Part shown: positions 1-64,000 of the stretch, piece by piece | Layout of the letters: every line of letters begins with the position of its first letter | Position numbering within the stretch: position 1 is the stretch's first letter | DNA from: Tribonema minus | Taxonomy: Eukaryota > Sar > Xanthophyceae > Tribonematales > Tribonemataceae | Direction: 5' to 3' | Length of the DNA: 64,000 bases | Assembly (NCBI GenBank): GCA_017506865.1 | Contig: JAFCMP010000088.1 | Span: forward strand, 186,001-250,000 | Notes under the pieces: model-generated | What the model saw: the letters and a program-made list of their open reading frames with translations, nothing else | Database searches by the model: none | What the model was told of the DNA's origin: nothing | Program-made: the position numbers and the translations under genes

Positions 1-2109
1 TCCGCGCGCTTCTGCCTCGCGCACAAGGCGCCCGACATGGTCGACCTTGTGAACCGCCGCTGCGAGGCGGACGGCTGCAACCGGCGCCCCGTCTTTGCGC
101 CGCCGGGGCAGAAGGCGCGCATGTGCTCGGACCACCGCGGCCCGAATCATGTAGATGTCATTAATCATCGATGTTTGTGGGCGCAGTGCAGCATGGTCGC
201 GTGCTACGGCCTGCCGGGCGAGCGCGCGAGCAGCTGCGCCGCGCACAAGACGGAGGGCATGCAGAAGAAGAAGGGGCGCGCGGGCGGCGCGCCGACGCTG
301 CCGCTCATGGCCGGCTCCACGCCGCCGCCGCTGCTGCCGCCGTCGATGCTGCAGCACCACCACTTTGCGGCGCATGGCGGCGGCGGAGGCGGCGGCGGCG
401 GCGGCGACGGCGGCTTCGCCATGGGCCTGCAAGATAGCGGCCTGGGGTTGGCGCGCGGCGTCGACGACCGACCTGCGCCGTGGCACCATCCGTTTGGCGG
501 CGGCGGCGGCGCGGCGCAGGCGGGGCGCAAGCGCGGCATGGATGAGGCGGGCATCGGCCTGCACCACGCGCAGCAGCAGATGGGGGGGCACATGTTTGGT
601 GGCGGCGGAGGCAGCGGCGGCGATGGCGGTCAGGCGGCGATGGCGCCGATGCCGTACCTCCTCCAGCAGCAGCAGCAGCAGCGGTTGCAGTCCGCCCAGT
701 ACATGCAGCAGCAGCAGATGCAGCCCCAGCAGCAGGGTTCAATGGGCTCGTTCATGCAGCAGCAGCAGCAGGGGCTGGGGGGCGCGCCGCAGCACAACGC
801 GCTGGCGCACCAGGCGCCGCAGCTGCTGCAGCAGCAGCAGCAGATGTCCATGTACGGCGGCAGCATGCGGCACTCGCCGCAGCCATCGCCACACCAGCAG
901 CGGCAGCAGCAGCCATCTGTGCTGCACAGCAGCTTCGCCGGCAGCGCCGGCGGCAGCATGCCCTCGCTCGTCGGCCCCGCGGCGCCCGACCCGCAGCACG
1001 CGCGCTACTGGCCGCACCCGTCCAGCGCTTCTCCGGCGGCGGCCAACGAGTTTGGGTTTGTGCCGCGAGGGGCGCGCGAGGACTCGCACGGCACGCGCAG
1101 CCCCTACCAGTACGCGGACTACACGTGGGGTCCATCCGGCGGCGCTGCCAACATGTACGGCCTGCCGGCTGGCTCGTCGAACGAGGGCTTGGCTGGGTAC
1201 TTTGGCAGCGGCGGCGCCGGCGGCGCAGCGGCGTACGCTCATCCCTCGCTGCTCAAGGAGCCGGGAGGGGGGTTGCGGGGGTTCGAACTGCAGCAGCGCG
1301 GCGTGCAGCACCAGGCGGCGTCGCTGCTGCCACAGCAGCAGCAGCAGCAGCAGCAGCGCATGAGCCAGACGGCGGCGCCGCCGATGCAGCACCTGCTGCA
1401 GCACCAGCACCACTACCAGCAGCAGCAGCAGCAGAACCTGCAGCAGCAGAAGGCGCTGCAGCGCGCGCACACGCTGCAGATGCAGGAGGCGCAGAGCAAC
1501 CTGCAGCGGCACCAGCAGCTGATGGCCGGCGCGCAGCTGTACGGCGGGCCCTCCTCCGTGGCGATGGCGTCGGCGGCAGCGCACTACGGCGGCGCGGGCG
1601 GCGGCAGCGGCGGCGAATCCAGCAACGGCGCTGGCGCGGCGCCGGCAAGAGCGGATGCGCACGGCGGCGGCGCAGCAGCGCAGCACGCGGTGCTGGGCAG
1701 CGGCCCGCCGCGCAGCGCCTCCGCGCCGCCGACGTGCCACCTGGATGAGGGGTTCGCGCGGCTGCTCGCGACAGCCGCTGCCGCCGGCGCGGCGCCGCAG
1801 CCGCAGGCGCAGGCGCCCCCCGCGGCGGCCAGCAACGGCGACGCGACGCGGGCGGCGGCGGTGATGGTCACGGCGGGCGGTGGCGTGAGGGGCGGGGGGG
1901 GGGGGCAGATGGCGCAGTACCATAGAGCGGGCGCCGCGCACTACGGCGGCAGCGTGCTGCTGAAGGAGCCGCTGTCGCCGGCGCCGCAGTCGTCGGTGCC
2001 GTCGATGACGTGCGGCGCGGACGCGGCGGAGGACGCGGCGGAGGCGGCGGCGGCGATGCTGCTGCGCAACGCGGCGCAGCAACGGGACAACACAGTGCCG
2101 TCCGGCTAG
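1..2109 (+). CDS. EsV-1-7 cysteine-rich repeat protein, 3' part (5' end outside window)
   Basis: The reading frame is open from base 1, so the gene starts upstream; 702 residues are visible. Residues 1-19 are the end of one EsV-1-7 repeat (C-x2-H then PDMVDLVNRRC). A full repeat follows with spacing C-x4-C-x15-C-x2-H (CEADGC ... CSDH), then another (CLWAQC ... CAAHKTEGM). The family is known from the Ectocarpus IMMEDIATE UPRIGHT developmental regulator, other stramenopiles, a few other algae, and the virus EsV-1 that names it; its molecular function is not established. After about residue 90 the protein is low complexity: long Gln, Gly, Ala and His runs encoded by CAG/GGC arrays, a composition often seen in transcription cofactors. 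The repeat assignment is firm. A nuclear or regulatory role is inference. The ATG at 37 lies within the repeat array and is not a credible start. Confidence 0.85.
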   Translation, partial: SARFCLAHKAPDMVDLVNRRCEADGCNRRPVFAPPGQKARMCSDHRGPNHVDVINHRCLWAQCSMVACYGLPGERASSCAAHKTEGMQKKKGRAGGAPTLPLMAGSTPPPLLPPSMLQHHHFAAHGGGGGGGGGGDGGFAMGLQDSGLGLARGVDDRPAPWHHPFGGGGGAAQAGRKRGMDEAGIGLHHAQQQMGGHMFGGGGGSGGDGGQAAMAPMPYLLQQQQQQRLQSAQYMQQQQMQPQQQGSMGSFMQQQQQGLGGAPQHNALAHQAPQLLQQQQQMSMYGGSMRHSPQPSPHQQRQQQPSVLHSSFAGSAGGSMPSLVGPAAPDPQHARYWPHPSSASPAAANEFGFVPRGAREDSHGTRSPYQYADYTWGPSGGAANMYGLPAGSSNEGLAGYFGSGGAGGAAAYAHPSLLKEPGGGLRGFELQQRGVQHQAASLLPQQQQQQQQRMSQTAAPPMQHLLQHQHHYQQQQQQNLQQQKALQRAHTLQMQEAQSNLQRHQQLMAGAQLYGGPSSVAMASAAAHYGGAGGGSGGESSNGAGAAPARADAHGGGAAAQHAVLGSGPPRSASAPPTCHLDEGFARLLATAAAAGAAPQPQAQAPPAAASNGDATRAAAVMVTAGGGVRGGGGGQMAQYHRAGAAHYGGSVLLKEPLSPAPQSSVPSMTCGADAAEDAAEAAAAMLLRNAAQQRDNTVPSG

Positions 2110-2586
2110 GCGGGGAGTTAGACTCGTTACCGGGGGGGTTCGGGGGGGGGGAGGGGGGGTTATGTGGTCATGTATCGCCGGTAGCACAGTGGGTGGTCGT
2201 TTACGCGTGCCTGCGGGGCATTCACACACGAGGGGCGCCCACAGGGTGTCACAGGCTGACAGCGGACAAGCTGTATCGTCTGCGCAACTCGTCCGTCTCG
2301 CATAGGCTCCCTCACCGCGCAGCGACAGCGCACTTGTCGGAACATTCGTCAACCCCCATTCACTGGCACAGCTGTGCCAGCGGCCGCGCGCTGCTGTTGT
2401 ATGTGGTCATCATAGCCGCCAGCCCATAGGCGCCAGCGATTGCGATTCCGTCTCCTGCACACTGTGTAGAGCCGTCGAGATATATGTTGATATCTCGCTC
2501 TGTTTTTTCTGTCAGTCGCTCACATGTAACATGACATTGAATCTGTTGTCATCTGCGTGCCGCTCAACTGCTTGCCTCTTGTTGTG

Positions 2587-2635
<49 letters not shown>

Positions 2636-3059
2636 TGCACCACGTTGGCATATGGCTGTCTGCAGGTTGATGCCTGGTCTAACGCGATGTACACATTACA
2701 TTGCTAGCACTGTCACACTGGAAGTGTAATGCGCGCAGGTGATGTCAGAGACCTATGTAACCAACATGCATGCACTATGCATCATGTTCATTCATCACAA
2801 CATCCATGCACTATGCTCTCCCACCCCGTCCAATCTTATTAGCCAGTCCAATCTGCTACTTAGTGCAATTGAGCTCATAAAGCTCTAGCTCTGCAACCAA
2901 CACTGCACCAGACCGTTATGTGATGCTGCGCATGGTATCCAGCAGCTGTGAGAACCTCAGATCTTCAGGGCCCCGCGCCAATTGCATAGCGGCACCACGG
3001 TCGTGAGTTGAGGTAGCGGCGCTGTGAGTTCAACACCACTTCAGGCCTGGGCGCGCGAG
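2110..3059. other. Intergenic region between EsV-1-7 gene and USP gene
   Basis: This spacer separates two genes on the plus strand. It begins with a G-rich stretch just after the stop, then turns AT-richer. It holds an inverted repeat at 2476-2497 (CGAGATAT arms, 6-base loop) followed by a T-run, a possible 3'-end hairpin, and a GCT/CTG microsatellite at 2588-2634. No convincing coding exon was seen. The last 200 bases presumably hold the USP promoter, but no definite element can be named. Confidence 0.6.
2588..2634. repeat. (GCT)n / (CTG)n trinucleotide microsatellite
   Basis: About 15 uninterrupted GCT units. It lies outside the coding sequence, downstream of a gene that itself carries many CAG runs. 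It is open on the minus strand as poly-Ala, but that reading frame has no other protein character. Confidence 0.95.
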
Positions 3060-4590
3060 ATGGCGCACACTGCTCGGGTGGTCGGCCTGCCCAATCTCGG
3101 AAACACATGCTTTCTGAACAGCGTCCTGCAGAGCCTGGCGTCACTGAGGCACTTCGTCAGCTATCTGGAGGGGATGCGTCCTACCGTAGGACACGCCAGC
3201 CGGGCCTCATTTTCTCGTACCCTGCTGCAATGCCTGAGCCAGCTGGCTGGGGGCGCTGCGGCTGCTCCGTCATCGACCTACCCCATCGCGAGGGAGGTGT
3301 ACGAGGGTCTGCTGAGGAAGGCACCCACGTTCCAGGGCAGGGACCAGCAAGATGCACAGGAGGCCTTCCACGCACTCGTGGACTTGGTGGACGAGGAAAG
3401 GATCCAGCTGAAAAATAGGCTGGGCTCGGCGTACGTGGTGCCGTTGAGATCGCGGCGAGATTTCCTGCGCATCCACCCCGCCCCCCCGTTTGCCAGTGGA
3501 GGCCTGGAAGCCCTGCTGAGGCCCGCAGCGGCGGTGCTGCCGGCGAGCTTCTTCGGCGCCCTGCCCATGCAGGGGACGCTCTGCTCCTCGCTGCGCTGCG
3601 TCGTCTGCAACACGTCCAAGCCGCTCACGGTCGCGCCGTTCATCGACATCAGCCTGCCGCTGCCGGAGGCCTACCAGCTCTACGGCGGCGGCGCCTCCGC
3701 CCACCACGCCAGCAGCAACGGCTTCGCCAACGGCAACGGCGTCGCCAATGGCAACGGCGCCGCCAACGGCAACGGTGCCGCCGCCGCGTGGCACCCGCTG
3801 TTCTCCGGCGCGGCGCTCGCGGGCGGCCGCCACGGCTACCTGTACCACCAGCAGCACTACCACGCGCACCACCGCGCGCCCGCGATCGTCATGCACAGCG
3901 ACGGCTCCGTGGACCTCGAGGCGTGCCTGCGCGCGTTCATGCAGGAGGAGGAGGTGGAGGGCGTCGAGTGCGACGCGTGCACGCACAGGCGGCGCCGCGA
4001 GCGCCGCATACAGGAGCGCCTGCGCCGCGGCGTGCCGGCGGAGTACGCGAGCGCGCAGCCGCCGGCGGCGGCGGGCGGCGCGGAGGCAGCGGCGGCGCTG
4101 GCGGCATTCGACGAGGACGGCGAGGGGCCGGAGCTGCGCACCTTTGTCAAGCGCCTGTCGCTCGCGCGCCTGCCGCGCGTCCTGTGCCTGCACTTCTGCC
4201 GGCGGCACTACTCGCCGTCGCGCGAGCGCATGGTCAAGCTGTCGCAGCGCGTGCGCTTCCCGCTGGAGCTCACACGCGACGGCCTCGCGCGCTGCGGCGC
4301 CGTGGCGGACGCCGCCGCCGCCGCCGCCTCCTGCACCGCGGCGGCAGCGGCGGCGGACCTCGGCGGCAGCATGAGCGGCAGCAAGAGCGCCGCTGCCGAC
4401 AGCGACCTGTACCTGCTGCGCGCCGTCATCGTGCACCAGGGGTCCGCGGACGCGGGGCACTACGTCGCGTACCGGCGCGTCGGGCGCGGCGCGGCGTGGG
4501 TGTGCGCGAGCGACGCGGCGGTGCGCGCGGCGACGGAGGAGGAGGTGTGCGCGTGCGAGGCGTACATGCTCTTCTACGAGGCCACCAGCG

Positions 4591-4622
<32 letters not shown>

Positions 4623-4682
4623 TGCGCGAAGGCGGGCGGCGGTGCGGGGGACGCGGAGGAGGGCCTGGAGGCGGTCGCGTAA
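3060..4682 (+). CDS. Ubiquitin-specific protease (USP/UBP, peptidase family C19)
   Basis: A cysteine deubiquitinase that removes ubiquitin from substrates. It reads as one exon of 540 residues from the ATG at 3060; the open frame extends a little upstream but with no earlier ATG. The Cys box is GLPNLGNTCFLNS near residues 9-21 with catalytic C17, followed by the family QQDAQEAFHAL segment. The His box DAGHYVAYRR contains H467, and a downstream SDAAV segment is where the third catalytic residue normally lies. CxxC pairs at CVVC and CDAC form the usual USP zinc site. Between them is a species-specific insert of Asn-Gly repeats (3718-3782) and a His-rich stretch. The C-terminus is a Gly/Ser tail. 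The catalytic core is compact, like small USPs; the subfamily cannot be fixed by eye. Confidence 0.92.
3718..3782 (+). repeat. 18-bp coding minisatellite (ANGNG repeats) in USP
   Basis: Three near-identical 18-base units encode FANGNGV/ANGNGA-type blocks in the insert between the two zinc-binding CxxC pairs of the USP. The repeat number is likely to vary between strains. Confidence 0.85.
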
Positions 4683-6503
4683 CGGGGCGGAGCACTGCGG
4701 CGGTGGCGGCATTGGCAGCTGCTGGCATGCCTCCCCCAACGCTCGAGGGTTAGACGGGAGGGAGGGCGTGCACAGGCAGCGACAACAGCGCACTGTGCAC
4801 GGCGCGCGGGACCTCCTGCCCAGTGAGCGGAGAGGCTCCCGGCGCAGACCGGCCGGCGCGACGCACTTCATGTTGTGATGGCAGCAGTTCCATACTCCGG
4901 CGCCGATGCGGTAAGGCAGAGGCAGCAGCACGCCGCGAGCTGCAATTTTGGCCCTACGGGGCGGGGCTGGAAGCCCCCCTGCCGCTTCCGCCACTTTGAG
5001 GGGGAGTGGGGGGGGAGAGGGGCTACGCTTAGTGAGGCTCCAGCCCTGTGCAAATTAGCCAGCGGCGCCGCGTGATCGCGCGCGCCGCTCACGCTGTAAG
5101 TAGATAGGCGCCGCTGCTCAGCAGCAGCAGCGGTGCTCAATGCTCCGGGCTGCGCACGCGGCGGCAGCGGCGGCCGGCGGCTTGCAATGCGGGCCCCCGG
5201 CTTGTGGCCCGGTACACTTCAAGTTGAGGTGCAATAGACACGCCCCCATACCTTGAAAGCAGTCGTGCTTGAACTGCGTGCATTGTTGCACGAGTGCATC
5301 GCACGCGGCAGTGCGGCGATCTGTGTGCCTGCTTGGGGTTGTCGATGGTCACCCACAGAGATGCGAGCGCGCGTGCGTTGGAGCTGTTCCGCATTGCCAT
5401 CCTGCGCTGCTTTGTGAAGTGCATTGCATGTTGATCCCCCCCCCCCGTGGCGCCCCACCTTCGGCAACAGCGTTGTTCGCCTGCCCACCCCCTCTTGACT
5501 CCGTGACGGGCGCCATGATATCATGATAGACGATGCCATGTTGAGCACTCAGTATAGAGTCGAGTATTTGCAAACGCACGCCGGCGATACCAGTGTTGTG
5601 CCGTTCAGAGCCATCTGGAGCCCCCCCATGTCAGGTCCGATGCCGTGCTGTCACATTGTGATGGTCATGCAGGCATGCAGTCACTCAGTCAAGAGCGGAA
5701 GGGGCAGCAGAATTCTGCGGGCGGTATGAGTGCGCGTGTGCGCGAGTAGAAAGTGATCACTCAATTGTGACAAAACGGCATACTGAAGTATTTCAGAAGT
5801 ACATGGAAGCCACCTTGCCACGCAACCTGGAAAAAGCCCCCCCAGTTTGCTACCAAGTGCAGTCAGCCATGTTTCAAAACTTCCTCGGACGTGCTTGACT
5901 GTGTAAGGAGCATGTTCCAGATCACATTGTGTGATCCATGCTGGAGTGCCTGCAGAAATGTCATTGTCCTGAGAGCACCACCACAAAACCACTACCTTCA
6001 CCTGGGCAGACCTGCCTACTCGAGTCCCGTTTTTGGTGCAAAAGCGCGCATACCATTCCCACGTAGTGCTGAGCACCTTGCGCTCAACATCAAACAACAA
6101 AGGCTACTGCTTTTCTGATAAAACACACTGTACCCTTCTGGTGAGTACGCTCCACCAGATGGACAGATCACGAAGCAACCACATGTGGCAGAGGACCGGT
6201 TGCCTCAGAGCTGGCCACAGCTTAAAGCTCGTAGCTAATGAGGCCTTGCTTTCACAAGGAAGCTCAGAGAGTCTGATTCATCCCCCCCAGGGTGCATCAC
6301 AATTCTCCATGAGTCAAAGCTTTCAATGCTTGACTGTTGCGCATCGCACACATGTCAATGTGCTGCACATTGAGCATCACTGCCACTGGCCAAGCCTCAA
6401 TTAGCGCGCCTCGTCATCATGATTTGAGCCGCGCCCAACGGCGCTGACAGCAAGGCTGCGTCGGCGTGAGGCGCGCATATGCCTCTGTGCTCGAGGGCAG
6501 TGC
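4683..6503. other. Convergent intergenic region, no gene recognised
   Basis: This stretch lies between the 3' ends of the USP gene (plus) and the Pmp-like gene (minus). From about 5200 to 6420 base composition is clearly less GC-rich than the flanking exons. Short open frames exist on both strands but show no family motif, biased composition or coherent splice phases. Probably 3' UTRs plus spacer. Confidence 0.55.
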
Positions 6504-9500
6504 TCAGGCATATGCAGAAGCGCTCCTGCGCGCTGCCCGCGCTGTGGCATCAGCTGTCACGTGCGACATGGGGGCGCTTTCTGCGGGCATGTCAGGTGCT
6601 GCAGTCGCCGTCGGCGACTGCTGCGGCCGCGCGCCGACGCCGCTGCCGAGCGAACCGCCGCTGTCGCCGCCGCCGCCGCCGCCGCCGCCGCTGCCGCTAC
6701 CCTCGCCCATGGCCGCCGCCGCCGCCGCCGCTGACAGGCTCTTCCCGCGCAGCGGCTCGGAGACCTCCTGTACCACCGTGCGTGTGATGAAGAGCACCTG
6801 CGCGACCGCCGCGAGCAGCAGCGCGACGTTGAGAGTGATGAGCAGTGCGCCGAGGATGTTCGCGCCGTGCGCGCCGCCCGCGAGCGCGCCGCTCGCGAGC
6901 AGCAGCGCCGCAAGCATGTTGAGCGCGAGGATGACGCCGCCGAGCGTGTAGACACGCGCGTCGGCGCCCGTCGCGTGCGGCGCCGCGCGGCCGTACGCGG
7001 CGAGCGTCACGATGGCCAGCGCGCAGGCCATGGCGCTCTGGCCGGGCGAGCCGGGGAAGGTGAAGACGAGCGCGCCCGTGAGCAGCAGGCGCCGCAGGCA
7101 CTCCCAGAGCTCCCAGTAGTCTGCAGCGGCGCGGCGTGGAGCGGCGGCGGCAGCGGCGGCGGCGGCACGCAGAGTGCTGTTGTCAGCCTTGTGCTGTGCA
7201 GATGAGGTGAAGACAAGTGAGCTGTTGACAGCGTTGTCCGCATTGGTCCACATCAAGATATCTGGGAGTAGGCTGCCTGGTGCATTGAGTTGCAGGCGCT
7301 ATGCAGCTCATCCACCCACCTCTGACACAAACTCAAGCGCGTAATGATATGTTGCAGGCACGGCAAAGACCAAGCATGGAGAACACGCGAGTTGTGCATG
7401 GCTGTCAGCAGTGAACCCACAGGGGCGCGCTGGCTGGCAAGACGTGCGCACATCGTGCATCCATGCATCCTCCGTAATGTGTTGGCAGCTGAACTGCACG
7501 CAACTCCTGCGCACGCGCGGAGGCCGCACTCACAGCGGTCCGGGCGGTAGGGGCGCCACAGGAAGGCGGTCGAGCGCAGCGCCGGCACCGCCTCCGCCGC
7601 GCGCAGCGCCTCGAGGCGGCTGCTCTCGTGCCGCAGCGCCGCGCGCAGCGCGTTCCGCAGCGATTCCTTGGGCCCCGCAAGCAGCAGCACGCCCCTGCTC
7701 CTGCGCAACGACGCCGTGCTGCTGCGGTGCTGCGAGCCGCTGCCGCCGCCGCCGACGTCGTCGCCGCTGCAGCGGTAGAGGGTGCTGCCGCCGCGGGCGG
7801 CGGCCCCGTCGGCCGTGCCGGCACCGGCGGCGGCGGCGGCGATGGCGGCGGTGGAGGGGACGTCGAGGGCGAGGCGGGCGCGCGCGCGCAGCATGTCGCG
7901 CGCGCGCCAGAGGTACCACGCGTACAGCGCGGGTATGCCCAGGGGGTACACGAGCACAAAGACGGCGGCGTAGGCCATGTAGTAGGTGTGCTTGGCGGTG
8001 TCGCAGGAGATTGAGTAGTCTGCACGTAGCCACCGCGCGTCGGTCCCCGGCAGCGTGTCGCACGCGAACGTCTGGAAGCACACCTGCGCGGCGTCAGCGT
8101 GGCGCGCAGCATCGGCGGCGGCGACACGTTGCAGCATCTGCATACTTGTGCGGCGATGGTAGATTTGCAGAGCGCGCGGCAAGCGTGTGTGCGGCACTCG
8201 ATTGGCATCTGTACATGCTGTTCGAACGTGCTATCATGCAAAAGTGGGCAGGAACTGTCAGGCTGGCCCTCACCAAGTCAGCTCTGCGAGCCAACAAGCT
8301 GAACAAACGCTGCTTTGGGCTGCCCGACCTCGGTAGACATACCAGCTTGTGCGCGGCCGCACAGCAGCAGGAGCTGCTGAGGCTGCGCGTCCAAGCAACA
8401 GGCATGCAGACATCGCAAGGGCGGCTCCAGGGCCCTGCCGAGCGCTGTGCTACGGCACTAACCCTAACCCTAACCCTAACCCCTAACCCTAACCCTAACC
8501 CTAACCCAATCGAAGACGCCACAGCGGCAAAGCGCGCACATGCAGGCCAAGCTCATGCGCCGCTCGCCGCGAGGGAAGCCGCAGATGCACGCGCGCAGCA
8601 GCAGCAGCGGCGGCGGCAGCGGCAGCGCAGCGGCGGCGGCTGCCACGCACCGTGCTCACGCCCGAGAAGATCACGAAGGTGAACGCCAGCACAATCTGAT
8701 GGCCGCGCTCAGCGAGCACCACGAGGATGCCGCGGCTGAAGCGGCGGCACGCGCCGCGGCGCGGCACGCAGCGCAGCAGCCCCCGCCGCCGCCGCTGCGC
8801 GCCTTCCCGGGATCCGCCCGATCCCCTGGCGAGAGCGGCGGCGCTGCTGGCGTCGTGCGGCAGCGACAGCGCGGACGCGGCGCCGCTGCTGAACGTGGTG
8901 CGCGGCGCGGCGGTGTGGAGGCGGCGCCGCGCGCAGCGCCGCGCCGCCGCGAGCGCCGCGACGACGGCGAGCGGCGCCAGCGTCGCGACGAGCAGCGTCG
9001 TGTAGAAGTCTGTCGCAAACACGCACGACATCGGCAGGAGCACGACGCCGAGGTTGACGACGCTGAGCCAGCGCAGGAAGTCCTGGGGGGGGGCGGGGGG
9101 GGGAGGGCGGGGCAGTGATGCTCAGGTTTGAGCGGCGCGGATGGGCTTGTAGTGGGGGCGTTGGGGGGGCAAGTGACATGGGATGGAGCGGTCCGGAACT
9201 GCTTGCGGCGCCGCTGTAAGCTTGCACAGAGGCCTCACAGACGAAGCAACGTGGGCACTGGAAGAAGCTGTTGGGGGGTTTGGTGGCGTGCAGGCGCAAC
9301 AAGGATATGGTGTGACATCTCGCAGGTGGTGCGCACCAATCCCGCGCACACTCATTCCATGGATGGTGTTGCTGACAGCAACGCTGACCAGGTTGCGAAG
9401 CAGCGGTCTACAAACGCACATGCTCACCTTCTTGAAACTCGCAATCTCAGACTGGACCAGAGCCTCGTGCACAGCATGCGTCATGACTCACGACGTGTGT

Positions 9501-12500
9501 GTTTGCCGTGGCCGTCACTGACAGCGGGGCTGCGCGCGTCAGCCCAAACGCAACGGCGGGGAGGGACTCTTTGTTCGACTCGCTGCGCGCGCACACGCAA
9601 GCCCCCCCCCCCCCCCCCCCCAGCCAGATGCACGCCCCCCCGCTCACCTGGTAGATGGGCGGGAACTGCACCCCCGAGATGGACACGAACTGCGTCACGA
9701 TCTGGAACACGACCAGCGGTATGCGCAGCGCGTGCAGCGCAGAGAGCGCGGCGCCGCTCATGGCGCCTGACGAGCTGCGCCCCGCCGCCGCCGCCTCCTG
9801 CGCGTCGCCGGCGCCCGTGAACGCGGACACGTACCACCAGACCAGTAGCGCGACGACGAGGAGGACGGCGGCGGCGGCGGCGGCTAGGAGTGCGGCGGTG
9901 CTGCCCTCGCAGCGCTCGCACGACTGGCTGATGGTCGCGCTGTAGCCGCTCGCGCACACGGCGCAGTCTGTCAGTGAGCCGCGCGCGCGAAGATTGGCAG
10001 GGGGGACACAAGGGGGCGCCGCATGCAAGACGCCCGATCAGTGCTGGCGGTGTAATGAGCAGAAATCATGTGTGCACTCCGTGCTGCTGCAGGGGGGGGG
10101 GGGGGGGGGCACGCTCGGTCAGCCTGCCGTAAATGCCTGTGAGGCGTCGCAGTCGTGCTGGGGTACTGGCATGATGCTGCCGCCAGCGCACTTCACAGCC
10201 CACGCAGTGCCGGCATTTTTCGCGGCACCGCACTTGCCACTGTACGCCATGGCTGCGTGCCGCCACATCTAACAGGATGCAGCGTAGGGGACTGCAGCGA
10301 GCTTTCAAATGCTTAATCGGAGGTGGTCCAGCGGTCTAGGGGCGTCTACCCCCTCCTGCTGCAATGCCATCATTGGCAGGCTTATTCTGCTCAGGTACAG
10401 TCACCACTGCAGCTTGCGGCCGGGGCGCAATTGGTGCATATGGCCGCGTGCAGCGACTGCGCTGACGGCGTCGCGCAGCAGCGCTCAGGAGGCATCATCA
10501 CTACCGCACAGAGTGCATGTCATGCGAGCACCCCGCCTATGACCTGCATCGCAGGCACAATCACGGCATGCGATTCACGCATTCTGGCTCAACATCAGCC
10601 CGACTCCGGGCTGCGCTGTCCACAAGCAAGCTGCAAGCGCGACCCTGCGCAGCACCGCCGCCAGCGGCTACCCACATGGCCCCATGTAGCCCTCGGCGCA
10701 GTAGCCGTCGGTGGTGTTGACTCGCGCCGCGTCTGCGAGGGGCAGGCCCCCCCTGCACGCGTCCGCATTGAAGCACGGCACGACGTCGGACTGCTGCAGT
10801 CCGAGCGCCGCGACCCAGTAGCCGGCGCGCAGCTTGAGCGCGTCGAACGTGATGCCCAGCTCGTCGCAGTTGAGCTTGTCGTCGTCGCAGAACTCGCACA
10901 TGTCGGCGGCGGGGACGGCGTACTCGCCGGCCGTGCAGCAGCTCCTGCGCGTGCAGTGGCGGCGGCGCGGTGGCGCAGTTGAGCGGGGGCAGCGGCAGTG
11001 GCGGTGGCGGTGGTGGCGGCAGCAGCAGCGGCAGCGGCAGTGGCAGCAGCAGCGGCGGCGGCAGCGGCGGCGGCGGCAGCGGCAACAGAACAACGGCGGT
11101 GGCAGCGGAGGCAACATGGGCATCAGTGAGTGGATGCACAGAGGTGTTTGAGGTGAAAACTGCGCTCTGAGATGCAACACAGCTGCTGCGCATGAAAAGG
11201 ATAGACCATCCAGGCTGGCTGCGACGACGGCATGTGCAGCTGCTGGTGGCTACGCAAATGCCGCACAGTGCCACCTATTGTGTGGCGCGGACAGCGGTGG
11301 CCGCCAGGTCCGCCAATGCAGTTTGGGTGATGCTCATCATTACTGCGACGCATCAGGCGGCGACGGACGGGGTGCTGCGCGCGGTCTCGCTCGATGCGGC
11401 ATACGACCTTTTTTTCGGACTGCGGCGCTGCAAACAGCAGCAGGAATAGCCGGCAACCTGAGGCACCGGTGCCACCTGCAGCACTGTCTTGTGAACAGAG
11501 CTCGCGTTTACGCTGATGCGACTAGGCGCCGGCGCCGGCGGCGCGCATGGTGGCCTGCGCGCAGAGCCCTGCGCGCCCCGCAAAAAGGAATCTGACAACG
11601 AGTGACCTGAACATTTCCAGAGTGCCGCCAACCCTCCTCAGCACGCAAGCTGCCGCCGCAGAGTAGGCAAAGCGCAGTCGCTTGGCGCCCACAACACCGC
11701 TCGTTCACACACCACTGGGGCGCGTGCGCACGGACGCTCACCGGCCGACCTCCGCGTCGATGTCCGCGCACGTCGCGTTCATGGCGTCGCGGAGCGCGCC
11801 GCGCTCCGCAGCGAGCAGGCTTTGCGCGTTGCAGCAGCCCGCCGCGTTGTCGCTGAAGCGCGTCGCCGCGCCTGCCAGCTGCAGCGCCGTCGCGTTGCCG
11901 CGCTCCTGCAGCACCGCGCCGCCGGCGCCGGCGGCGGCGTTGCCGGCGAACGTCGCGTTGGTGACGCTGAAGTCCAGCGTGTCCTGCAAGAAAACGGCGC
12001 CGCCCTTGCCGGCCCTGTTGCCGGTGAAGTTGCAGGCGACGGCCGCGCCGACGACGCCGAACTCCATGTACAGCGCGCCGCCGTTCACGTACGCCTCGTT
12101 GCCCTCGAAGGTGTCGCCCTGGAGCCACTGCTTGCTCGTCCTGTCGATGCCCTGGAAGAAGGCGGCGCCGCCGTAGTTGCCTGCGCGGTACGCGCGCGCG
12201 GCGCTCAGCGCGTGTGGGTATGTAGGGTAGTTGGTGCGCACGCATGAGTGTACTCTGTGAAGTGCACATTGGAGTACATTTGAGGTACTCGGAGAGGACA
12301 GTGAAGTACGGTGCAGTTCGCTCTCTGACACATGCTCTGGAGTACATTGACACTTGAGAAGTGAATGCAACGCTGGCAATTCGCACCCACAGCGGCGCCC
12401 CCCCTCGTGCCCTTATTGCGCACCAGCTCATTCTTCCAGAAGGTGTGCACGGGAGAGCTGGCGGCGGCGCACGCACACGCGCCTCTGTCACGGAAGACAT

Positions 12501-15500
12501 CAAGGCACGCTGTAGCCGTGGCGGGCAGTCCCGGGGAGAGCGTCTGTCTACGAGGCAACATATACAGTCCCGGCCTCGCCCCCCCTGAATTCGACCCGCA
12601 GTGACTCTGCCAGCCTCCATGCTTACCCTACCGCCAAGTGGAACCTCGACTTACTTCTGTTGCGGCGGAAGACGTTGCCTTCCAGTTGGAGGCTGGCGCC
12701 CGACTGCTTCATGAGCGCGCCGCCCCTGAACGCCGCCACGTTGCCTTCGAACGTCGAGTGGGCGATCGTCGTGTTGGTGATGCTGCCGACGAGAACTGCG
12801 CCGCCTGTCGCGTGTCACGCAGCGCAGCGGTGCAGTCATGGAGTCACGGCGCGAGTGCATGAGGTGCTCGAGCTCACGTGCGCACGGATGCACACCGACG
12901 CCGCTCGTAGGATGGTGGCGGCCGAGTGTTTTAGTGTGGGGAGTGGGGGTGTGCGGTTTCGAAGGCGGTGCTGCTGATGAGCTCTGAGCATCCATGGGCG
13001 TCCCACAGTGCCCTGCACTTTGGCACCTACGTGCGGACTGCCAGACGCAGGCCCCTCAAACAGTTGCAGTTGACGCGGGCATGGCTTGCCATGCGCTGCA
13101 GCTTCGCAATGACATCTGCAGTGCCCCTCACTGTGCGACGCAACCCGTGCGCTGCGCCCGGCAAGGGAAGGCCCTGCACGAGTCTGCGGGCACAGGCGCC
13201 AAACGCGCTACGCGGCACGGCCCGCCCCCATGCATAAGGGTTAGGGTCAGACGCGCTGGCTTGTGACCGGCTCGAAGTGGCGTGAACCTGCAGCATGCGA
13301 TGTGAAGCACGACAGAGCTACCGCAGCGTGCGCTCGAAGGCGCCGCGCACGAGTCCCGCCGCCGCGACAAGCAGTCATTTGGCAGGCAGGACTGTGACCC
13401 CCCACACAGGCGAGCGACCCCCTCCTCTGACGCACCCCCTGGGGCTCTCCCGACACGCATGAGTACGCACCCGCGTCCTTCGCCGCCACGTTCTCAATGA
13501 AGTGGCAGCCCGACACCGTCACGTCCGCGTTGACCCCGTTCTCGATGTACAGGGCGCCGGCGAACGCCGCGCTGTTGCCGCGGAACACGGAGGTGCTGAT
13601 GCGCACGCCAAACTCCGCCGAGTCGGCGATGTGGATCGCGGCGCCGTAGGCCGCCGTGCAGTCGGTGACGTTGACCGCCGTGAGCTGCGCGTTGGACTTG
13701 ATGTGCAGCGCGCCGCCGCCCCTTTGCGCTGCGCGCGGCGAGAGCAGGGGCGAGGGGGGGGGGGGGCACGAGCACTCGTGGGCGCAACCGGCGATGCGCG
13801 GGATTGACACGTGTTGATGCGTGTGCGACATGCACAGGGCGACCAATCGATCGCTGCGAGCGCCGGCGCTATTTGAGGTCACCAGGCTGCGCAGCCGAAG
13901 GCGCGGCGCGCCCGGGTCGCCAATGCGCCGGACCTGTCGCACGCTTCGAGCGACCTGCCAGTCAGCAACCACGCTGCGAGAAACGGCGGAGAGAAAGTCC
14001 ACGGCCGCAGCGGCGTCGCACGCTCACCCGTGCACCTGACGAAGCTGCAGTTGTTCATGGAGAGCGTGGCATTGCCGCCGCCGTCTGTGAAGACGCTGCC
14101 GCCCACCATGCCGCCGTCGTCGCCGGTGCCGGCGCTGCTGTCTTCGAACGAGGTGTCGGTGAAGTTGGTCCAGCTGGGGTACTCGTCGCGCGTCGCCTCG
14201 CCGTCGGCGCCGTGCGCAAAGATGTCGCCGGCGTCCTGCGCGCGACGGCGCGAAAGTGCGCGGCGCGTGAGGGGTAGCGCTTTCTTGTAGGGCAGGTAGG
14301 TATATGGGTGGGCGCCGGCGTGCGTTGTACAACTTCAGCATGTGCGCAGCGCTGAGGGCGCCTCGCACGCGCTGCGCACCGGCTTGAGGACAGGATGAAG
14401 AAGCGCATTCGTCACAAGATGCCGTGCGCATGCATCACGGCAGCGTGTTCCATACGCGCGTGGCCTGCTGCTCTCTGGCTGCAACTTGCGTCAAGGACAC
14501 GGCAGCGTGGATACGTGCGCCGAGCAACTGCGGCGACTACAGTTTGCGACCGACATGACGGCGCGTGCCGTTCAGCGCAACAGGCCGACAGGCGCAGTTA
14601 TACCCCTAAAACTAACCCCTAATCCTTGGCAGACCCCACGGCACGCTCCTCAGCCGCGCATGCGAATGCGGCAGTGGACACACACACAACAGATTCGCAC
14701 ACGGACCATGTCCGGCACACCCACGGCGCCAGCTCACCTGTACACCTGTGTTGTTGGCGAAGCGGCCTTGCCGCACGATCAGCTGCCCGTGGGTGTAGAT
14801 GGCGCCGGCTGCGACCGTTTGTAGCGGGAGAGGGTAGAGCGCGGCATCGTTGAGGGCGAGCGGACGCGACAGCCGACTGCAACTATTTCAGCAGATTGGA
14901 GAGCGTGGCATTGTTCGAGATGAGTGCGGCAGGCGGTGGCGGCGGCGGCCGTGCGCACGCGACTCGCAGCCCCACGCACGCTGCGAGCACGCATCGCCAC
15001 GCGTCTGGCAGCGTGCAGGTTGGGGCGCGCACGCATCACCAGATGGCACCGACGCCTACGTTGTGGCAAGCAAGCAAGCAAGCAAGGGCTTGGTTCTGTG
15101 ATATTCAGTGCGCGCTGGCCTAGACCGCCAGAGTGAACTGAATGAGCACGTTGCAGTGGTCAGGCGCTGCTCATGGGTGAAGGCCGCATGTCTTGGTCCC
15201 TCTGCGGCTCTTGTCCCCCACCCCCCTCAACGCCCCCACCCCCCCCGCCGGGCCACCGGTAACCTCAGGACCCTCAACTGGATTCACTGTCGCACCTGAC
15301 TGGCTGGTGCCATTCTTGAAAGAGCTGTTGAAGATCGTGGCTCGCGCTGTGAGGTCCACGAACACGGCAGCGCCTGATTCACAAGAGGTGACGACGACAT
15401 GTGGCGCACCTGGAGGTCAGCAATGTGTGGGCATCGCGCTCAGCGCCAGCTCCCAATTCTCCAAGAGAGAGAGGTGAACTTCAGCAGTGAATATTCCCAT

Positions 15501-17753
15501 GAAGGCGCCCAGCGTCAACTGCTACTGCAGGCGCGCGTAGGCGGTACACCGATCTCGGCAACTGGTGTGTGCCGTACGCTGTGCATTTGCGACAAGCGGC
15601 GGCGCGTTGGTGCAGGCAATTGCGAAGAATGAAAGCGCATTTATTTGCGCGCCAGTCGCACGTCGCAGGGCCCGAGTCGTGTTGTGACGGTACCGAGTGG
15701 CCCGCACGGCTGCGCGCGTGCGCCAATCGCGCTCTAGTTAGTGACTGACTGGCGGTAGAGAAAGGCTCCGCGCGGTATCTGCACGTCCCGCGCACCCATG
15801 CGCGCTGTGATAATTATGATGTAGTCAGTTTTGAAAACACACACGGCTATGTAGTACTCTGACGAGGCACGCATCTGCACCACGCTCTCAATAAGAGCGG
15901 TGGCATCATGCCTGAAGGGGGGTTGCTCATGAAGCCGGACTGTGGTCAAGACGGGGGACACCCTCCCGTGACAGCGCGACTCGCGCGACAGCACAACGGC
16001 CTCCATGCCACACGAGCTGAGAGGGTTAGGGTTAGGGCTGCGCCTCGCCGCGCGCAGTCAAACGGCAGCGCCGACGCACTCATGTGCAGTGCCGTCAGCT
16101 GCACAGATAATCAAAACGGCAAGTACCCCCGCACACGAGCAGCCGATATTATCGCGAGACGCTTGTGCTGCTGATGCCAATGCACAATGCAGAGCGCGCC
16201 GACGTACCCTCGTCTGCCGAATTGAAGTCGAAGGAGCAGTTGGTTATCTCCGCTGTGGATAGCGGGCTCAGGTAGAGCGCGCCGCCTCCTGCAACAGCAG
16301 ACAATCAGGGGGTATCGCGTTAATGTTCATCTCGCGATTCGCAGGCCTCTGAGCCGCTCTCGAAGAGGATATTGGAATCCTGTACGTGTACGTGCTGCAG
16401 TCTTGAGTGAACTGCAAATCATGCATCAACATGGTGTGCTGAGACGGCACAGAGCACTGGTGCAGGGTGAACTCTGGATGATGATCACCTCCAGCCTCAG
16501 CAGTACAACTATGCAGGGGGAGCACGCACCAGCGTGGCTGCTTGAAATCTGCATGCAAGCGACATGCACCACGTTCCAGTGTCGCATCGTCACACCAAGC
16601 TTCCGCTCCCTGAATGCTCGGCCAACAGCCATGGAATGCACGTGCCGCTGGCCACACATGCTGCACTCTCAGCATCTGCACACGCTGTGGCACGTGCCTG
16701 CACTGTATTACGGCGCGTGCGTCACGCCGGGCCGCTGCGGCCATACGCGCGCCATGGTGCGCTGGGCCAGCTGCACTCACCGTCTGTAGCGTTGTTGCTG
16801 TGCGCGACCACGCGCGTGAGCCACACTTTGCTGTCCTGCCCCGCCCACACCGCGCCTCCGCTGTCAGCGCTGCCGCCGCGCAGCACCACGTCCTGCAGCC
16901 TTAGCGCGCTGTTGTTACGCAGCTCAAACAGCCGTACCGCTGCGCCGCCGCTGCCGCCGCCACCAGCGATGACCGCGCTCGGCGCACCGCCGACCGCGGC
17001 GCTGGCGCCATTCACCGTCAGCGTTGCGCGCGCGCCGAGCCTGATGGGCTCCGTGAGCTCAACGGTGCCGAACCAGTCCACGTACACGCGCGCGCACGGC
17101 GCGGCAATCGCGCGCGTCAGCGCGGCTGCGTCGTCCGCCGTTGCGACGCGCAGCCGCCGCACTGGCGGCAGCGGCGACGCGCACGGTGGCAGCGGCGCCA
17201 ACTTCCGCAGCGGCCGGTGTGGATGCGGATCATCTGCAGGCTGCAGCAGCGCTTCCTGACCAGCTGCATGAAGTGGCACATCACTGATGGTATGTGCCAC
17301 TTCAGGATGCCCCGGTGTGAGCGCTGCAGCTGGCTCATTCGCGGCACCCCGGGCCTGCCGCGGCGGTGAAGCACCGGCACTGTGTTTCACAGATCTGGTT
17401 GGAGGAAGGTTCTGATTTAGAAGCGAGCGACCCGCTGCCCGATGATCTGGCGCCGTCAGCGAGTGTTGCGCTGGCCGCGGCTGCGTGCCTGTTGACGCAC
17501 GCTCTGTCGCAAGCGTCGAGGCGCCGCCGTCGGCGGCCTCTGTGCGGGTCCAGTCATTGGGGAACATGTGCGATGCCAGCACTGTGCGACCGCCAGTGAA
17601 TTGGGGGGGATCTTGATGGGGTTGAGGAGCTGAAGACAGCGCCAGCACAGACTGCAGCGGCACGGCCGGGCCGACCGCGCCGGCGGCGGGGTGGCACCAT
17701 GCTGCAAGCCTTAGGCTTACTACTAGTAATTCTATCATATTAGGCTCGAGCAT
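6504..17753 (-). CDS. Pmp-like right-handed beta-helix, Cys-rich, multi-pass membrane protein
   Basis: Thirteen exons with fully consistent phases give 1,481 residues: 17753-16781, 16288-16208, 15373-15296, 14808-14738, 14235-14028, 13728-13471, 12804-12655, 12180-11742, 10944-10676, 9967-9648, 9082-8651, 8083-7534, 7120-6504. The start is the ATG at 17753 (or 17738), followed by a signal peptide (MIELLVVSLRLAAW). Residues about 30-195 are low complexity. Residues about 200-750 are polymorphic-outer-membrane-type coils, with GGA(L/V)(Y/F) and FxGN motifs such as FEGN, FAGN and FRGN. A Cys-rich segment follows (CEFCDDD ... GPYCAVCASGY). The last ~620 residues hold about nine membrane segments with a familiar protist signature: FPPIYQ, FQTFAC, ADYSISC, VYPLGIP, YRPDRYYWELWE. 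Surface adhesion or sensing is inferred; the function is unknown. Confidence 0.85.
8458..8507. repeat. Interstitial telomeric repeat (CCCTAA)n inside an intron
   Basis: About eight CCCTAA units with one extra C in the middle. They lie wholly inside the intron 8084-8650 of the Pmp-like gene. The motif is the TTAGGG telomere type. Confidence 0.97.
13235..13246. repeat. Short telomere-type repeat (two TTAGGG-like units) in an intron
   Basis: TAAGGGTTAGGG within intron 12805-13470 of the Pmp-like gene. It is too short to be significant alone, but it fits the pattern at 8458, 16022 and 58158. Confidence 0.6.
16022..16037. repeat. Short telomere-type repeat in an intron
   Basis: AGGGTTAGGGTTAGGG within intron 15374-16207 of the Pmp-like gene, opposite in orientation to the array at 8458. 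Confidence 0.8.
17269..17304. repeat. Perfect 13-bp inverted repeat within coding exon
   Basis: Arms TGAAGTGGCACAT (17269-17281) and ATGTGCCACTTCA (17292-17304) flank a 10-base loop. It lies in exon 1 of the Pmp-like gene, in the low-complexity linker. Confidence 0.9.
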
Positions 17754-20123
17754 GATCACTGCCAATTAGTGCAAATGGCGCGCCGCGCGCATGGAGTAGG
17801 AGCTCCACTGGCAGGTTGAGCACTGTGCACGACGACCTGCCGAGCCTGCGCAGCAACAAAACTGTTGAACATTGTAGTGGGTTAGTAAAAACAGTGAACT
17901 GAACTTCAGGTTGCTGCAGACTCTGAGATTGAACGTTGTTCGTGCATACTACTAGTACTGGCATGATACATCATGACTGAGCTCGAGTGTATGGGGTGGT
18001 GGTATTTGCGTGAGTGATGCTGGCAAGCTTTGCAGAGGCACACTGATTTTCACCACAAGTGTTGATTGTGTTGGCACAACGCTGTCTGTTCAACAAGTGA
18101 TTCCTTGTAATCAACGATATGATCCAATCAGCAACACCAGGCCCGCAGCAAGCCTCGGTGAGAGTTTGTGATGAGAGGGGCAGCGTTAACGCTGCCTCAC
18201 ATTGGACCGGACTGTCAAGTCGTGTGACTATCAGTTAGAGCACCAGAGCATGCATCATGTTGAGATGTGACATTCAGAGACGACTCTGAGATCCAGGCCC
18301 GTTCACGTGTAGGAGTGTGTACAAGGCAGCGATTTCCCAGAATGCCGCACCACTTACTGAACGCGCAGCGTATGTCGCACGTGCAGCACACGCACCTCGC
18401 GATGCCGGCGATGCCAACACTGCCCAACAGTCCTCCCGCCCAGATGAAGACTGGCTGGACAATTTCCGGAAGGGCAAGAAATTACGAACCGACGTCGTGA
18501 ACCTTCTATATACACTGGACCACTGGACCACCAGCCTGAGGTCGTCGCCTCATATCCCTAAGACATCCTGCATGAACGTGCTTCTAGATGCTGTGGTCAA
18601 CAGTTGACCTGGATGCCCTGAGATGACGTTGACCATCATGAGGTGAAGCAGATGTTGGCGCAACATCACAACGGTCACTGTGCCATAATGACTGTGCGAT
18701 GCTGCAACAAAAATCGACCGACCATTGAAAATCAAGGACGAGATGCAGTCAACACTGCAGGGCATGTAACTGATAGTCATTGCCGTTTCCGCCATGCGCC
18801 TCCCACATGACATTTGGTGACGATGACCTCAATAAGTTCTTCTTGCAGTACACCATGGTGGCCTCAGTGAATTTAGCACATTTCAAAGCATATCGTCGCA
18901 CATGCAAGCACGCTTTGCAAGCTCGGTTGACCAGCATGCGCTGCCAGGAATACGCAGCTTTATCATCGAAGATGAATCGGATGAGCTACGGTCAACGATG
19001 CTCAGAGTGGCACGGTGCCTCAGTTATGCTGAGGGCATAGTATTACATGCATATACTGCGTGTGCAGGCTGACAACACCAGATCTTGATAATGGCAGCAT
19101 TGAGACTACAGCGCTCTTCCTTCAAAATGATAGGAATGTCGAAGCTCCGCGTGCCCACCACACCTGATCTTGTGCCGGATGGTTGAGGTGCTAACGCTGC
19201 TAACCAGAATGCTGCTTGTGTCACTATCATGACCATTACAATGGCGGCACGACCGTCGGTACTGCGGAGGGCCATGCATGACCTCTACTCTACCATGGGC
19301 AGTGGGTATACGCCAGGTACGAATGCACGCGCACGTGATGATCAGAACAGGATGAGCACACTGCGCGCGCACGTACACACAGGAGTAATATACCGGTAGT
19401 GTCTGAATTCATGTATCACTTAGTAAATGTCAGTGTGTGCCGCCCATGTAGCGTCAAGCTGTGAACATCAACAACGCATACTCATCTTCTTCTTCCTTGA
19501 CCTGCCGCCGCAGTGGAACTCTTCCGAGAGCGACGAGAGAATGGCTCGGTGAGCGCAGTCAAATGCGCCTCTCGCAGCGGCGCCGCTGCTCTCAAAGCCT
19601 CCAACCACTGGCACAGCGCGCTTAGAAGCGCCTTACGGTACGGACGGCTGGCAGGCCATTGGGGCATGCAGTCTCCCCATGTGATTGGCTGACTCAGGGT
19701 CACACAACTAGAACTAGGCACCAAACAGAAAGGCACCGGCCGGCGCCAGTGCGTTGCTGCGAACCGCGTGCACCAACACATAGCCCCCACCTCTCTCCTC
19801 CCTCCGTGATTGCACGCGCTGCTCCTCCGTGCCTGCATCCGCCGCCGGCGAACTGCGCCAGGAGGGTCGGCGGCGACGCGCACGTGCTGCGCCGTCGCGC
19901 ATTCATGCGTGCAGCTGCCCCCGCTGCTCAGCTGACGCCGAGCGTCACACGCCCCGCTCCCGGGGGCCTGCTGCAGCGGTAGACGCCGCCGCTGCCGCCC
20001 GCTGCTGCCGCCGACACTACCGCCGCCGCTGCCGCCGCCGCCGATGCCGCTGCCGCTGCCGCCGCCGCCGCTGCCGCTGCCGCCTGACGGAATGCGTGAG
20101 CGCTGCGCGCCGCACACGCGCGC
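17754..20123. other. Intergenic region of lower GC, no gene recognised
   Basis: 2.4 kb between the start of the Pmp-like gene and the 3' end of the SAP30-SGF29 gene, both minus. Much of 17.7-19.4 kb is AT-richer than the surroundings. Open frames of 60-100 codons (for example 18317-18607 and 18780-19040, plus) carry no recognisable motif. An 18-bp perfect palindrome sits at 18179-18196. From 19.9 to 20.1 kb there is a GCC/GCT-rich low-complexity block next to the downstream gene. It may hold a decayed element, but no transposase or reverse-transcriptase motif was found. Confidence 0.5.
18179..18196. repeat. 18-bp perfect palindrome
   Basis: GGCAGCGTTAACGCTGCC, perfectly self-complementary and centred on GTTAAC, in the lower-GC spacer about 0.4 kb upstream of the Pmp-like gene start. 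Confidence 0.92.
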
Positions 20124-22309
20124 TCACAGGCCGCCCATGGCGCCGTTGGCCTGCGGCACGGGGAAGACGTAGCGCGCGTCGATGCGGCGGTTGGGCGTCT
20201 TGCCCGTCTCGTCCTCGTCGTCCTCAAACTGGACGAGCGCCTCCGTCATGCCGCGCTTCAGGGACTTGGCCATCTTGCCCCTGGCGGCGCGCACACGCAC
20301 ACAGGGAGAGAGGGAGGCAGCGGCGGCGGCGGTGCGGGGGGGGCAAGATGTTAAGCGCTGCTTTGGCAGCTGATGGCGCGAATGGCAGGTGACACGGCAT
20401 AGTGGGGGCTGCGGCCTTGACGTCATTGCGGGTGCCGCGGTGTTGGCGTTTGGTGCAAGCGACATGGCGCAAGGTGGTGTGTGCCCTATGCATTGCACAC
20501 CGACCTCAACTCCAAACCCCCTCAACTCTGCGCCGCCGGTGTGGAAGACGCTTGCGCGCACAGGTCCTCAGCCAGTGTGCCTGCAACTGCGTGGCGCAGT
20601 CGTCATTGCAGGCAACAACAATCATGTGGCGACTTCAACAAAGCTGTACTCTCGCTGTTGGGAGCCAACCGCCAGAAGCATTCCGCAGGGCGCCTAGAGA
20701 GGGCGGGCCTCTGGGAGGCCGCATGCCAGGCCTCGCCAGCCCGCACCGTCCGTCGAACAGTGGGTGCGCGCAAGAGTACACACACATTGCCGCCTCAGCA
20801 GCACTCACTTGTAGAAGCTCGTGGTGTCGGGGAACATGGCCAGCACAGCGCCGCCCTTGTGCAAGCCCTCCACATTGTCCGTCAGCCGCAGGACAAAGCA
20901 CGCGTCCACCATGAACTTGCGGCTGCAACGACACGCACAATGAGACCCCACGAGTGAACAGGGCGGCGATGGCGTCAAAGCGCTGTAAAGGTTGCGTTGC
21001 TTCTTAACTGCGGCAAGACCAGTAGGATGCCCGATGCAACGTTGTTGTGAACACTTTGCTAGGCGATGGTGTAGAGATCAGCGGGTGAAATGCTGCAAAG
21101 TGCGGCCTATGGATGGTTCAGCCGCTTGCAGGCGCGTGGCTCTGCGGCAACTCACCCAGAGCGTTCTGCGATCCCCTGCTGCACGAGTAGATCAATGCCG
21201 CTGTGCGTCATATGCAGTGACCAGCACTGCGCATGAAACTCATGGAAGCTCATGAACACGACACCGCCATCGCAATGCCTTCGTGCATGTACAAGAGTCG
21301 TGTGCAACTCGTTGTCATTTATGATAAATTCCATCAGAACCATTGAGTAACTTCAAACGCACGCATGGTGGTGAGCGCGGCGTGCACTTGGAGACGCACT
21401 GCCGTGCAGAGATGATATAATTATTGACGCATCGACAGCGACGCGATCATGCGGCCACAGACAGATCGGCGCGTGCAGTGGCCTACGTACTCAGTAATTT
21501 GAAGCATGTTGAAGAAGACAGCATGGTAAAGACACCCTATTTTTTGACGACTTTTCATGACAATGTGGACGCATTTCGGACAACAGCTAGACGCCAGAAC
21601 TATCCCACAGAAGAGAAGAGCATACGCGCCAGTGACAATGCGTGGTGAGTGTTCAGGCAGCAGCAAGATCTCGATGGTGGCGTGAAAGATACCTGGTGTC
21701 ATCCTCGTCGGCCACCTCGTATTTGTCCAGATTGGCGTAGTACCGCTGAACAGACGCCAGAATCCAGCTGCCATTATCATCATTCTGCAGCGGTGTGGAC
21801 AAATGCGAATGACGCCATCAGCAACCATGTCAAACAACTGCCATTTTTTGAAGGCAAAGCGAACCGCCTCCGTGGGTGCACACAACAGCAAGTGAATTTG
21901 TACAGATGGCCAAACGGCTTACCGGATTCGTCCTCGCCGCCACCTTCTCCCCTGGCTTCATAGCGGACATGCCAGCGGATGTGGATTGCGGTGAGCGCGC
22001 CGCCTTGGAGCTGGACTGCGTAGCATCGCCCCCGGGCCTAGCTCGTTTTCGGAACTTTACTGCCCCACCGAGCTCCCGGCTGGCGAAACCAGTGCTGACG
22101 TGATCAGAGAACGCCTTCAGCACGTCCTCCTCGTCTATCTGCCAGGTCCTGAAGTGCCGCGCGCATGCGGCTGCTAGAGCCTGCTTGCTGGCGGGCAACC
22201 CAACGCTCGTGTGTATGTTGTGGTGGCCGCAGTAGTTGAGCAGGCTCCTTTCGGTGAGCTTGTTGAAGTCTATGCCGCTAGGCGTGTGGCCTCCCGGGGT
22301 GTTGGACAT
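20124..22309 (-). CDS. SAP30-type Sin3-binding motif fused to SGF29 tandem Tudor domain
   Basis: Four exons (22309-21923, 21784-21693, 20922-20809, 20280-20124) keep phase throughout and give 249 residues from the ATG at 22309. Residues 13-71 (DFNKLTERSLLNY ... ACARHF ... DEEDVLKAF) match the Sin3-binding region of SAP30, a Sin3/HDAC subunit. After a short basic linker, residues 119-245 match the SGF29 tandem Tudor of SAGA: PGEKVAAR, GSWILA, DKYEVADEDD, VLAMFPDTTSFYKG, ALVQFEDDED and a C-terminal VFPVP. The aromatic positions that hold H3K4me3 in human SGF29 appear kept, one as Phe instead of Tyr. Both domains begin in the same exon, so the fusion does not depend on splicing. Expected to act in the nucleus; a link between H3K4me reading and Sin3 recruitment is inference. 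Confidence 0.85.
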
Positions 22310-23137
22310 GCTGCCGAGCGTATCTAACGCCTGTGCCTTCCACACTTCAAAAAGCGGGTGTGGAATTGTTGCCGAATCTAGATTCTTGCTGCAGCACCAA
22401 AGCTGTTGGCGTGCGCCGACAGAATCGACGAGATGATTGAAGGCCGCGACGCTACTAGCTCAAGCCTCAGCTGCTTCGATGGCTGGCGCCTTGGGAGTCA
22501 TATGCATAGTTTGGGTTCGATTTCTTCCAGCCAGAAGTGCTTTAACAACGAGTAGGCGAAGTTCACACTCGGCAGCCAACTGGCCCAACAGGACGCAGGC
22601 AATGAGGACACAAGCATTCGCTGGCGCTGTGCTAGCTTGCTCTGCTGGGAACGGTGGCTGGCAAGCCCTAAGCCTCTTGCCAGCGCCGGCAGCTCCTGCG
22701 TGGTGGCAACTCCGAGGTTGCCACAAATCACAGCATTGCCATGACCGACCTCCGTTGAGGCGGGGCCTCGCTGTATACTCAACAGGCAGCGAAGGGCAAG
22801 AAACTCGGCGACCTCGCCGTCTAGCCCCCATACGAGAGCCGTCACAGCCGTCACCCGCTCTCAGCAAAGATGGCGAGTCACGCGCGCGATTCAGGCAAGC
22901 GAGTGAAGTGCTGCGCACAGAAATGTGTCTGTAGAGTCGCTAGGAAAGTCATATTGCGGAGCTACCGCTTATATTAATATCACTTCTGCTTGGAGTGACT
23001 GGTGCAGAATCGCAACTATGCTAGCCCGCGCTCTACAGCCAGCTCTCCTGGTCTGCTGATTACCACGACAACAGTTGCCCACCTCCCTCGAGCGTTGCCA
23101 TCAGCCGCTCACACCGACGCCCCGCACACACCCCGCG
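22310..23137. other. Divergent intergenic region
   Basis: It separates the divergent SAP30-SGF29 gene (minus) and the helical-protein gene (plus). Open frames at 22437-22934 (+) and 22460-22918 (-) overlap each other and show no family motif. In-frame sequence upstream of the SGF29 ATG continues to 22345 behind a possible acceptor, so a 5' non-coding or short coding exon may lie here. Confidence 0.5.
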
Positions 23138-24248
23138 ATGCGCAGGCGCGTGATGGACGACCTCCTGGACGCGGAGGAGGAGGAGCAGCTCCCCGGCATC
23201 GTCTCGCCGCACGTGTACGCGCTGCTGGCCTCCGACTGCAGCGCGTTATTCGAGGAGATGCGCGCGGAGGCGGCGTCCGCGACCGCGCGCGACACCCTCG
23301 CCAACGCCTACGACTTCCTCCTGTCCTTCATGGAGGAATTCACGGCGCACGCGGCGGCGATCCAGGCGCGCAACCAGAAGCTGCTGGCGGAGCTGCTGGG
23401 CGCGGCGCGGCGCGGCGCGCTCGCGTTCGAGGAGGCCATCGAGGCGGCGCGCGAGGCGTCGCGCCTCGACGTGACGCTGCTGCACTACCTGGACGGCGAG
23501 GCCGCGCGGCTGCGCGCGGCGGCGGGCGGCGACGCCGCGCTGGGCGCGGTGGGCGTAATTCGCGCGCGCGTCGCCGCGGAGATCGACCGCACCATGGGCG
23601 AGGAGGTGTCGGTGCTGAACCGGCTGCTGGGCTTCGACGACAGGTGCGTCGTGCGCGCTGCGCGTCCGCATGCACATACTTGATCTTGTCTCGCGTGCCT
23701 CTGTCTGCGGGAGTCGGCGGCGTCATCGGGTGTGCCCTGCCATGGTGGCAGCCGGACACAGGGGGGGGGTCGCGCGCACCGGTCACGCGCAGCGTTCGGA
23801 CGGCGCCGCCATGCGCGCACACGCAGCAAAGCAGCGGCGCCATGCAGGGCCGAGGAGGGCGTCGCAGCTGCGCGCTCTCCGCGGAAGCTGCGACGCCTCG
23901 CACACCACGGCGCATGCTCTCCTAGTGCATGCACCGACGCGACGCCAACGTCTCGAGCCCGCCGCACCGCCTGCCCCTCTCCGCCGCGCTGCGCGCAGGT
24001 TTATGATGCGGTCCGCGCTGAGGGCCAACGCCGCGGCCATGACGCGCGCCAAGGGGCAGCGGCTGCTGGACCTGTGCCGGGGGACGCTGGAGGACGTGAA
24101 GGGCCGCGAGGACAGGGACCCGTCGCTGGAGACGAAGCTCGCGGACATCATTCAGGACGCCGAGGCGATGGCGCATCTGTGGGTGGACGATGCGGAGCTT
24201 GCTGGTGACGAAGGGGGACAGGGGGGTGGCGCGGGGCCGGTGGAATGA
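23138..24248 (+). CDS. Unrecognised alpha-helical protein, two exons
   Basis: Exons 23138-23643 and 23999-24248 join in phase (DDR|FMMRSALRAN) to give 251 residues. The start is the ATG at 23138 (MRRRVMDDLLDAEEEEQ). I do not recognise the family. The sequence is rich in Ala, Glu, Leu and Arg with heptad-like spacing (for example AYDFLLSFMEEFTAHAAAI and RNQKLLAELLGAARRGALA), predicting long helices and possible coiled coils. It has no signal peptide and no membrane segment, and ends in an acidic, Gly-rich tail. The intron holds a short poly-G run and is flanked by good GT and AG sites. A structural or scaffold role is possible but not shown. Confidence 0.7.
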
Positions 24249-25316
24249 GAGCAGTGTGCCTGTGAGCGGTGGTGTGGAGCCTCTGCTGACCGCGCCTGGT
24301 TGGCATTAATGTTCGGCCATGTAAATGCCATGCTTTTCAAAGTCATGTGTTGGCTTTTAAGGACGCGTGTCGTCTGTGCTTGTACAGCAATGCTGTTGCA
24401 TGTCAGTTGTGCAGTGAAGCGGCACATCAGCGTGCAGTGGGATGACGGTTGTGTTTTGGTGGCATTCAGCACACCTCGGTGCAGCAAGAGCCCAATTGGA
24501 GCACAGGCCTAGCGCAGCAGCGCCCAGTGAAATGCGCCCAATGCAACATTTGTTGCAACTGCATCATGACTTTCGCTGCTGAATGCGAGCTCGGTGATTT
24601 CAATGGCGCATGGCAAGGACACCATGACTGCTTGTTGAGCTCCAGTCATCGATTATGAGAGGGGGTGGTTTCAAAAGTGAAGCCCTTGTGCATGCACTGA
24701 CGGCAGATAGTCAAAGACGGCATACTGTTGCACTCCATACATAGTCATCATTGACACTAGCATGTGTAGTATACAGACAGCAAGTGAGCAGGTCGTCATC
24801 AGCAAAGAATGCACAACAGACAACAAGTCCTCAGGCTCTGCAGTCCAGGCACAGTACAACGTAAACAGCAACATGTATTGATGTGATTTCGCCCCCGTGT
24901 GCCTCAGTGAGCAGCAGCAGGCCACTCCTGGAATATCTTTGCAGGACGCTTGGTGACGCATAGCCTACAACAACGCGCATGTGACCCCTGCTGGTAAAGT
25001 GTACTTGAAGTATGCTGCCCGCGCGTCCACTGCCAGCACATGAACTGCCGCAAGCAACCGGAGGCCAAGCTAACACGTGCCTACAATAACCTCTTTCACC
25101 CCGTGTCCCCTGATACGAACCATAGCCTGCAGGGCGGAGAACTTACATCTACATGAAGGATCTGCAGCTTCAACTCTGCGCCACGTGCACGGAAACATGA
25201 ACACACGAGCACACCGACCGCGAACCCCCTTGAGACACTGTGCTGGGTGCCTCCTCGCAGACCGGATGCATGCACGCCGGCGCACAAACATGAAGGGGAG
25301 GGGGCATTCATCCGTG
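24249..25316. other. Convergent intergenic region
   Basis: Spacer between the helical-protein gene (plus) and the response-regulator gene (minus). It is AT-richer than the flanking coding sequence and contains no open frame with recognisable protein character. Presumed 3' UTRs. Confidence 0.55.
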
Positions 25317-26369
25317 TCACCCCGTCCGCAGCCCCGTCACCAGCGCAAACTTGACGAGCTCCGTCCTGTTGGCGGTGCCCGTCTTCTCAAGCAGCTTGGT
25401 GACGTGCTTCTCCACGTTGCGCACGCTAGTGTCCATCTCCTGCGCGATCTCGCGGTTCATGAAGCCGCGGCACAGCAGGTTGAGCACCTGCTGCTCGCGC
25501 GGCGTGAGACCCACGTCCCACCCCGCGCCGCCACCCCCCGCCCCGCCCCCTCCATTGACGCCAGCGCCCTCCTCCGCGCCGCTGCCGCCCGACTGCTCCT
25601 GCGAAAACGGCGCGCCGGCGCCACCGCCGCCGCCGCCGTTCATCCACGCGCCGCCGCCGCCGCCGCTGCCGTTCAGCGGCGCTGCGCCGTTCTGCGCCTG
25701 CGCGCCGCCGCCCGCGCCCGCCAGCAGCAGGCTCTTGATGTCGCTGAGCTCGCGGCGCAGCTCCGCGATGTCGGACGTCGCGCTCTGGCTCTTGACAATG
25801 AGGTTGTCGATGATGGAGACGAGCTCCTCCGGGTCAAAGGGCTTGGGCAGGTACGCGGCGGCGCCGGCGCGGTAGCCCGCGATGCGGTCCTGCGTCATGC
25901 CGCGCGCCGTCAGGAAGATGACGGGGATGGCGCGCAGGCGCGGGAAGGAGCGCAGCTGCTGCAGCAGCTGGTAGCCGTCCATGCCGGGCATGGTGATGTC
26001 GCTGATGATGACGTCGGGCGGCGGCGCGGCGCTGGCGGCGTCCTGGCCGCGCAGGAAGGCCAGCGCGTCCCGCCCCGTCTCCTTCGTCTCCACGTTGTAC
26101 CCCTTCTGCGTCAGGTAGCCGGCGACTGCCTTGAGCAGAGGCACCTCGTCGTCGACGAGCAGCAGCTTGTACTGGCCGCCGCCACCGTCTGCTTCCACGT
26201 TGTAGGGGTCGCTGCTGCTGGCACGGCAAGTAGAGATGCTCCTACCGCTGCGAAGTCGAATAGCCTGAGCGGGGCTGAAGGCCTGAAGCAGCCGCGGCAG
26301 ACCGCTGCACCATGACAGAATCAGCAGTAGCTGAGGAATTCCAGCAGCGCAGGCTCGCCGTAAAATCAT
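25317..26369 (-). CDS. Plastid-targeted NarL/LuxR-type response regulator (Ycf29-like)
   Basis: A two-component response regulator of 350 residues in a single exon, starting at the ATG at 26369. Residues 1-29 form a signal peptide (IPQLLLILSW core) followed by AF at 30-31 (LLQAFSPAQ) and a Ser/Arg-rich transit region, the bipartite signal for complex plastids. The receiver domain (about 67-190) has the acidic pair D73/D74, the phospho-acceptor D124 (IISDITMPG), T154 and K176 (LPKPF). A Gly/Ala/Asn-rich linker follows. The last ~65 residues are a LuxR/NarL helix-turn-helix (LTPREQQVLNLLCRG, NREIAQEMDTSVRNVEKHV). Plastid genomes of red algae and some relatives encode Ycf29 with this layout, so this nuclear gene is probably a transferred copy that controls plastid transcription. 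No partner kinase is seen in the window. Confidence 0.92.
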   Translation of the reverse strand: MILRRACAAGIPQLLLILSWCSGLPRLLQAFSPAQAIRLRSGRSISTCRASSSDPYNVEADGGGGQYKLLLVDDEVPLLKAVAGYLTQKGYNVETKETGRDALAFLRGQDAASAAPPPDVIISDITMPGMDGYQLLQQLRSFPRLRAIPVIFLTARGMTQDRIAGYRAGAAAYLPKPFDPEELVSIIDNLIVKSQSATSDIAELRRELSDIKSLLLAGAGGGAQAQNGAAPLNGSGGGGGAWMNGGGGGGAGAPFSQEQSGGSGAEEGAGVNGGGGAGGGGAGWDVGLTPREQQVLNLLCRGFMNREIAQEMDTSVRNVEKHVTKLLEKTGTANRTELVKFALVTGLRTG

Positions 26370-27348
26370 CGCGTCTGAGCGCGCACTCAACTGATGTTAC
26401 AGGGTAGCGTGGGCTGCTTTCAGGCTGTGTATTGCAGTTTTAGCAGCGCACGCTATCGCATCCTCAGAGAAATATGCTGCGCGGCTATGCGTTCTGGCAG
26501 CTGCTGCTTTTGAAGATGCTGCGCTGCCGGTCTGAAGACGGTCTAGGGCTGATGCGATGATGGATGAGAACACGTGCTGTGCTTGATGTTCCCCCAGCGT
26601 CGCAGGAACTAGCAGGAACAGTGGAGAGCTCGAAGTGTTTTCGTAGGAGTAGGTGAAGTTCAGAAACTGCAACAGGGCCACGTGGCAAGGTTATTGTTTG
26701 CCACGTGGCAAGGTGAAGTAAATGACCGTGAGACTATACTCATAGTCCAAGCTAATTATGCATAGCAGGCAGAGACACGCATCAGCAGAGGCAACATGGA
26801 GCAGCACAGGTGCATTCAGACTGGGTGGGGCCGCCGCATTAGCCAGGCACCATTCCTCACATTATTGGACCTCAAGGCGCAGCAGTCTGCACAGCACAAC
26901 ACATCCACAAATCAAGCCTGCATGTACAATCCAGTTACGATGTATTGGCAGAAACATTGTACGCGCGCCTGCTGCGTTGTGCTTTGTGTTTGCAAATGCT
27001 GATGGATCCATGTGAGACTGCAGCACACGTGGGTGCTCATTCATTGTACGTCAGAGCCAATCATGATGCTAGGGCAACCGTCATTCCTGGTGCCAGGGCA
27101 CACGCTGATTACACAGGGCATATGCATCAGTCAAGGTTGCCGCCTGCGAGTCTACCCCCTCACCTGTTAGCATATGTGAAGCACAACTACACTAATATGG
27201 AATATCCGTCGCTTTTACATTGGCGCCGCTACACCCAAGCAGGCACGAGCTGTGAATAGGCACCTGCAGCGCCTGATCAGTGCCTCTGCGAGGCGTCCCC
27301 GTCTGTTGCTTGCTATAGCCTCCTGTGCACACCATTCCACGCAGCGTG
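26370..27348. other. Intergenic region upstream of response regulator
   Basis: Spacer between two minus-strand genes. The part nearest the response regulator holds a duplicated G-box (26677-26714). The remainder (26720-27340) is AT-richer, with short open frames that lack protein character. Confidence 0.5.
26677..26714. promoter_or_regulatory. Duplicated G-box (GCCACGTGGCAAGGT x2)
   Basis: Two identical 15-bp copies at 26677-26691 and 26700-26714, each containing the palindrome GCCACGTGGC with the bZIP/bHLH core CACGTG. They lie about 310-345 bp upstream of the response-regulator ATG. The period of 23 bp is about two helical turns. Regulatory use, for example by light, is inferred. Confidence 0.6.
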
Positions 27349-27918
27349 CTACGCCGCCGCACGCGACAGGGGCACCACTGCGCACCTGCGCCACTCCTCC
27401 ACCGGCCCCTCCGTGTTCCAGACCTCGATGGTGTCCATGCTGAGCTCGCTCTCAGGGGAGCCCAGGCTCATGCCACGAGCGGCCAGCAGCGCCTGAGCGT
27501 CATCCTTGATCGCACTTCGCGTTTTGTCATCCACATCGCCATAGAAGAGGCTGATGTGCGGCATGTAAGGGGCGCCTCCCTCGGGTACGCCGAAGGCCTC
27601 CACGGCGGTCGCGTGGAGATTCATGGCTTCATCTTTGGCCTTGATCAGAGCGAAGACGCTCTGGAAGTACAGCTGCTTGGTGGCGACCCTGTCGATGGTC
27701 ATGGGGGTAGCTGCGACGCGGAGGGCAAGGTCCCGGGTCTTGCGAATCACTTCCTCCTCCGACTCCGGCAGGCCCGCCAGAAGGGTGCAGTGGGGCTTGA
27801 AGCAGGGGCTGTGTCTCTTGACGGATATCTCCATTACTACCTCCTGCAATGCATCTAGGGCAGGCTGCGCTGGCAGCAGCCATAATGAATGACCGACGAA
27901 TGTTTTGCTGGCGTACAT
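27349..27918 (-). CDS. Cyclic phosphodiesterase / 2H phosphoesterase
   Basis: A single-exon protein of 189 residues, the usual length for plant- and fungal-type cyclic nucleotide phosphodiesterases, which open 2',3'-cyclic phosphates such as ADP-ribose 1'',2''-cyclic phosphate from tRNA splicing. The fold is marked by two H-x-(T/S) motifs: KPHCTLLAG (H43, T45) and MPHISLFYGD (H121, S123). The start SLWLLPAQPALDAL is also typical of the family. The ATG at 27918 is supported by homology beginning within a few residues. No targeting sequence is visible, so it is probably cytosolic. It is divergent from the GNAT gene across a 277-bp shared promoter. Confidence 0.9.
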   Translation of the reverse strand: MYASKTFVGHSLWLLPAQPALDALQEVVMEISVKRHSPCFKPHCTLLAGLPESEEEVIRKTRDLALRVAATPMTIDRVATKQLYFQSVFALIKAKDEAMNLHATAVEAFGVPEGGAPYMPHISLFYGDVDDKTRSAIKDDAQALLAARGMSLGSPESELSMDTIEVWNTEGPVEEWRRCAVVPLSRAAA

Positions 27919-27936
27919 GCTGCGAGATGCGCTTTT

Positions 27937-28009
27937 GACGCTGGCAGAATCGCGGCGGCTGGCTGCTGCGGACGACGCTGGCAGATTGCGGCGGCTGGCT
28001 GCTGCGGAC
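27937..28009. repeat. 36/37-bp tandem duplication in divergent promoter
   Basis: Two copies beginning GACGCTGGCAG and ending CTGGCTGCTGCGGAC (27937-27973 and 27974-28009) differ by one small indel and one substitution. They lie just upstream of the cyclic phosphodiesterase start. Confidence 0.9.
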
Positions 28010-28101
28010 GTCGGCGCCTGGCCTCACGACGCTTCTCAGCTCAGGCAGCGCAGGCGTGCCTACACAGTCCTCAGCAACTTCAACGCGATCTTCAATCTGA
28101 A

Positions 28102-28199
28102 GATCTGAAGTTTCTTGTTAACAAGACCATACAGTGCGTGTGGCATGCGATCTGAAGTTCTTGAACTGATCAAGAACATACAGCGTGCGTGTGGCATGC
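28102..28199. repeat. 47/51-bp tandem duplication with palindromes at GNAT start
   Basis: Unit 1 (28102-28148) and unit 2 (28149-28199) both begin GATCTGAAG and end GTGTGGCATGC. Unit 1 contains the perfect palindrome TCTTGTTAACAAGA (28113-28126). Unit 2 contains the arms GTTCTTGA and TCAAGAAC (28157-28164, 28170-28177). Each copy supplies an ATG (28145 and 28196) in the same reading frame. Confidence 0.88.
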
Positions 28200-29028
28200 G
28201 GTGGCTTCAATGGCACTCGTTGTCCAAGCTCGTGCTGCTGCTGGTGATGGCGATGCCGCGCTGGTGCGGCGCTTTCCCCGTCACAGCGCCTACTAGTAAA
28301 ACGCTGACTTACAGGCCAGGGCACGAAGCTGACAAACCCTTTATCCAGTCTACCCTCTACAGTCTGAAGATGAATTTCCTGCTGCTAGACCCGAAAAACT
28401 TCATCGTGGCGGTAAATCCCGAGGAAGACGCCGGTGACCAGACGTGCAGCGCAGATCCTGTTGGATTTGGACAGATACGGCCATTGAACCAACGCGATTT
28501 CGAGCTCGCTAGGTGTGACTGAACCTGAGTAAGCTGCAATTGCATTGCCCACATGGACACACTTTAGCACCACACTGTACAGCAACTACAGAGCCAGCTG
28601 CCGCGCATCACCAGCGCTAGAGCCCCTCTTCCTGCGCTTCACAATCCTGTGTGGTTCATTCATCGACGGCCGCTCATCGCGAATGTGACCCCGCGCCCGC
28701 GCTGCCGCCGCGCAGCGTCTACGTGCGCGAGGAGGCGCGCGGCAGGGGCGTCGGCTCGGCCATCGTCGCCGCGCTGCTGCGCCAGCACGCCGTGCGGCAC
28801 GGCGGCGCCGCGCTCCCGCGCACCTTCCTGCTCACGCTCGCTGACACGACGCGCTTCTACGAGAGGCTGGGCTTCCGCGCCGCGGACGCGGCGGCGCTGC
28901 CGCTCACCATGCGCCTCGAGCTGCTGGCGGGCAGCGCGATACAGGCGCTGCTCGGCGGCCGGCTCGTGGCGATGCAGTTCGGCGGCGCCGACGGCGACGG
29001 CAGCAGCAGCAACGGCGCGCCCACATGA
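28196..29028 (+). CDS. GNAT-family N-acetyltransferase, probably plastid-targeted
   Basis: Exons 28196-28512 and 28716-29028 join in phase (FELA|SVYVREEARG) to give 209 residues. GNAT enzymes transfer acetyl from acetyl-CoA to an amine. The acetyl-CoA motif A is VREEARGRGVGSAIV, and the C-terminal TTRFYERLGF is the usual GNAT strand-helix ending. Before the first strand (YRPGHEADKPFIQSTL) lies a hydrophobic stretch (KLVLLLVMAM) followed by CGAFPVTAP, with AF at 26-27, matching the ochrophyte plastid presequence. The substrate is unknown; plastid GNATs of plants acetylate proteins or small amines. An in-frame ATG at 28145 would add 17 residues ahead of the signal peptide and could give a non-plastid form. 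The shorter start is preferred because the signal peptide is then N-terminal. Confidence 0.87.
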
Positions 29029-30632
29029 GGGGCGTGCGGGAGCTGCGCGTTTATTATGTGCTGGTCTGCTGGTGCTGCGCGTTCATTATGTGCCGGTCTG
29101 CTGGTGCTGCGCTGGTGGTGCAGCAGCGATTGGGTACGCATCGAGATCTGCTCAGCAGACTCTAGCAAAGTTAAAAGAGGGACAGAGCTTTCTTGCTGCT
29201 GCCGCCATGTCGAGGCGAAATATTGGGCTGGCGGACACACACGAACACACATTGCAGTGCTCCAGAGGCATCCACATCTATGAATAGTCAAGTGAGACAT
29301 TGGCAGAAAAGGTAATATTCCTGCAAAAATGCCAAGGTCATGGCTCCCACAATAATACCTGCACACGATGTGGATACCTGAATGTTGATGTAAGACTGCC
29401 GCCCTCGCTCCGAGGTCGCGCACCATTGCTTGCGTAATAAATTAGCTGTGCGCCCAGTGGCTGGGCCATTTAAAAGTTCAAGTTTGCATGCTCTCATTTC
29501 ACGATGCACTGCTGCTGCTCGCACTTTGTTGACTCAGCATACGTTAGTACCATGAGGGTGCCCACTGCTGCTTGCTCCTTGGCGCAGTGTATTCACCATT
29601 GCACTGCGGCACTGCAGATGGCCGCGTGCACGGCAATGTCCTGTCATGGCACCAGTGTCTTTGCCTGTGTTTGATTTTCCGGCCGGCCATGTGCTCTTTT
29701 TCCATGGTGACATTCACAGGTGAGGCCATGTTGCAGCTGTTGACCCATTGTTCCACATGCAGCATGTTAAACGCTACAGGCGTAAGTTGCGTTGCATGCC
29801 CGCCGCCCACGGACACGAACAAACAAGCGGCAGTCCAGTGCAGGCGTCAAGGTGGACTGAATTGAGCAAAAGACTGGTGTTGCTACTGTAGTGCCATGGC
29901 GCAGTTCAGTCAGCGCCCGCACCAGTTGCGCTTGCAATAGTCATGGGGACGCCATGCGTTGCGGAGGTGTTACTAGACGCACAATACTGCTGTCAGGGGC
30001 AGAGGCGGACATGCCAGCACAGAAGAAAAACATTCGGGCCAGCCATGGACAGCCTCCCAATACGCCCCATAGAAACTCAGCAATGTGCAAAACAGGTGCA
30101 AATGAGCATGCCGCCTAAGCAAGCGCTTGCCGACCGCTTCATGCAATCGCCAAGAGCTGCCGTTATGACGCATGGCCAGCAATGCAATGCGCGCAGCCAG
30201 CGGCGGTGGCAGGCAAGAGCGACAACAAGAGTGTGCGGCATGCGTTCAGAAGAGCGGCGCATGTGCGCGCGAGTGTGTGATGTCGGAGATCATTTCGTGG
30301 TGAAAACTGCTTTGCATGCGCTGGTGAGTAATTCCGTACCAGCTTAATGACTGGCAACGTCGCTCTCCGCAGAGTGCCGGTCCTGCTCTTTGGCGCCCTC
30401 GTATGCACAAAGTATCTGCAAGCCCCTGCAACGCGCCCGGTGCTGCGGCAGCTGCCGGTGCACACAAACTAACCTGCGCGCAGCGACGTCGCATCCCGCG
30501 ATTCGCACAGCGGGCGGCGCGCCTTCAATTACAAGTCTACTTACATCCCTCAGGGTAAGGGGGGAGGGGCGGGGGGGGTGAGGCCGACAGGTCAGCCCCC
30601 CACACACACACGTTCACTGAAACCGCAGCTGC
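29029..30632. other. Convergent intergenic region, no gene recognised
   Basis: 1.6 kb between the 3' ends of the GNAT and helicase genes. It is AT-richer than the exons. A direct repeat of about 20 bp (GCGTTCATTATGTGC-like, near 29047 and 29077) lies just after the GNAT stop. Only short open frames are present, including a 41-codon one at 30347-30472 (+), none with supporting evidence. Confidence 0.55.
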
Positions 30633-33600
30633 CTACTGCTGAGCATCACCGCTGCCGCCCGGCTGCTGCTGCTGCTGCAGCGCGCGCCGCAGGTCGCGCT
30701 CCGTCATCAGCGCGCCGTTCTCCGCGCACCACGCAATGTACGCGCGCCAGTGCGCGTCGTGCGACAGCGTCGCAGGGTCGCCGACGATGACGACGCCGCG
30801 CCGCGCGCGCGTGATGGCGACGTTGAGGCGGCGCCAGTCGCTCAGGAACCCCACGGCGCCGCAGCGGTTGCTGCGCACCGCCGACAGCACGATGACCTCC
30901 TTCTCGCGCCCCTGGTAGCCGTCCACGGAGCGCACCTCGATGAGCTCCCACGGCTGCGGCGCGCGCGGCGGCGCCGCAGTGCGCTTTCTGCCGCCGCCGC
31001 GCTCTGCACCGGCGCCGCCGCCGCCGCCGTCGCCGCCGCCACGACTGCTCTGCGCAGCAGCAGCAGCGGGCTGGTCGGCGTCGCTGTGCGCTACTGCTGC
31101 AGCGGCGGTGGCGGCGCCATCCGGCGCGGCCGGCGCCGCTCTGGTGCAGCCGAGGCCCGCGCGCAGCGCGTCCGTCAGCACGCGCACCTGCGCGGCGTAC
31201 GGCGTGATGACGCCGACGTCCTGCGGCGCGACGTCGCCGCCGCCGCCGCCGCCGCGCAGCAGCGCGCGGACGACCGCGCACGCTGCCGCCGCCTCGCGCG
31301 CGTTGCACCATGACGTCGCGCCGCCGCCGCCGTCCTCCGCGGTGGCGCCGCCGCTGCCACGCGCCTCGAGGCCGCGCGCGCCGTCGCTGTCGTCGCGCAC
31401 CGCGACGAACGCCACCGGCACCGCCGCGTTGGGCCACGGGAAGCCGCGTGGCGTGGGGCGGTCCACGGCGCGCGGCGCGCTCGCAAGGCGGCCGCCATAG
31501 AAGCGCGCGCTGCGAACAATAAGGCAAATAGTTGTTAAAAAAAATAAAATAGGCCGCTGGTGGTGGTGGCAAGATGATTGTGGGAGCAGCGGCTGCTGCC
31601 GCCCACGGCCAGGCCAGCCCCGGCAGGGAGAACCAGAACTCGTCGCAGGAGGCGGGCGACCGGCGCACCGCAGTCAAGAGGAAGCAGGACACTATTTCGT
31701 GCCTGACTGACTCGGACACGGACCAGGGTCTCTAGACGATGGGGTTCTGTTCAGTGCATCACCCAGTCTGCTGCTTTCAAGTGAGTCTGTGCAGGCCCGA
31801 AACAGCTGTGAAGACATGCAGCCATTTCATCAACAAGCCAGCCTATTTGTGCTTTCGTGCCACGTTTGCCGCTCACTTGCAAATTTTGTCCATCACAGCA
31901 TTCATGCGTGTATAGTGCATTGGCATTGGTCTATCACAGCATTCAAGCACGTGTACGTAATGCGTTACAAGTTGGATGCATGCACACGTGATACGTACCC
32001 CGGGAACGCAGCGATGCGCGGGTGCATGCGGTACTGGCGCGCGAGCACGACGGGCGCGACGCCCGCGAGCATGAGCCGCGCAAAGAGCGACGTCGCGAGG
32101 CCGCCCGCCGCGGCGCCGCGCGAGAGGATCGTCGGCGGCAGCTGGTTCTGGTCGCCTACCAGGATGAGCTGCTCGCAGCCACGCGTGAGCGGGACGAGGC
32201 TCGCGGGCTCCGTGGCCTGGGTTTGGGGGGGGGAGCGGGGGGGGGGGGGGCACGGGTTGTGTGAGGGGGGTCAGACACGCGGCGGCGCGAATTGCATATA
32301 AAACGCATGTCTGCACTGTCATGTACGCTGGCAGTCGCGCGCGCAGAAAGGCATGGCCGCCGGTGCCGTGCTTAGCAGCAGGCATGCTACGGCGCGCGCC
32401 ACGATGCGTGTGGCGGGGGGATACTGCAAGCGCAGACTCTGGCGTGGCTCATGGCACGCGCCGCAGGACCTCTCGCGCGTGAGTCGCCGTTGCTGCGGAA
32501 GCTCTCTTTGAGAGGCCTACAAAAGAAAGAAATATGTGTTATATCATAAAAACAAACACGTACCTGCGTGGCCTCGTCGATGAGCACCGTGGAGAACGTG
32601 AGCCCCGCGGCGGCCCCCGTCTCCTCGCACTGCTCCGAGGCTGCCGCGAGCTGCTCGCCGCCCGCGCCGATGCAACTGCAGACGACCACGTCCGCGGCCT
32701 CGAGAATCGCGCGCACGGCACGCCGCTCAGCTGCCTCCAGCTCGCCCTGCAGCGCGCGCAGGTCGCGACCAGCCTGCGTGCTCGACTTGCCGGGCTTGCC
32801 GTCTGCGAGCGTCGCGGTCTTGCGGCTCACCTGCGAACAGGGTGGACGGGGGGCGGGGTGCGTGTGTGGCGGGGGCGGGCGGGAGGGGGGGTTCAGATGG
32901 AGCTGCAATCAGGCAAAGCTTAACTGCTGGCGCGACCATCTATTGTGTTCTGGCGGTGTCAAAAGCGTATGCATTCTAGCGGTGCGGCCCTGCCAAAGTG
33001 GGCTGCGTGTCTCATAGTCGGGCGTGCATCCACGGGGCACGCGCGACTGTTGCCGGCTCGCGGCGCCCCTGCGCCGCACGCAATTGATGTGCCGGGAGGG
33101 GCGCAGATGCAGTGAGCCAGTCGCTCAGCAAGTCTTCATAATCGGCACCGGCATACAAGGGTGCTGTTGGGGACGCGCATGCTCTGAATCATGTGCACGT
33201 GTCTCCTGCAGACTGCGCAACTCGTGAAGCGATGACGTCGCAGAACTCTGCACAACGTGTTGGGTTGGGGGGCAGTGCGCCTGAAGGGGGGCAGGGCAAA
33301 TCTCCACACGTGGAGGCGTGCGTGGCGCCGACCCAAGCAAGAGCGTCACAGCCATTGCGCATTCGTCGCCGCGAACTGCGCGGCGCATCACATCAAGCCT
33401 TGCGTGACATGCGCGAGACTGCGCACCCCGTCGCCGCAGCACCGCGCACGCGTGCTACGGTGCATGCCTGCTTCGCGTGCGCCCTGCGCGCCGCAACCTC
33501 TCACCATGTCGCGGACGGCCAGCAGCTCCGGGTGGTTCTCCAGCTGCGCATCCTGCGGGGCAGGGGACGCGAGACGGCGCGACGCAACGCAACGATCAGC

Positions 33601-36600
33601 GCTCAGTTGGCAATGCGAACTCCGCCGCATGTGGCATCACCAGTGTTCACCAGCAAGAGACAAGCAGCGCACAATGCGCCAAATGCGTCAGACGGCGGTT
33701 ACACCGCAGTCCCACTCACTCACGCACGGCCGTACAGCAGCGCTGCTCAGTTGCGGCGGTCTGATGCAGAAGACGCTCGCAAAGGGCCCGAGTGGCAGGG
33801 TCGACCACGGCTGGCAGCTCTTGATGCTGTCCTCGCGTACCGGTTTTGGCATGCACAGAGGGCCGGTTGTTTGGCGCTCTCCTACGCACGCTTTCGGCAT
33901 GCACACCGAGCAGCGCAGACGACGACGGGCCGCGGGGCGACGCGCGCGACGTACCGCCCCCACCGCAGTCATCGCAGCAACGCTCTCCCGCCTTACATGT
34001 ACTTCGAAGTACATGCTGGCAAACACTGTCACCGGCGTAAGCGGCACGGGGCGACGCGATTTGCAAACAGGCGCGGCTCCACCCAACTTCAACTTCAACT
34101 ACACGCTCTTACCAGCGTCGCGCCCCAGAGGTCCGGCCGCACCGCCGCGGGGCGCCCGACGCGCACGCAGCGCAGCCCCAGCCGCAGGCAGCCGTCGAGG
34201 ACGTTGTCTGCGGCGACGTTGCTGAAGGCGGTCGCCAGAACCTTGCCGCGCCCGGGCGCGCGCTTGCCGCGGCGCAGCTGCACCGCCGCCGCGAGGATCC
34301 GGCAGGCGGTGCGCGTCTTGCCCGTGCCGGGGGGGCCCTGCACGGGGGGGGGGGGGGGAGGGGGATGGTGTGGGAGGGCGGGCGTGAGAAATGACGTTGA
34401 GCACGGCGCAGGGGGGGGGTGGGGGGGGGTATGCTGACTGTCACAGCGTGCCCGCTCGCACCTGCGCATCTGGTACAGGTCAACTTCAAAGTGCACAAAG
34501 GGGGCAGGGGAGACGCACGGCTCGTTGGCATGTACATGCACCGCAGGAGTTGAAGAGGGCGGTCGATAAGTTGATGCGGGCTGTCCGAGAGCGCATGCGC
34601 CTGAGACACGCGCAGGAGGGCCTGCGACACGCCCGCAAGGGCACACACGTTCGTGGCAGCGACATAGCACGACTGGGTGATGCGCTGAGTAGCACGCCCG
34701 CGGCGCATGCGCGCAATGCCGCCCAGGAGACATATCGCGCGCTGCCGAGACAGCTGCTGTGCTTGACACCCTGCTGCGGTCGCACGCGAGCGTGGGGCCT
34801 AGCTTGCGGCGCGGCTGACCCTGTGTCAACGGTAGCGCATGGGCGAGCGCGTCGGTGGCAGCAGTAGCTGGGGCTGCGCAGCGTAGGGGGGGGGCGCTGC
34901 ATAGGTGCGCGTGCCTGCGGGCCGTGGGCTCCATTGAGGGCTACATGGGACTGGGCTTTGCCGGCGGCGAGGGAGCGCTGCGCGCGCATGCCGCGGGACG
35001 AGACTGCCTGAGCGAACGCAAAGTCTGCTGCCGCACAGCGTGCAGCAGACCGCCGCAGCGCAGCGACTGGAGCAGTCTCGTGACAAAAACCAGCTTCGAG
35101 TGCTGAGATATAGTCTAGTGTACTGCTCAAAACTCTTGTCTGGCAAACAACGATGGAACATTTCATCAAGATGAGCAGTATATGACCAACTCTAACAGCG
35201 CGCCGTGTGCACGCGCTTGCCTGGATGAGCGTCAGCCTGCGGTCCAGCGCCTGCTTCACCGCCGCCACCTGGATGTCATTGAGGTCGCCCGCCTGCGCGC
35301 GGCAGCAGCAGTTGGTCACCGGCAAATGTGACTGCTGTAACTGCCAGCATGTAACTGCCAACTTCAAACTGCATTGCTGGCTGTCTGTTGCAGTCAGTGA
35401 TCATATATATGGACACTGTCGTCAAGGGCAAGAAGCAAGCATGGGGTGCAGCTTCCGCTTCAATGGTAACGAAGAACACTATGCAAACCAGCTGCTGCTG
35501 CTGCTGCTGCTGCAGTGACGAACACAGATCGCAGCAAAGTCAGAGCTGTTGGTACCAGCAGGCCAGACGCTGCGATTTCACCGCTTGCTCTGCAGAGTGT
35601 GCCACCCAACTCTCCCATCTGCTCAGAGCATCGACAACAGGCGACATGGCTCACTCACACTCTCAACGAGCACTTGCAAGTGCGCCTCCTTCCTGCCCTA
35701 CACACACATGTTTGAGCCAGCAGCATAGCAAGAGGCCGCCTGAGCATGCGCCAGCGCTGCTGCGGCACACCATCATGCCGCAGGGCCCTCGAAGCTGTCA
35801 GCGCGCCGGCCTTCGCCCGCCTCCGCACGCCTTCAGCCACATGCGCTTGCACACATACACGCAGCAGACGCGCACCTCCCGATATACGCACGCAGCACAT
35901 GCATTGCATGATTCATGTTCACGGCATCGCTCTCGGACTCACCCCCGCCATGGACCGGACGATGAATCAGCGTCCTGCAGCCACATTTACAGCACACGTA
36001 CACGCAGCAGACACATACCTCGCCGCATAACACGATATACACGCACGTAGCACACGCATCGCACCATTCACCTTCACCGCATCGCTCTCGGCCTCACCTC
36101 GGCCATGGGCCTCACGACGGCATCCACATCAGCGCGCGAGTACCCCAGCTGCACGCTCTCGCGCGCCAGCTTTGCGAACGCGCCCAGCGCGCCCCTCTCC
36201 TCCCCCTGCGCCGCGGCGTCCGCCAGCTGGCGCTGCAGGTCCAGCGGCAGCATGCCCGCGGCAGCAGCGCCGCCGCCGGCCTCCTCCAGCTGCTCCAGCG
36301 TCGCGGCGAGGCAGTCCTGGGGACACACAGCGGCGTGACGTGGGCAGGGTGAGAGGTCGGGGCAAGGGACGGTCTGGGCGGATGCGTGGCTGCGATACGA
36401 CGCGGGAGTCGGCGCGTGGCCTGCGGCTGCGGTGGCGGGCGGTAGGTACGCGCAGTGCCGAGCGCAGTCGGTGGCGCGGCAGCAGCGGAGGCGAATGAGC
36501 GCAGGGACCGGGAATGCCGGACAGGGTCGCATGCAGCGCCGGCGTGCCGCACCGCCGCCGCGCAATGCCACGTGACGCCGCAGCCGCCAGCCGCCAAGCA

Positions 36601-38814
36601 CGATCGCGACGCACAGAACATCACTGCCCACGTGCGCGATGTTTCCACGCTACGCACAAGACCACTGCACTCTAGACAGTGCCGCGCCGCTGCTGCACGT
36701 ACCACCAGCAGACCGCGCAGGCTCTGGCAGAAGAAGCCCGCGTCCGGCGCCGTCGCGGAGCGCAGCGCCTGGTACTGCCGCTCGTAGCTCACGCCGTTCA
36801 CAAACTGGTCCAGGCGGAACAGCGACGTGGAGCCGCTCATCACGAGGGCGCCGCTGCCGCCGCCGCCGCCGCCGCTGCGTGCCGCGCTCGCGAGGCCGTC
36901 CGGCAGCTGCTTGACGACGACGTCTAGGAAGTAGGGGGTGCGCTCTAGGACGATGCCCTCGAGGTGGCCGCCGCCCTTAACGTCGCCGCCGCTGCCCTCT
37001 GCGGCGGCGGGGTTGGGGGGCTTGTCGCCCGCTGCCAGGGGGGGGGTGGAGGGTGGGGGGGGGGAGTGAGGGCCTTGTGTTTGTGTGTGACGGGGGGGGG
37101 GGGGAGTAAGGGGGATGCGCTGAAGCAAAGCGGAAATTCACCATGTGCTGCGAGGGATGTGGTATAATGTCGGGAGACGGCGACTGAAGGCGGTACACCG
37201 CCCTGTCTACAGCTGCGCAATGTGCACTGCTGCAGAGGCGTCGCCGAAGGCTGACTTGTCGTCATGATCATACGGTGAATTCTGGAGATCTGGTGGCAGC
37301 AAATCAGCTGTCACTGCCGGGCAAAGCAGGGTGCCAGGACTCGCCTGCAGTGGCATCACAGACGTCCCCATCCGCGGCTCACCTGACCTCATCGAGGTTC
37401 AGGGCCAGTACAGTTGTGATCAGTTATTGGTCACAACTTGTACAATTATTGATCACAACTTGTACAGTTGTGATCAGTTATTGATCACAACTGTCATCAA
37501 TAGCAAGACGATGCAAGGGTCGCTGCAGCTGCATCAGGAGCGACTGCTGCCACCCTGCCGCGCGCTGTGTGAAAACTTGCTCTGCATAGCTGATCAGCCG
37601 GTTGTATATGATCGCATGTGTATAAGAGAGTTGGAATGCACGAGTACAGCTGCTGTAACAGCGGCTGCTACAGCCACATGATTCAAGTCCACTGCTTCGC
37701 TCGCACCGATGACACTTTACTCATAAGCTTGCAGCGCATGGCAGTCGCTGACTGACCCGTGATGGCGATGACATCGCCAGCGGTAAAACGATGAAACGGC
37801 AGCGCGGGCCGCCGCATCCTTGCGCCGCCGCCGCCACCGCCTGCCGCCGCCGCCGCCTCCCTGCCGCGCAGCGGCGGCAGCGAGAAGCGCACGACGTGCT
37901 CGCGGAAGAGGCGCCCGCGCGGCATGCCGACGAGGCGCATGAGCGCGTAGCCGCCGTGCGTCAGCTGCGCGGGCGTCCAGCGCAGGAGGCGCTCGTACAC
38001 GACCTCCTTCTCGCACTGCAGCTCCAGCGACACCAGCTCCGTGAAGTGCGCGCTGTAGGCGGAGAGGGACGAGTACGCGGCGGCGCGCTTGGCGCCGCGC
38101 CCGCGGCCGCCGCCCTTGGCCTTGCCGCCGCCGTTCACCGGCGCGTTGCGCTGCGCGCTCTGCGCGTGCGGTGCAGGGGGCGGCGGCAGCATGAGTTGGG
38201 GGGGCGGGGGTCTACGCGGTACCCGCCGCTGCAGCAGGTGATGCGCCACTCCTGAGTGAACGCCCGCGCTCGAAGGTACGCACCTTTTCCAAGGCCATAG
38301 CAGCGGCCTCGTTTATCTGCTTGAAGTCCCATCTCTGCAGGTCCTGCCCTGTCAAGTTGCCGGTCGTCTTGGCCCTCGCCGTGAAGGCACCCTTGCCTCT
38401 CCCGAAGCCGCTGCCGGTATACTCCACATCAGTGGGCGATACTGCTGCATTCCGAGTGGTGAGCCTTCCTGATGCTGGCTTGCTTCTGGAGCTACCACCG
38501 CTCTTGCCGGAGGAGCCTGGCTCTCGCACACGGGCCTCTCCGAATGATGAACCTTGCGAATTCTTACCCAATTTGCGAGCGCCGCTGCCACTGCCCTTGT
38601 GCTGCCCCCTTCTTTGCATGAGCAAGCTGCCACGGCCGCAGCGCTGATGTGCATGCTGCTGTTCATTTTGGAACACCGACAGCCTTGCCAATTGCAAGGG
38701 AGATGCAGCCGGAAGCAGTCCCTGGCAACTGTCGAATGTGCAAAGCAAAAGAAGCGACAACAGAGAACACAGCCGCTGCAGAAGCAATAGCCGCTGCTGG
38801 CTGCGCACAACCAT
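30633..38814 (-). CDS. UPF1/SMUBP2-like superfamily 1 helicase
   Basis: Ten exons, all phases consistent, give 1,062 residues: 38814-38284, 38159-37757, 37031-36703, 36316-36098, 35292-35221, 34337-34113, 33552-33505, 32830-32564, 32216-31999, 31509-30633. Residues about 178-421 resemble the SMUBP2/IGHMBP2 nucleic-acid-binding beta-barrel (VGMPRGRLFREHVV, FHRFTAGDVIAIT). Helicase motifs follow: I GPPGTGKT (519-526), II DEATQ (694-698), III VGDQNQLPPT (718-727), RQYRMHP, V EVRSVDGYQGREKEV (from 962) and VI NVAITRARRG (from 1000). A Gly/Ala-rich insert sits between motifs IV and V. The intron after exon 5 uses a GC donor (CAG|GCAAGC). The N-terminus after the ATG at 38814 is a signal-peptide-like Leu run (LLLLQRLCSLLSLLLL) then CTF, so import into the plastid or secretory system is likely. 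It would unwind RNA or DNA by ATP hydrolysis. Confidence 0.88.
33996..34015. repeat. 20-bp perfect palindrome in helicase intron
   Basis: CATGTACTTCGAAGTACATG, fully self-complementary, in the intron 33553-34112 of the helicase gene. Confidence 0.93.
37408..37493. repeat. Tandem hairpin array in helicase intron
   Basis: Two full units (37408-37439 and 37462-37493), each foldable with arms GTTGTGATCA/TGATCACAAC or a one-mismatch form, flank a shortened unit (37440-37461). The array lies in intron 37032-37756 of the helicase gene, in an AT-rich patch. Confidence 0.88.
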
Positions 38815-38952
38815 GTCGCAGCTTCCGAGCGGCAGAACTGCACCGCGCTCCCCGCCCACTATGCCTGTCACGCACGTCACGTCAGAACTGCAACTGTTGA
38901 ACATTGGCGTTGAACTTCGGATCCATTGAAGTTGAAGCAGAAGTTGTGACTT

Positions 38953-41405
38953 TCATGTGCTATGCCGCAACGGCACGACGGAGTTATAGTGCTCGCCGAG
39001 CGCGTAGTAGTGCTGATGGTACGACACGCGCAGCGGCGCCGCCGCGCCCCCCTCCTCCCCCTCCCCCACCACCATGGGCTGCGCCGCGGCGGCGCTCCAC
39101 ACCTCGATGGGCACGCGCAGCGCGCGCGACAGCGCCCGCAGCTCCACCTCCCCGCCCCACTCCGCGGAGCCCTCCACCAGCGCGCAGTACGCCTCGTACG
39201 CGCCCTCGTCGCACGCCTCCACGAAGGGCATGAACTCCGCGGCGTGCTCGCGCAGGTGCGCCGCCGCGACGCGCCGCAGGCCCGCGTGGCCGTCCTCCGC
39301 CGCCGCCGCCGCCGCCGCGCCGTCGCCGCCGTGCGCCGCCACCGCCAGCTGGTGCGCGACGGCGCGGTACAGGCAGTTGCCGTCGCTCCTGATGGGCGCC
39401 ACGGCGAGACCCCGCGGCAGCAGGTTGGCGCTGAGCGCCTCGAGCTCCACCGTGCGCGCGTCGGGGCCCGCTGCCGCGCGCTCCTCCTCTCGGCGCCGCT
39501 CCCTGTGAACGAAAAATGCGCTCAGATTGGCGAAAATGTGCTGCAGACATCGTTTGGGGCTGCACACAATCAGGCCCTCATGTACTGGTACCAGTCGGCA
39601 GCCATCATTCGGTCCGCCACGCTGGCTGCTGTCACCTGCTGGAGCGATGGCTGACCGCGGAAGAAAGCGCTGCAGGGCGCTCTAGTGTGGCGTAATGGCT
39701 GGCAGCGACAGCTCGCGTATAACTTCATCTCTGACGATCAATTGCAGGAGCTGCAGGCAATAACTGTAACCTTGCGCTGACAATCAGGCCGCCCACGCAG
39801 GATCAGGGCGCTGTGCACACAGTCAGTTGCAAACTGTGTGAGAGAGAGCCAATACCACACATCACAAAGTTGCCGCTCCAGTAGCTGCAAAGATGCGGCA
39901 GTGGCCTTCGCACAGCAATGGCCACTGTAGGCCCACATAAAACTCAATTCCCCCCAGCTGCAGGCATGTCCCACAGCATCAGCTGCAGCGGTCTGGAACG
40001 CTGCATTCATGATAGCATCCTCTGCAGTATGCAGATGGGTTCGACAAAATGTTTGTAAATCGGTGCAGACAGAACACGGGATCGACTCATGCGAGTTGTC
40101 CACAGGCGACAGCAGCTAAAAGACCCGCGCGGCACGGCGACAGCCACCACTGCCAGCATACACCAGCGCGCCAGGCCTCTCATATTTTTCTCTGATCGGT
40201 TGCGCGGCCACTCACTTCTCCAGCTCCTTCTCCCTGGCCTTGTCCTTCTTGCGCTGCGCCTTCGCTCGCCGCTTTTCCCGCTCCTCATCCTCCTGCGCTT
40301 TCCGCAGCGCCGCCGCGTCGGCCTCCGGCGCGCGCGCCTGCTGCGCCGCCTCCGCCGCCGCAGCGCCTGCGTCAGCGGCAGCGGGAGCGAGCCCCTGCTC
40401 CTCCAGCTCGGCCATGGCGGCCGCCTCGTCGCGGTGCCGATCTCTCAGCTCGTAGCGCATCTGCAGCAGCAGCAGCGCCGGCGACGGCAACGCATGTGGT
40501 TGAGGCGCAGATTCTCCTGGGCACGTGTGCGGCGGCCGCGGCAACGTCACGTCCAGATGGGCATCTGGATGCCGGTCAGCGCGGCTGGCAGGCGGATGCA
40601 TGAAGCGCTGACGTGCAAACGGCGCGGCGTGCTGCGGAGGCCGCGCGGCTGCCGGCGGAGGCGCGCGCGCGCGCGTCGCGCGCGCCGGAGCGGCTGATGT
40701 TGCGCAGGCAGCGCCGCTGCAGCCGGGTGGTGCGCTGGACGGCGGTCGTGACGCCCGTCTGCCTTGCTGCAGCGCCCTTCATAGACGCGCCCAGCAACGC
40801 TTACTGTGCGGAGTAGTGCATGAGCAGGGATTGGGGCGCTGCATAGGTCATCGCAGCAGTGCCTACATGGGCGCAGGAGGATGTTTTAATGTGCAGGTGC
40901 TGCTGCATCCTGAGTGACCAACACAGAACCTGCTCTGTGTTCCAGAAAGCTAGGGCGCGGCCACGGCTGCCGATTGTTCCATTCAACGCCCTTTGGTCAA
41001 ATGCAGCTTCAGTAAAGCATTGTAGACGAGCGTTGATGACTCCACAGTGGCATTAGACCATGTTGCGGAGATTTGATCGACATTTGCGTCTGGTATGCTC
41101 TGAAAATTGCGCCTGCAACACCAGAGTCATAGGCCCTTGCACCAGCAGCGCACAGAGCATGAGCAACACGACGAAGGCAGCTCTCGTTTAAATACGTTCA
41201 TAGCACCGTATTGTAACCTACTGACCTGTAGTATGCTGGCCTCAGCCTCCGCCACTTTCTTCTTGTTCTTGTTGGCTTGCTTGACCAAGGCCCTTCCTTT
41301 CAACTCCAGCTCGCGCTGTTCAGCCTTGTGCCGCTTCTCCATCTCATCTCTGTTCTCCCCACTTGGCAGAACAGCGTGTTCAGCCTCCGAGCCATCTTGC
41401 GACAT
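38953..41405 (-). CDS. OTUD6-like OTU-domain deubiquitinase
   Basis: Exons 41405-41226, 40460-40216 and 39502-38953 join in phase to give 324 residues, close to the ~290-320 of animal OTUD6B. The N-terminal half is a charged coiled coil typical of OTUD6 (EMEKRHKAEQRELELKGRAL, then REKRRAKAQRKKDKAREKEL). The OTU protease domain holds the catalytic box RSDGNCLYRAV (D182, C185) and the C-terminal EHYNSV with catalytic H313, plus conserved segments HLREHAAEFMPFV and YHQHYYALGEHY. It cleaves ubiquitin chains; OTUD6 proteins are tied to translation control in animals. The gene ends 138 bp before the helicase ATG on the same strand, so its terminator and the helicase promoter must share that gap. 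Confidence 0.92.
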
Positions 41406-41880
41406 GATCAGCTATATGCTCGGTAATCACTCAAGAGTAACGCCGCGGCGCGGCCGGCCGTCCAGACGGCTTGTCAACCTTCAAGTACTTCAAGTACTTG
41501 AAGTTACGGTTGAAGGTGAGGTTGAAGAGAGCGCGGGGAGCGGGGGGAGGGGAGCGCCAAGCAAATGGAATTGCGCAGAGTGCAAATGATGTTTCTATGG
41601 GAGTCAACAGCAGCAAGGGCACATTGACTGCTACAACAACGTCCAGCATCTGCGCACTCCAACAAGCATGCAAAAGGCAATCTCATGAACACCAGCAACA
41701 GCGCACAAGGCGAGCAACACATTGACATCACCATGTAGCCGTCGCAACGCAGCGGTGCGCAAAAAACGACACGCGCCGCCCGGACACTCATTGAAATACA
41801 CATGCTATTTGTCACATGGTGAATATAAACGCCAAAGCGCGAGCGCTGACGCGTCGCGTCGCCCGTAACCGCGCCCTCCG
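41406..41880. other. Intergenic region between AT-hook and OTUD6-like genes
   Basis: 475 bp between two minus-strand genes. It contains an 18-bp palindrome at 41487-41504 nested in a larger imperfect inverted repeat, about 80 bp upstream of the OTUD6-like ATG, and otherwise nothing recognisable. Confidence 0.6.
41478..41517. repeat. Nested inverted repeat upstream of OTUD6-like gene
   Basis: The perfect palindrome ACTTCAAGTACTTGAAGT (41487-41504) lies inside outer arms ACCTTCAA (41478-41485) and TTGAAGGT (41510-41517). It could form a cruciform, or a dimeric binding site in the OTUD6-like promoter. Confidence 0.85.
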
Positions 41881-44800
41881 TCAGTACCACTGCGGCGGCG
41901 GCGCCATCCCGGCGGGCGGCAGGCGCCCGCCCACGCCCAGAAGGGGGCGACCATCGGGGCCCAGCGGCACGTGCGGCATCGGCGGATAATTCGGCAAGTA
42001 CCCCTGCTGGTGTGGCGGCGGCGGCGGCGGCGGGTGCACCAGCAGCGAGTTCTGCCACTGGTGCGGCGGCGGCGGCGGCGGCAGCGGCGGCGGCGCGGGC
42101 TGCTGCGGCAGTGGCGGCTGGTACATGGACGCCATCGCCCGAGGGGGCATCCGCGTCGCCGCCACTGCAGCCGCAGCTGCCGCCGCAGCCGCCGCCGCTG
42201 CTGCCGCCCCGCCTGCCGCCGCCACGGTGCTGCCGAGCAGTGGCGGCAGCGCCGCGGGCGGCAGCGGCGGCGCAGCGGGCGCCATGAACGGCGACGGCGG
42301 CAGCGGCGGCTGTCTTGCCGGGAGGCCGCTGGGCGCGCGCGCGGGCGTCGCCGTCGGCGTCGGCAGCGCCGGCGGCGGCGGCGGCGCCGTCAGCACGCCC
42401 CACCACCACGGCGGCTTCTCCGTCTCGCCGTCAGTCATCTCGTCGAGGAGGATGGCAACGCGCGGGTCGGGCATCGGCGCGCCGTCCGCGCCGTACGCGA
42501 CAAAGTCGATGGGCGGCCTGTCGAGCAGGTCGAGCAGCGAGCCGAGCCACGGCACCTTCTTGAGCTGCGGCTGCGCAAAGAGGCCCATGCGCTGCGCCTT
42601 CGCGGCGCGCAGCTTGCCGGACGCCTGCACGCTGCGCGCGAAGCCGGCCTCCCACGCCTCCTGCTCCGCGGCGCGCGCCGCGTCGGACAGCTCGCTGTCG
42701 CCGCCGCCGCCGCCGCCGCCGTGCCGCTGCTGCCGCGGCGAGGGCATCCTCGGCAGCAGCACGCCTCCGCCGCCTGTCTGCACGGGCTTCATTACCGCCT
42801 GCGCATGCGCGTCGTGCAGCGACGGCGTGCGGCGGCTCATCGCGCTGCCGCCGCCGCCGCCGCTGGGGGAAGGCGCGACGCTGTGCGGCGTCGACAGCGC
42901 GGCCGCGGCGGCAGCGGGCGTGTACGGCAGCGCGCGCGCGCGGACGCCGCCGCTGACCTGCTGCACGCCGGGCTGCCGCGCCTGCCAAGGCTGCGCGTCA
43001 ACGCGCGCGCTGCTGTCGCCGGTGCCGCCGCCGCTGCCGCCACCGCTGTCGCAGTCGGCCCTGCTCTCCGACCAACCACATGTGGACCTCGCGCGTGGGC
43101 GGGGATCGCCGCGGCCCCACGAGTCGCGGCGGTCTACCAGGTCCTGCTGCTGCGAGGTCCTATGCTGCCATTCGCCGTGACGCCGCTGATCAGCGGTCGT
43201 GGCACTGCCGCCGCCGCCGCCGCCGCCGCCGTCCGCGCCGCTGCGACTGCCCTCGCCGCACCTGCCACGGCTGCTGCCGTTGCGGCTGCCGTCGCCGCCG
43301 CTGCCATGACCGCTTTCGCCGCCGCCGTGGCCGCCGCCGGCGCCTCTCGCATCGCCGCCGTTGGTCAGCGGCGCAGCGTCCGCGGCGGCGCGCTGCTTCT
43401 TGCGCAGCTTGACAGGCGGCTGTACAGCGTCGGCACTGGCTGTGCGGTCGCCCGCAGCAGCGGCAGCGCTGCCGATTGCACCTTTTGCACTCGGCGCTGC
43501 TGCGGCGGCTCCCGCATCGCGCGCGCGCTTCAGGCGCCGCTTGGGGCCGCTCTGTACAACGCCGCCGGTGCCGCGCCCCCCCTTCTCCTCCGCGACGCTG
43601 CCGCCGCGCGCGCGCTCCGGCGACGCGCCACCGGGCGAGCCGTCTGCAGTCGCCAGGCGCGCCGCCAGCGCCGCCTGCGCGGTGCTCATGAAGTCAGAGC
43701 CGTTCAGCGCTGGTGCAACATTTGGTTGCTCCGCGTCACCTGCCGCAGAGCTGACCGCCGTGCCCGCCCCCCCTTCTGCCGCTGCCGCCGCCACCGCATC
43801 TCCCTCCTTCACGGCGGCGGCGGCGGCAGCGCGCTGCTCAGCTGCCGGTGGCGCGTGCTGCACCGCGCCCGCTGCCGCCGCGCCACCTGCTGGAGCCCCG
43901 TCCGCCTCCGCCGCAGGCGCCGCGCCGGCGGCAGCAGCCCCCTTCCGCTGGCCCTTCCTGCCCTTCCTGGCTGGCGCGCCATTGGGGTGCGACGGCTCTG
44001 CCGGCTGCGGCTCCTGCGCCAGTGATGCCGATGCAGCCGCGCGTGCACGTTTCTTGCCGATCTTGGCGCGCGCCGGCGGCGGCGCGGCGGCGGCGACGGT
44101 GGCAGCGCCCGCTGGTGGCTTTGTTGCTGGCCCCTTCGCCATTTGCGGTTTGCCCTCTGGTGCTGCTGGTGCCGTATTCGACGGCTGCGCTGACAGAGCA
44201 GCGGCCGCCGCACCAGGCGTCGCCGCAGCGTCCGCGGCGACGTCAGGCGCAGCTGTCACAGCTGCGCTCACAGGCGCTGCTGCTGTAGCTGCTGCCAGCG
44301 ATGCCGTCTCCGCCAAAGCGGTAGTGGCAGCGGCAGCTGTTGTATCGTGCGATGGATGAGCGACGGTGGGCGCCGCTGCTGCGCCATTGTGTGATGGCGT
44401 TGAAGTTGGTGGCGCTGCTTCTAGTGAGGGCTGCTGTGCTGCTGTCGATTCTGACAGCGCTGCTGATGACGCGTGCACTTCCGGTGGCGCTCGCGGCACA
44501 GCGCCCGTTATTGCTGCGCCCAGCGGCCCTGCTGCTGCGGCCGCCGGAGCGCTGAGCGCCTCCGCTGCTGCTGCTGCTGCTGTCGCCGGTGCTGGTGCCG
44601 GTTCAACTGCTGCTGATGTCGCGACAGCAACAGAAGGGCTCGCCAACGCCGCGGGGAGCAACGCATCTGTCGCACCTGATGGACCTGCTGGGGCCGCTTG
44701 CCGGTGCTGCGGTGGTACCGCAGCTGCCGACACGTCAGGCTGCGCAGTGATGCGGGCGGCCGGCACTGCCGCCGCCGCCGCTTCCACCAGCGCCACAGGC

Positions 44801-47364
44801 TCAGACACTGCTTCCGCCGCCGCTGCTGCCTCCGCATCATTCGCTGCTGCCGCCACTGCCGCTGCCGCCACTGCCGCGGCCTCCACGGCAGACGGCTCGC
44901 TCGCCGCCGACTTCGCCAACGCCATGGCTGCTGCCGCTGGTGGAGCGGCTTGCTGTAAGGCCTCTGTTGCTGCAGCAGCTGCCCCCGCCTCTGGAAGCCC
45001 AGGCGCTGCTGCACCCTTGATTTGGTGCAAGGATGCCAGCCCCGTGCCCTCCGCCGCCTTCTCGGGCGCCGGCGCCGCCACCGCCGCTGCGGCAGCTGGC
45101 GGCGACGCGCCCTCCACCGCTGCTGCCGGAGCTTTAGTGTCCAGCGCTGCAACTGCAGCATCAGCAGCAATCGCCGCCGCCACAGGTGCTGACTGTGCTA
45201 CCGGCAAGCGCGATGATGCCGCAGCAGCAGCCCCCTCCTCCGGCGCTGCAGCTGCGCCTGTCCGCGCCAACGCTTCCACTGCGCGTGGCATCGAAATCGC
45301 TGATGCCTCCTCCAGCTCCGCGCCTGCCGAAGCAGCACCTGCGACTGGCGAATCGTTTTGCAGCGGCAGCAGCTGCACCGAGGCGCCCGGGGATGGCGCG
45401 CTGGCTACTGGACCGCCGCCAGCTGGCACCTCCACCCCTGCTGCCGCCGGTGCTGCAACAGCAGTAGTAGGCTGCGCTGAGGTGGAACCAGCCCCTCCAT
45501 CGACATCCATGGGTGCTGTTGCTGCTGGCGGTGCTGCTGCTGCTGGCGGTGCTGCAGCGGGCTGCACCGGGGTCGGCAATTGTGCCGCCACTCCTGTTGT
45601 AGGCACAACAACTGACGCCGCTCCGGTTGCGGCTTTGCTGGACGAAGGTGCCGGTGTTGCATCAACTGCTGCAGCGTGCACTGCCGCCGGTGTCGTTGCT
45701 ACTACTGCTGCGGGAGCTGGAGCTGTTGGTGGAGGCGCTGATGCTGTTGGGCTGACTGCTGCTGCAGGGGCTGGTGCTGATGCCGCGGGGGGCGCGGTGG
45801 CCGCGCGTTCAGCAGTTGCTGCTGCGCCTGCTGCCGTTGCTGTTGAATCGGCGGCGGCGGCGGCGGCAGCAGGTCTTGCAGACACTGCCAGCGGCACGTC
45901 GGCATCCTCCATATCTACCTCCATGGGTGCCACGGTAGTCGACGCAGCACCAGCAGCGCCTGCGACAGCTGGCGCTTGGCCACTACTGCCCTGCGGCATC
46001 GCTGTCGACGTCTCAGCAGGCTGCGCTGGCAGCTCTGCAGCAGGCAGTGGCAGCGTCTCCCCCGCCTTCGCAGTCGCAGCCGCTTGAGGCACGGCCCCCT
46101 CCGCAGTTTGCGGGGCAGCTGCCGCTGCTGCGGGAGCGCCATCACCTTTCGGCGACGCACTGGGTGCAGCAGCAGCGCCGGCCCCCCCACCCGCCGCCCC
46201 GGCACTGGGCTTCCTGCCCTTGCCCGCCGCCGGCTCCTTGCGTGGCCTCCCCCTCCCCTTCTTCGCCGGCGCCGGCTCCTCTGCTGCTGCCGCCGCTGCC
46301 GCAGCGCTGCCAGCGCCATGCGCAGCGGCATCGCGCGTAGCTGTCGCCGCCGCCGCGCCGCCTGCCGCGCCCGTTGCCTGCGCAGCGCCCTTGCGCGCCT
46401 CCTCCGCGAAGTGACGCAGCAGCTGCCGCTCAGTCATGTGCTGCAGGTGCGCATCAGGTGCCGTGGCGTCCGCGGCGGCAGCGGCTGCCGGCGCCCGTGA
46501 AGCCGCTTTGGCCTTGGGTGCCGCGCGATTTTTCGCCGCTGCCGCCGCTGCGCCGCCCCTGCCCCTCCCCCTGCCCCGCCCTCGCCCCCGGTTCGTCGCC
46601 GGCGCCGCCGCCGCAGCGCGCTCTCCAGCTGCAGTGTCAGCAGCAGCCTGCGCGGCGGACGCAGCGGCGCTGGCTGCGCCATCTGCAGCTGCCGCCGACG
46701 CATCCGCAGCAGCAGTTTCTTCAGCCGCCGCCTTGCTGGTTTTTGATCCATCAGCGGCTGGCTTGCCAGGCTCGGTGGTTTTAGCAACAGCTTCAGCAGC
46801 ATTGTCCGCTTTGGTGTCTGCCGGCGCGGCAGCGGCGGCGTCGGTATCATCAGCGCTTAGCGCTCTAGCACTTCTGGATTTTTTTAGCGCTGCTGGCCTG
46901 CCTGCAGCCGCGCCGCCCCTGCCGCTCTTGCTGCTCGCTGACAGAGACCTCTTGAGGCCCCTCCTCGGTGCATTGCCGACTGCAGCGTCCTCTGTTTCCT
47001 GCGATGCAGCAGCGGCTGCTGCTGCAGCTGCGCCGCTGTCCGGGGCTGCTCGTTGCTGCTCCTCTAGCTGCTTCTGCTGCTCCGCCAGCAGTTTCATCTG
47101 CTGCCTGACAGACATGACAGGTGTTACCCCTGCACCAGGAGTAGAGGGCTTACGACCTCGCCGAGCTTTGCTGACCGCCGGCGCCGCAATGGTCAAGGCA
47201 GCATTATTTGACGCCATGGCGCTCGCTGTTGTCTCGCTTGACTGCTCCGCTTCAAGGGTGGGATCTGTACCTCGCTCAACCTCGGCGCTCACCTCGCCAG
47301 CTTTCGGTTGCTGTGTCTTGACATCACCTGGAAAAATGTTACTTTCCGGACCAGCATCAGCCAT
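41881..47364 (-). CDS. Very large alanine-rich AT-hook protein
   Basis: A single uninterrupted frame of 1,827 residues from the ATG at 47364 (MADAGPESNIFPGD). I recognise motifs, not a family. Near the N-terminus are an AT-hook-like ARRGRKPSTPG and a Gln-rich coiled segment (KLLAEQQKQLEEQQR), then an RG repeat (NRGRGRGRGRGRGG) and a canonical AT-hook, KKGRGRPRKEP (near residues 367-378, with GRKPSAG just after). About 900 residues of Ala/Pro/Val/Ser low complexity follow, then Gly/Arg/Ser-rich sequence. The only globular-looking part is near the C-terminus (about 41.9-42.7 kb), with EAWEAGFARSVQASGKLRAA, KKVPWLGSLLDLLDRPPIDF, RVAILLDEMTDGE and PPWWWG. AT-hooks bind the minor groove of AT-rich DNA, so a chromatin role is likely. 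The shared 170-bp upstream gap faces the RuvX gene. Confidence 0.75.
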   Translation of the reverse strand: MADAGPESNIFPGDVKTQQPKAGEVSAEVERGTDPTLEAEQSSETTASAMASNNAALTIAAPAVSKARRGRKPSTPGAGVTPVMSVRQQMKLLAEQQKQLEEQQRAAPDSGAAAAAAAAASQETEDAAVGNAPRRGLKRSLSASSKSGRGGAAAGRPAALKKSRSARALSADDTDAAAAAPADTKADNAAEAVAKTTEPGKPAADGSKTSKAAAEETAAADASAAAADGAASAAASAAQAAADTAAGERAAAAAPATNRGRGRGRGRGRGGAAAAAAKNRAAPKAKAASRAPAAAAAADATAPDAHLQHMTERQLLRHFAEEARKGAAQATGAAGGAAAATATRDAAAHGAGSAAAAAAAAEEPAPAKKGRGRPRKEPAAGKGRKPSAGAAGGGAGAAAAPSASPKGDGAPAAAAAAPQTAEGAVPQAAATAKAGETLPLPAAELPAQPAETSTAMPQGSSGQAPAVAGAAGAASTTVAPMEVDMEDADVPLAVSARPAAAAAAADSTATAAGAAATAERAATAPPAASAPAPAAAVSPTASAPPPTAPAPAAVVATTPAAVHAAAVDATPAPSSSKAATGAASVVVPTTGVAAQLPTPVQPAAAPPAAAAPPAATAPMDVDGGAGSTSAQPTTAVAAPAAAGVEVPAGGGPVASAPSPGASVQLLPLQNDSPVAGAASAGAELEEASAISMPRAVEALARTGAAAAPEEGAAAAASSRLPVAQSAPVAAAIAADAAVAALDTKAPAAAVEGASPPAAAAAVAAPAPEKAAEGTGLASLHQIKGAAAPGLPEAGAAAAATEALQQAAPPAAAAMALAKSAASEPSAVEAAAVAAAAVAAAANDAEAAAAAEAVSEPVALVEAAAAAVPAARITAQPDVSAAAVPPQHRQAAPAGPSGATDALLPAALASPSVAVATSAAVEPAPAPATAAAAAAEALSAPAAAAAGPLGAAITGAVPRAPPEVHASSAALSESTAAQQPSLEAAPPTSTPSHNGAAAAPTVAHPSHDTTAAAATTALAETASLAAATAAAPVSAAVTAAPDVAADAAATPGAAAAALSAQPSNTAPAAPEGKPQMAKGPATKPPAGAATVAAAAPPPARAKIGKKRARAAASASLAQEPQPAEPSHPNGAPARKGRKGQRKGAAAAGAAPAAEADGAPAGGAAAAGAVQHAPPAAEQRAAAAAAVKEGDAVAAAAAEGGAGTAVSSAAGDAEQPNVAPALNGSDFMSTAQAALAARLATADGSPGGASPERARGGSVAEEKGGRGTGGVVQSGPKRRLKRARDAGAAAAAPSAKGAIGSAAAAAGDRTASADAVQPPVKLRKKQRAAADAAPLTNGGDARGAGGGHGGGESGHGSGGDGSRNGSSRGRCGEGSRSGADGGGGGGGGSATTADQRRHGEWQHRTSQQQDLVDRRDSWGRGDPRPRARSTCGWSESRADCDSGGGSGGGTGDSSARVDAQPWQARQPGVQQVSGGVRARALPYTPAAAAAALSTPHSVAPSPSGGGGGSAMSRRTPSLHDAHAQAVMKPVQTGGGGVLLPRMPSPRQQRHGGGGGGGDSELSDAARAAEQEAWEAGFARSVQASGKLRAAKAQRMGLFAQPQLKKVPWLGSLLDLLDRPPIDFVAYGADGAPMPDPRVAILLDEMTDGETEKPPWWWGVLTAPPPPPALPTPTATPARAPSGLPARQPPLPPSPFMAPAAPPLPPAALPPLLGSTVAAAGGAAAAAAAAAAAAAAVAATRMPPRAMASMYQPPLPQQPAPPPLPPPPPPHQWQNSLLVHPPPPPPPHQQGYLPNYPPMPHVPLGPDGRPLLGVGGRLPPAGMAPPPQWY

Positions 47365-47534
47365 TATGCCGCCCCACCGCGCCCCTCCCCTGAGCGGCCC
47401 TCCGAGGGACGCCGCCACTTGTGTGCTTTCTATTACTTTCAGCCAGCAACTGCAACTTTCGGCGAGGGATGTCACCGGAGCGTTCAGGAAGAAGGCACGG
47501 GCGGCAGAGCGCGAGAGGTGGGCGCGCATTGATC
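47365..47534. promoter_or_regulatory. Divergent promoter between AT-hook and RuvX genes
   Basis: Only 170 bp separates the two divergent ATGs, so both 5' UTRs and core promoters must lie here or overlap coding sequence. No named element is evident. Confidence 0.55.
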
Positions 47535-48617
47535 ATGGGGATGCTGCAGTCGCACACGAGACGGCGCGCGGGCAAGAGGCCGCCACCGTGGCGCTCGGTC
47601 TGTGGAGGTGCCGCTGCCTTCGGGAGCATCGTGCTGATGCTGCAGCAAACAGCGGTGTCGTTCATGGTTTCTACAGCTCCCATCTCGGCTCCATGGTCTC
47701 AGATATACATGCTGCGGCCCCTGCAGCAGCAGGAAGGGAGTTCCTTACAAGGAATCAGGACGTTGGCGGTGGACTTCGGCACGAAGCGGCTGGGAATTGC
47801 AGTTGGCCTGGGCATTGCCCCACGGCCTCTGGCGGTGATACCAAACAAGGGCAATCACACGGTCGTGGCGCAAGAAATCATCAAATTTGGACGCGGAGAG
47901 GGTGTCGCAAATTACATTGTGGGGTTGCCACTTGACAGGTGAGACAGACGGTTTCAGAGGCCTGCATCTCCCGTCTTGCGTCGGATCCTCTCAATTCAAG
48001 ATCGGGGATGCATGCGGGCTACAGGTACACAACCACAGCCAGCCCACGCGCATTCCCTCGCAGACATCCAGCCGCAGCTGACGCAAATCCAAGCTTGCGC
48101 ACAACAAGCCCCCCCCCCCCCCCCCGCCCCGCCCCCCCGCCCCCGCGCGCGCAGGGACGGCAGCGAGACGGCCATGAGCGCGTGCGCGCGCAACTTCTCG
48201 CAGGCGCTCGCGGACGCGCTCGCGGCGCGCGGCGCACATCGCGTCTCCATGTGGGATGAGCGCTTCTCGAGCGTGGAGGCGCAGTCGCGCCTGGCGCGCC
48301 ACCGCGGCAACCACGACGTCGACGCCGTCGCCGCGTGCGCGATCCTCGAGCACTACTTCGAGGAGGGCGGGGAGGGCGCGGAGGTCGTGGCGGCCAGCGC
48401 GAATGTGTCTGAGTGCGTTGACAAATACGGTGGTGAAGCAGCGGCGGCGGTGCAGCCGGAGAATCGGCTGGGGGAGATGCTGCGGATGCGGGGGGAGGCG
48501 CGGAGAGAGGGGGGGGGGCGCGATGCCGGGGGTGGCGGCGGCGGCGGCGGCGGCGGCACTCGAGCAAAGCCGAAGCGCCAGCCGAAGAAGCGGCAACGAG
48601 GGCAAAGCTTGCTGTAA
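47535..48617 (+). CDS. ruvX: Plastid-targeted RuvX/YqgF Holliday-junction resolvase-like nuclease
   Basis: Exons 47535-47938 and 48155-48617 join in phase (GLPLD-R|DGSETAM) to give 288 residues. The YqgF core is complete: first acidic strand LAVDFGTKRLGIAVG (D80), YIVGLPLDRDGSE, WDERFSSVEA (E170), and the final Asp in NHDVDAVAACAIL. Bacterial YqgF acts in 16S rRNA 5' maturation and is proposed as a junction resolvase. The ATG at 47535 is followed by an Arg-rich n-region, a hydrophobic core and TAVSFMVSTAP (F43), matching ochrophyte plastid import. The open frame extends upstream to further ATGs, but these would bury the signal peptide. A Gly-rich, basic tail extends the C-terminus. The intron ends in a ~50-base C-rich tract before the acceptor. 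Confidence 0.93.
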
Positions 48618-49697
48618 TGCAACCTGTCTTTACAAATTTGATGTTTGTGTGTGGTCATGTCTGTACGCATTGCGGTCGTATGGTCAATGCACTTGCCTAT
48701 GTGCACCATTGTGAACAGAATTGCCTGCTCACACTTCCAGGGTCACATTCGAGCTGCTGCCATTCAGAAAAGTCCTGAGTTGAAGAGCAGGCTGTACTCT
48801 TTGTGCTTTTGAGAAACTGCGTGTCGGATGCCAAGCTTGATGCTCCATTCACGTATGTGACGAATGTGTGCGCTGAGTGTTGCATTTGCACATGATGGTT
48901 TCGTCTTGGTGAAACTGCTTGGGCCATTACGAAGAGCATGAGGGGCTGTCGGTGTGATAGGACAACCTCCGCCTTTTTCATTATAAGTGCTGAAGGAAAC
49001 TCTGCTTGACATTCGGAATACGGAGAAGCGTGCGTACTCCGCTGCGCAGAACATGCAATTCAGGCAGTGCAGATTGGACACCGAACACGGCCAATGAAAT
49101 GCTGCGCCAGCAATTGTGATTTAAGGTGGCATGCTCAGCACAAGCGAGCAACTTCAAGTTGTGGTCCTCAACAGCCACCTTCACAGTGCAAACATTATCC
49201 CTGGTGAATGTTTGATTCACTTATGGACTGCGAGGGGCCAATGCAATGATGCGTAATGCAGATCAAGAACATGCATGGTTGCATCAGCGAAAACAGGATA
49301 TGTCAGCAGCAGGATGACGAGTGGATGCTGAACTGATTGATGTCATTTCAACCAGTCAAAAGGTCACCACATTCATGAGTGCTGCGCCTGTGTCCCCTGC
49401 TGGCAGTGGGTCGTGGAGCTGTGTCATTCCAGGAGGTGTTGGCATAAAACGTGTAGACAACACCACGCACCCAACATATCATGGTAGGGTGCAGCAGCTA
49501 CATGTGTGATGTGCTGTCAATCGTCCGGCTAATATAAATCGGCACCACTAAATGCTGTGCAGGCTGCGCCAGAGCCCTCTTTGTGCGCGTCTTCCAACCC
49601 CCCCCCGTACCGCTGTCAACTTGGGACAGCGCAAATCTAAGCATCTATCCCCACAGGCAAAGGCACCATCCTTCAAAGCAATCTGCCGTGTCCACTA
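48618..49697. other. Convergent intergenic region
   Basis: 1.1 kb between the 3' ends of the RuvX and CRY-DASH genes. It is AT-rich compared with its neighbours. No open frame of note is present; presumed 3' UTRs and spacer. Confidence 0.6.
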
Positions 49698-52600
49698 CTA
49701 CCCTCTCCGGCGCCCCCCTCTCCCCCCCCGCCTCTTGCCGCCGCCCAGATCCCCGTGCCGCTGGCCCACCTCGGAAGCGCTGAAGGGCAGCGTGCGCTGC
49801 GGCGCGGGGTAGTCGCCGCCGGGGCCGACCCTGCAGCCGACCTCCGCCTGCAGCGCGCGCGGCATCGCGTGCGGCGCGTGCACATGCTGCCGCGGGACGC
49901 GTGCGAGCTCCGGGCACCAGTGGCGCACGTAGGCGCCGTCGGGGTCGTACTGGTGCGCCTGCAGCGTGTGGGTGTGGAGGTTAGGGGGGGGGGGTGAGGG
50001 GGAAGCTTGCGCAAAGTGGGCTTCTTGCCCGTTGAGCAAGTTGGGGGGGGAGGGGGGGGGGGGGGGCAGGGGGGGGGGGGGAGGTGAGTGAAGCGTTTGC
50101 AGAGTGGGCCTTCTGCCAGTCGAGCGAGCTGGGTTGCAACAGAGGGGCGAGCTGCTCGACGCGCGGCTCGCAAAGTGGGACGCAAACGCAGGCGCGATTG
50201 GTGCACGCGTGATGTGGCGCAGCAGTCAGCGCTGGTGCACGGTGAGCACTGAGGCGAAGGCATTGACGACACTTCAGGGCATGCAGCAGTACTGGGTGCA
50301 GACTGGGTATCTCTGTGTGACACAGGCGGGCAGGCGGCGCCGGCCAACAGTGACGCTGCTGCAGGGCAGTGTCGGGCGCGGCGGCGGCACCAACCCGGCA
50401 GCAAGGCCCTCATGGGCGAGTATGCATCGATGCGTGCAGGCGCGCGCGCACGCACACGCGCGCACGCAGCCCGCGCGGCGCACTGCACACGATCGCAGCA
50501 ATGGCACACCTGCTTGGGTATGTTGAAGCGGTTGAGGCGCCCGCCCTGCAGCCCCGCGAGCGCGTGCCAGTTGCCCCAATTGCTGGCGACGTCGTAGTCC
50601 AGCAGCAGGCTCTCAAAGTGGTCCGCGCCGAGGCGCCAGTCGAGCCCGAGGTCGTGCACGAGGTAGCTCGCCGCGTTCTGGCGGCCGCGGTTGGACATGA
50701 AGCCCGTCGCAGCGATCTCGCGCATGTTGGCGTCCACGAGGGGGCTGCCGGTGCGCCCCTCCTTCCACGCGGCGAGAGCGCTGAAGTCCTTCTGCGCACG
50801 CGCACGCGCGCAGGGCGGTTGCGATTGCAGCTTTCAGAACCACCACTTCTTGAATGTGCATGAGACTGCATACCGTGATAACTGGTTCAGATGTATGTGC
50901 ACGCCATGCGGGGGGAAGGAGCGGCGCGGGGGTGTGGGGTGTGTGGGGGGGGGGGGGGGGGGGGGGGGAACTGTGCAGTGGGTGATGCCAGCGACCTCAG
51001 TCACTGGCCTGCGGCAGCTGCATGTGATGCACAGGCGCATGGTCAGAGGCCATGACATCCCATGACATCACAGCTTAGGCGCCATTTGGCAAGGCGTCGG
51101 CGCGCTGACTCGGCGCTCACGACCACTTCTGTGGCCATGACATCACAACTTAGGCGCCATTCGGCATGGCGTCAGCGCGCTGACTTGGCGCGCTTGCGTA
51201 CTGCGAATTGGGTCTGCTCAGTGCCGCAAAACCATCATGCTGCAACGCTTGCGGCGGCGCCAGGAACGCTTGGACCTGTGGCTTCTGTTGTTCAGTGGTG
51301 GCGGCGCCGGACTATGGGCGCACACAGCGACAGCTGTTGATGATCAACTGCAGTGCACTGGGCATGCGCACGTACGAACACAAGTCTACATGCTGCGCCG
51401 TTATAATCGCGGCGGTCGACTCTGACCCATGTGCTGGGAGCCAATGCCATGCGCCTTGCGCTCTGGCGCCGCACTGCGTGTGCACGCAGAGTACACAGCA
51501 CAAATGATTATTGTACCCGCTTGTGTTCGTACAGTGCACCCCAATACAGCACGGACACTGCAGATGCAACAGCGTGCACTCTACGGTGACTTTCCTGAGG
51601 CAGGGCTGCGCACTCCGCTGCAACAAAAGCGACGGGCGCTGCGCTTCCGCATCTCAGGAAACAATGTGCCGCACAACCATCAGGCAGACGCGGTGCTCAG
51701 GGTGTGCGTACCTGCCACTTGTGCCCCTCGCGCGGGTGCACGCCGTCGGGGTAGAAGAGGCGGGCGCCATGCTTGGCGACGTAGAACTTGAAGTAGTCTC
51801 TCCACCTGCATCAGGGTTGACCAGCGAGCATCGAGCCAAGAAACCGTTGCGACGCGGTCAGCCGCACTGGACGCTGGAGTTTTGCAAGTGTACTTGACTT
51901 GATGTGCATGCATCTAAACAGCGCAGCAGATGAGAAGCCGACTGTGAACGGCGCTGTGCGCCCCCCACATCTTGGACTGCGCTGCTGCACGCCGGGGCGT
52001 GCTTTGCAAATCTGCTGCGCAGTGCCGACAGGCTGGCAGCAGCGCTGTCAGCATGAATCTAGCACTGAAACAGCGTGAGACGCGGCGCCGGTCTGCCGAG
52101 CGCTGACTCACTCTCTCCCTCTCTCAGTCACTGACTCACTCACTCACTACTCACTCGCGCACTCACATGAGCTCAAACGTCATCCAGTACGTGCTCTTGT
52201 TGGCGACGCGCTCCGCCTCGTAGCGCTTGCACGCCGCGTGCACGGCGCGCGCGCTCACGCACCCCGCCGCGAGCCACGGCGAGAACTTGCTCGAGTAGTC
52301 GGCGCCGAGCATGCCGTTGCGCGTGTCAAAGTACGTCGCCAGCGCGTCGGACTCGAGGGTGTAGTGGTTGAGGCGTGCCATCGCGGCGATTTCGCCGCCC
52401 CGAAACGGCAACACCCCCTTGGGGTCCCCCTCGCCGGTCTCCCCCTCCGCGAAGCCGAGATCCTGGGGAGGGGGGGGGGGGGGGGGGGGCTGAGGCGATG
52501 GCTTCGCGTCTTCAGACATCGAAGGCAGGTGCAAGGCGCACTCCTGCTTACGCCAAGCTGTAACGAGAGTGCTGAGGTAGCGAGGCTGGTGTGTGATGCA

Positions 52601-55034
52601 CTTGCTGCTGTGACGGTCACAGTGGGTGCAGTGGAGTAGTTGAAGTAGGTGTTAAAGTTTGCAGTGCTCAAACACACCTGCAGTGCCAGGTGCGGTTGAT
52701 CATCGCTACGCAAGTCACCAGCAGCCATGGGCCGGTTACTTGCTGACAATCGCCAGCTAGCTTACTCAGACACTCGCTAACAAGGACATGTGGGCATACA
52801 TACATACAAGAACATCCACTGATTTGGTAGCTACCCACTGAACGCCCTTCCATCAGCTTCAGTGTGTGCAGCTCCACCTCATTCAATACCATCCTACAGC
52901 GCCGCGGCGGCTGCCATCAACAGTGCAACGCTACTCGTCCCCACCACACTGATTACGATGCGCGCATGTCACATTGTCAGCACTACAGAAATCAAGAGTG
53001 AGTCAATCACGAGCTCTTCCCTCACCTGCAGCGTCGGCAGCGGCGCGGAGCACCCCTGCCAGAACGCCGCGTTGGCGTCCTTGGCGGGCAGCGGCAGCGC
53101 GCCCTTGGCTGGCGCAGGCTGCGGCGCCCGGATTGGCACGTTCTTGGCCTCAGTCTGCGTGCGCCACTTGGTGAACACCTCGGGTAGCTGCTCGATGCTG
53201 TGCACCATGTCTGCGCGCGACACGCGAGCGCAGCAGGGAGGGGCGTGAGCTTTTGAACTGGTGGCAGAGTGTGACAGGCACTTGCGCAGGGTGCTGTGTC
53301 GCTGCCGCGGCAGCGCGCGTGAATGCGTACTACTCCAGGCGATAGCGCGTGCTGGGCGCGTTCTGCTTGGTAGCGGTGGGCCTGCACGCCAGCACTGTGC
53401 AACTAAGCCACTTCCACTGCTATCGCGGCGCTGGCACCCTGAGACAGGCGATGCGCTGAATGGTAGCTGCTCCATGACGTGAATGCGTTGATGGTGCTGG
53501 CAGGGCCAGCACCAGTGCATCAGAGTCTGCTGCCGAGTGCGCACGTACGCTGACGACTGCACGCGTGTGACTAGTGGCCTTCCAAGGGCCACCATCAGCA
53601 CCATGCAATAACAGTTTGACCGCCTTCGGGCAGTCACATGAAAGGCCTGTGATGACATGTATCTGCCAAGCATGGCAACGGTCTCTACATACCTGCTGGC
53701 AATCCTGTCTTGGTCGCCAGAATGCTAAGCAAGGAACAGCGGCATTTAAAGCCGGTACACGACACGCACACGCCAACCCGACTGCCAAATGCATAGAGTG
53801 TGAATGGCGCTTGTTCCGCGGGCGGACGCAAGACGCGGGCGCCCATGTGCGCACATGCATTGTAAGTGACAGGCTCATGACACCAGTGCATCCAAGCCCC
53901 ATGTGTTCAAGTTTCCACTAGATGGGCTGAAAGCGCAGCCACCACCTCAGCTTCTATACACCATGGTGTCAGGTCCATGTCTACATCTGTTGATTCAGAT
54001 GAGCTGCCTCCTGGGCAGTGAGTGAATGGCCCAACCGACCCCCAGGTTGAAGTGCACCGTTTGCAGGCTGTGAAGTTCAAGTCAATCACGCGATTGCTGA
54101 TGAGCTTCATCGGTGCCGCGCACCAGCACACTTCAATGCAGTACGCACACACCAGTTGATGAGCGAGTTGCGTTCACCTTCCGGGTGGTACAGCGTTGCG
54201 CCCCAGACGCGCTGCATGCTGAACTCCGCCCCCCCCCCCGCCCCCCGCGCGCTGCGCTCTACCGCCTCGTCCGCGGCCATCTCTTCGCTGGTGACCTCCG
54301 TCTGACACGTCACGATGTGCCTGCGCTTGTCGCCATCGCTCTGCAGCAGCCTGGGTATGAGTGCCTCTGGCGCCTCTGTGCTGACACACAAGTCGCTGCC
54401 TAGGCTCTGTAGGCTGTGTCTGAGGTCTGCCACGCATTCAAGCAGGAACCGCGTCCTGTAAGCGCCGGTCTTGGGAGAGCCGAACTCAGTCTCGCCGAAG
54501 TTGCGCGGGTCGAAGCAGTACACAGGCAGAACCTAATGCAACATGGTGGAAGGGGGAGCATGCGATCAGCGATAAGGAGCAACCTGAAGGCCCGTGCAGT
54601 GCAGTGCAGTGCAGTGCAATATCGAGTGAAGCACTCCATAGTTTACCTGTTGTCTTCTACTGTTTTGCATCGACGTACGCAGATAAGGGTGCTCAGCATG
54701 CGTCAGCACATGAACGCGGCTGCGCGTTGAGCGCCATCTTCAAACATGAGGATCTACAGTCAGAAAACGCAATGCAACGTCTGCCACTGACCTCCACTGT
54801 GTCGCCCCGCTCCTTGGCTTTAGCTGCTTCTTTGCTGGCAAGGTTTAGGCAGTAGTTATCAGCTACTCTCAGATCATTGCGAAAAAACACAACAACTTTT
54901 GTGCTTGCCATCCTGAGGCTGCCGAAGTTGTGATTGGAAGCGTGTGCTCTAGCTCGCAGCACAGAAGTAAATGCGCTGCTTCGAAGAGCACTGGCAGCGT
55001 AAGGAAGAGCAATGACCAGAAATGGTCGCCGCAT
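49698..55034 (-). CDS. Plastid-targeted cryptochrome-DASH photolyase
   Basis: Seven exons in consistent phase (55034-54792, 54532-54178, 53210-53026, 52462-52167, 51805-51712, 50791-50510, 49958-49698) give 571 residues. The photolyase N-terminal fold starts at [17 protein letters not shown]; next comes [20 protein letters not shown], a hallmark of CRY-DASH. The FAD domain has [70 protein letters not shown] and [22 protein letters not shown] enzymes repair cyclobutane dimers in single-stranded or looped DNA and bind FAD and a folate. The ATG at 55034 leads a signal peptide and [12 protein letters not shown] (AF at 21-22), so plastid import is likely. The last exon runs past the usual end into a Gly/Arg tail, so its 3' limit is less certain. 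Confidence 0.92.
51061..51191. repeat. 56-bp direct repeat in CRY-DASH intron
   Basis: Copies at 51061-51116 and 51136-51191 match at about 51 of 56 positions, starting CATGACATCACA and ending in GGCGC. They lie in intron 50792-51711. Confidence 0.88.
52106..52166 (-). repeat. Array of consensus 5' splice sites at an intron start
   Basis: On the minus strand the CRY-DASH intron that begins at 52166 opens with GTGAGT, and five more GTGAGT copies occur within the next 60 bases, three of them overlapping, in a CACT/GAGT microsatellite. Confidence 0.85.
54596..54620. repeat. (TGCAG)5 microsatellite in CRY-DASH intron
   Basis: Five TGCAG pentamers in tandem within the first intron of the CRY-DASH gene. 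Confidence 0.85.
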
Positions 55035-55204
55035 CTGGAGCTGATGCAATGGTAGAGTTCCTACTTTTGGATGCTTGGCTGAGTCACACTTGTAGCAACG
55101 GCGTCCTCCTCGGGGTCATCATATTTATCATCAGCAAGCAGGCGTAACCATGGCTCGCTTGTAGTTGTAACAATGCTTTTGCACGTGAATATCAGCGCAC
55201 AGCA
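55035..55204. promoter_or_regulatory. Divergent promoter between CRY-DASH and EF-hand genes
   Basis: 170 bp between the divergent ATGs at 55034 and 55205. It includes an AT-rich ATATTTATC stretch near 55120 that could act as a TATA-like element. Its bidirectional use is inferred. Confidence 0.5.
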
Positions 55205-58200
55205 ATGATTAGGAACCATGCCGACGTTGAGCTGCCATTCACCAGCACTGGCGCCAAGAGCAGACGCGGTAGCAGAGCCCTGGACTTCCCTTCGACAGCA
55301 AAGACATTTCAGCAGAAGAACGCATCAGTTGCGGGCCAGGACGGCATGCGTGCCGCTGCGTACAAATTGTTCACCAGATTGGACTACGACATCAATGGCC
55401 GCATCACAGCCTACGAGCTGGAAAGGTTTCTGTGCTTGGCTCTGGAGATGCCGCTGCAGCCTACGTTCGACATCACTTTCACAGGACAGGATCTGCACTT
55501 GGAGCTAGCAAGGGTTGATGGACGGCTGGAGGTGCAGGGGTGGGGCGAGGACATGGTCGGATACACCCAGAGTGGAAGCCCTCAGCTGTGCAAGGGGCTA
55601 GAGCTCCTGAAGGTGCAGGGTATTACGCTGCCGCATACTAAGGTGCGTTTCTGAGGACTCTTGTCACTGCAGGTCTGGATGTTACCTATTCATTGCACAT
55701 CATGATAGACGAGATGTGGTAGGTGAATGTACATACGCGCGCAAAGCTGCTCGATGAAGCTGCAATGGACCTACATGCTCCGTCATCGGAAGGTGCCGCC
55801 CAGAATCGCTGCTTTGTCCAGAGCAGCAGCTCAGAAGTCCACCGCAAGCTGCGCAGGCTACCGTACTGATCGGTCCAGCCACCACTCACGCCTCTGTGCG
55901 CCGCACTCTGCCCCCCCCGCACTGCGGCGCCGCTTCAACCGTCGAACAGGACCCCACGCGCAGCCTCGCAGGCGTACTTCGAGGCCTGGCGCCAGGCAAG
56001 CCCGTCACCGTCACCTTCGCCGCCCCGCCGCACATCGTGTCCCCCGCGGACTGCTGGCTGGACCTGCGCATCAGCGGCAGCGGCGGCAGTGGTGGCGCCG
56101 GGGGCGCGCGCAACGTCGCGGCGGTGCTGCCAACGGGCGCCTACCCCACGCGCGAGGCGTTCGCGTCCGCGGTGCAGGCGGCGGCGCGCGCAGCGGCGGC
56201 GCCGACGCTTGACGACCTCACGTGCGAGTGCGAGACGACGGCGGCGCGCGCGTCGAGCGGCGGCGGCGGCAGCGGCGGCGGCAGGGTCTCCGGCGCGGCC
56301 GTCTTCGTGCTCAGCACGCGCGTGACGCCGTTCCAGGTGGCGTGGGCCACGGGCGCGAATGCGGAGCGCTGCTGCCAGGCGCAGTTCGGCGCGGGGGTGG
56401 CAGCGCCGCCCGCGGACACGGATGCGGACACGCGGCACGTGCTGCGCGCGGCGACCGTCGCCTCGTACATGGGGCCGAACGCGCCCGTGCTGGCGCTGGT
56501 GGAGGGCGCGGCACGCAAGGTGACGTGCCATGGCACGTGGTGTCAAGCGTTTTTGCTGAAAGCATGGTCCGTGCTGCTGCGCAGTGAGTGCTGCAGTTGC
56601 GAAGGTTGATGAGGCGCATGGGCGCGGACACGGTGCAGCACTCGGCTCTTTATCCTTCTGCGCCGGGCGCCGTGACGCATGCGCTGCGCATCTGCAACTG
56701 CCTGCTGCGCCTGTACACCCGCTCGCCCCCTCCTGCCGACGCAGCCGCAGCACGGTCGGTAAACATCGCACACTGCAGCAGCAGTATTGTACGGACGCCC
56801 TCTCACACCGCCGCCCTCCGCACCCGCCTCCTCACATGACTCCACCCCCATCCCCGGCCCCTCGAACCGCAGCTGGCGCAAAACCTGTGCGCGGAGTTCG
56901 CCCCCCCCGGGTGCCCCCCTGGAACCGCCCCCGCCCTCGACTTCGAGGCCTTCCTCCCCCTCTTCGCGGCGCGCCTCAGCCCGGCGGCGCTGCCGTCGCT
57001 CGTGCAGCTCGTCGCGGGCCGCTACGCCGACGCGGCGGAAGCGGCGCGCCGCGAGGACGCGCGGGCGGCGGCGGCGGCGGCGCGCGTGCGGCGCGGCGCG
57101 CTGCTGGCGGCGCGGCAGGCGCGCAAGGCGGCGCAGCGCGCGCAGACCGCGGCGCAGCTCGGCAGCGGCGAGTATGGTGGGTGCGCTGGCTGTGGCACAC
57201 GCGATTAGCGCTGCTGCTGTGCTGTGTCTTGATGCGCGCGGCGGATTCCCTCACACGCCTGCATGATGCGCGTACGCACGGTGCGAGCCAGCTTGCTGCT
57301 CCGGCGGGTCCGGTGCACAGGGGGTCCAGCGCTTTGTGCTCATGAGCTCATGCGGACAAGAACATCATGCAGCACGTGCGTATGCATCCATGTTTAGGTG
57401 CGTCTGCTGCAGCGACGGCATTAGAGCCGTGTAGCGCAGGTGCACAGCAAAGGTGTGGTGGCCACAACATGCCAGGAGCGCAGCAAAGCAGAGCGTGCCC
57501 CGCAAGTTCTCTCGCCAATGTGCCTCGATCGGCGTCACGAAGCTGCACTGCAGGCACGCGCAGCACAGCATGCATCATCTCATGCTCATCGCAAAAACCA
57601 CAACCGCCTCTCGCCGGCTCTTGACCTCATGCCACTACCTCGATGTCCCCTCCCCCCTTCCTGTCCCCCGCATGCGCTGCGCAGGTCGCGGCAAGACGGG
57701 GCTGCTGGTGCGCATGGTCGCGCGGCCGCTGGCCAGGGCATTTGCGCGCACGGCGCCGCCGCCGCCGCCGCCGCTGCCGCGCGCGCAGGCCGTGGGCGCA
57801 ATGCTGCGCGTGCCCGCAGCGGAGCTCGAGCAGCGCCTCGCGGCTTTGCACGAGACGCGCGACGTCGCGCGGGCGCTGCGCCGCGCGCAGACGCGCCGCG
57901 CGCAGTTCGTGGGCCGCCGCCTCGCGCAGGCGCAGCGCGACAGCAGCGCGCGCGAGCAGCGGGAGAAGGTGCGCGCGCGCGGGCTCTCGCGCTCATGCAG
58001 TAGCTACGGCAGTAGAGCGCAAATGGCGCAGCAGCTGTCGTGCGCCGCGGCGGCGGTGCCGGGTACGCGAGGGGTGCGCACGTGGCCCTGATGGCTAGCG
58101 CGCGACCACCGGCGGAACGGGTGCTTTAGCTGCATGCGCCACTTGCTCTTGATGCTGCTAACCCTAACTGCTAACCCTAACCCTAAGCAGCGCCCGTGCG

Positions 58201-61200
58201 TGCCCGCTGCTCCCCGTCAGTTGCAATGGAGCGGCGTCCGCGCTGCAGCGTCCATCCCACCAGCGACGAGCGCACTTGCAGGCCCCGCACTCCCGCGTGA
58301 TCCTGCTAGCACACTTCTCATGACGTCGGCAGAAGCTGGGCACTGACGCCGGCTGCAGTGCGTAGCAGCGAAGGTGCTCCACCTGGAGCGGCAGGGCCTG
58401 CTGGGGCTAGATGAGAAGATCAGCCGCGAGCGCTACCGCCCCCCCCCCCCCCCCCCCCCCCCTCCTGCCAATCTCACCGCAGTCGACGATGCAACACGGT
58501 CACCGCCGCCACGCCCCGCCTGCAGCAGCTGCGCAGGCACACCATCTGCCATGCATCGCCGATCGCACTCGCTTCTACACCTCAACACACGTGCTGCAAG
58601 CCCCCCGCGGTGCAGGAGGCAGCAGCCGCGGCGCAGCTGCGCGCGCTCGTCAGCATGGACCTGCTGCCCTCCGCAGCGGAGCGCGCCGCCGCCGCCGCCG
58701 CCGCCGCAGCAGCAGCCCTGCCCGAGGAGCCCGACGACGTCATCGATCTGGGTCTGACGGCGGGCCTGGCGCTGAGCGCTGGTGCCGCGCCGCCGCAGTG
58801 CGCTGCGGAGGCGCTGCACCCCGCCTTCACAGGGTAAGCGTTTTTTTTTACATGTGCATCATGACTGTTTACAAGAAGGGAATCCTTTACAGGGCATGTG
58901 GGTCCTTGTTGGTTGCGTTTGCACCATCACGATTGACAGAAAGGGGTTGCCTAGGTGCCGATGAATCATCACGGACGCCCATCTGTGCACGCTGCCCGCT
59001 GGAGACAGCTTCACAATGAGTGATGCGCACACATGCAGTTTGCCCTTCAGCTAACAGTTTCGAAAACCACCGGCGAAATGCGAAGCCCAAGCCCCCCTGC
59101 AAATGCTGGTGCATGCTGTACCTGCATGGTACTGGTGCAACAGATCGGGCGGCACCCTCGCTCCTCTTTTCCATCCTGACTACTGAATACACGTGTGATT
59201 CTGCTTGGGAACCGCAGGTATGTGGTCAGGCGTATCGGAGCGCTGCCCCCGTGGGACCCCGCAACCGTCAGCCCCGTCTACTTCGGCGCGCTGTCGCGCG
59301 CGCACGCGGCGACGCGCCGCCAGAGCGCCGCCGCGATCATCCGCGTGGCCAAGGACGCTGTGCGGCAGGTGAGGCTGCGGCGGCTTCTGTCTAGCAGCGC
59401 ACTGCACGTTGAGCGAAGGGTTGCAACGCCTTCCGAGCACTGCGAGTGGAGCTAAGCAGCAGAGTCATTGCGGCGGCAGCGTGTGATTGTGTTGTTGTGC
59501 GCACCGGCCGCGTCGGCAGCGTGTCGGCGCCGCGGTGGCACGGTTAGCACCCGAAATGCAGTGCGGCCCGCAGGACAGACGTGATGCGCTGCATTGCATG
59601 TGCGCTGTGCTCATTGCCTGCGTGCCGCATGGCTTCTGTCATCCTGTCTGAATGTGCGCTGTGTGCTGTGTGCTTGCGGCAGCGTTCGGGCATTCGATAT
59701 TACTCCCAGGAATTGCCGGCTGCCGATCCCGCCTGCCTCACACATGCGGCATTCAAACGGTTGTAGCTGATGTCTGTAGCTCGGCTGGTTGTGGTACATC
59801 TTCACTTGGTGGCAGAGCGACAACGCTCAGCTGCACTCTGCCTGTACTCTCCCTGTACTCTGTGCGTTTGTGCTCAGGGGCAGCGCCGCCACAACGCGGG
59901 AGCACAGCACGTTTGGCAGGTGTTCCCGTGCGCGCCGATCAACAAAGGACAGGTGAGCCTACGCTAGCGGATTGCGTGCCTGGGACATGATGGTGTCAAA
60001 CTTGCTTGAATATGTGCATTGAATACATCCATGCAATCGATGCGTATTGGTCAGCGCTGTGTTGTCTGTGGCATCAACGGCCACTCCTACGGCGGCGCAC
60101 AGCGTACGTGCGCGCCCCGCGCGAGCGAGCCCGCCTGCAGCGCCAGAGTCGATGAGCCCCACGGCACACATGCGGCGCGCGCCGCCACGCGCCCTTCGCC
60201 CCACTAACTCAGCGCGCACGCACACCACGGCGACGCCTCTCCTGTGCCACGCACGCTGCACAGGTGCGGCAGGACCGCTTCGCGTTCGCGCGCGCCTACG
60301 ACCGCGGCGAGGTCGTCCACCCCTCCCTCTTCGGCCTGTCGACGCTGCGCCTGGCCACCGCTGGCGCCGCCGCCGCCAAGGCAGCGCCGCCGCTGCCGCC
60401 GCCGTCCTGCGTGACGCCGGTGATGGCAGGCTACCAGCTGCGGCGCGCGCCGCCCGCGGCGCTGCTGCTCGCCGCGGCCGGCGGCGCGACCGCCGCCGCT
60501 GCTACCGATGAGCGTGACCTTCGCTACGTGCGCGCGCTGGCCCCCGGCGACGCGTGTCCCACGTGCCTGCTGCGCAAGGCGGGGTGCCCGCGCTGCTGGG
60601 AGTACCCCGCGGGCTGGGCGGCACGCGACTTTGCGTACGAGGGGCCCGCGGGCAGCAGCGGCGCGGCTGCCGCCGCTGCGACCCTGGAGCTGCTGGCCGG
60701 CGCCGGCAGCGCTGCCCCGCCGGAGCGGCTGCCGCTGCACACGCAGCTTACCACGGAGTCGGTGAGTTCTCGAGGGGGGGGGGGGGAGAAGCAACTCAGT
60801 GCAGAAAGGGGGGATGCTGCGGCCGGTGCCCAGTTCCCGAGCGATGCATCGTGGTATATACGCATGATTGTCACGTAGCGTGATGATGCCGGCAGCTGCT
60901 CGTGGTCAGTTGCCAGAAGTTGTGCCCACGTCTGTGCATGCCATCGGGGGTCGGCGCCGCCGACGTGCGCTGCGCCAGCCTTTGGTGGCTCTCCATGATG
61001 ATGCTGCGTGCACCGGGCGTTCGCATGGAGGCATACAATACACTTCAACGCCACTCATTACCCATTTCGCATCTCTGCCGGACTACCCTTCAGCCCTTGC
61101 TTCGCAAGTTCAGCCGCCTTTACCGGTCCACCGTGCAGTCCTCTCCCCCACGCCCGTCAAGGCGCGCTGGCACGCTAACGCATCGCTGGCCCCGACGTCG

Positions 61201-63263
61201 CCCTTCGCACCGTCGATCACTGTCAAAACGCGCCTACACACAAATCATCACCTCCCCAGCTGCTCCTGTACATACCCCCCCCCCCCCTCTCCCTTTGCAT
61301 CCGCAGGCCATCCGCCTCTACCGCTCCATCGAGCAGTCCTTCATACGTTTCCTGGTCAAGGCGCTGCCGTGCGGCCCCGTCACGGCGCTCGCGTGCGAGG
61401 CGCGCTGGCCCGTGCACGCGCTCTACGCCATGCTGCGCGCCGCGAGCGCCGGCGGCGCCGCGCGCGACGCCTTCCTCTTCCTGCCCACGACCGCCGGCGC
61501 GTTCGCGCTCGACTGCGCGGAGCGCGCCGAGACGGACGTGAGCCTCGGCGTGCACACGGCGCTGCTGCCGCTCGCGCGCTACAACCTGACGGCGAACCGC
61601 AGCACCGTGTGCCTGCTGCTCTCGCCGTTCTTCAGCACGGTCAAGGTGAGTGTGAAAGGCGAGGCGGCGGCGCCGGCGGCGCGTGCGTGCATGCGTAAGT
61701 CAAGGTCGGGCTGGTATGGGGCAGCGTGCGTCGATTTGCGGGCCGCAAGACCGGGTAGGGCGGTGCCCGCGAGGGAATGCGTGCACATATGGGTGATCAG
61801 AAGGCACACATACTTGTATTTTGACAACAGCATAAGTGCGCACGCCTTTCATTCCTGAGAGACAGCCTGACGCTACCTACAATTATTGCTGTTTTTGGGG
61901 ATGCTCAAGGCATGACCCACAAGGGGGAAACTGATTCCGGGGCCAGAAAATCTAACAGTCCGTGCGAGCGTCGATGGGCACCTTGTGAAAGCAGCCACAC
62001 ACTCTGCACTCTGTGGCTATCAGCTTCCTGACTGGGTCCTCAGTGCACAACTTGATACCTTTAGGTGTGAGAAAAGGCAAACAAGAACGCACCCGAATGG
62101 AATGCTAGGGTTGTTGCATTGAGACATGACCCATCCAGGTGTACGCATCAAGTAGGTATGCTGCAAACGGCGGTGAGCCATGGTTCGTGTTATGGGATCC
62201 GGTTGTGCCAAGTGACAACTGACAGTGACCAATGTCATCAAGTCATGCCTGCTTGCTGGCGTCAAGCAACCAGGCAGCCTCAATGCTGGTGCCAGTAACA
62301 AGCAAGTGGTGTGCGGTTGCATATGACAACATATCGCCGGCACTGCATTGCTGCACATATTACAGTGTACAACCTCCGGAGTCCTGAGGTGCTGATGCCC
62401 TCCGAGGATGGCAGGCTTGCGCTATACGCGCAGCGTTATCAGCCGCGACGCGCAGCATGCTGCCGCGCATCAGGCGCAGCAAGGTCCTGCAACCACCTAA
62501 GGCACAGCATCTGTGCAGCGCATGTCCTGTGCACGCGCCATACAAGAGCCACCAGCGCGTCCGCACCGATGACTGAGCGCTGATGACTGCCGTCCTCTCT
62601 CACACCATCGCCGCGCCCCCCCGCAGACGGAAGAGTCCATACGCCAGTACCTGTCGCAGGAGCTCGTCATCAAGGAGAAGTACAGCACCGCCACGGTGCA
62701 GCACCTCGCCACCTGCCCCGCGCATCCCGAGCAGGACCCAGTGCAGCGCGCGCTCGTGGCGCTGCTCAGCTCGCGCGCGCAGCTGCACGCCGCGCTGCAC
62801 GAGGACGACCGGTGAGTCACGTGCATCGCCGGACCCACCTACTGCATCTACTTGACCGTGACGTTTGCGCCAGTGAGTGTGTGTGGGGCATCGCACCCCA
62901 TTGTGGCCGACAGTCAAAGCGTGTTGCCGCGTTCAGCTTGACAGATCGGTGCAGTGCGTATGAGTTGCTGGTCGTACGCGGCCGCATTCATCAGAATGCT
63001 GGTTTGCGGTGCGCTGTGGCAGTTTTGCTGCAGAGCCCTGCTGTGCGCGCGCTTGTCGTGTTGAATACCAGTGCGCTCAGCATTGCCGCATGTGTCGCTT
63101 CTACGTCTGCAGGCACCGCGCGCTGCAGGCGCGCAGGGAGCTCATCAGCGAAGCGGCCAGGATCAGGGCGGCCGTTGAAGCAGAGCAGGCCAGATGCCCG
63201 CGTGTCAGAGGCAGCAGGACGCTGCCATGGGCAGCCACTGCTTCAGCACACAAGACTGGATGA
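55205..63263 (+). CDS. Long unrecognised protein with an EF-hand and double CxxC motif
   Basis: Exons read in phase: 55205-55642, 55950-56519, 56873-57176, 57685-57968, 58616-58833, 59218-59368, 59878-59952, 60264-60761, 61307-61645, 62627-62811, 63113-63263. These give about 1,070 residues. A further piece at 58374-58440 (VLHLERQGLLGLDEKISRER) looks coding and starts in phase, but runs into a 20-plus C tract with no visible donor. Near residue 60 is a canonical EF-hand loop, DYDINGRITAYE. Later parts are Ala/Arg-rich helices likely to form coiled coils, a CPTCLLRKAGCPRCW double CxxC in exon 60264-60761, and a well-behaved region around IRLYRSIEQSFIRFLVKALP and TEESIRQYLSQELVIKEKYS. I do not recognise the family. 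A calcium-responsive scaffold is one possibility, not a claim. Confidence 0.7.
58158..58186. repeat. Interstitial telomeric repeat in an intron
   Basis: CTAACCCTAACTGCTAACCC and a further CTAACCCTAA: about four telomere-type units with a small interruption, in the non-coding stretch 57969-58373 of the EF-hand gene. Confidence 0.88.
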
Positions 63264-64000
63264 CCACAACACACGCACACAAAATGTCACAGTGTTCAAA
63301 CACCATGATGCCAGGCATCACGCCTCCACAAAACAACTCTGAAAGTGCCATGTGGGGCGTCGTGGTGCGCTCAGAGCCCCTAGGGCAGCGTATGCTGGTC
63401 TGTGCCTCAAGGCCACCGAGGGCTGACATGCTTTTCACGAGTCGCTGTTGCTGCATCCTGCACGCAAACTTTGTTGCCGGTGCTGCGTCCTGCAACGTCC
63501 GCCCCTTTGCCCCAACTGGTCTGTCAGATGACCTGCATGCTAAAGTGGCAGTGCTGCCGCATGATCTGATTGACAAGTGGCAACTTTTGCAACAATGCTG
63601 GTCACAAAGACCAGGACAGTAGGTCTCTGGTGGCCTCTTGATTATCAGTCTCCACGACCCGCGATTGCGTTTGTGCCATTAGGCAGGTCATGTCAACCAT
63701 GAGCAGACGTCAACTGGCAGGCAGCGCAATGTCCATCGTGCGCATCTTTGTCGATGCTAGGCACGGGGCGCCCACTAGCAGTCCTGTTGACCATTTCTGT
63801 CCAAGGCAGAAGGCCCTGGTGCTGTTGCGCTACATGGTCAGTTGACGCTAACATGCGCTTCAGTGTCAAGCGCCTTGACACGCGCTGCCTGACAGAGCCG
63901 AGCCCGCAGACATCCGTCCAGAGGTTTTCCTGCCAAGCGTGCAGTGCACAATCACGCGCTCCGCACCCATGGGGCACTCCATCATTATGCCAGCTGCTGA
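63264..64000. other. Region after EF-hand gene, no gene recognised
   Basis: Window-end sequence, probably 3' UTR and spacer. Open frames at 63194-63622 (+) and 63693-63977 (-) lack motifs or phase support. Confidence 0.5.

Follow-up and report, generated by a model that had tools for sequence, protein, structure and literature searches.

What would a protein do that carries a Sin3-binding domain at one end and a histone reader of an acetyltransferase complex at the other? SAP30 and ING proteins are subunits of Sin3/HDAC complexes, and SGF29 is joined to SAGA by its N-terminal coiled coil. The question is raised by a gene in a 64,000-nucleotide stretch of the Tribonema minus genome (contig JAFCMP010000088.1, positions 186,001 to 250,000; this whole stretch is called the window), in which a first-pass annotation had recognized a SAP30-type Sin3-binding motif fused to an SGF29 Tudor reader. 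That annotation offered two roles for the product: bringing a deacetylase complex to H3K4-methylated chromatin, or bridging the two opposing complexes. Our analysis suggests that it is a SAP30-type Sin3/HDAC subunit that carries a tandem-Tudor reader of H3K4me2/3, a reading that we regard as probable.

The gene lies on the minus strand of the window (22309-20124) and consists of four exons. Exon 1 (22309-21923) is a 387-nt open frame with donor gtaagc. It encodes residues 1-129, which comprise the SAP30-type Sin3-binding domain (residues 21-68, 22106..22249), then a linker and the beginning of the Tudor (residues 120-129, 21923..21952), the SGF29_Tudor match opening at residue 120 with position 2 of the model. 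Exon 2 (21784-21693; acceptor ctgcag, donor gtatct; 92 nt, in phase) encodes the first Tudor barrel with the aspartates that align with D194 and D196 of human SGF29. Exon 3 (20922-20809; acceptor ttgcag, donor gtgagt; 114 nt, in phase) enters the second Tudor with LAMFPDTTSFY, whose cage positions correspond to Y238, replaced by F, and to Y245. Exon 4 (20280-20124; acceptor cgccag; 157 nt, TGA stop) completes it with VQFEDDEDE, where the cage residues align with F264 and D266. Together the exons form a frame of 750 nt, stop codon included, that encodes 249 amino acids; all three introns are GT-AG. The four exons stand at the coordinates given by the first-pass annotation, and exon 1 holds both the SAP30 domain and the opening residues of the Tudor. 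Since these two parts lie within one uninterrupted exon, their join is independent of any predicted intron.

Elsewhere in the window, Pfam matches were found to the EsV-1-7 cysteine-rich motif, which is known from brown algae (1-2106, plus strand, 3.6e-21), to a ubiquitin hydrolase UCH (3012-4679, plus strand), to AAA_12 (30636-31673, minus strand) and to the FAD-binding domain of DNA photolyase (49676-50833, minus strand). An open frame of 1883 codons on the minus strand (41884-47532) has no Pfam match; long frames on the opposite strand overlap it, the G+C content is high, and it is possibly an effect of composition and not a gene. In the wider assembly, fragments of the plastid genes psaA and psaB occur at 11 places on 10 contigs (for example C168:558775-558942 and C490:626304-626456), some of them with stops, and are probably plastid DNA in the nucleus. 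Among solved chains, two psaA fragments come closest to that of the kelp Macrocystis pyrifera (9ygv; PMC13219633) and to 9m4f. One fragment scores 103.8 and 103.7 bits against these two, compared with 94.0 for a diatom (8zeh) and 85.7 for Emiliania (9jj8); the other scores 87.5 and 88.5 bits, with the diatom chain 6ly5 close behind at 87.0. These affinities suit an ochrophyte, in line with the stramenopile origin implied by the first-pass annotation.

Both domain assignments of the first-pass annotation were upheld by profile searches. In hmmscan of the joined protein, SAP30_Sin3_bdg (PF13867) matched with 40.6 bits against a cut-off of 22.2 (E 3.2e-10, model positions 4-49 of 53), and SGF29_Tudor (PF07039) with 83 bits against 23.8 (E 2.6e-23, residues 120-240, model positions 2-132 of 132). 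Exon 1 alone gave SAP30_Sin3_bdg with E 1.5e-10, and a profile search of the organism's own genome scored this domain at 43 bits. When the protein was compared with PDB by phmmer, human SGF29 (3lx7) was found with 4.1e-11, and mammalian SAP30 (2ld7) with an E-value of only 1.5 from the single sequence. A profile built from the SAP30 domains of three paralogues reached 2ld7 with 2.2e-5 and yeast Sap30 weakly with 0.08. We rejected a chance likeness of the N-terminus to SAP30 because the Pfam scores are above the cut-off in three paralogues. The zf-SAP30 finger, which belongs to animal SAP30, was not reported by Pfam in the window protein at E <= 10. A low-confidence model of exon 1, predicted without an alignment (pLDDT 54.5), has helices at residues 20-29, 42-56 and 60-71 and no helix in the remainder beyond the SAP30 domain; Foldseek with this model returned no PDB match at E <= 0.001.

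Is the fusion peculiar to the window? We searched the 158-Mb, 554-contig assembly that contains it exon by exon, scoring the top candidates only, a procedure by which a lone SAP30 may have been missed. At E <= 1, SAP30_Sin3_bdg has three matches genome-wide, namely the window, C223 and C535, and each of the three has an SGF29 Tudor downstream on the same strand, within 5 kb at C223 and C535. By a Poisson estimate the chance of a downstream Tudor is 1.3e-4 per SAP30 match, or 2.1e-12 for all three; as the window had been picked beforehand, it should not be counted, and squaring the value per match for the other two gives a fairer figure of about 1.7e-8. The search with SGF29_Tudor gave eight matches at seven places, the window Tudor, split over four exons, not being among them. 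At the eight places including the window, SAP30 is found upstream in four and ING in one, and no partner domain was found for the other three (C547, C183 on its plus strand and C479:833 kb).

The C535 gene can be joined from eight in-phase GT-AG exons, a hand-picked chain, into a protein of 366 amino acids (SAP30 4.6e-10, Tudor 4.7e-23). That of C223 was scored as two separate parts, SAP30 with 1e-12 and Tudor with 3.7e-20. At least five intron positions are common to C535 and C223 and none of these occurs in the window gene, so we take the window copy for a presumably old paralogue. Window and C535 proteins are identical at 43% of residues over 246 aligned codons (dN 0.65, dS 1.47).

A local SAP30 profile run over 12 loci added one further SAP30 domain (1.8e-7) at the C479:801-kb locus, where its exon borders match and the first Tudor piece lies 2.5 kb further downstream; this locus very probably has the same layout. 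The second-Tudor exon of C479 is apparently present twice in tandem (L018:3222-3368 and 3450-3596), the second copy being out of frame with the nearest acceptor. On the minus strand of C183 (L050 229-788), a SAP30 domain that closely resembles the one at C479 was found with 4.8e-15, from a profile that already included the C479 copy; Tudor pieces on the same strand (L016) follow some 10 kb downstream. C183 is perhaps a fifth locus of this kind; the match of the genome-wide Tudor search there is on the strand opposite to the SAP30-like copy. The C183 stretch looks rearranged, with Tudor pieces on both strands. When the SAP30 part of C223 was searched against the whole genome at E <= 10, nine matches were obtained: C223 three times, C535 twice, the window (0.07), C183 (0.47), C125 and C423. 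The C479 copy was missed by this search. The SAP30-like matches at C125, with E-values of 1.2 and later 0.26, and at C423:214 kb, with 4.05, are weak, and we took them for noise. The layout that the first-pass annotation had described from a single locus is therefore real in the window but not a one-off, as C535 and C223 have it too, C479 very probably, C183 perhaps, and a gene with ING in place of SAP30 comes beside them.

Whether SAP30 and Tudor were joined once was not decided by a tree of the Tudor domains (seven rows, one C183 piece having been left out before building). C535, C223 and C479 group at 92/90, below the support bar, none of the four inner branches reaches it, and the four SAP30 rows cluster together in 24% of the bootstrap replicates.

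Sin3/HDAC complexes can read H3K4me3 via the PHD finger of an ING subunit, so ING was sought in the same genome. The ING N-terminal domain (PF12998) has one match genome-wide at E <= 0.1, at C34, where the first exon alone gave E 0.003 and 24.9 bits against a cut-off of 23.9; two of 14 control genomes also matched, below the cut-off. This match lies 2.2 kb upstream of a Tudor match. Six phase-0 GT-AG exons (L015:1207-4250) join into a protein of 280 amino acids, in which Pfam finds ING with 9.7e-15 (residues 4-117) and SGF29_Tudor with 1.2e-20 (to residue 272); the score of the whole gene makes the weak one-exon ING match firm. The N-terminus also matches ING4 (3.7e-9) and ING5 (4.7e-9) in PDB. 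ING proteins normally carry a PHD finger where the C34 protein has the SGF29 Tudor. Pfam found no PHD finger in this protein, its C-terminus being occupied by SGF29_Tudor. A degenerate ING-type PHD pattern had no match in the genome, a narrow test that leaves room for a diverged PHD elsewhere, and because introns hide most of the C34 ING from the search, another ING may have been missed. One intron of this gene and one of the SAP30-Tudor genes lie one codon apart, not at identical positions.

A putative partner for both kinds of protein is encoded at three Sin3-like loci, one at C423 and two at C19, with 12 PAH and five Sin3_corepress matches altogether. The open frames of C423 hold three PAH stretches and Sin3_corepress with 3.6e-20. 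The two loci at C19 (C19:451761-460017 and 476872-482378) lie on opposite strands with about 17 kb between them, and that on the plus strand has stops within the matches, for which introns or decay are possible.

What the Tudor half may read was approached by alignment with human SGF29. Human positions 194, 196, 238, 245, 264 and 266 are occupied in the window protein by D, D, F, Y, F and D, and likewise in C535 and C223; position 238 is Y in C547 and C34. We take D194 and D196 to be part of the pocket for alanine 1 (A1) of the H3 tail in human SGF29. Its K4me2/3 cage is reported to consist of Y238, Y245, F264 and D266, beside a negatively charged pocket for A1, and the Y238F variant to bind H3K4me2/3 as the wild type does, with Y245F showing about fourfold weaker binding (PMC4589357). 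As far as the alignment can tell, the Tudor pair of the window protein keeps the residues of the H3K4me2/3 cage and of the putative H3A1 pocket, with one tolerated change of Y to F. It is also conceivable that the Tudor half binds another methyl mark, a non-histone protein or a nucleic acid, in which case H3K4 methylation would not direct the complex. A sequence by itself does not prove which ligand is chosen. Position 265 differs in C535 and C223, and the C479 copy apparently lacks the cage aspartate, D266 being aligned with S, so that not every copy need read H3K4me. G-quadruplex binding has moreover been reported for the capped Tudor domain of a mammalian Sin3L/Rpd3L subunit, according to a title cited in PMC10224958. 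We nevertheless consider another ligand unlikely for the window protein, in which all four reported cage residues and both pocket aspartates are kept and the one change is of the kind that human SGF29 tolerates.

The Tudor half is clearly of the SGF29 type, and the protein could instead hold SAGA by this half and Sin3 by its SAP30 half, and so couple the two opposite reactions, acetylation and deacetylation, at shared promoters. This is the bridge of the first-pass annotation. However, SGF29 is anchored in SAGA by its N-terminal coiled coil, not by its Tudor, and in the window protein this part is a SAP30 domain. The occurrence of the same Tudor type on ING fits a portable reader. In addition, the genome has a separate SGF29-like Tudor gene at C547, whose N-terminus is seemingly helical by eye. 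No SAP30 or ING match was found in its partly joined protein, nor at E <= 0.01 in local profile scans; a single SAP30-like match of 0.037 is in a different frame. C547 is thus a candidate for the true SGF29 of this genome. The first-pass annotation had named a separate SGF29 with a normal coiled coil, combined with a window locus that is not expressed, as a finding that would refute its reading, and C547 supplies the first half of this to the extent that a Tudor protein with a seemingly helical N-terminus and neither SAP30 nor ING answers to it. A search for Ada3 gave nothing in the genome, but was uninformative as all 14 control genomes were silent too. Of the two roles first proposed, recruitment of the deacetylase fits the SAP30 domain and the complete Tudor with its kept residues, and nothing was found that favours a bridge over it; we judge the bridge quite improbable.

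The C223 and C535 copies also bear on whether these are functional genes. Their SAP30 parts differ with dN 0.49 and dS 2.35 over 95 codons and their Tudor parts with dN 0.51 and dS 1.24 over 134 codons; dS is near saturation, so that only the direction is meaningful, and it points to constraint on both parts. That two adjacent genes, a mis-assembly or a dead copy has been taken for one gene is therefore highly improbable, for although the exon chains are hand-picked and C183 has scattered pieces of both domains, there is no stop in the exon shared by SAP30 and the first Tudor residues, which in itself makes two separate genes very unlikely, and the same layout is found again on other contigs, so that we rejected a two-gene reading.

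We return to the window protein as a SAP30-type subunit with its own H3K4 reader. If the gene is expressed, the N-terminal SAP30 domain would, by homology, dock on PAH3 of Sin3, its third PAH domain. At the C-terminus, the kept residues suggest that the SGF29-type Tudor pair would grip the H3 tail, holding alanine 1 in a pocket and methylated lysine 4 in a cage. The deacetylase would thereby be placed on H3K4-methylated nucleosomes, a job done in yeast Rpd3L by the PHD fingers of Pho23/ING and Cti6. In that complex, Sap30 is reported to engage PAH3 of a single Sin3 copy through at least three helices, while the PHD fingers of Pho23, the ING subunit, and of Cti6 sit on flexible tethers and bind H3K4me3 (PMC10224958).

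The window protein is like SAP30, SAP30L and yeast Sap30 in its Sin3-binding domain, and unlike SAP30 in having a Tudor and no reported zf-SAP30. We know of no SAP30 protein with a Tudor domain. In a phylogenetic study of SAP30 that covers 62 species, a term search of the main text did not find the word Tudor (PMC2711940). With SGF29, a reader of SAGA and ATAC, the protein shares the complete tandem Tudor with its H3K4me residues, whereas it has the SAP30 domain at the place of the N-terminal coiled coil. We would describe it as a SAP30-type protein with a reader rather than as an SGF29 without its coiled coil, and would not file it as an SGF29 orthologue. Like the PHD readers ING1, ING2 and Pho23, it would bring a deacetylase onto H3K4me3, and the ING N-terminus of this genome bears the same Tudor type. 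It differs from them in that the reader is an SGF29-type Tudor and not a PHD finger, and stands on SAP30, not on ING. Tudor-like domains of Sin3 complexes also include those of ARID4. To our knowledge, the Tudors of mammalian Sin3 subunits belong to families other than SGF29_Tudor and none is joined to SAP30. A capped Tudor is known in a core subunit of mammalian Sin3L/Rpd3L, presumably SDS3. A Tudor fold within a Sin3 complex thus has precedent, the capped Tudor appearing in a title cited in PMC10224958.

As the one ING N-terminal domain found in the genome carries this type of Tudor too, the Sin3/HDAC machinery of the lineage may have come to read H3K4 commonly through SGF29-type Tudors. A wider proposal, to which we give an even chance, is that this machinery has swapped its H3K4 readers: Tudors would have replaced the PHD finger of ING and been added to SAP30, so that the reader of an acetyltransferase complex steers deacetylases to the same mark, and the paralogues with SAP30 and Tudor would possibly serve several Sin3 paralogues.

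In the open-licence literature searched by titles and the beginnings of abstracts, no description of a SAP30-SGF29 or ING-SGF29 fusion was found among the matches listed. In a review of stramenopile epigenetics, a term search found SAP30, Sin3, PHD, H3K4 and SAGA absent and Tudor only in a reference (PMC3145265). No relative with this layout was confirmed in viral contigs or in contigs of prokaryote genomes. Unremarked examples may well exist in the public protein sets of other algae. What seems new here is a probable Sin3/HDAC subunit with a putative methyl-H3K4 reader, built from parts not described together in the literature searched; Sin3/HDAC subunits with a reader of this mark are a kind already known.

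If the reading is true, the reader module of the Sin3/HDAC complex is replaceable. A coactivator-type reader would have been put on two corepressor subunits, SAP30 and ING, with the mark H3K4me2/3 seemingly unchanged. A protein with an SGF29 Tudor in an algal genome should accordingly not be taken automatically for a SAGA subunit. In a group with little chromatin biochemistry, these genes would make it possible to ask whether it is the reader or the complex carrying it that sets the answer to H3K4 methylation, acetylation or deacetylation.
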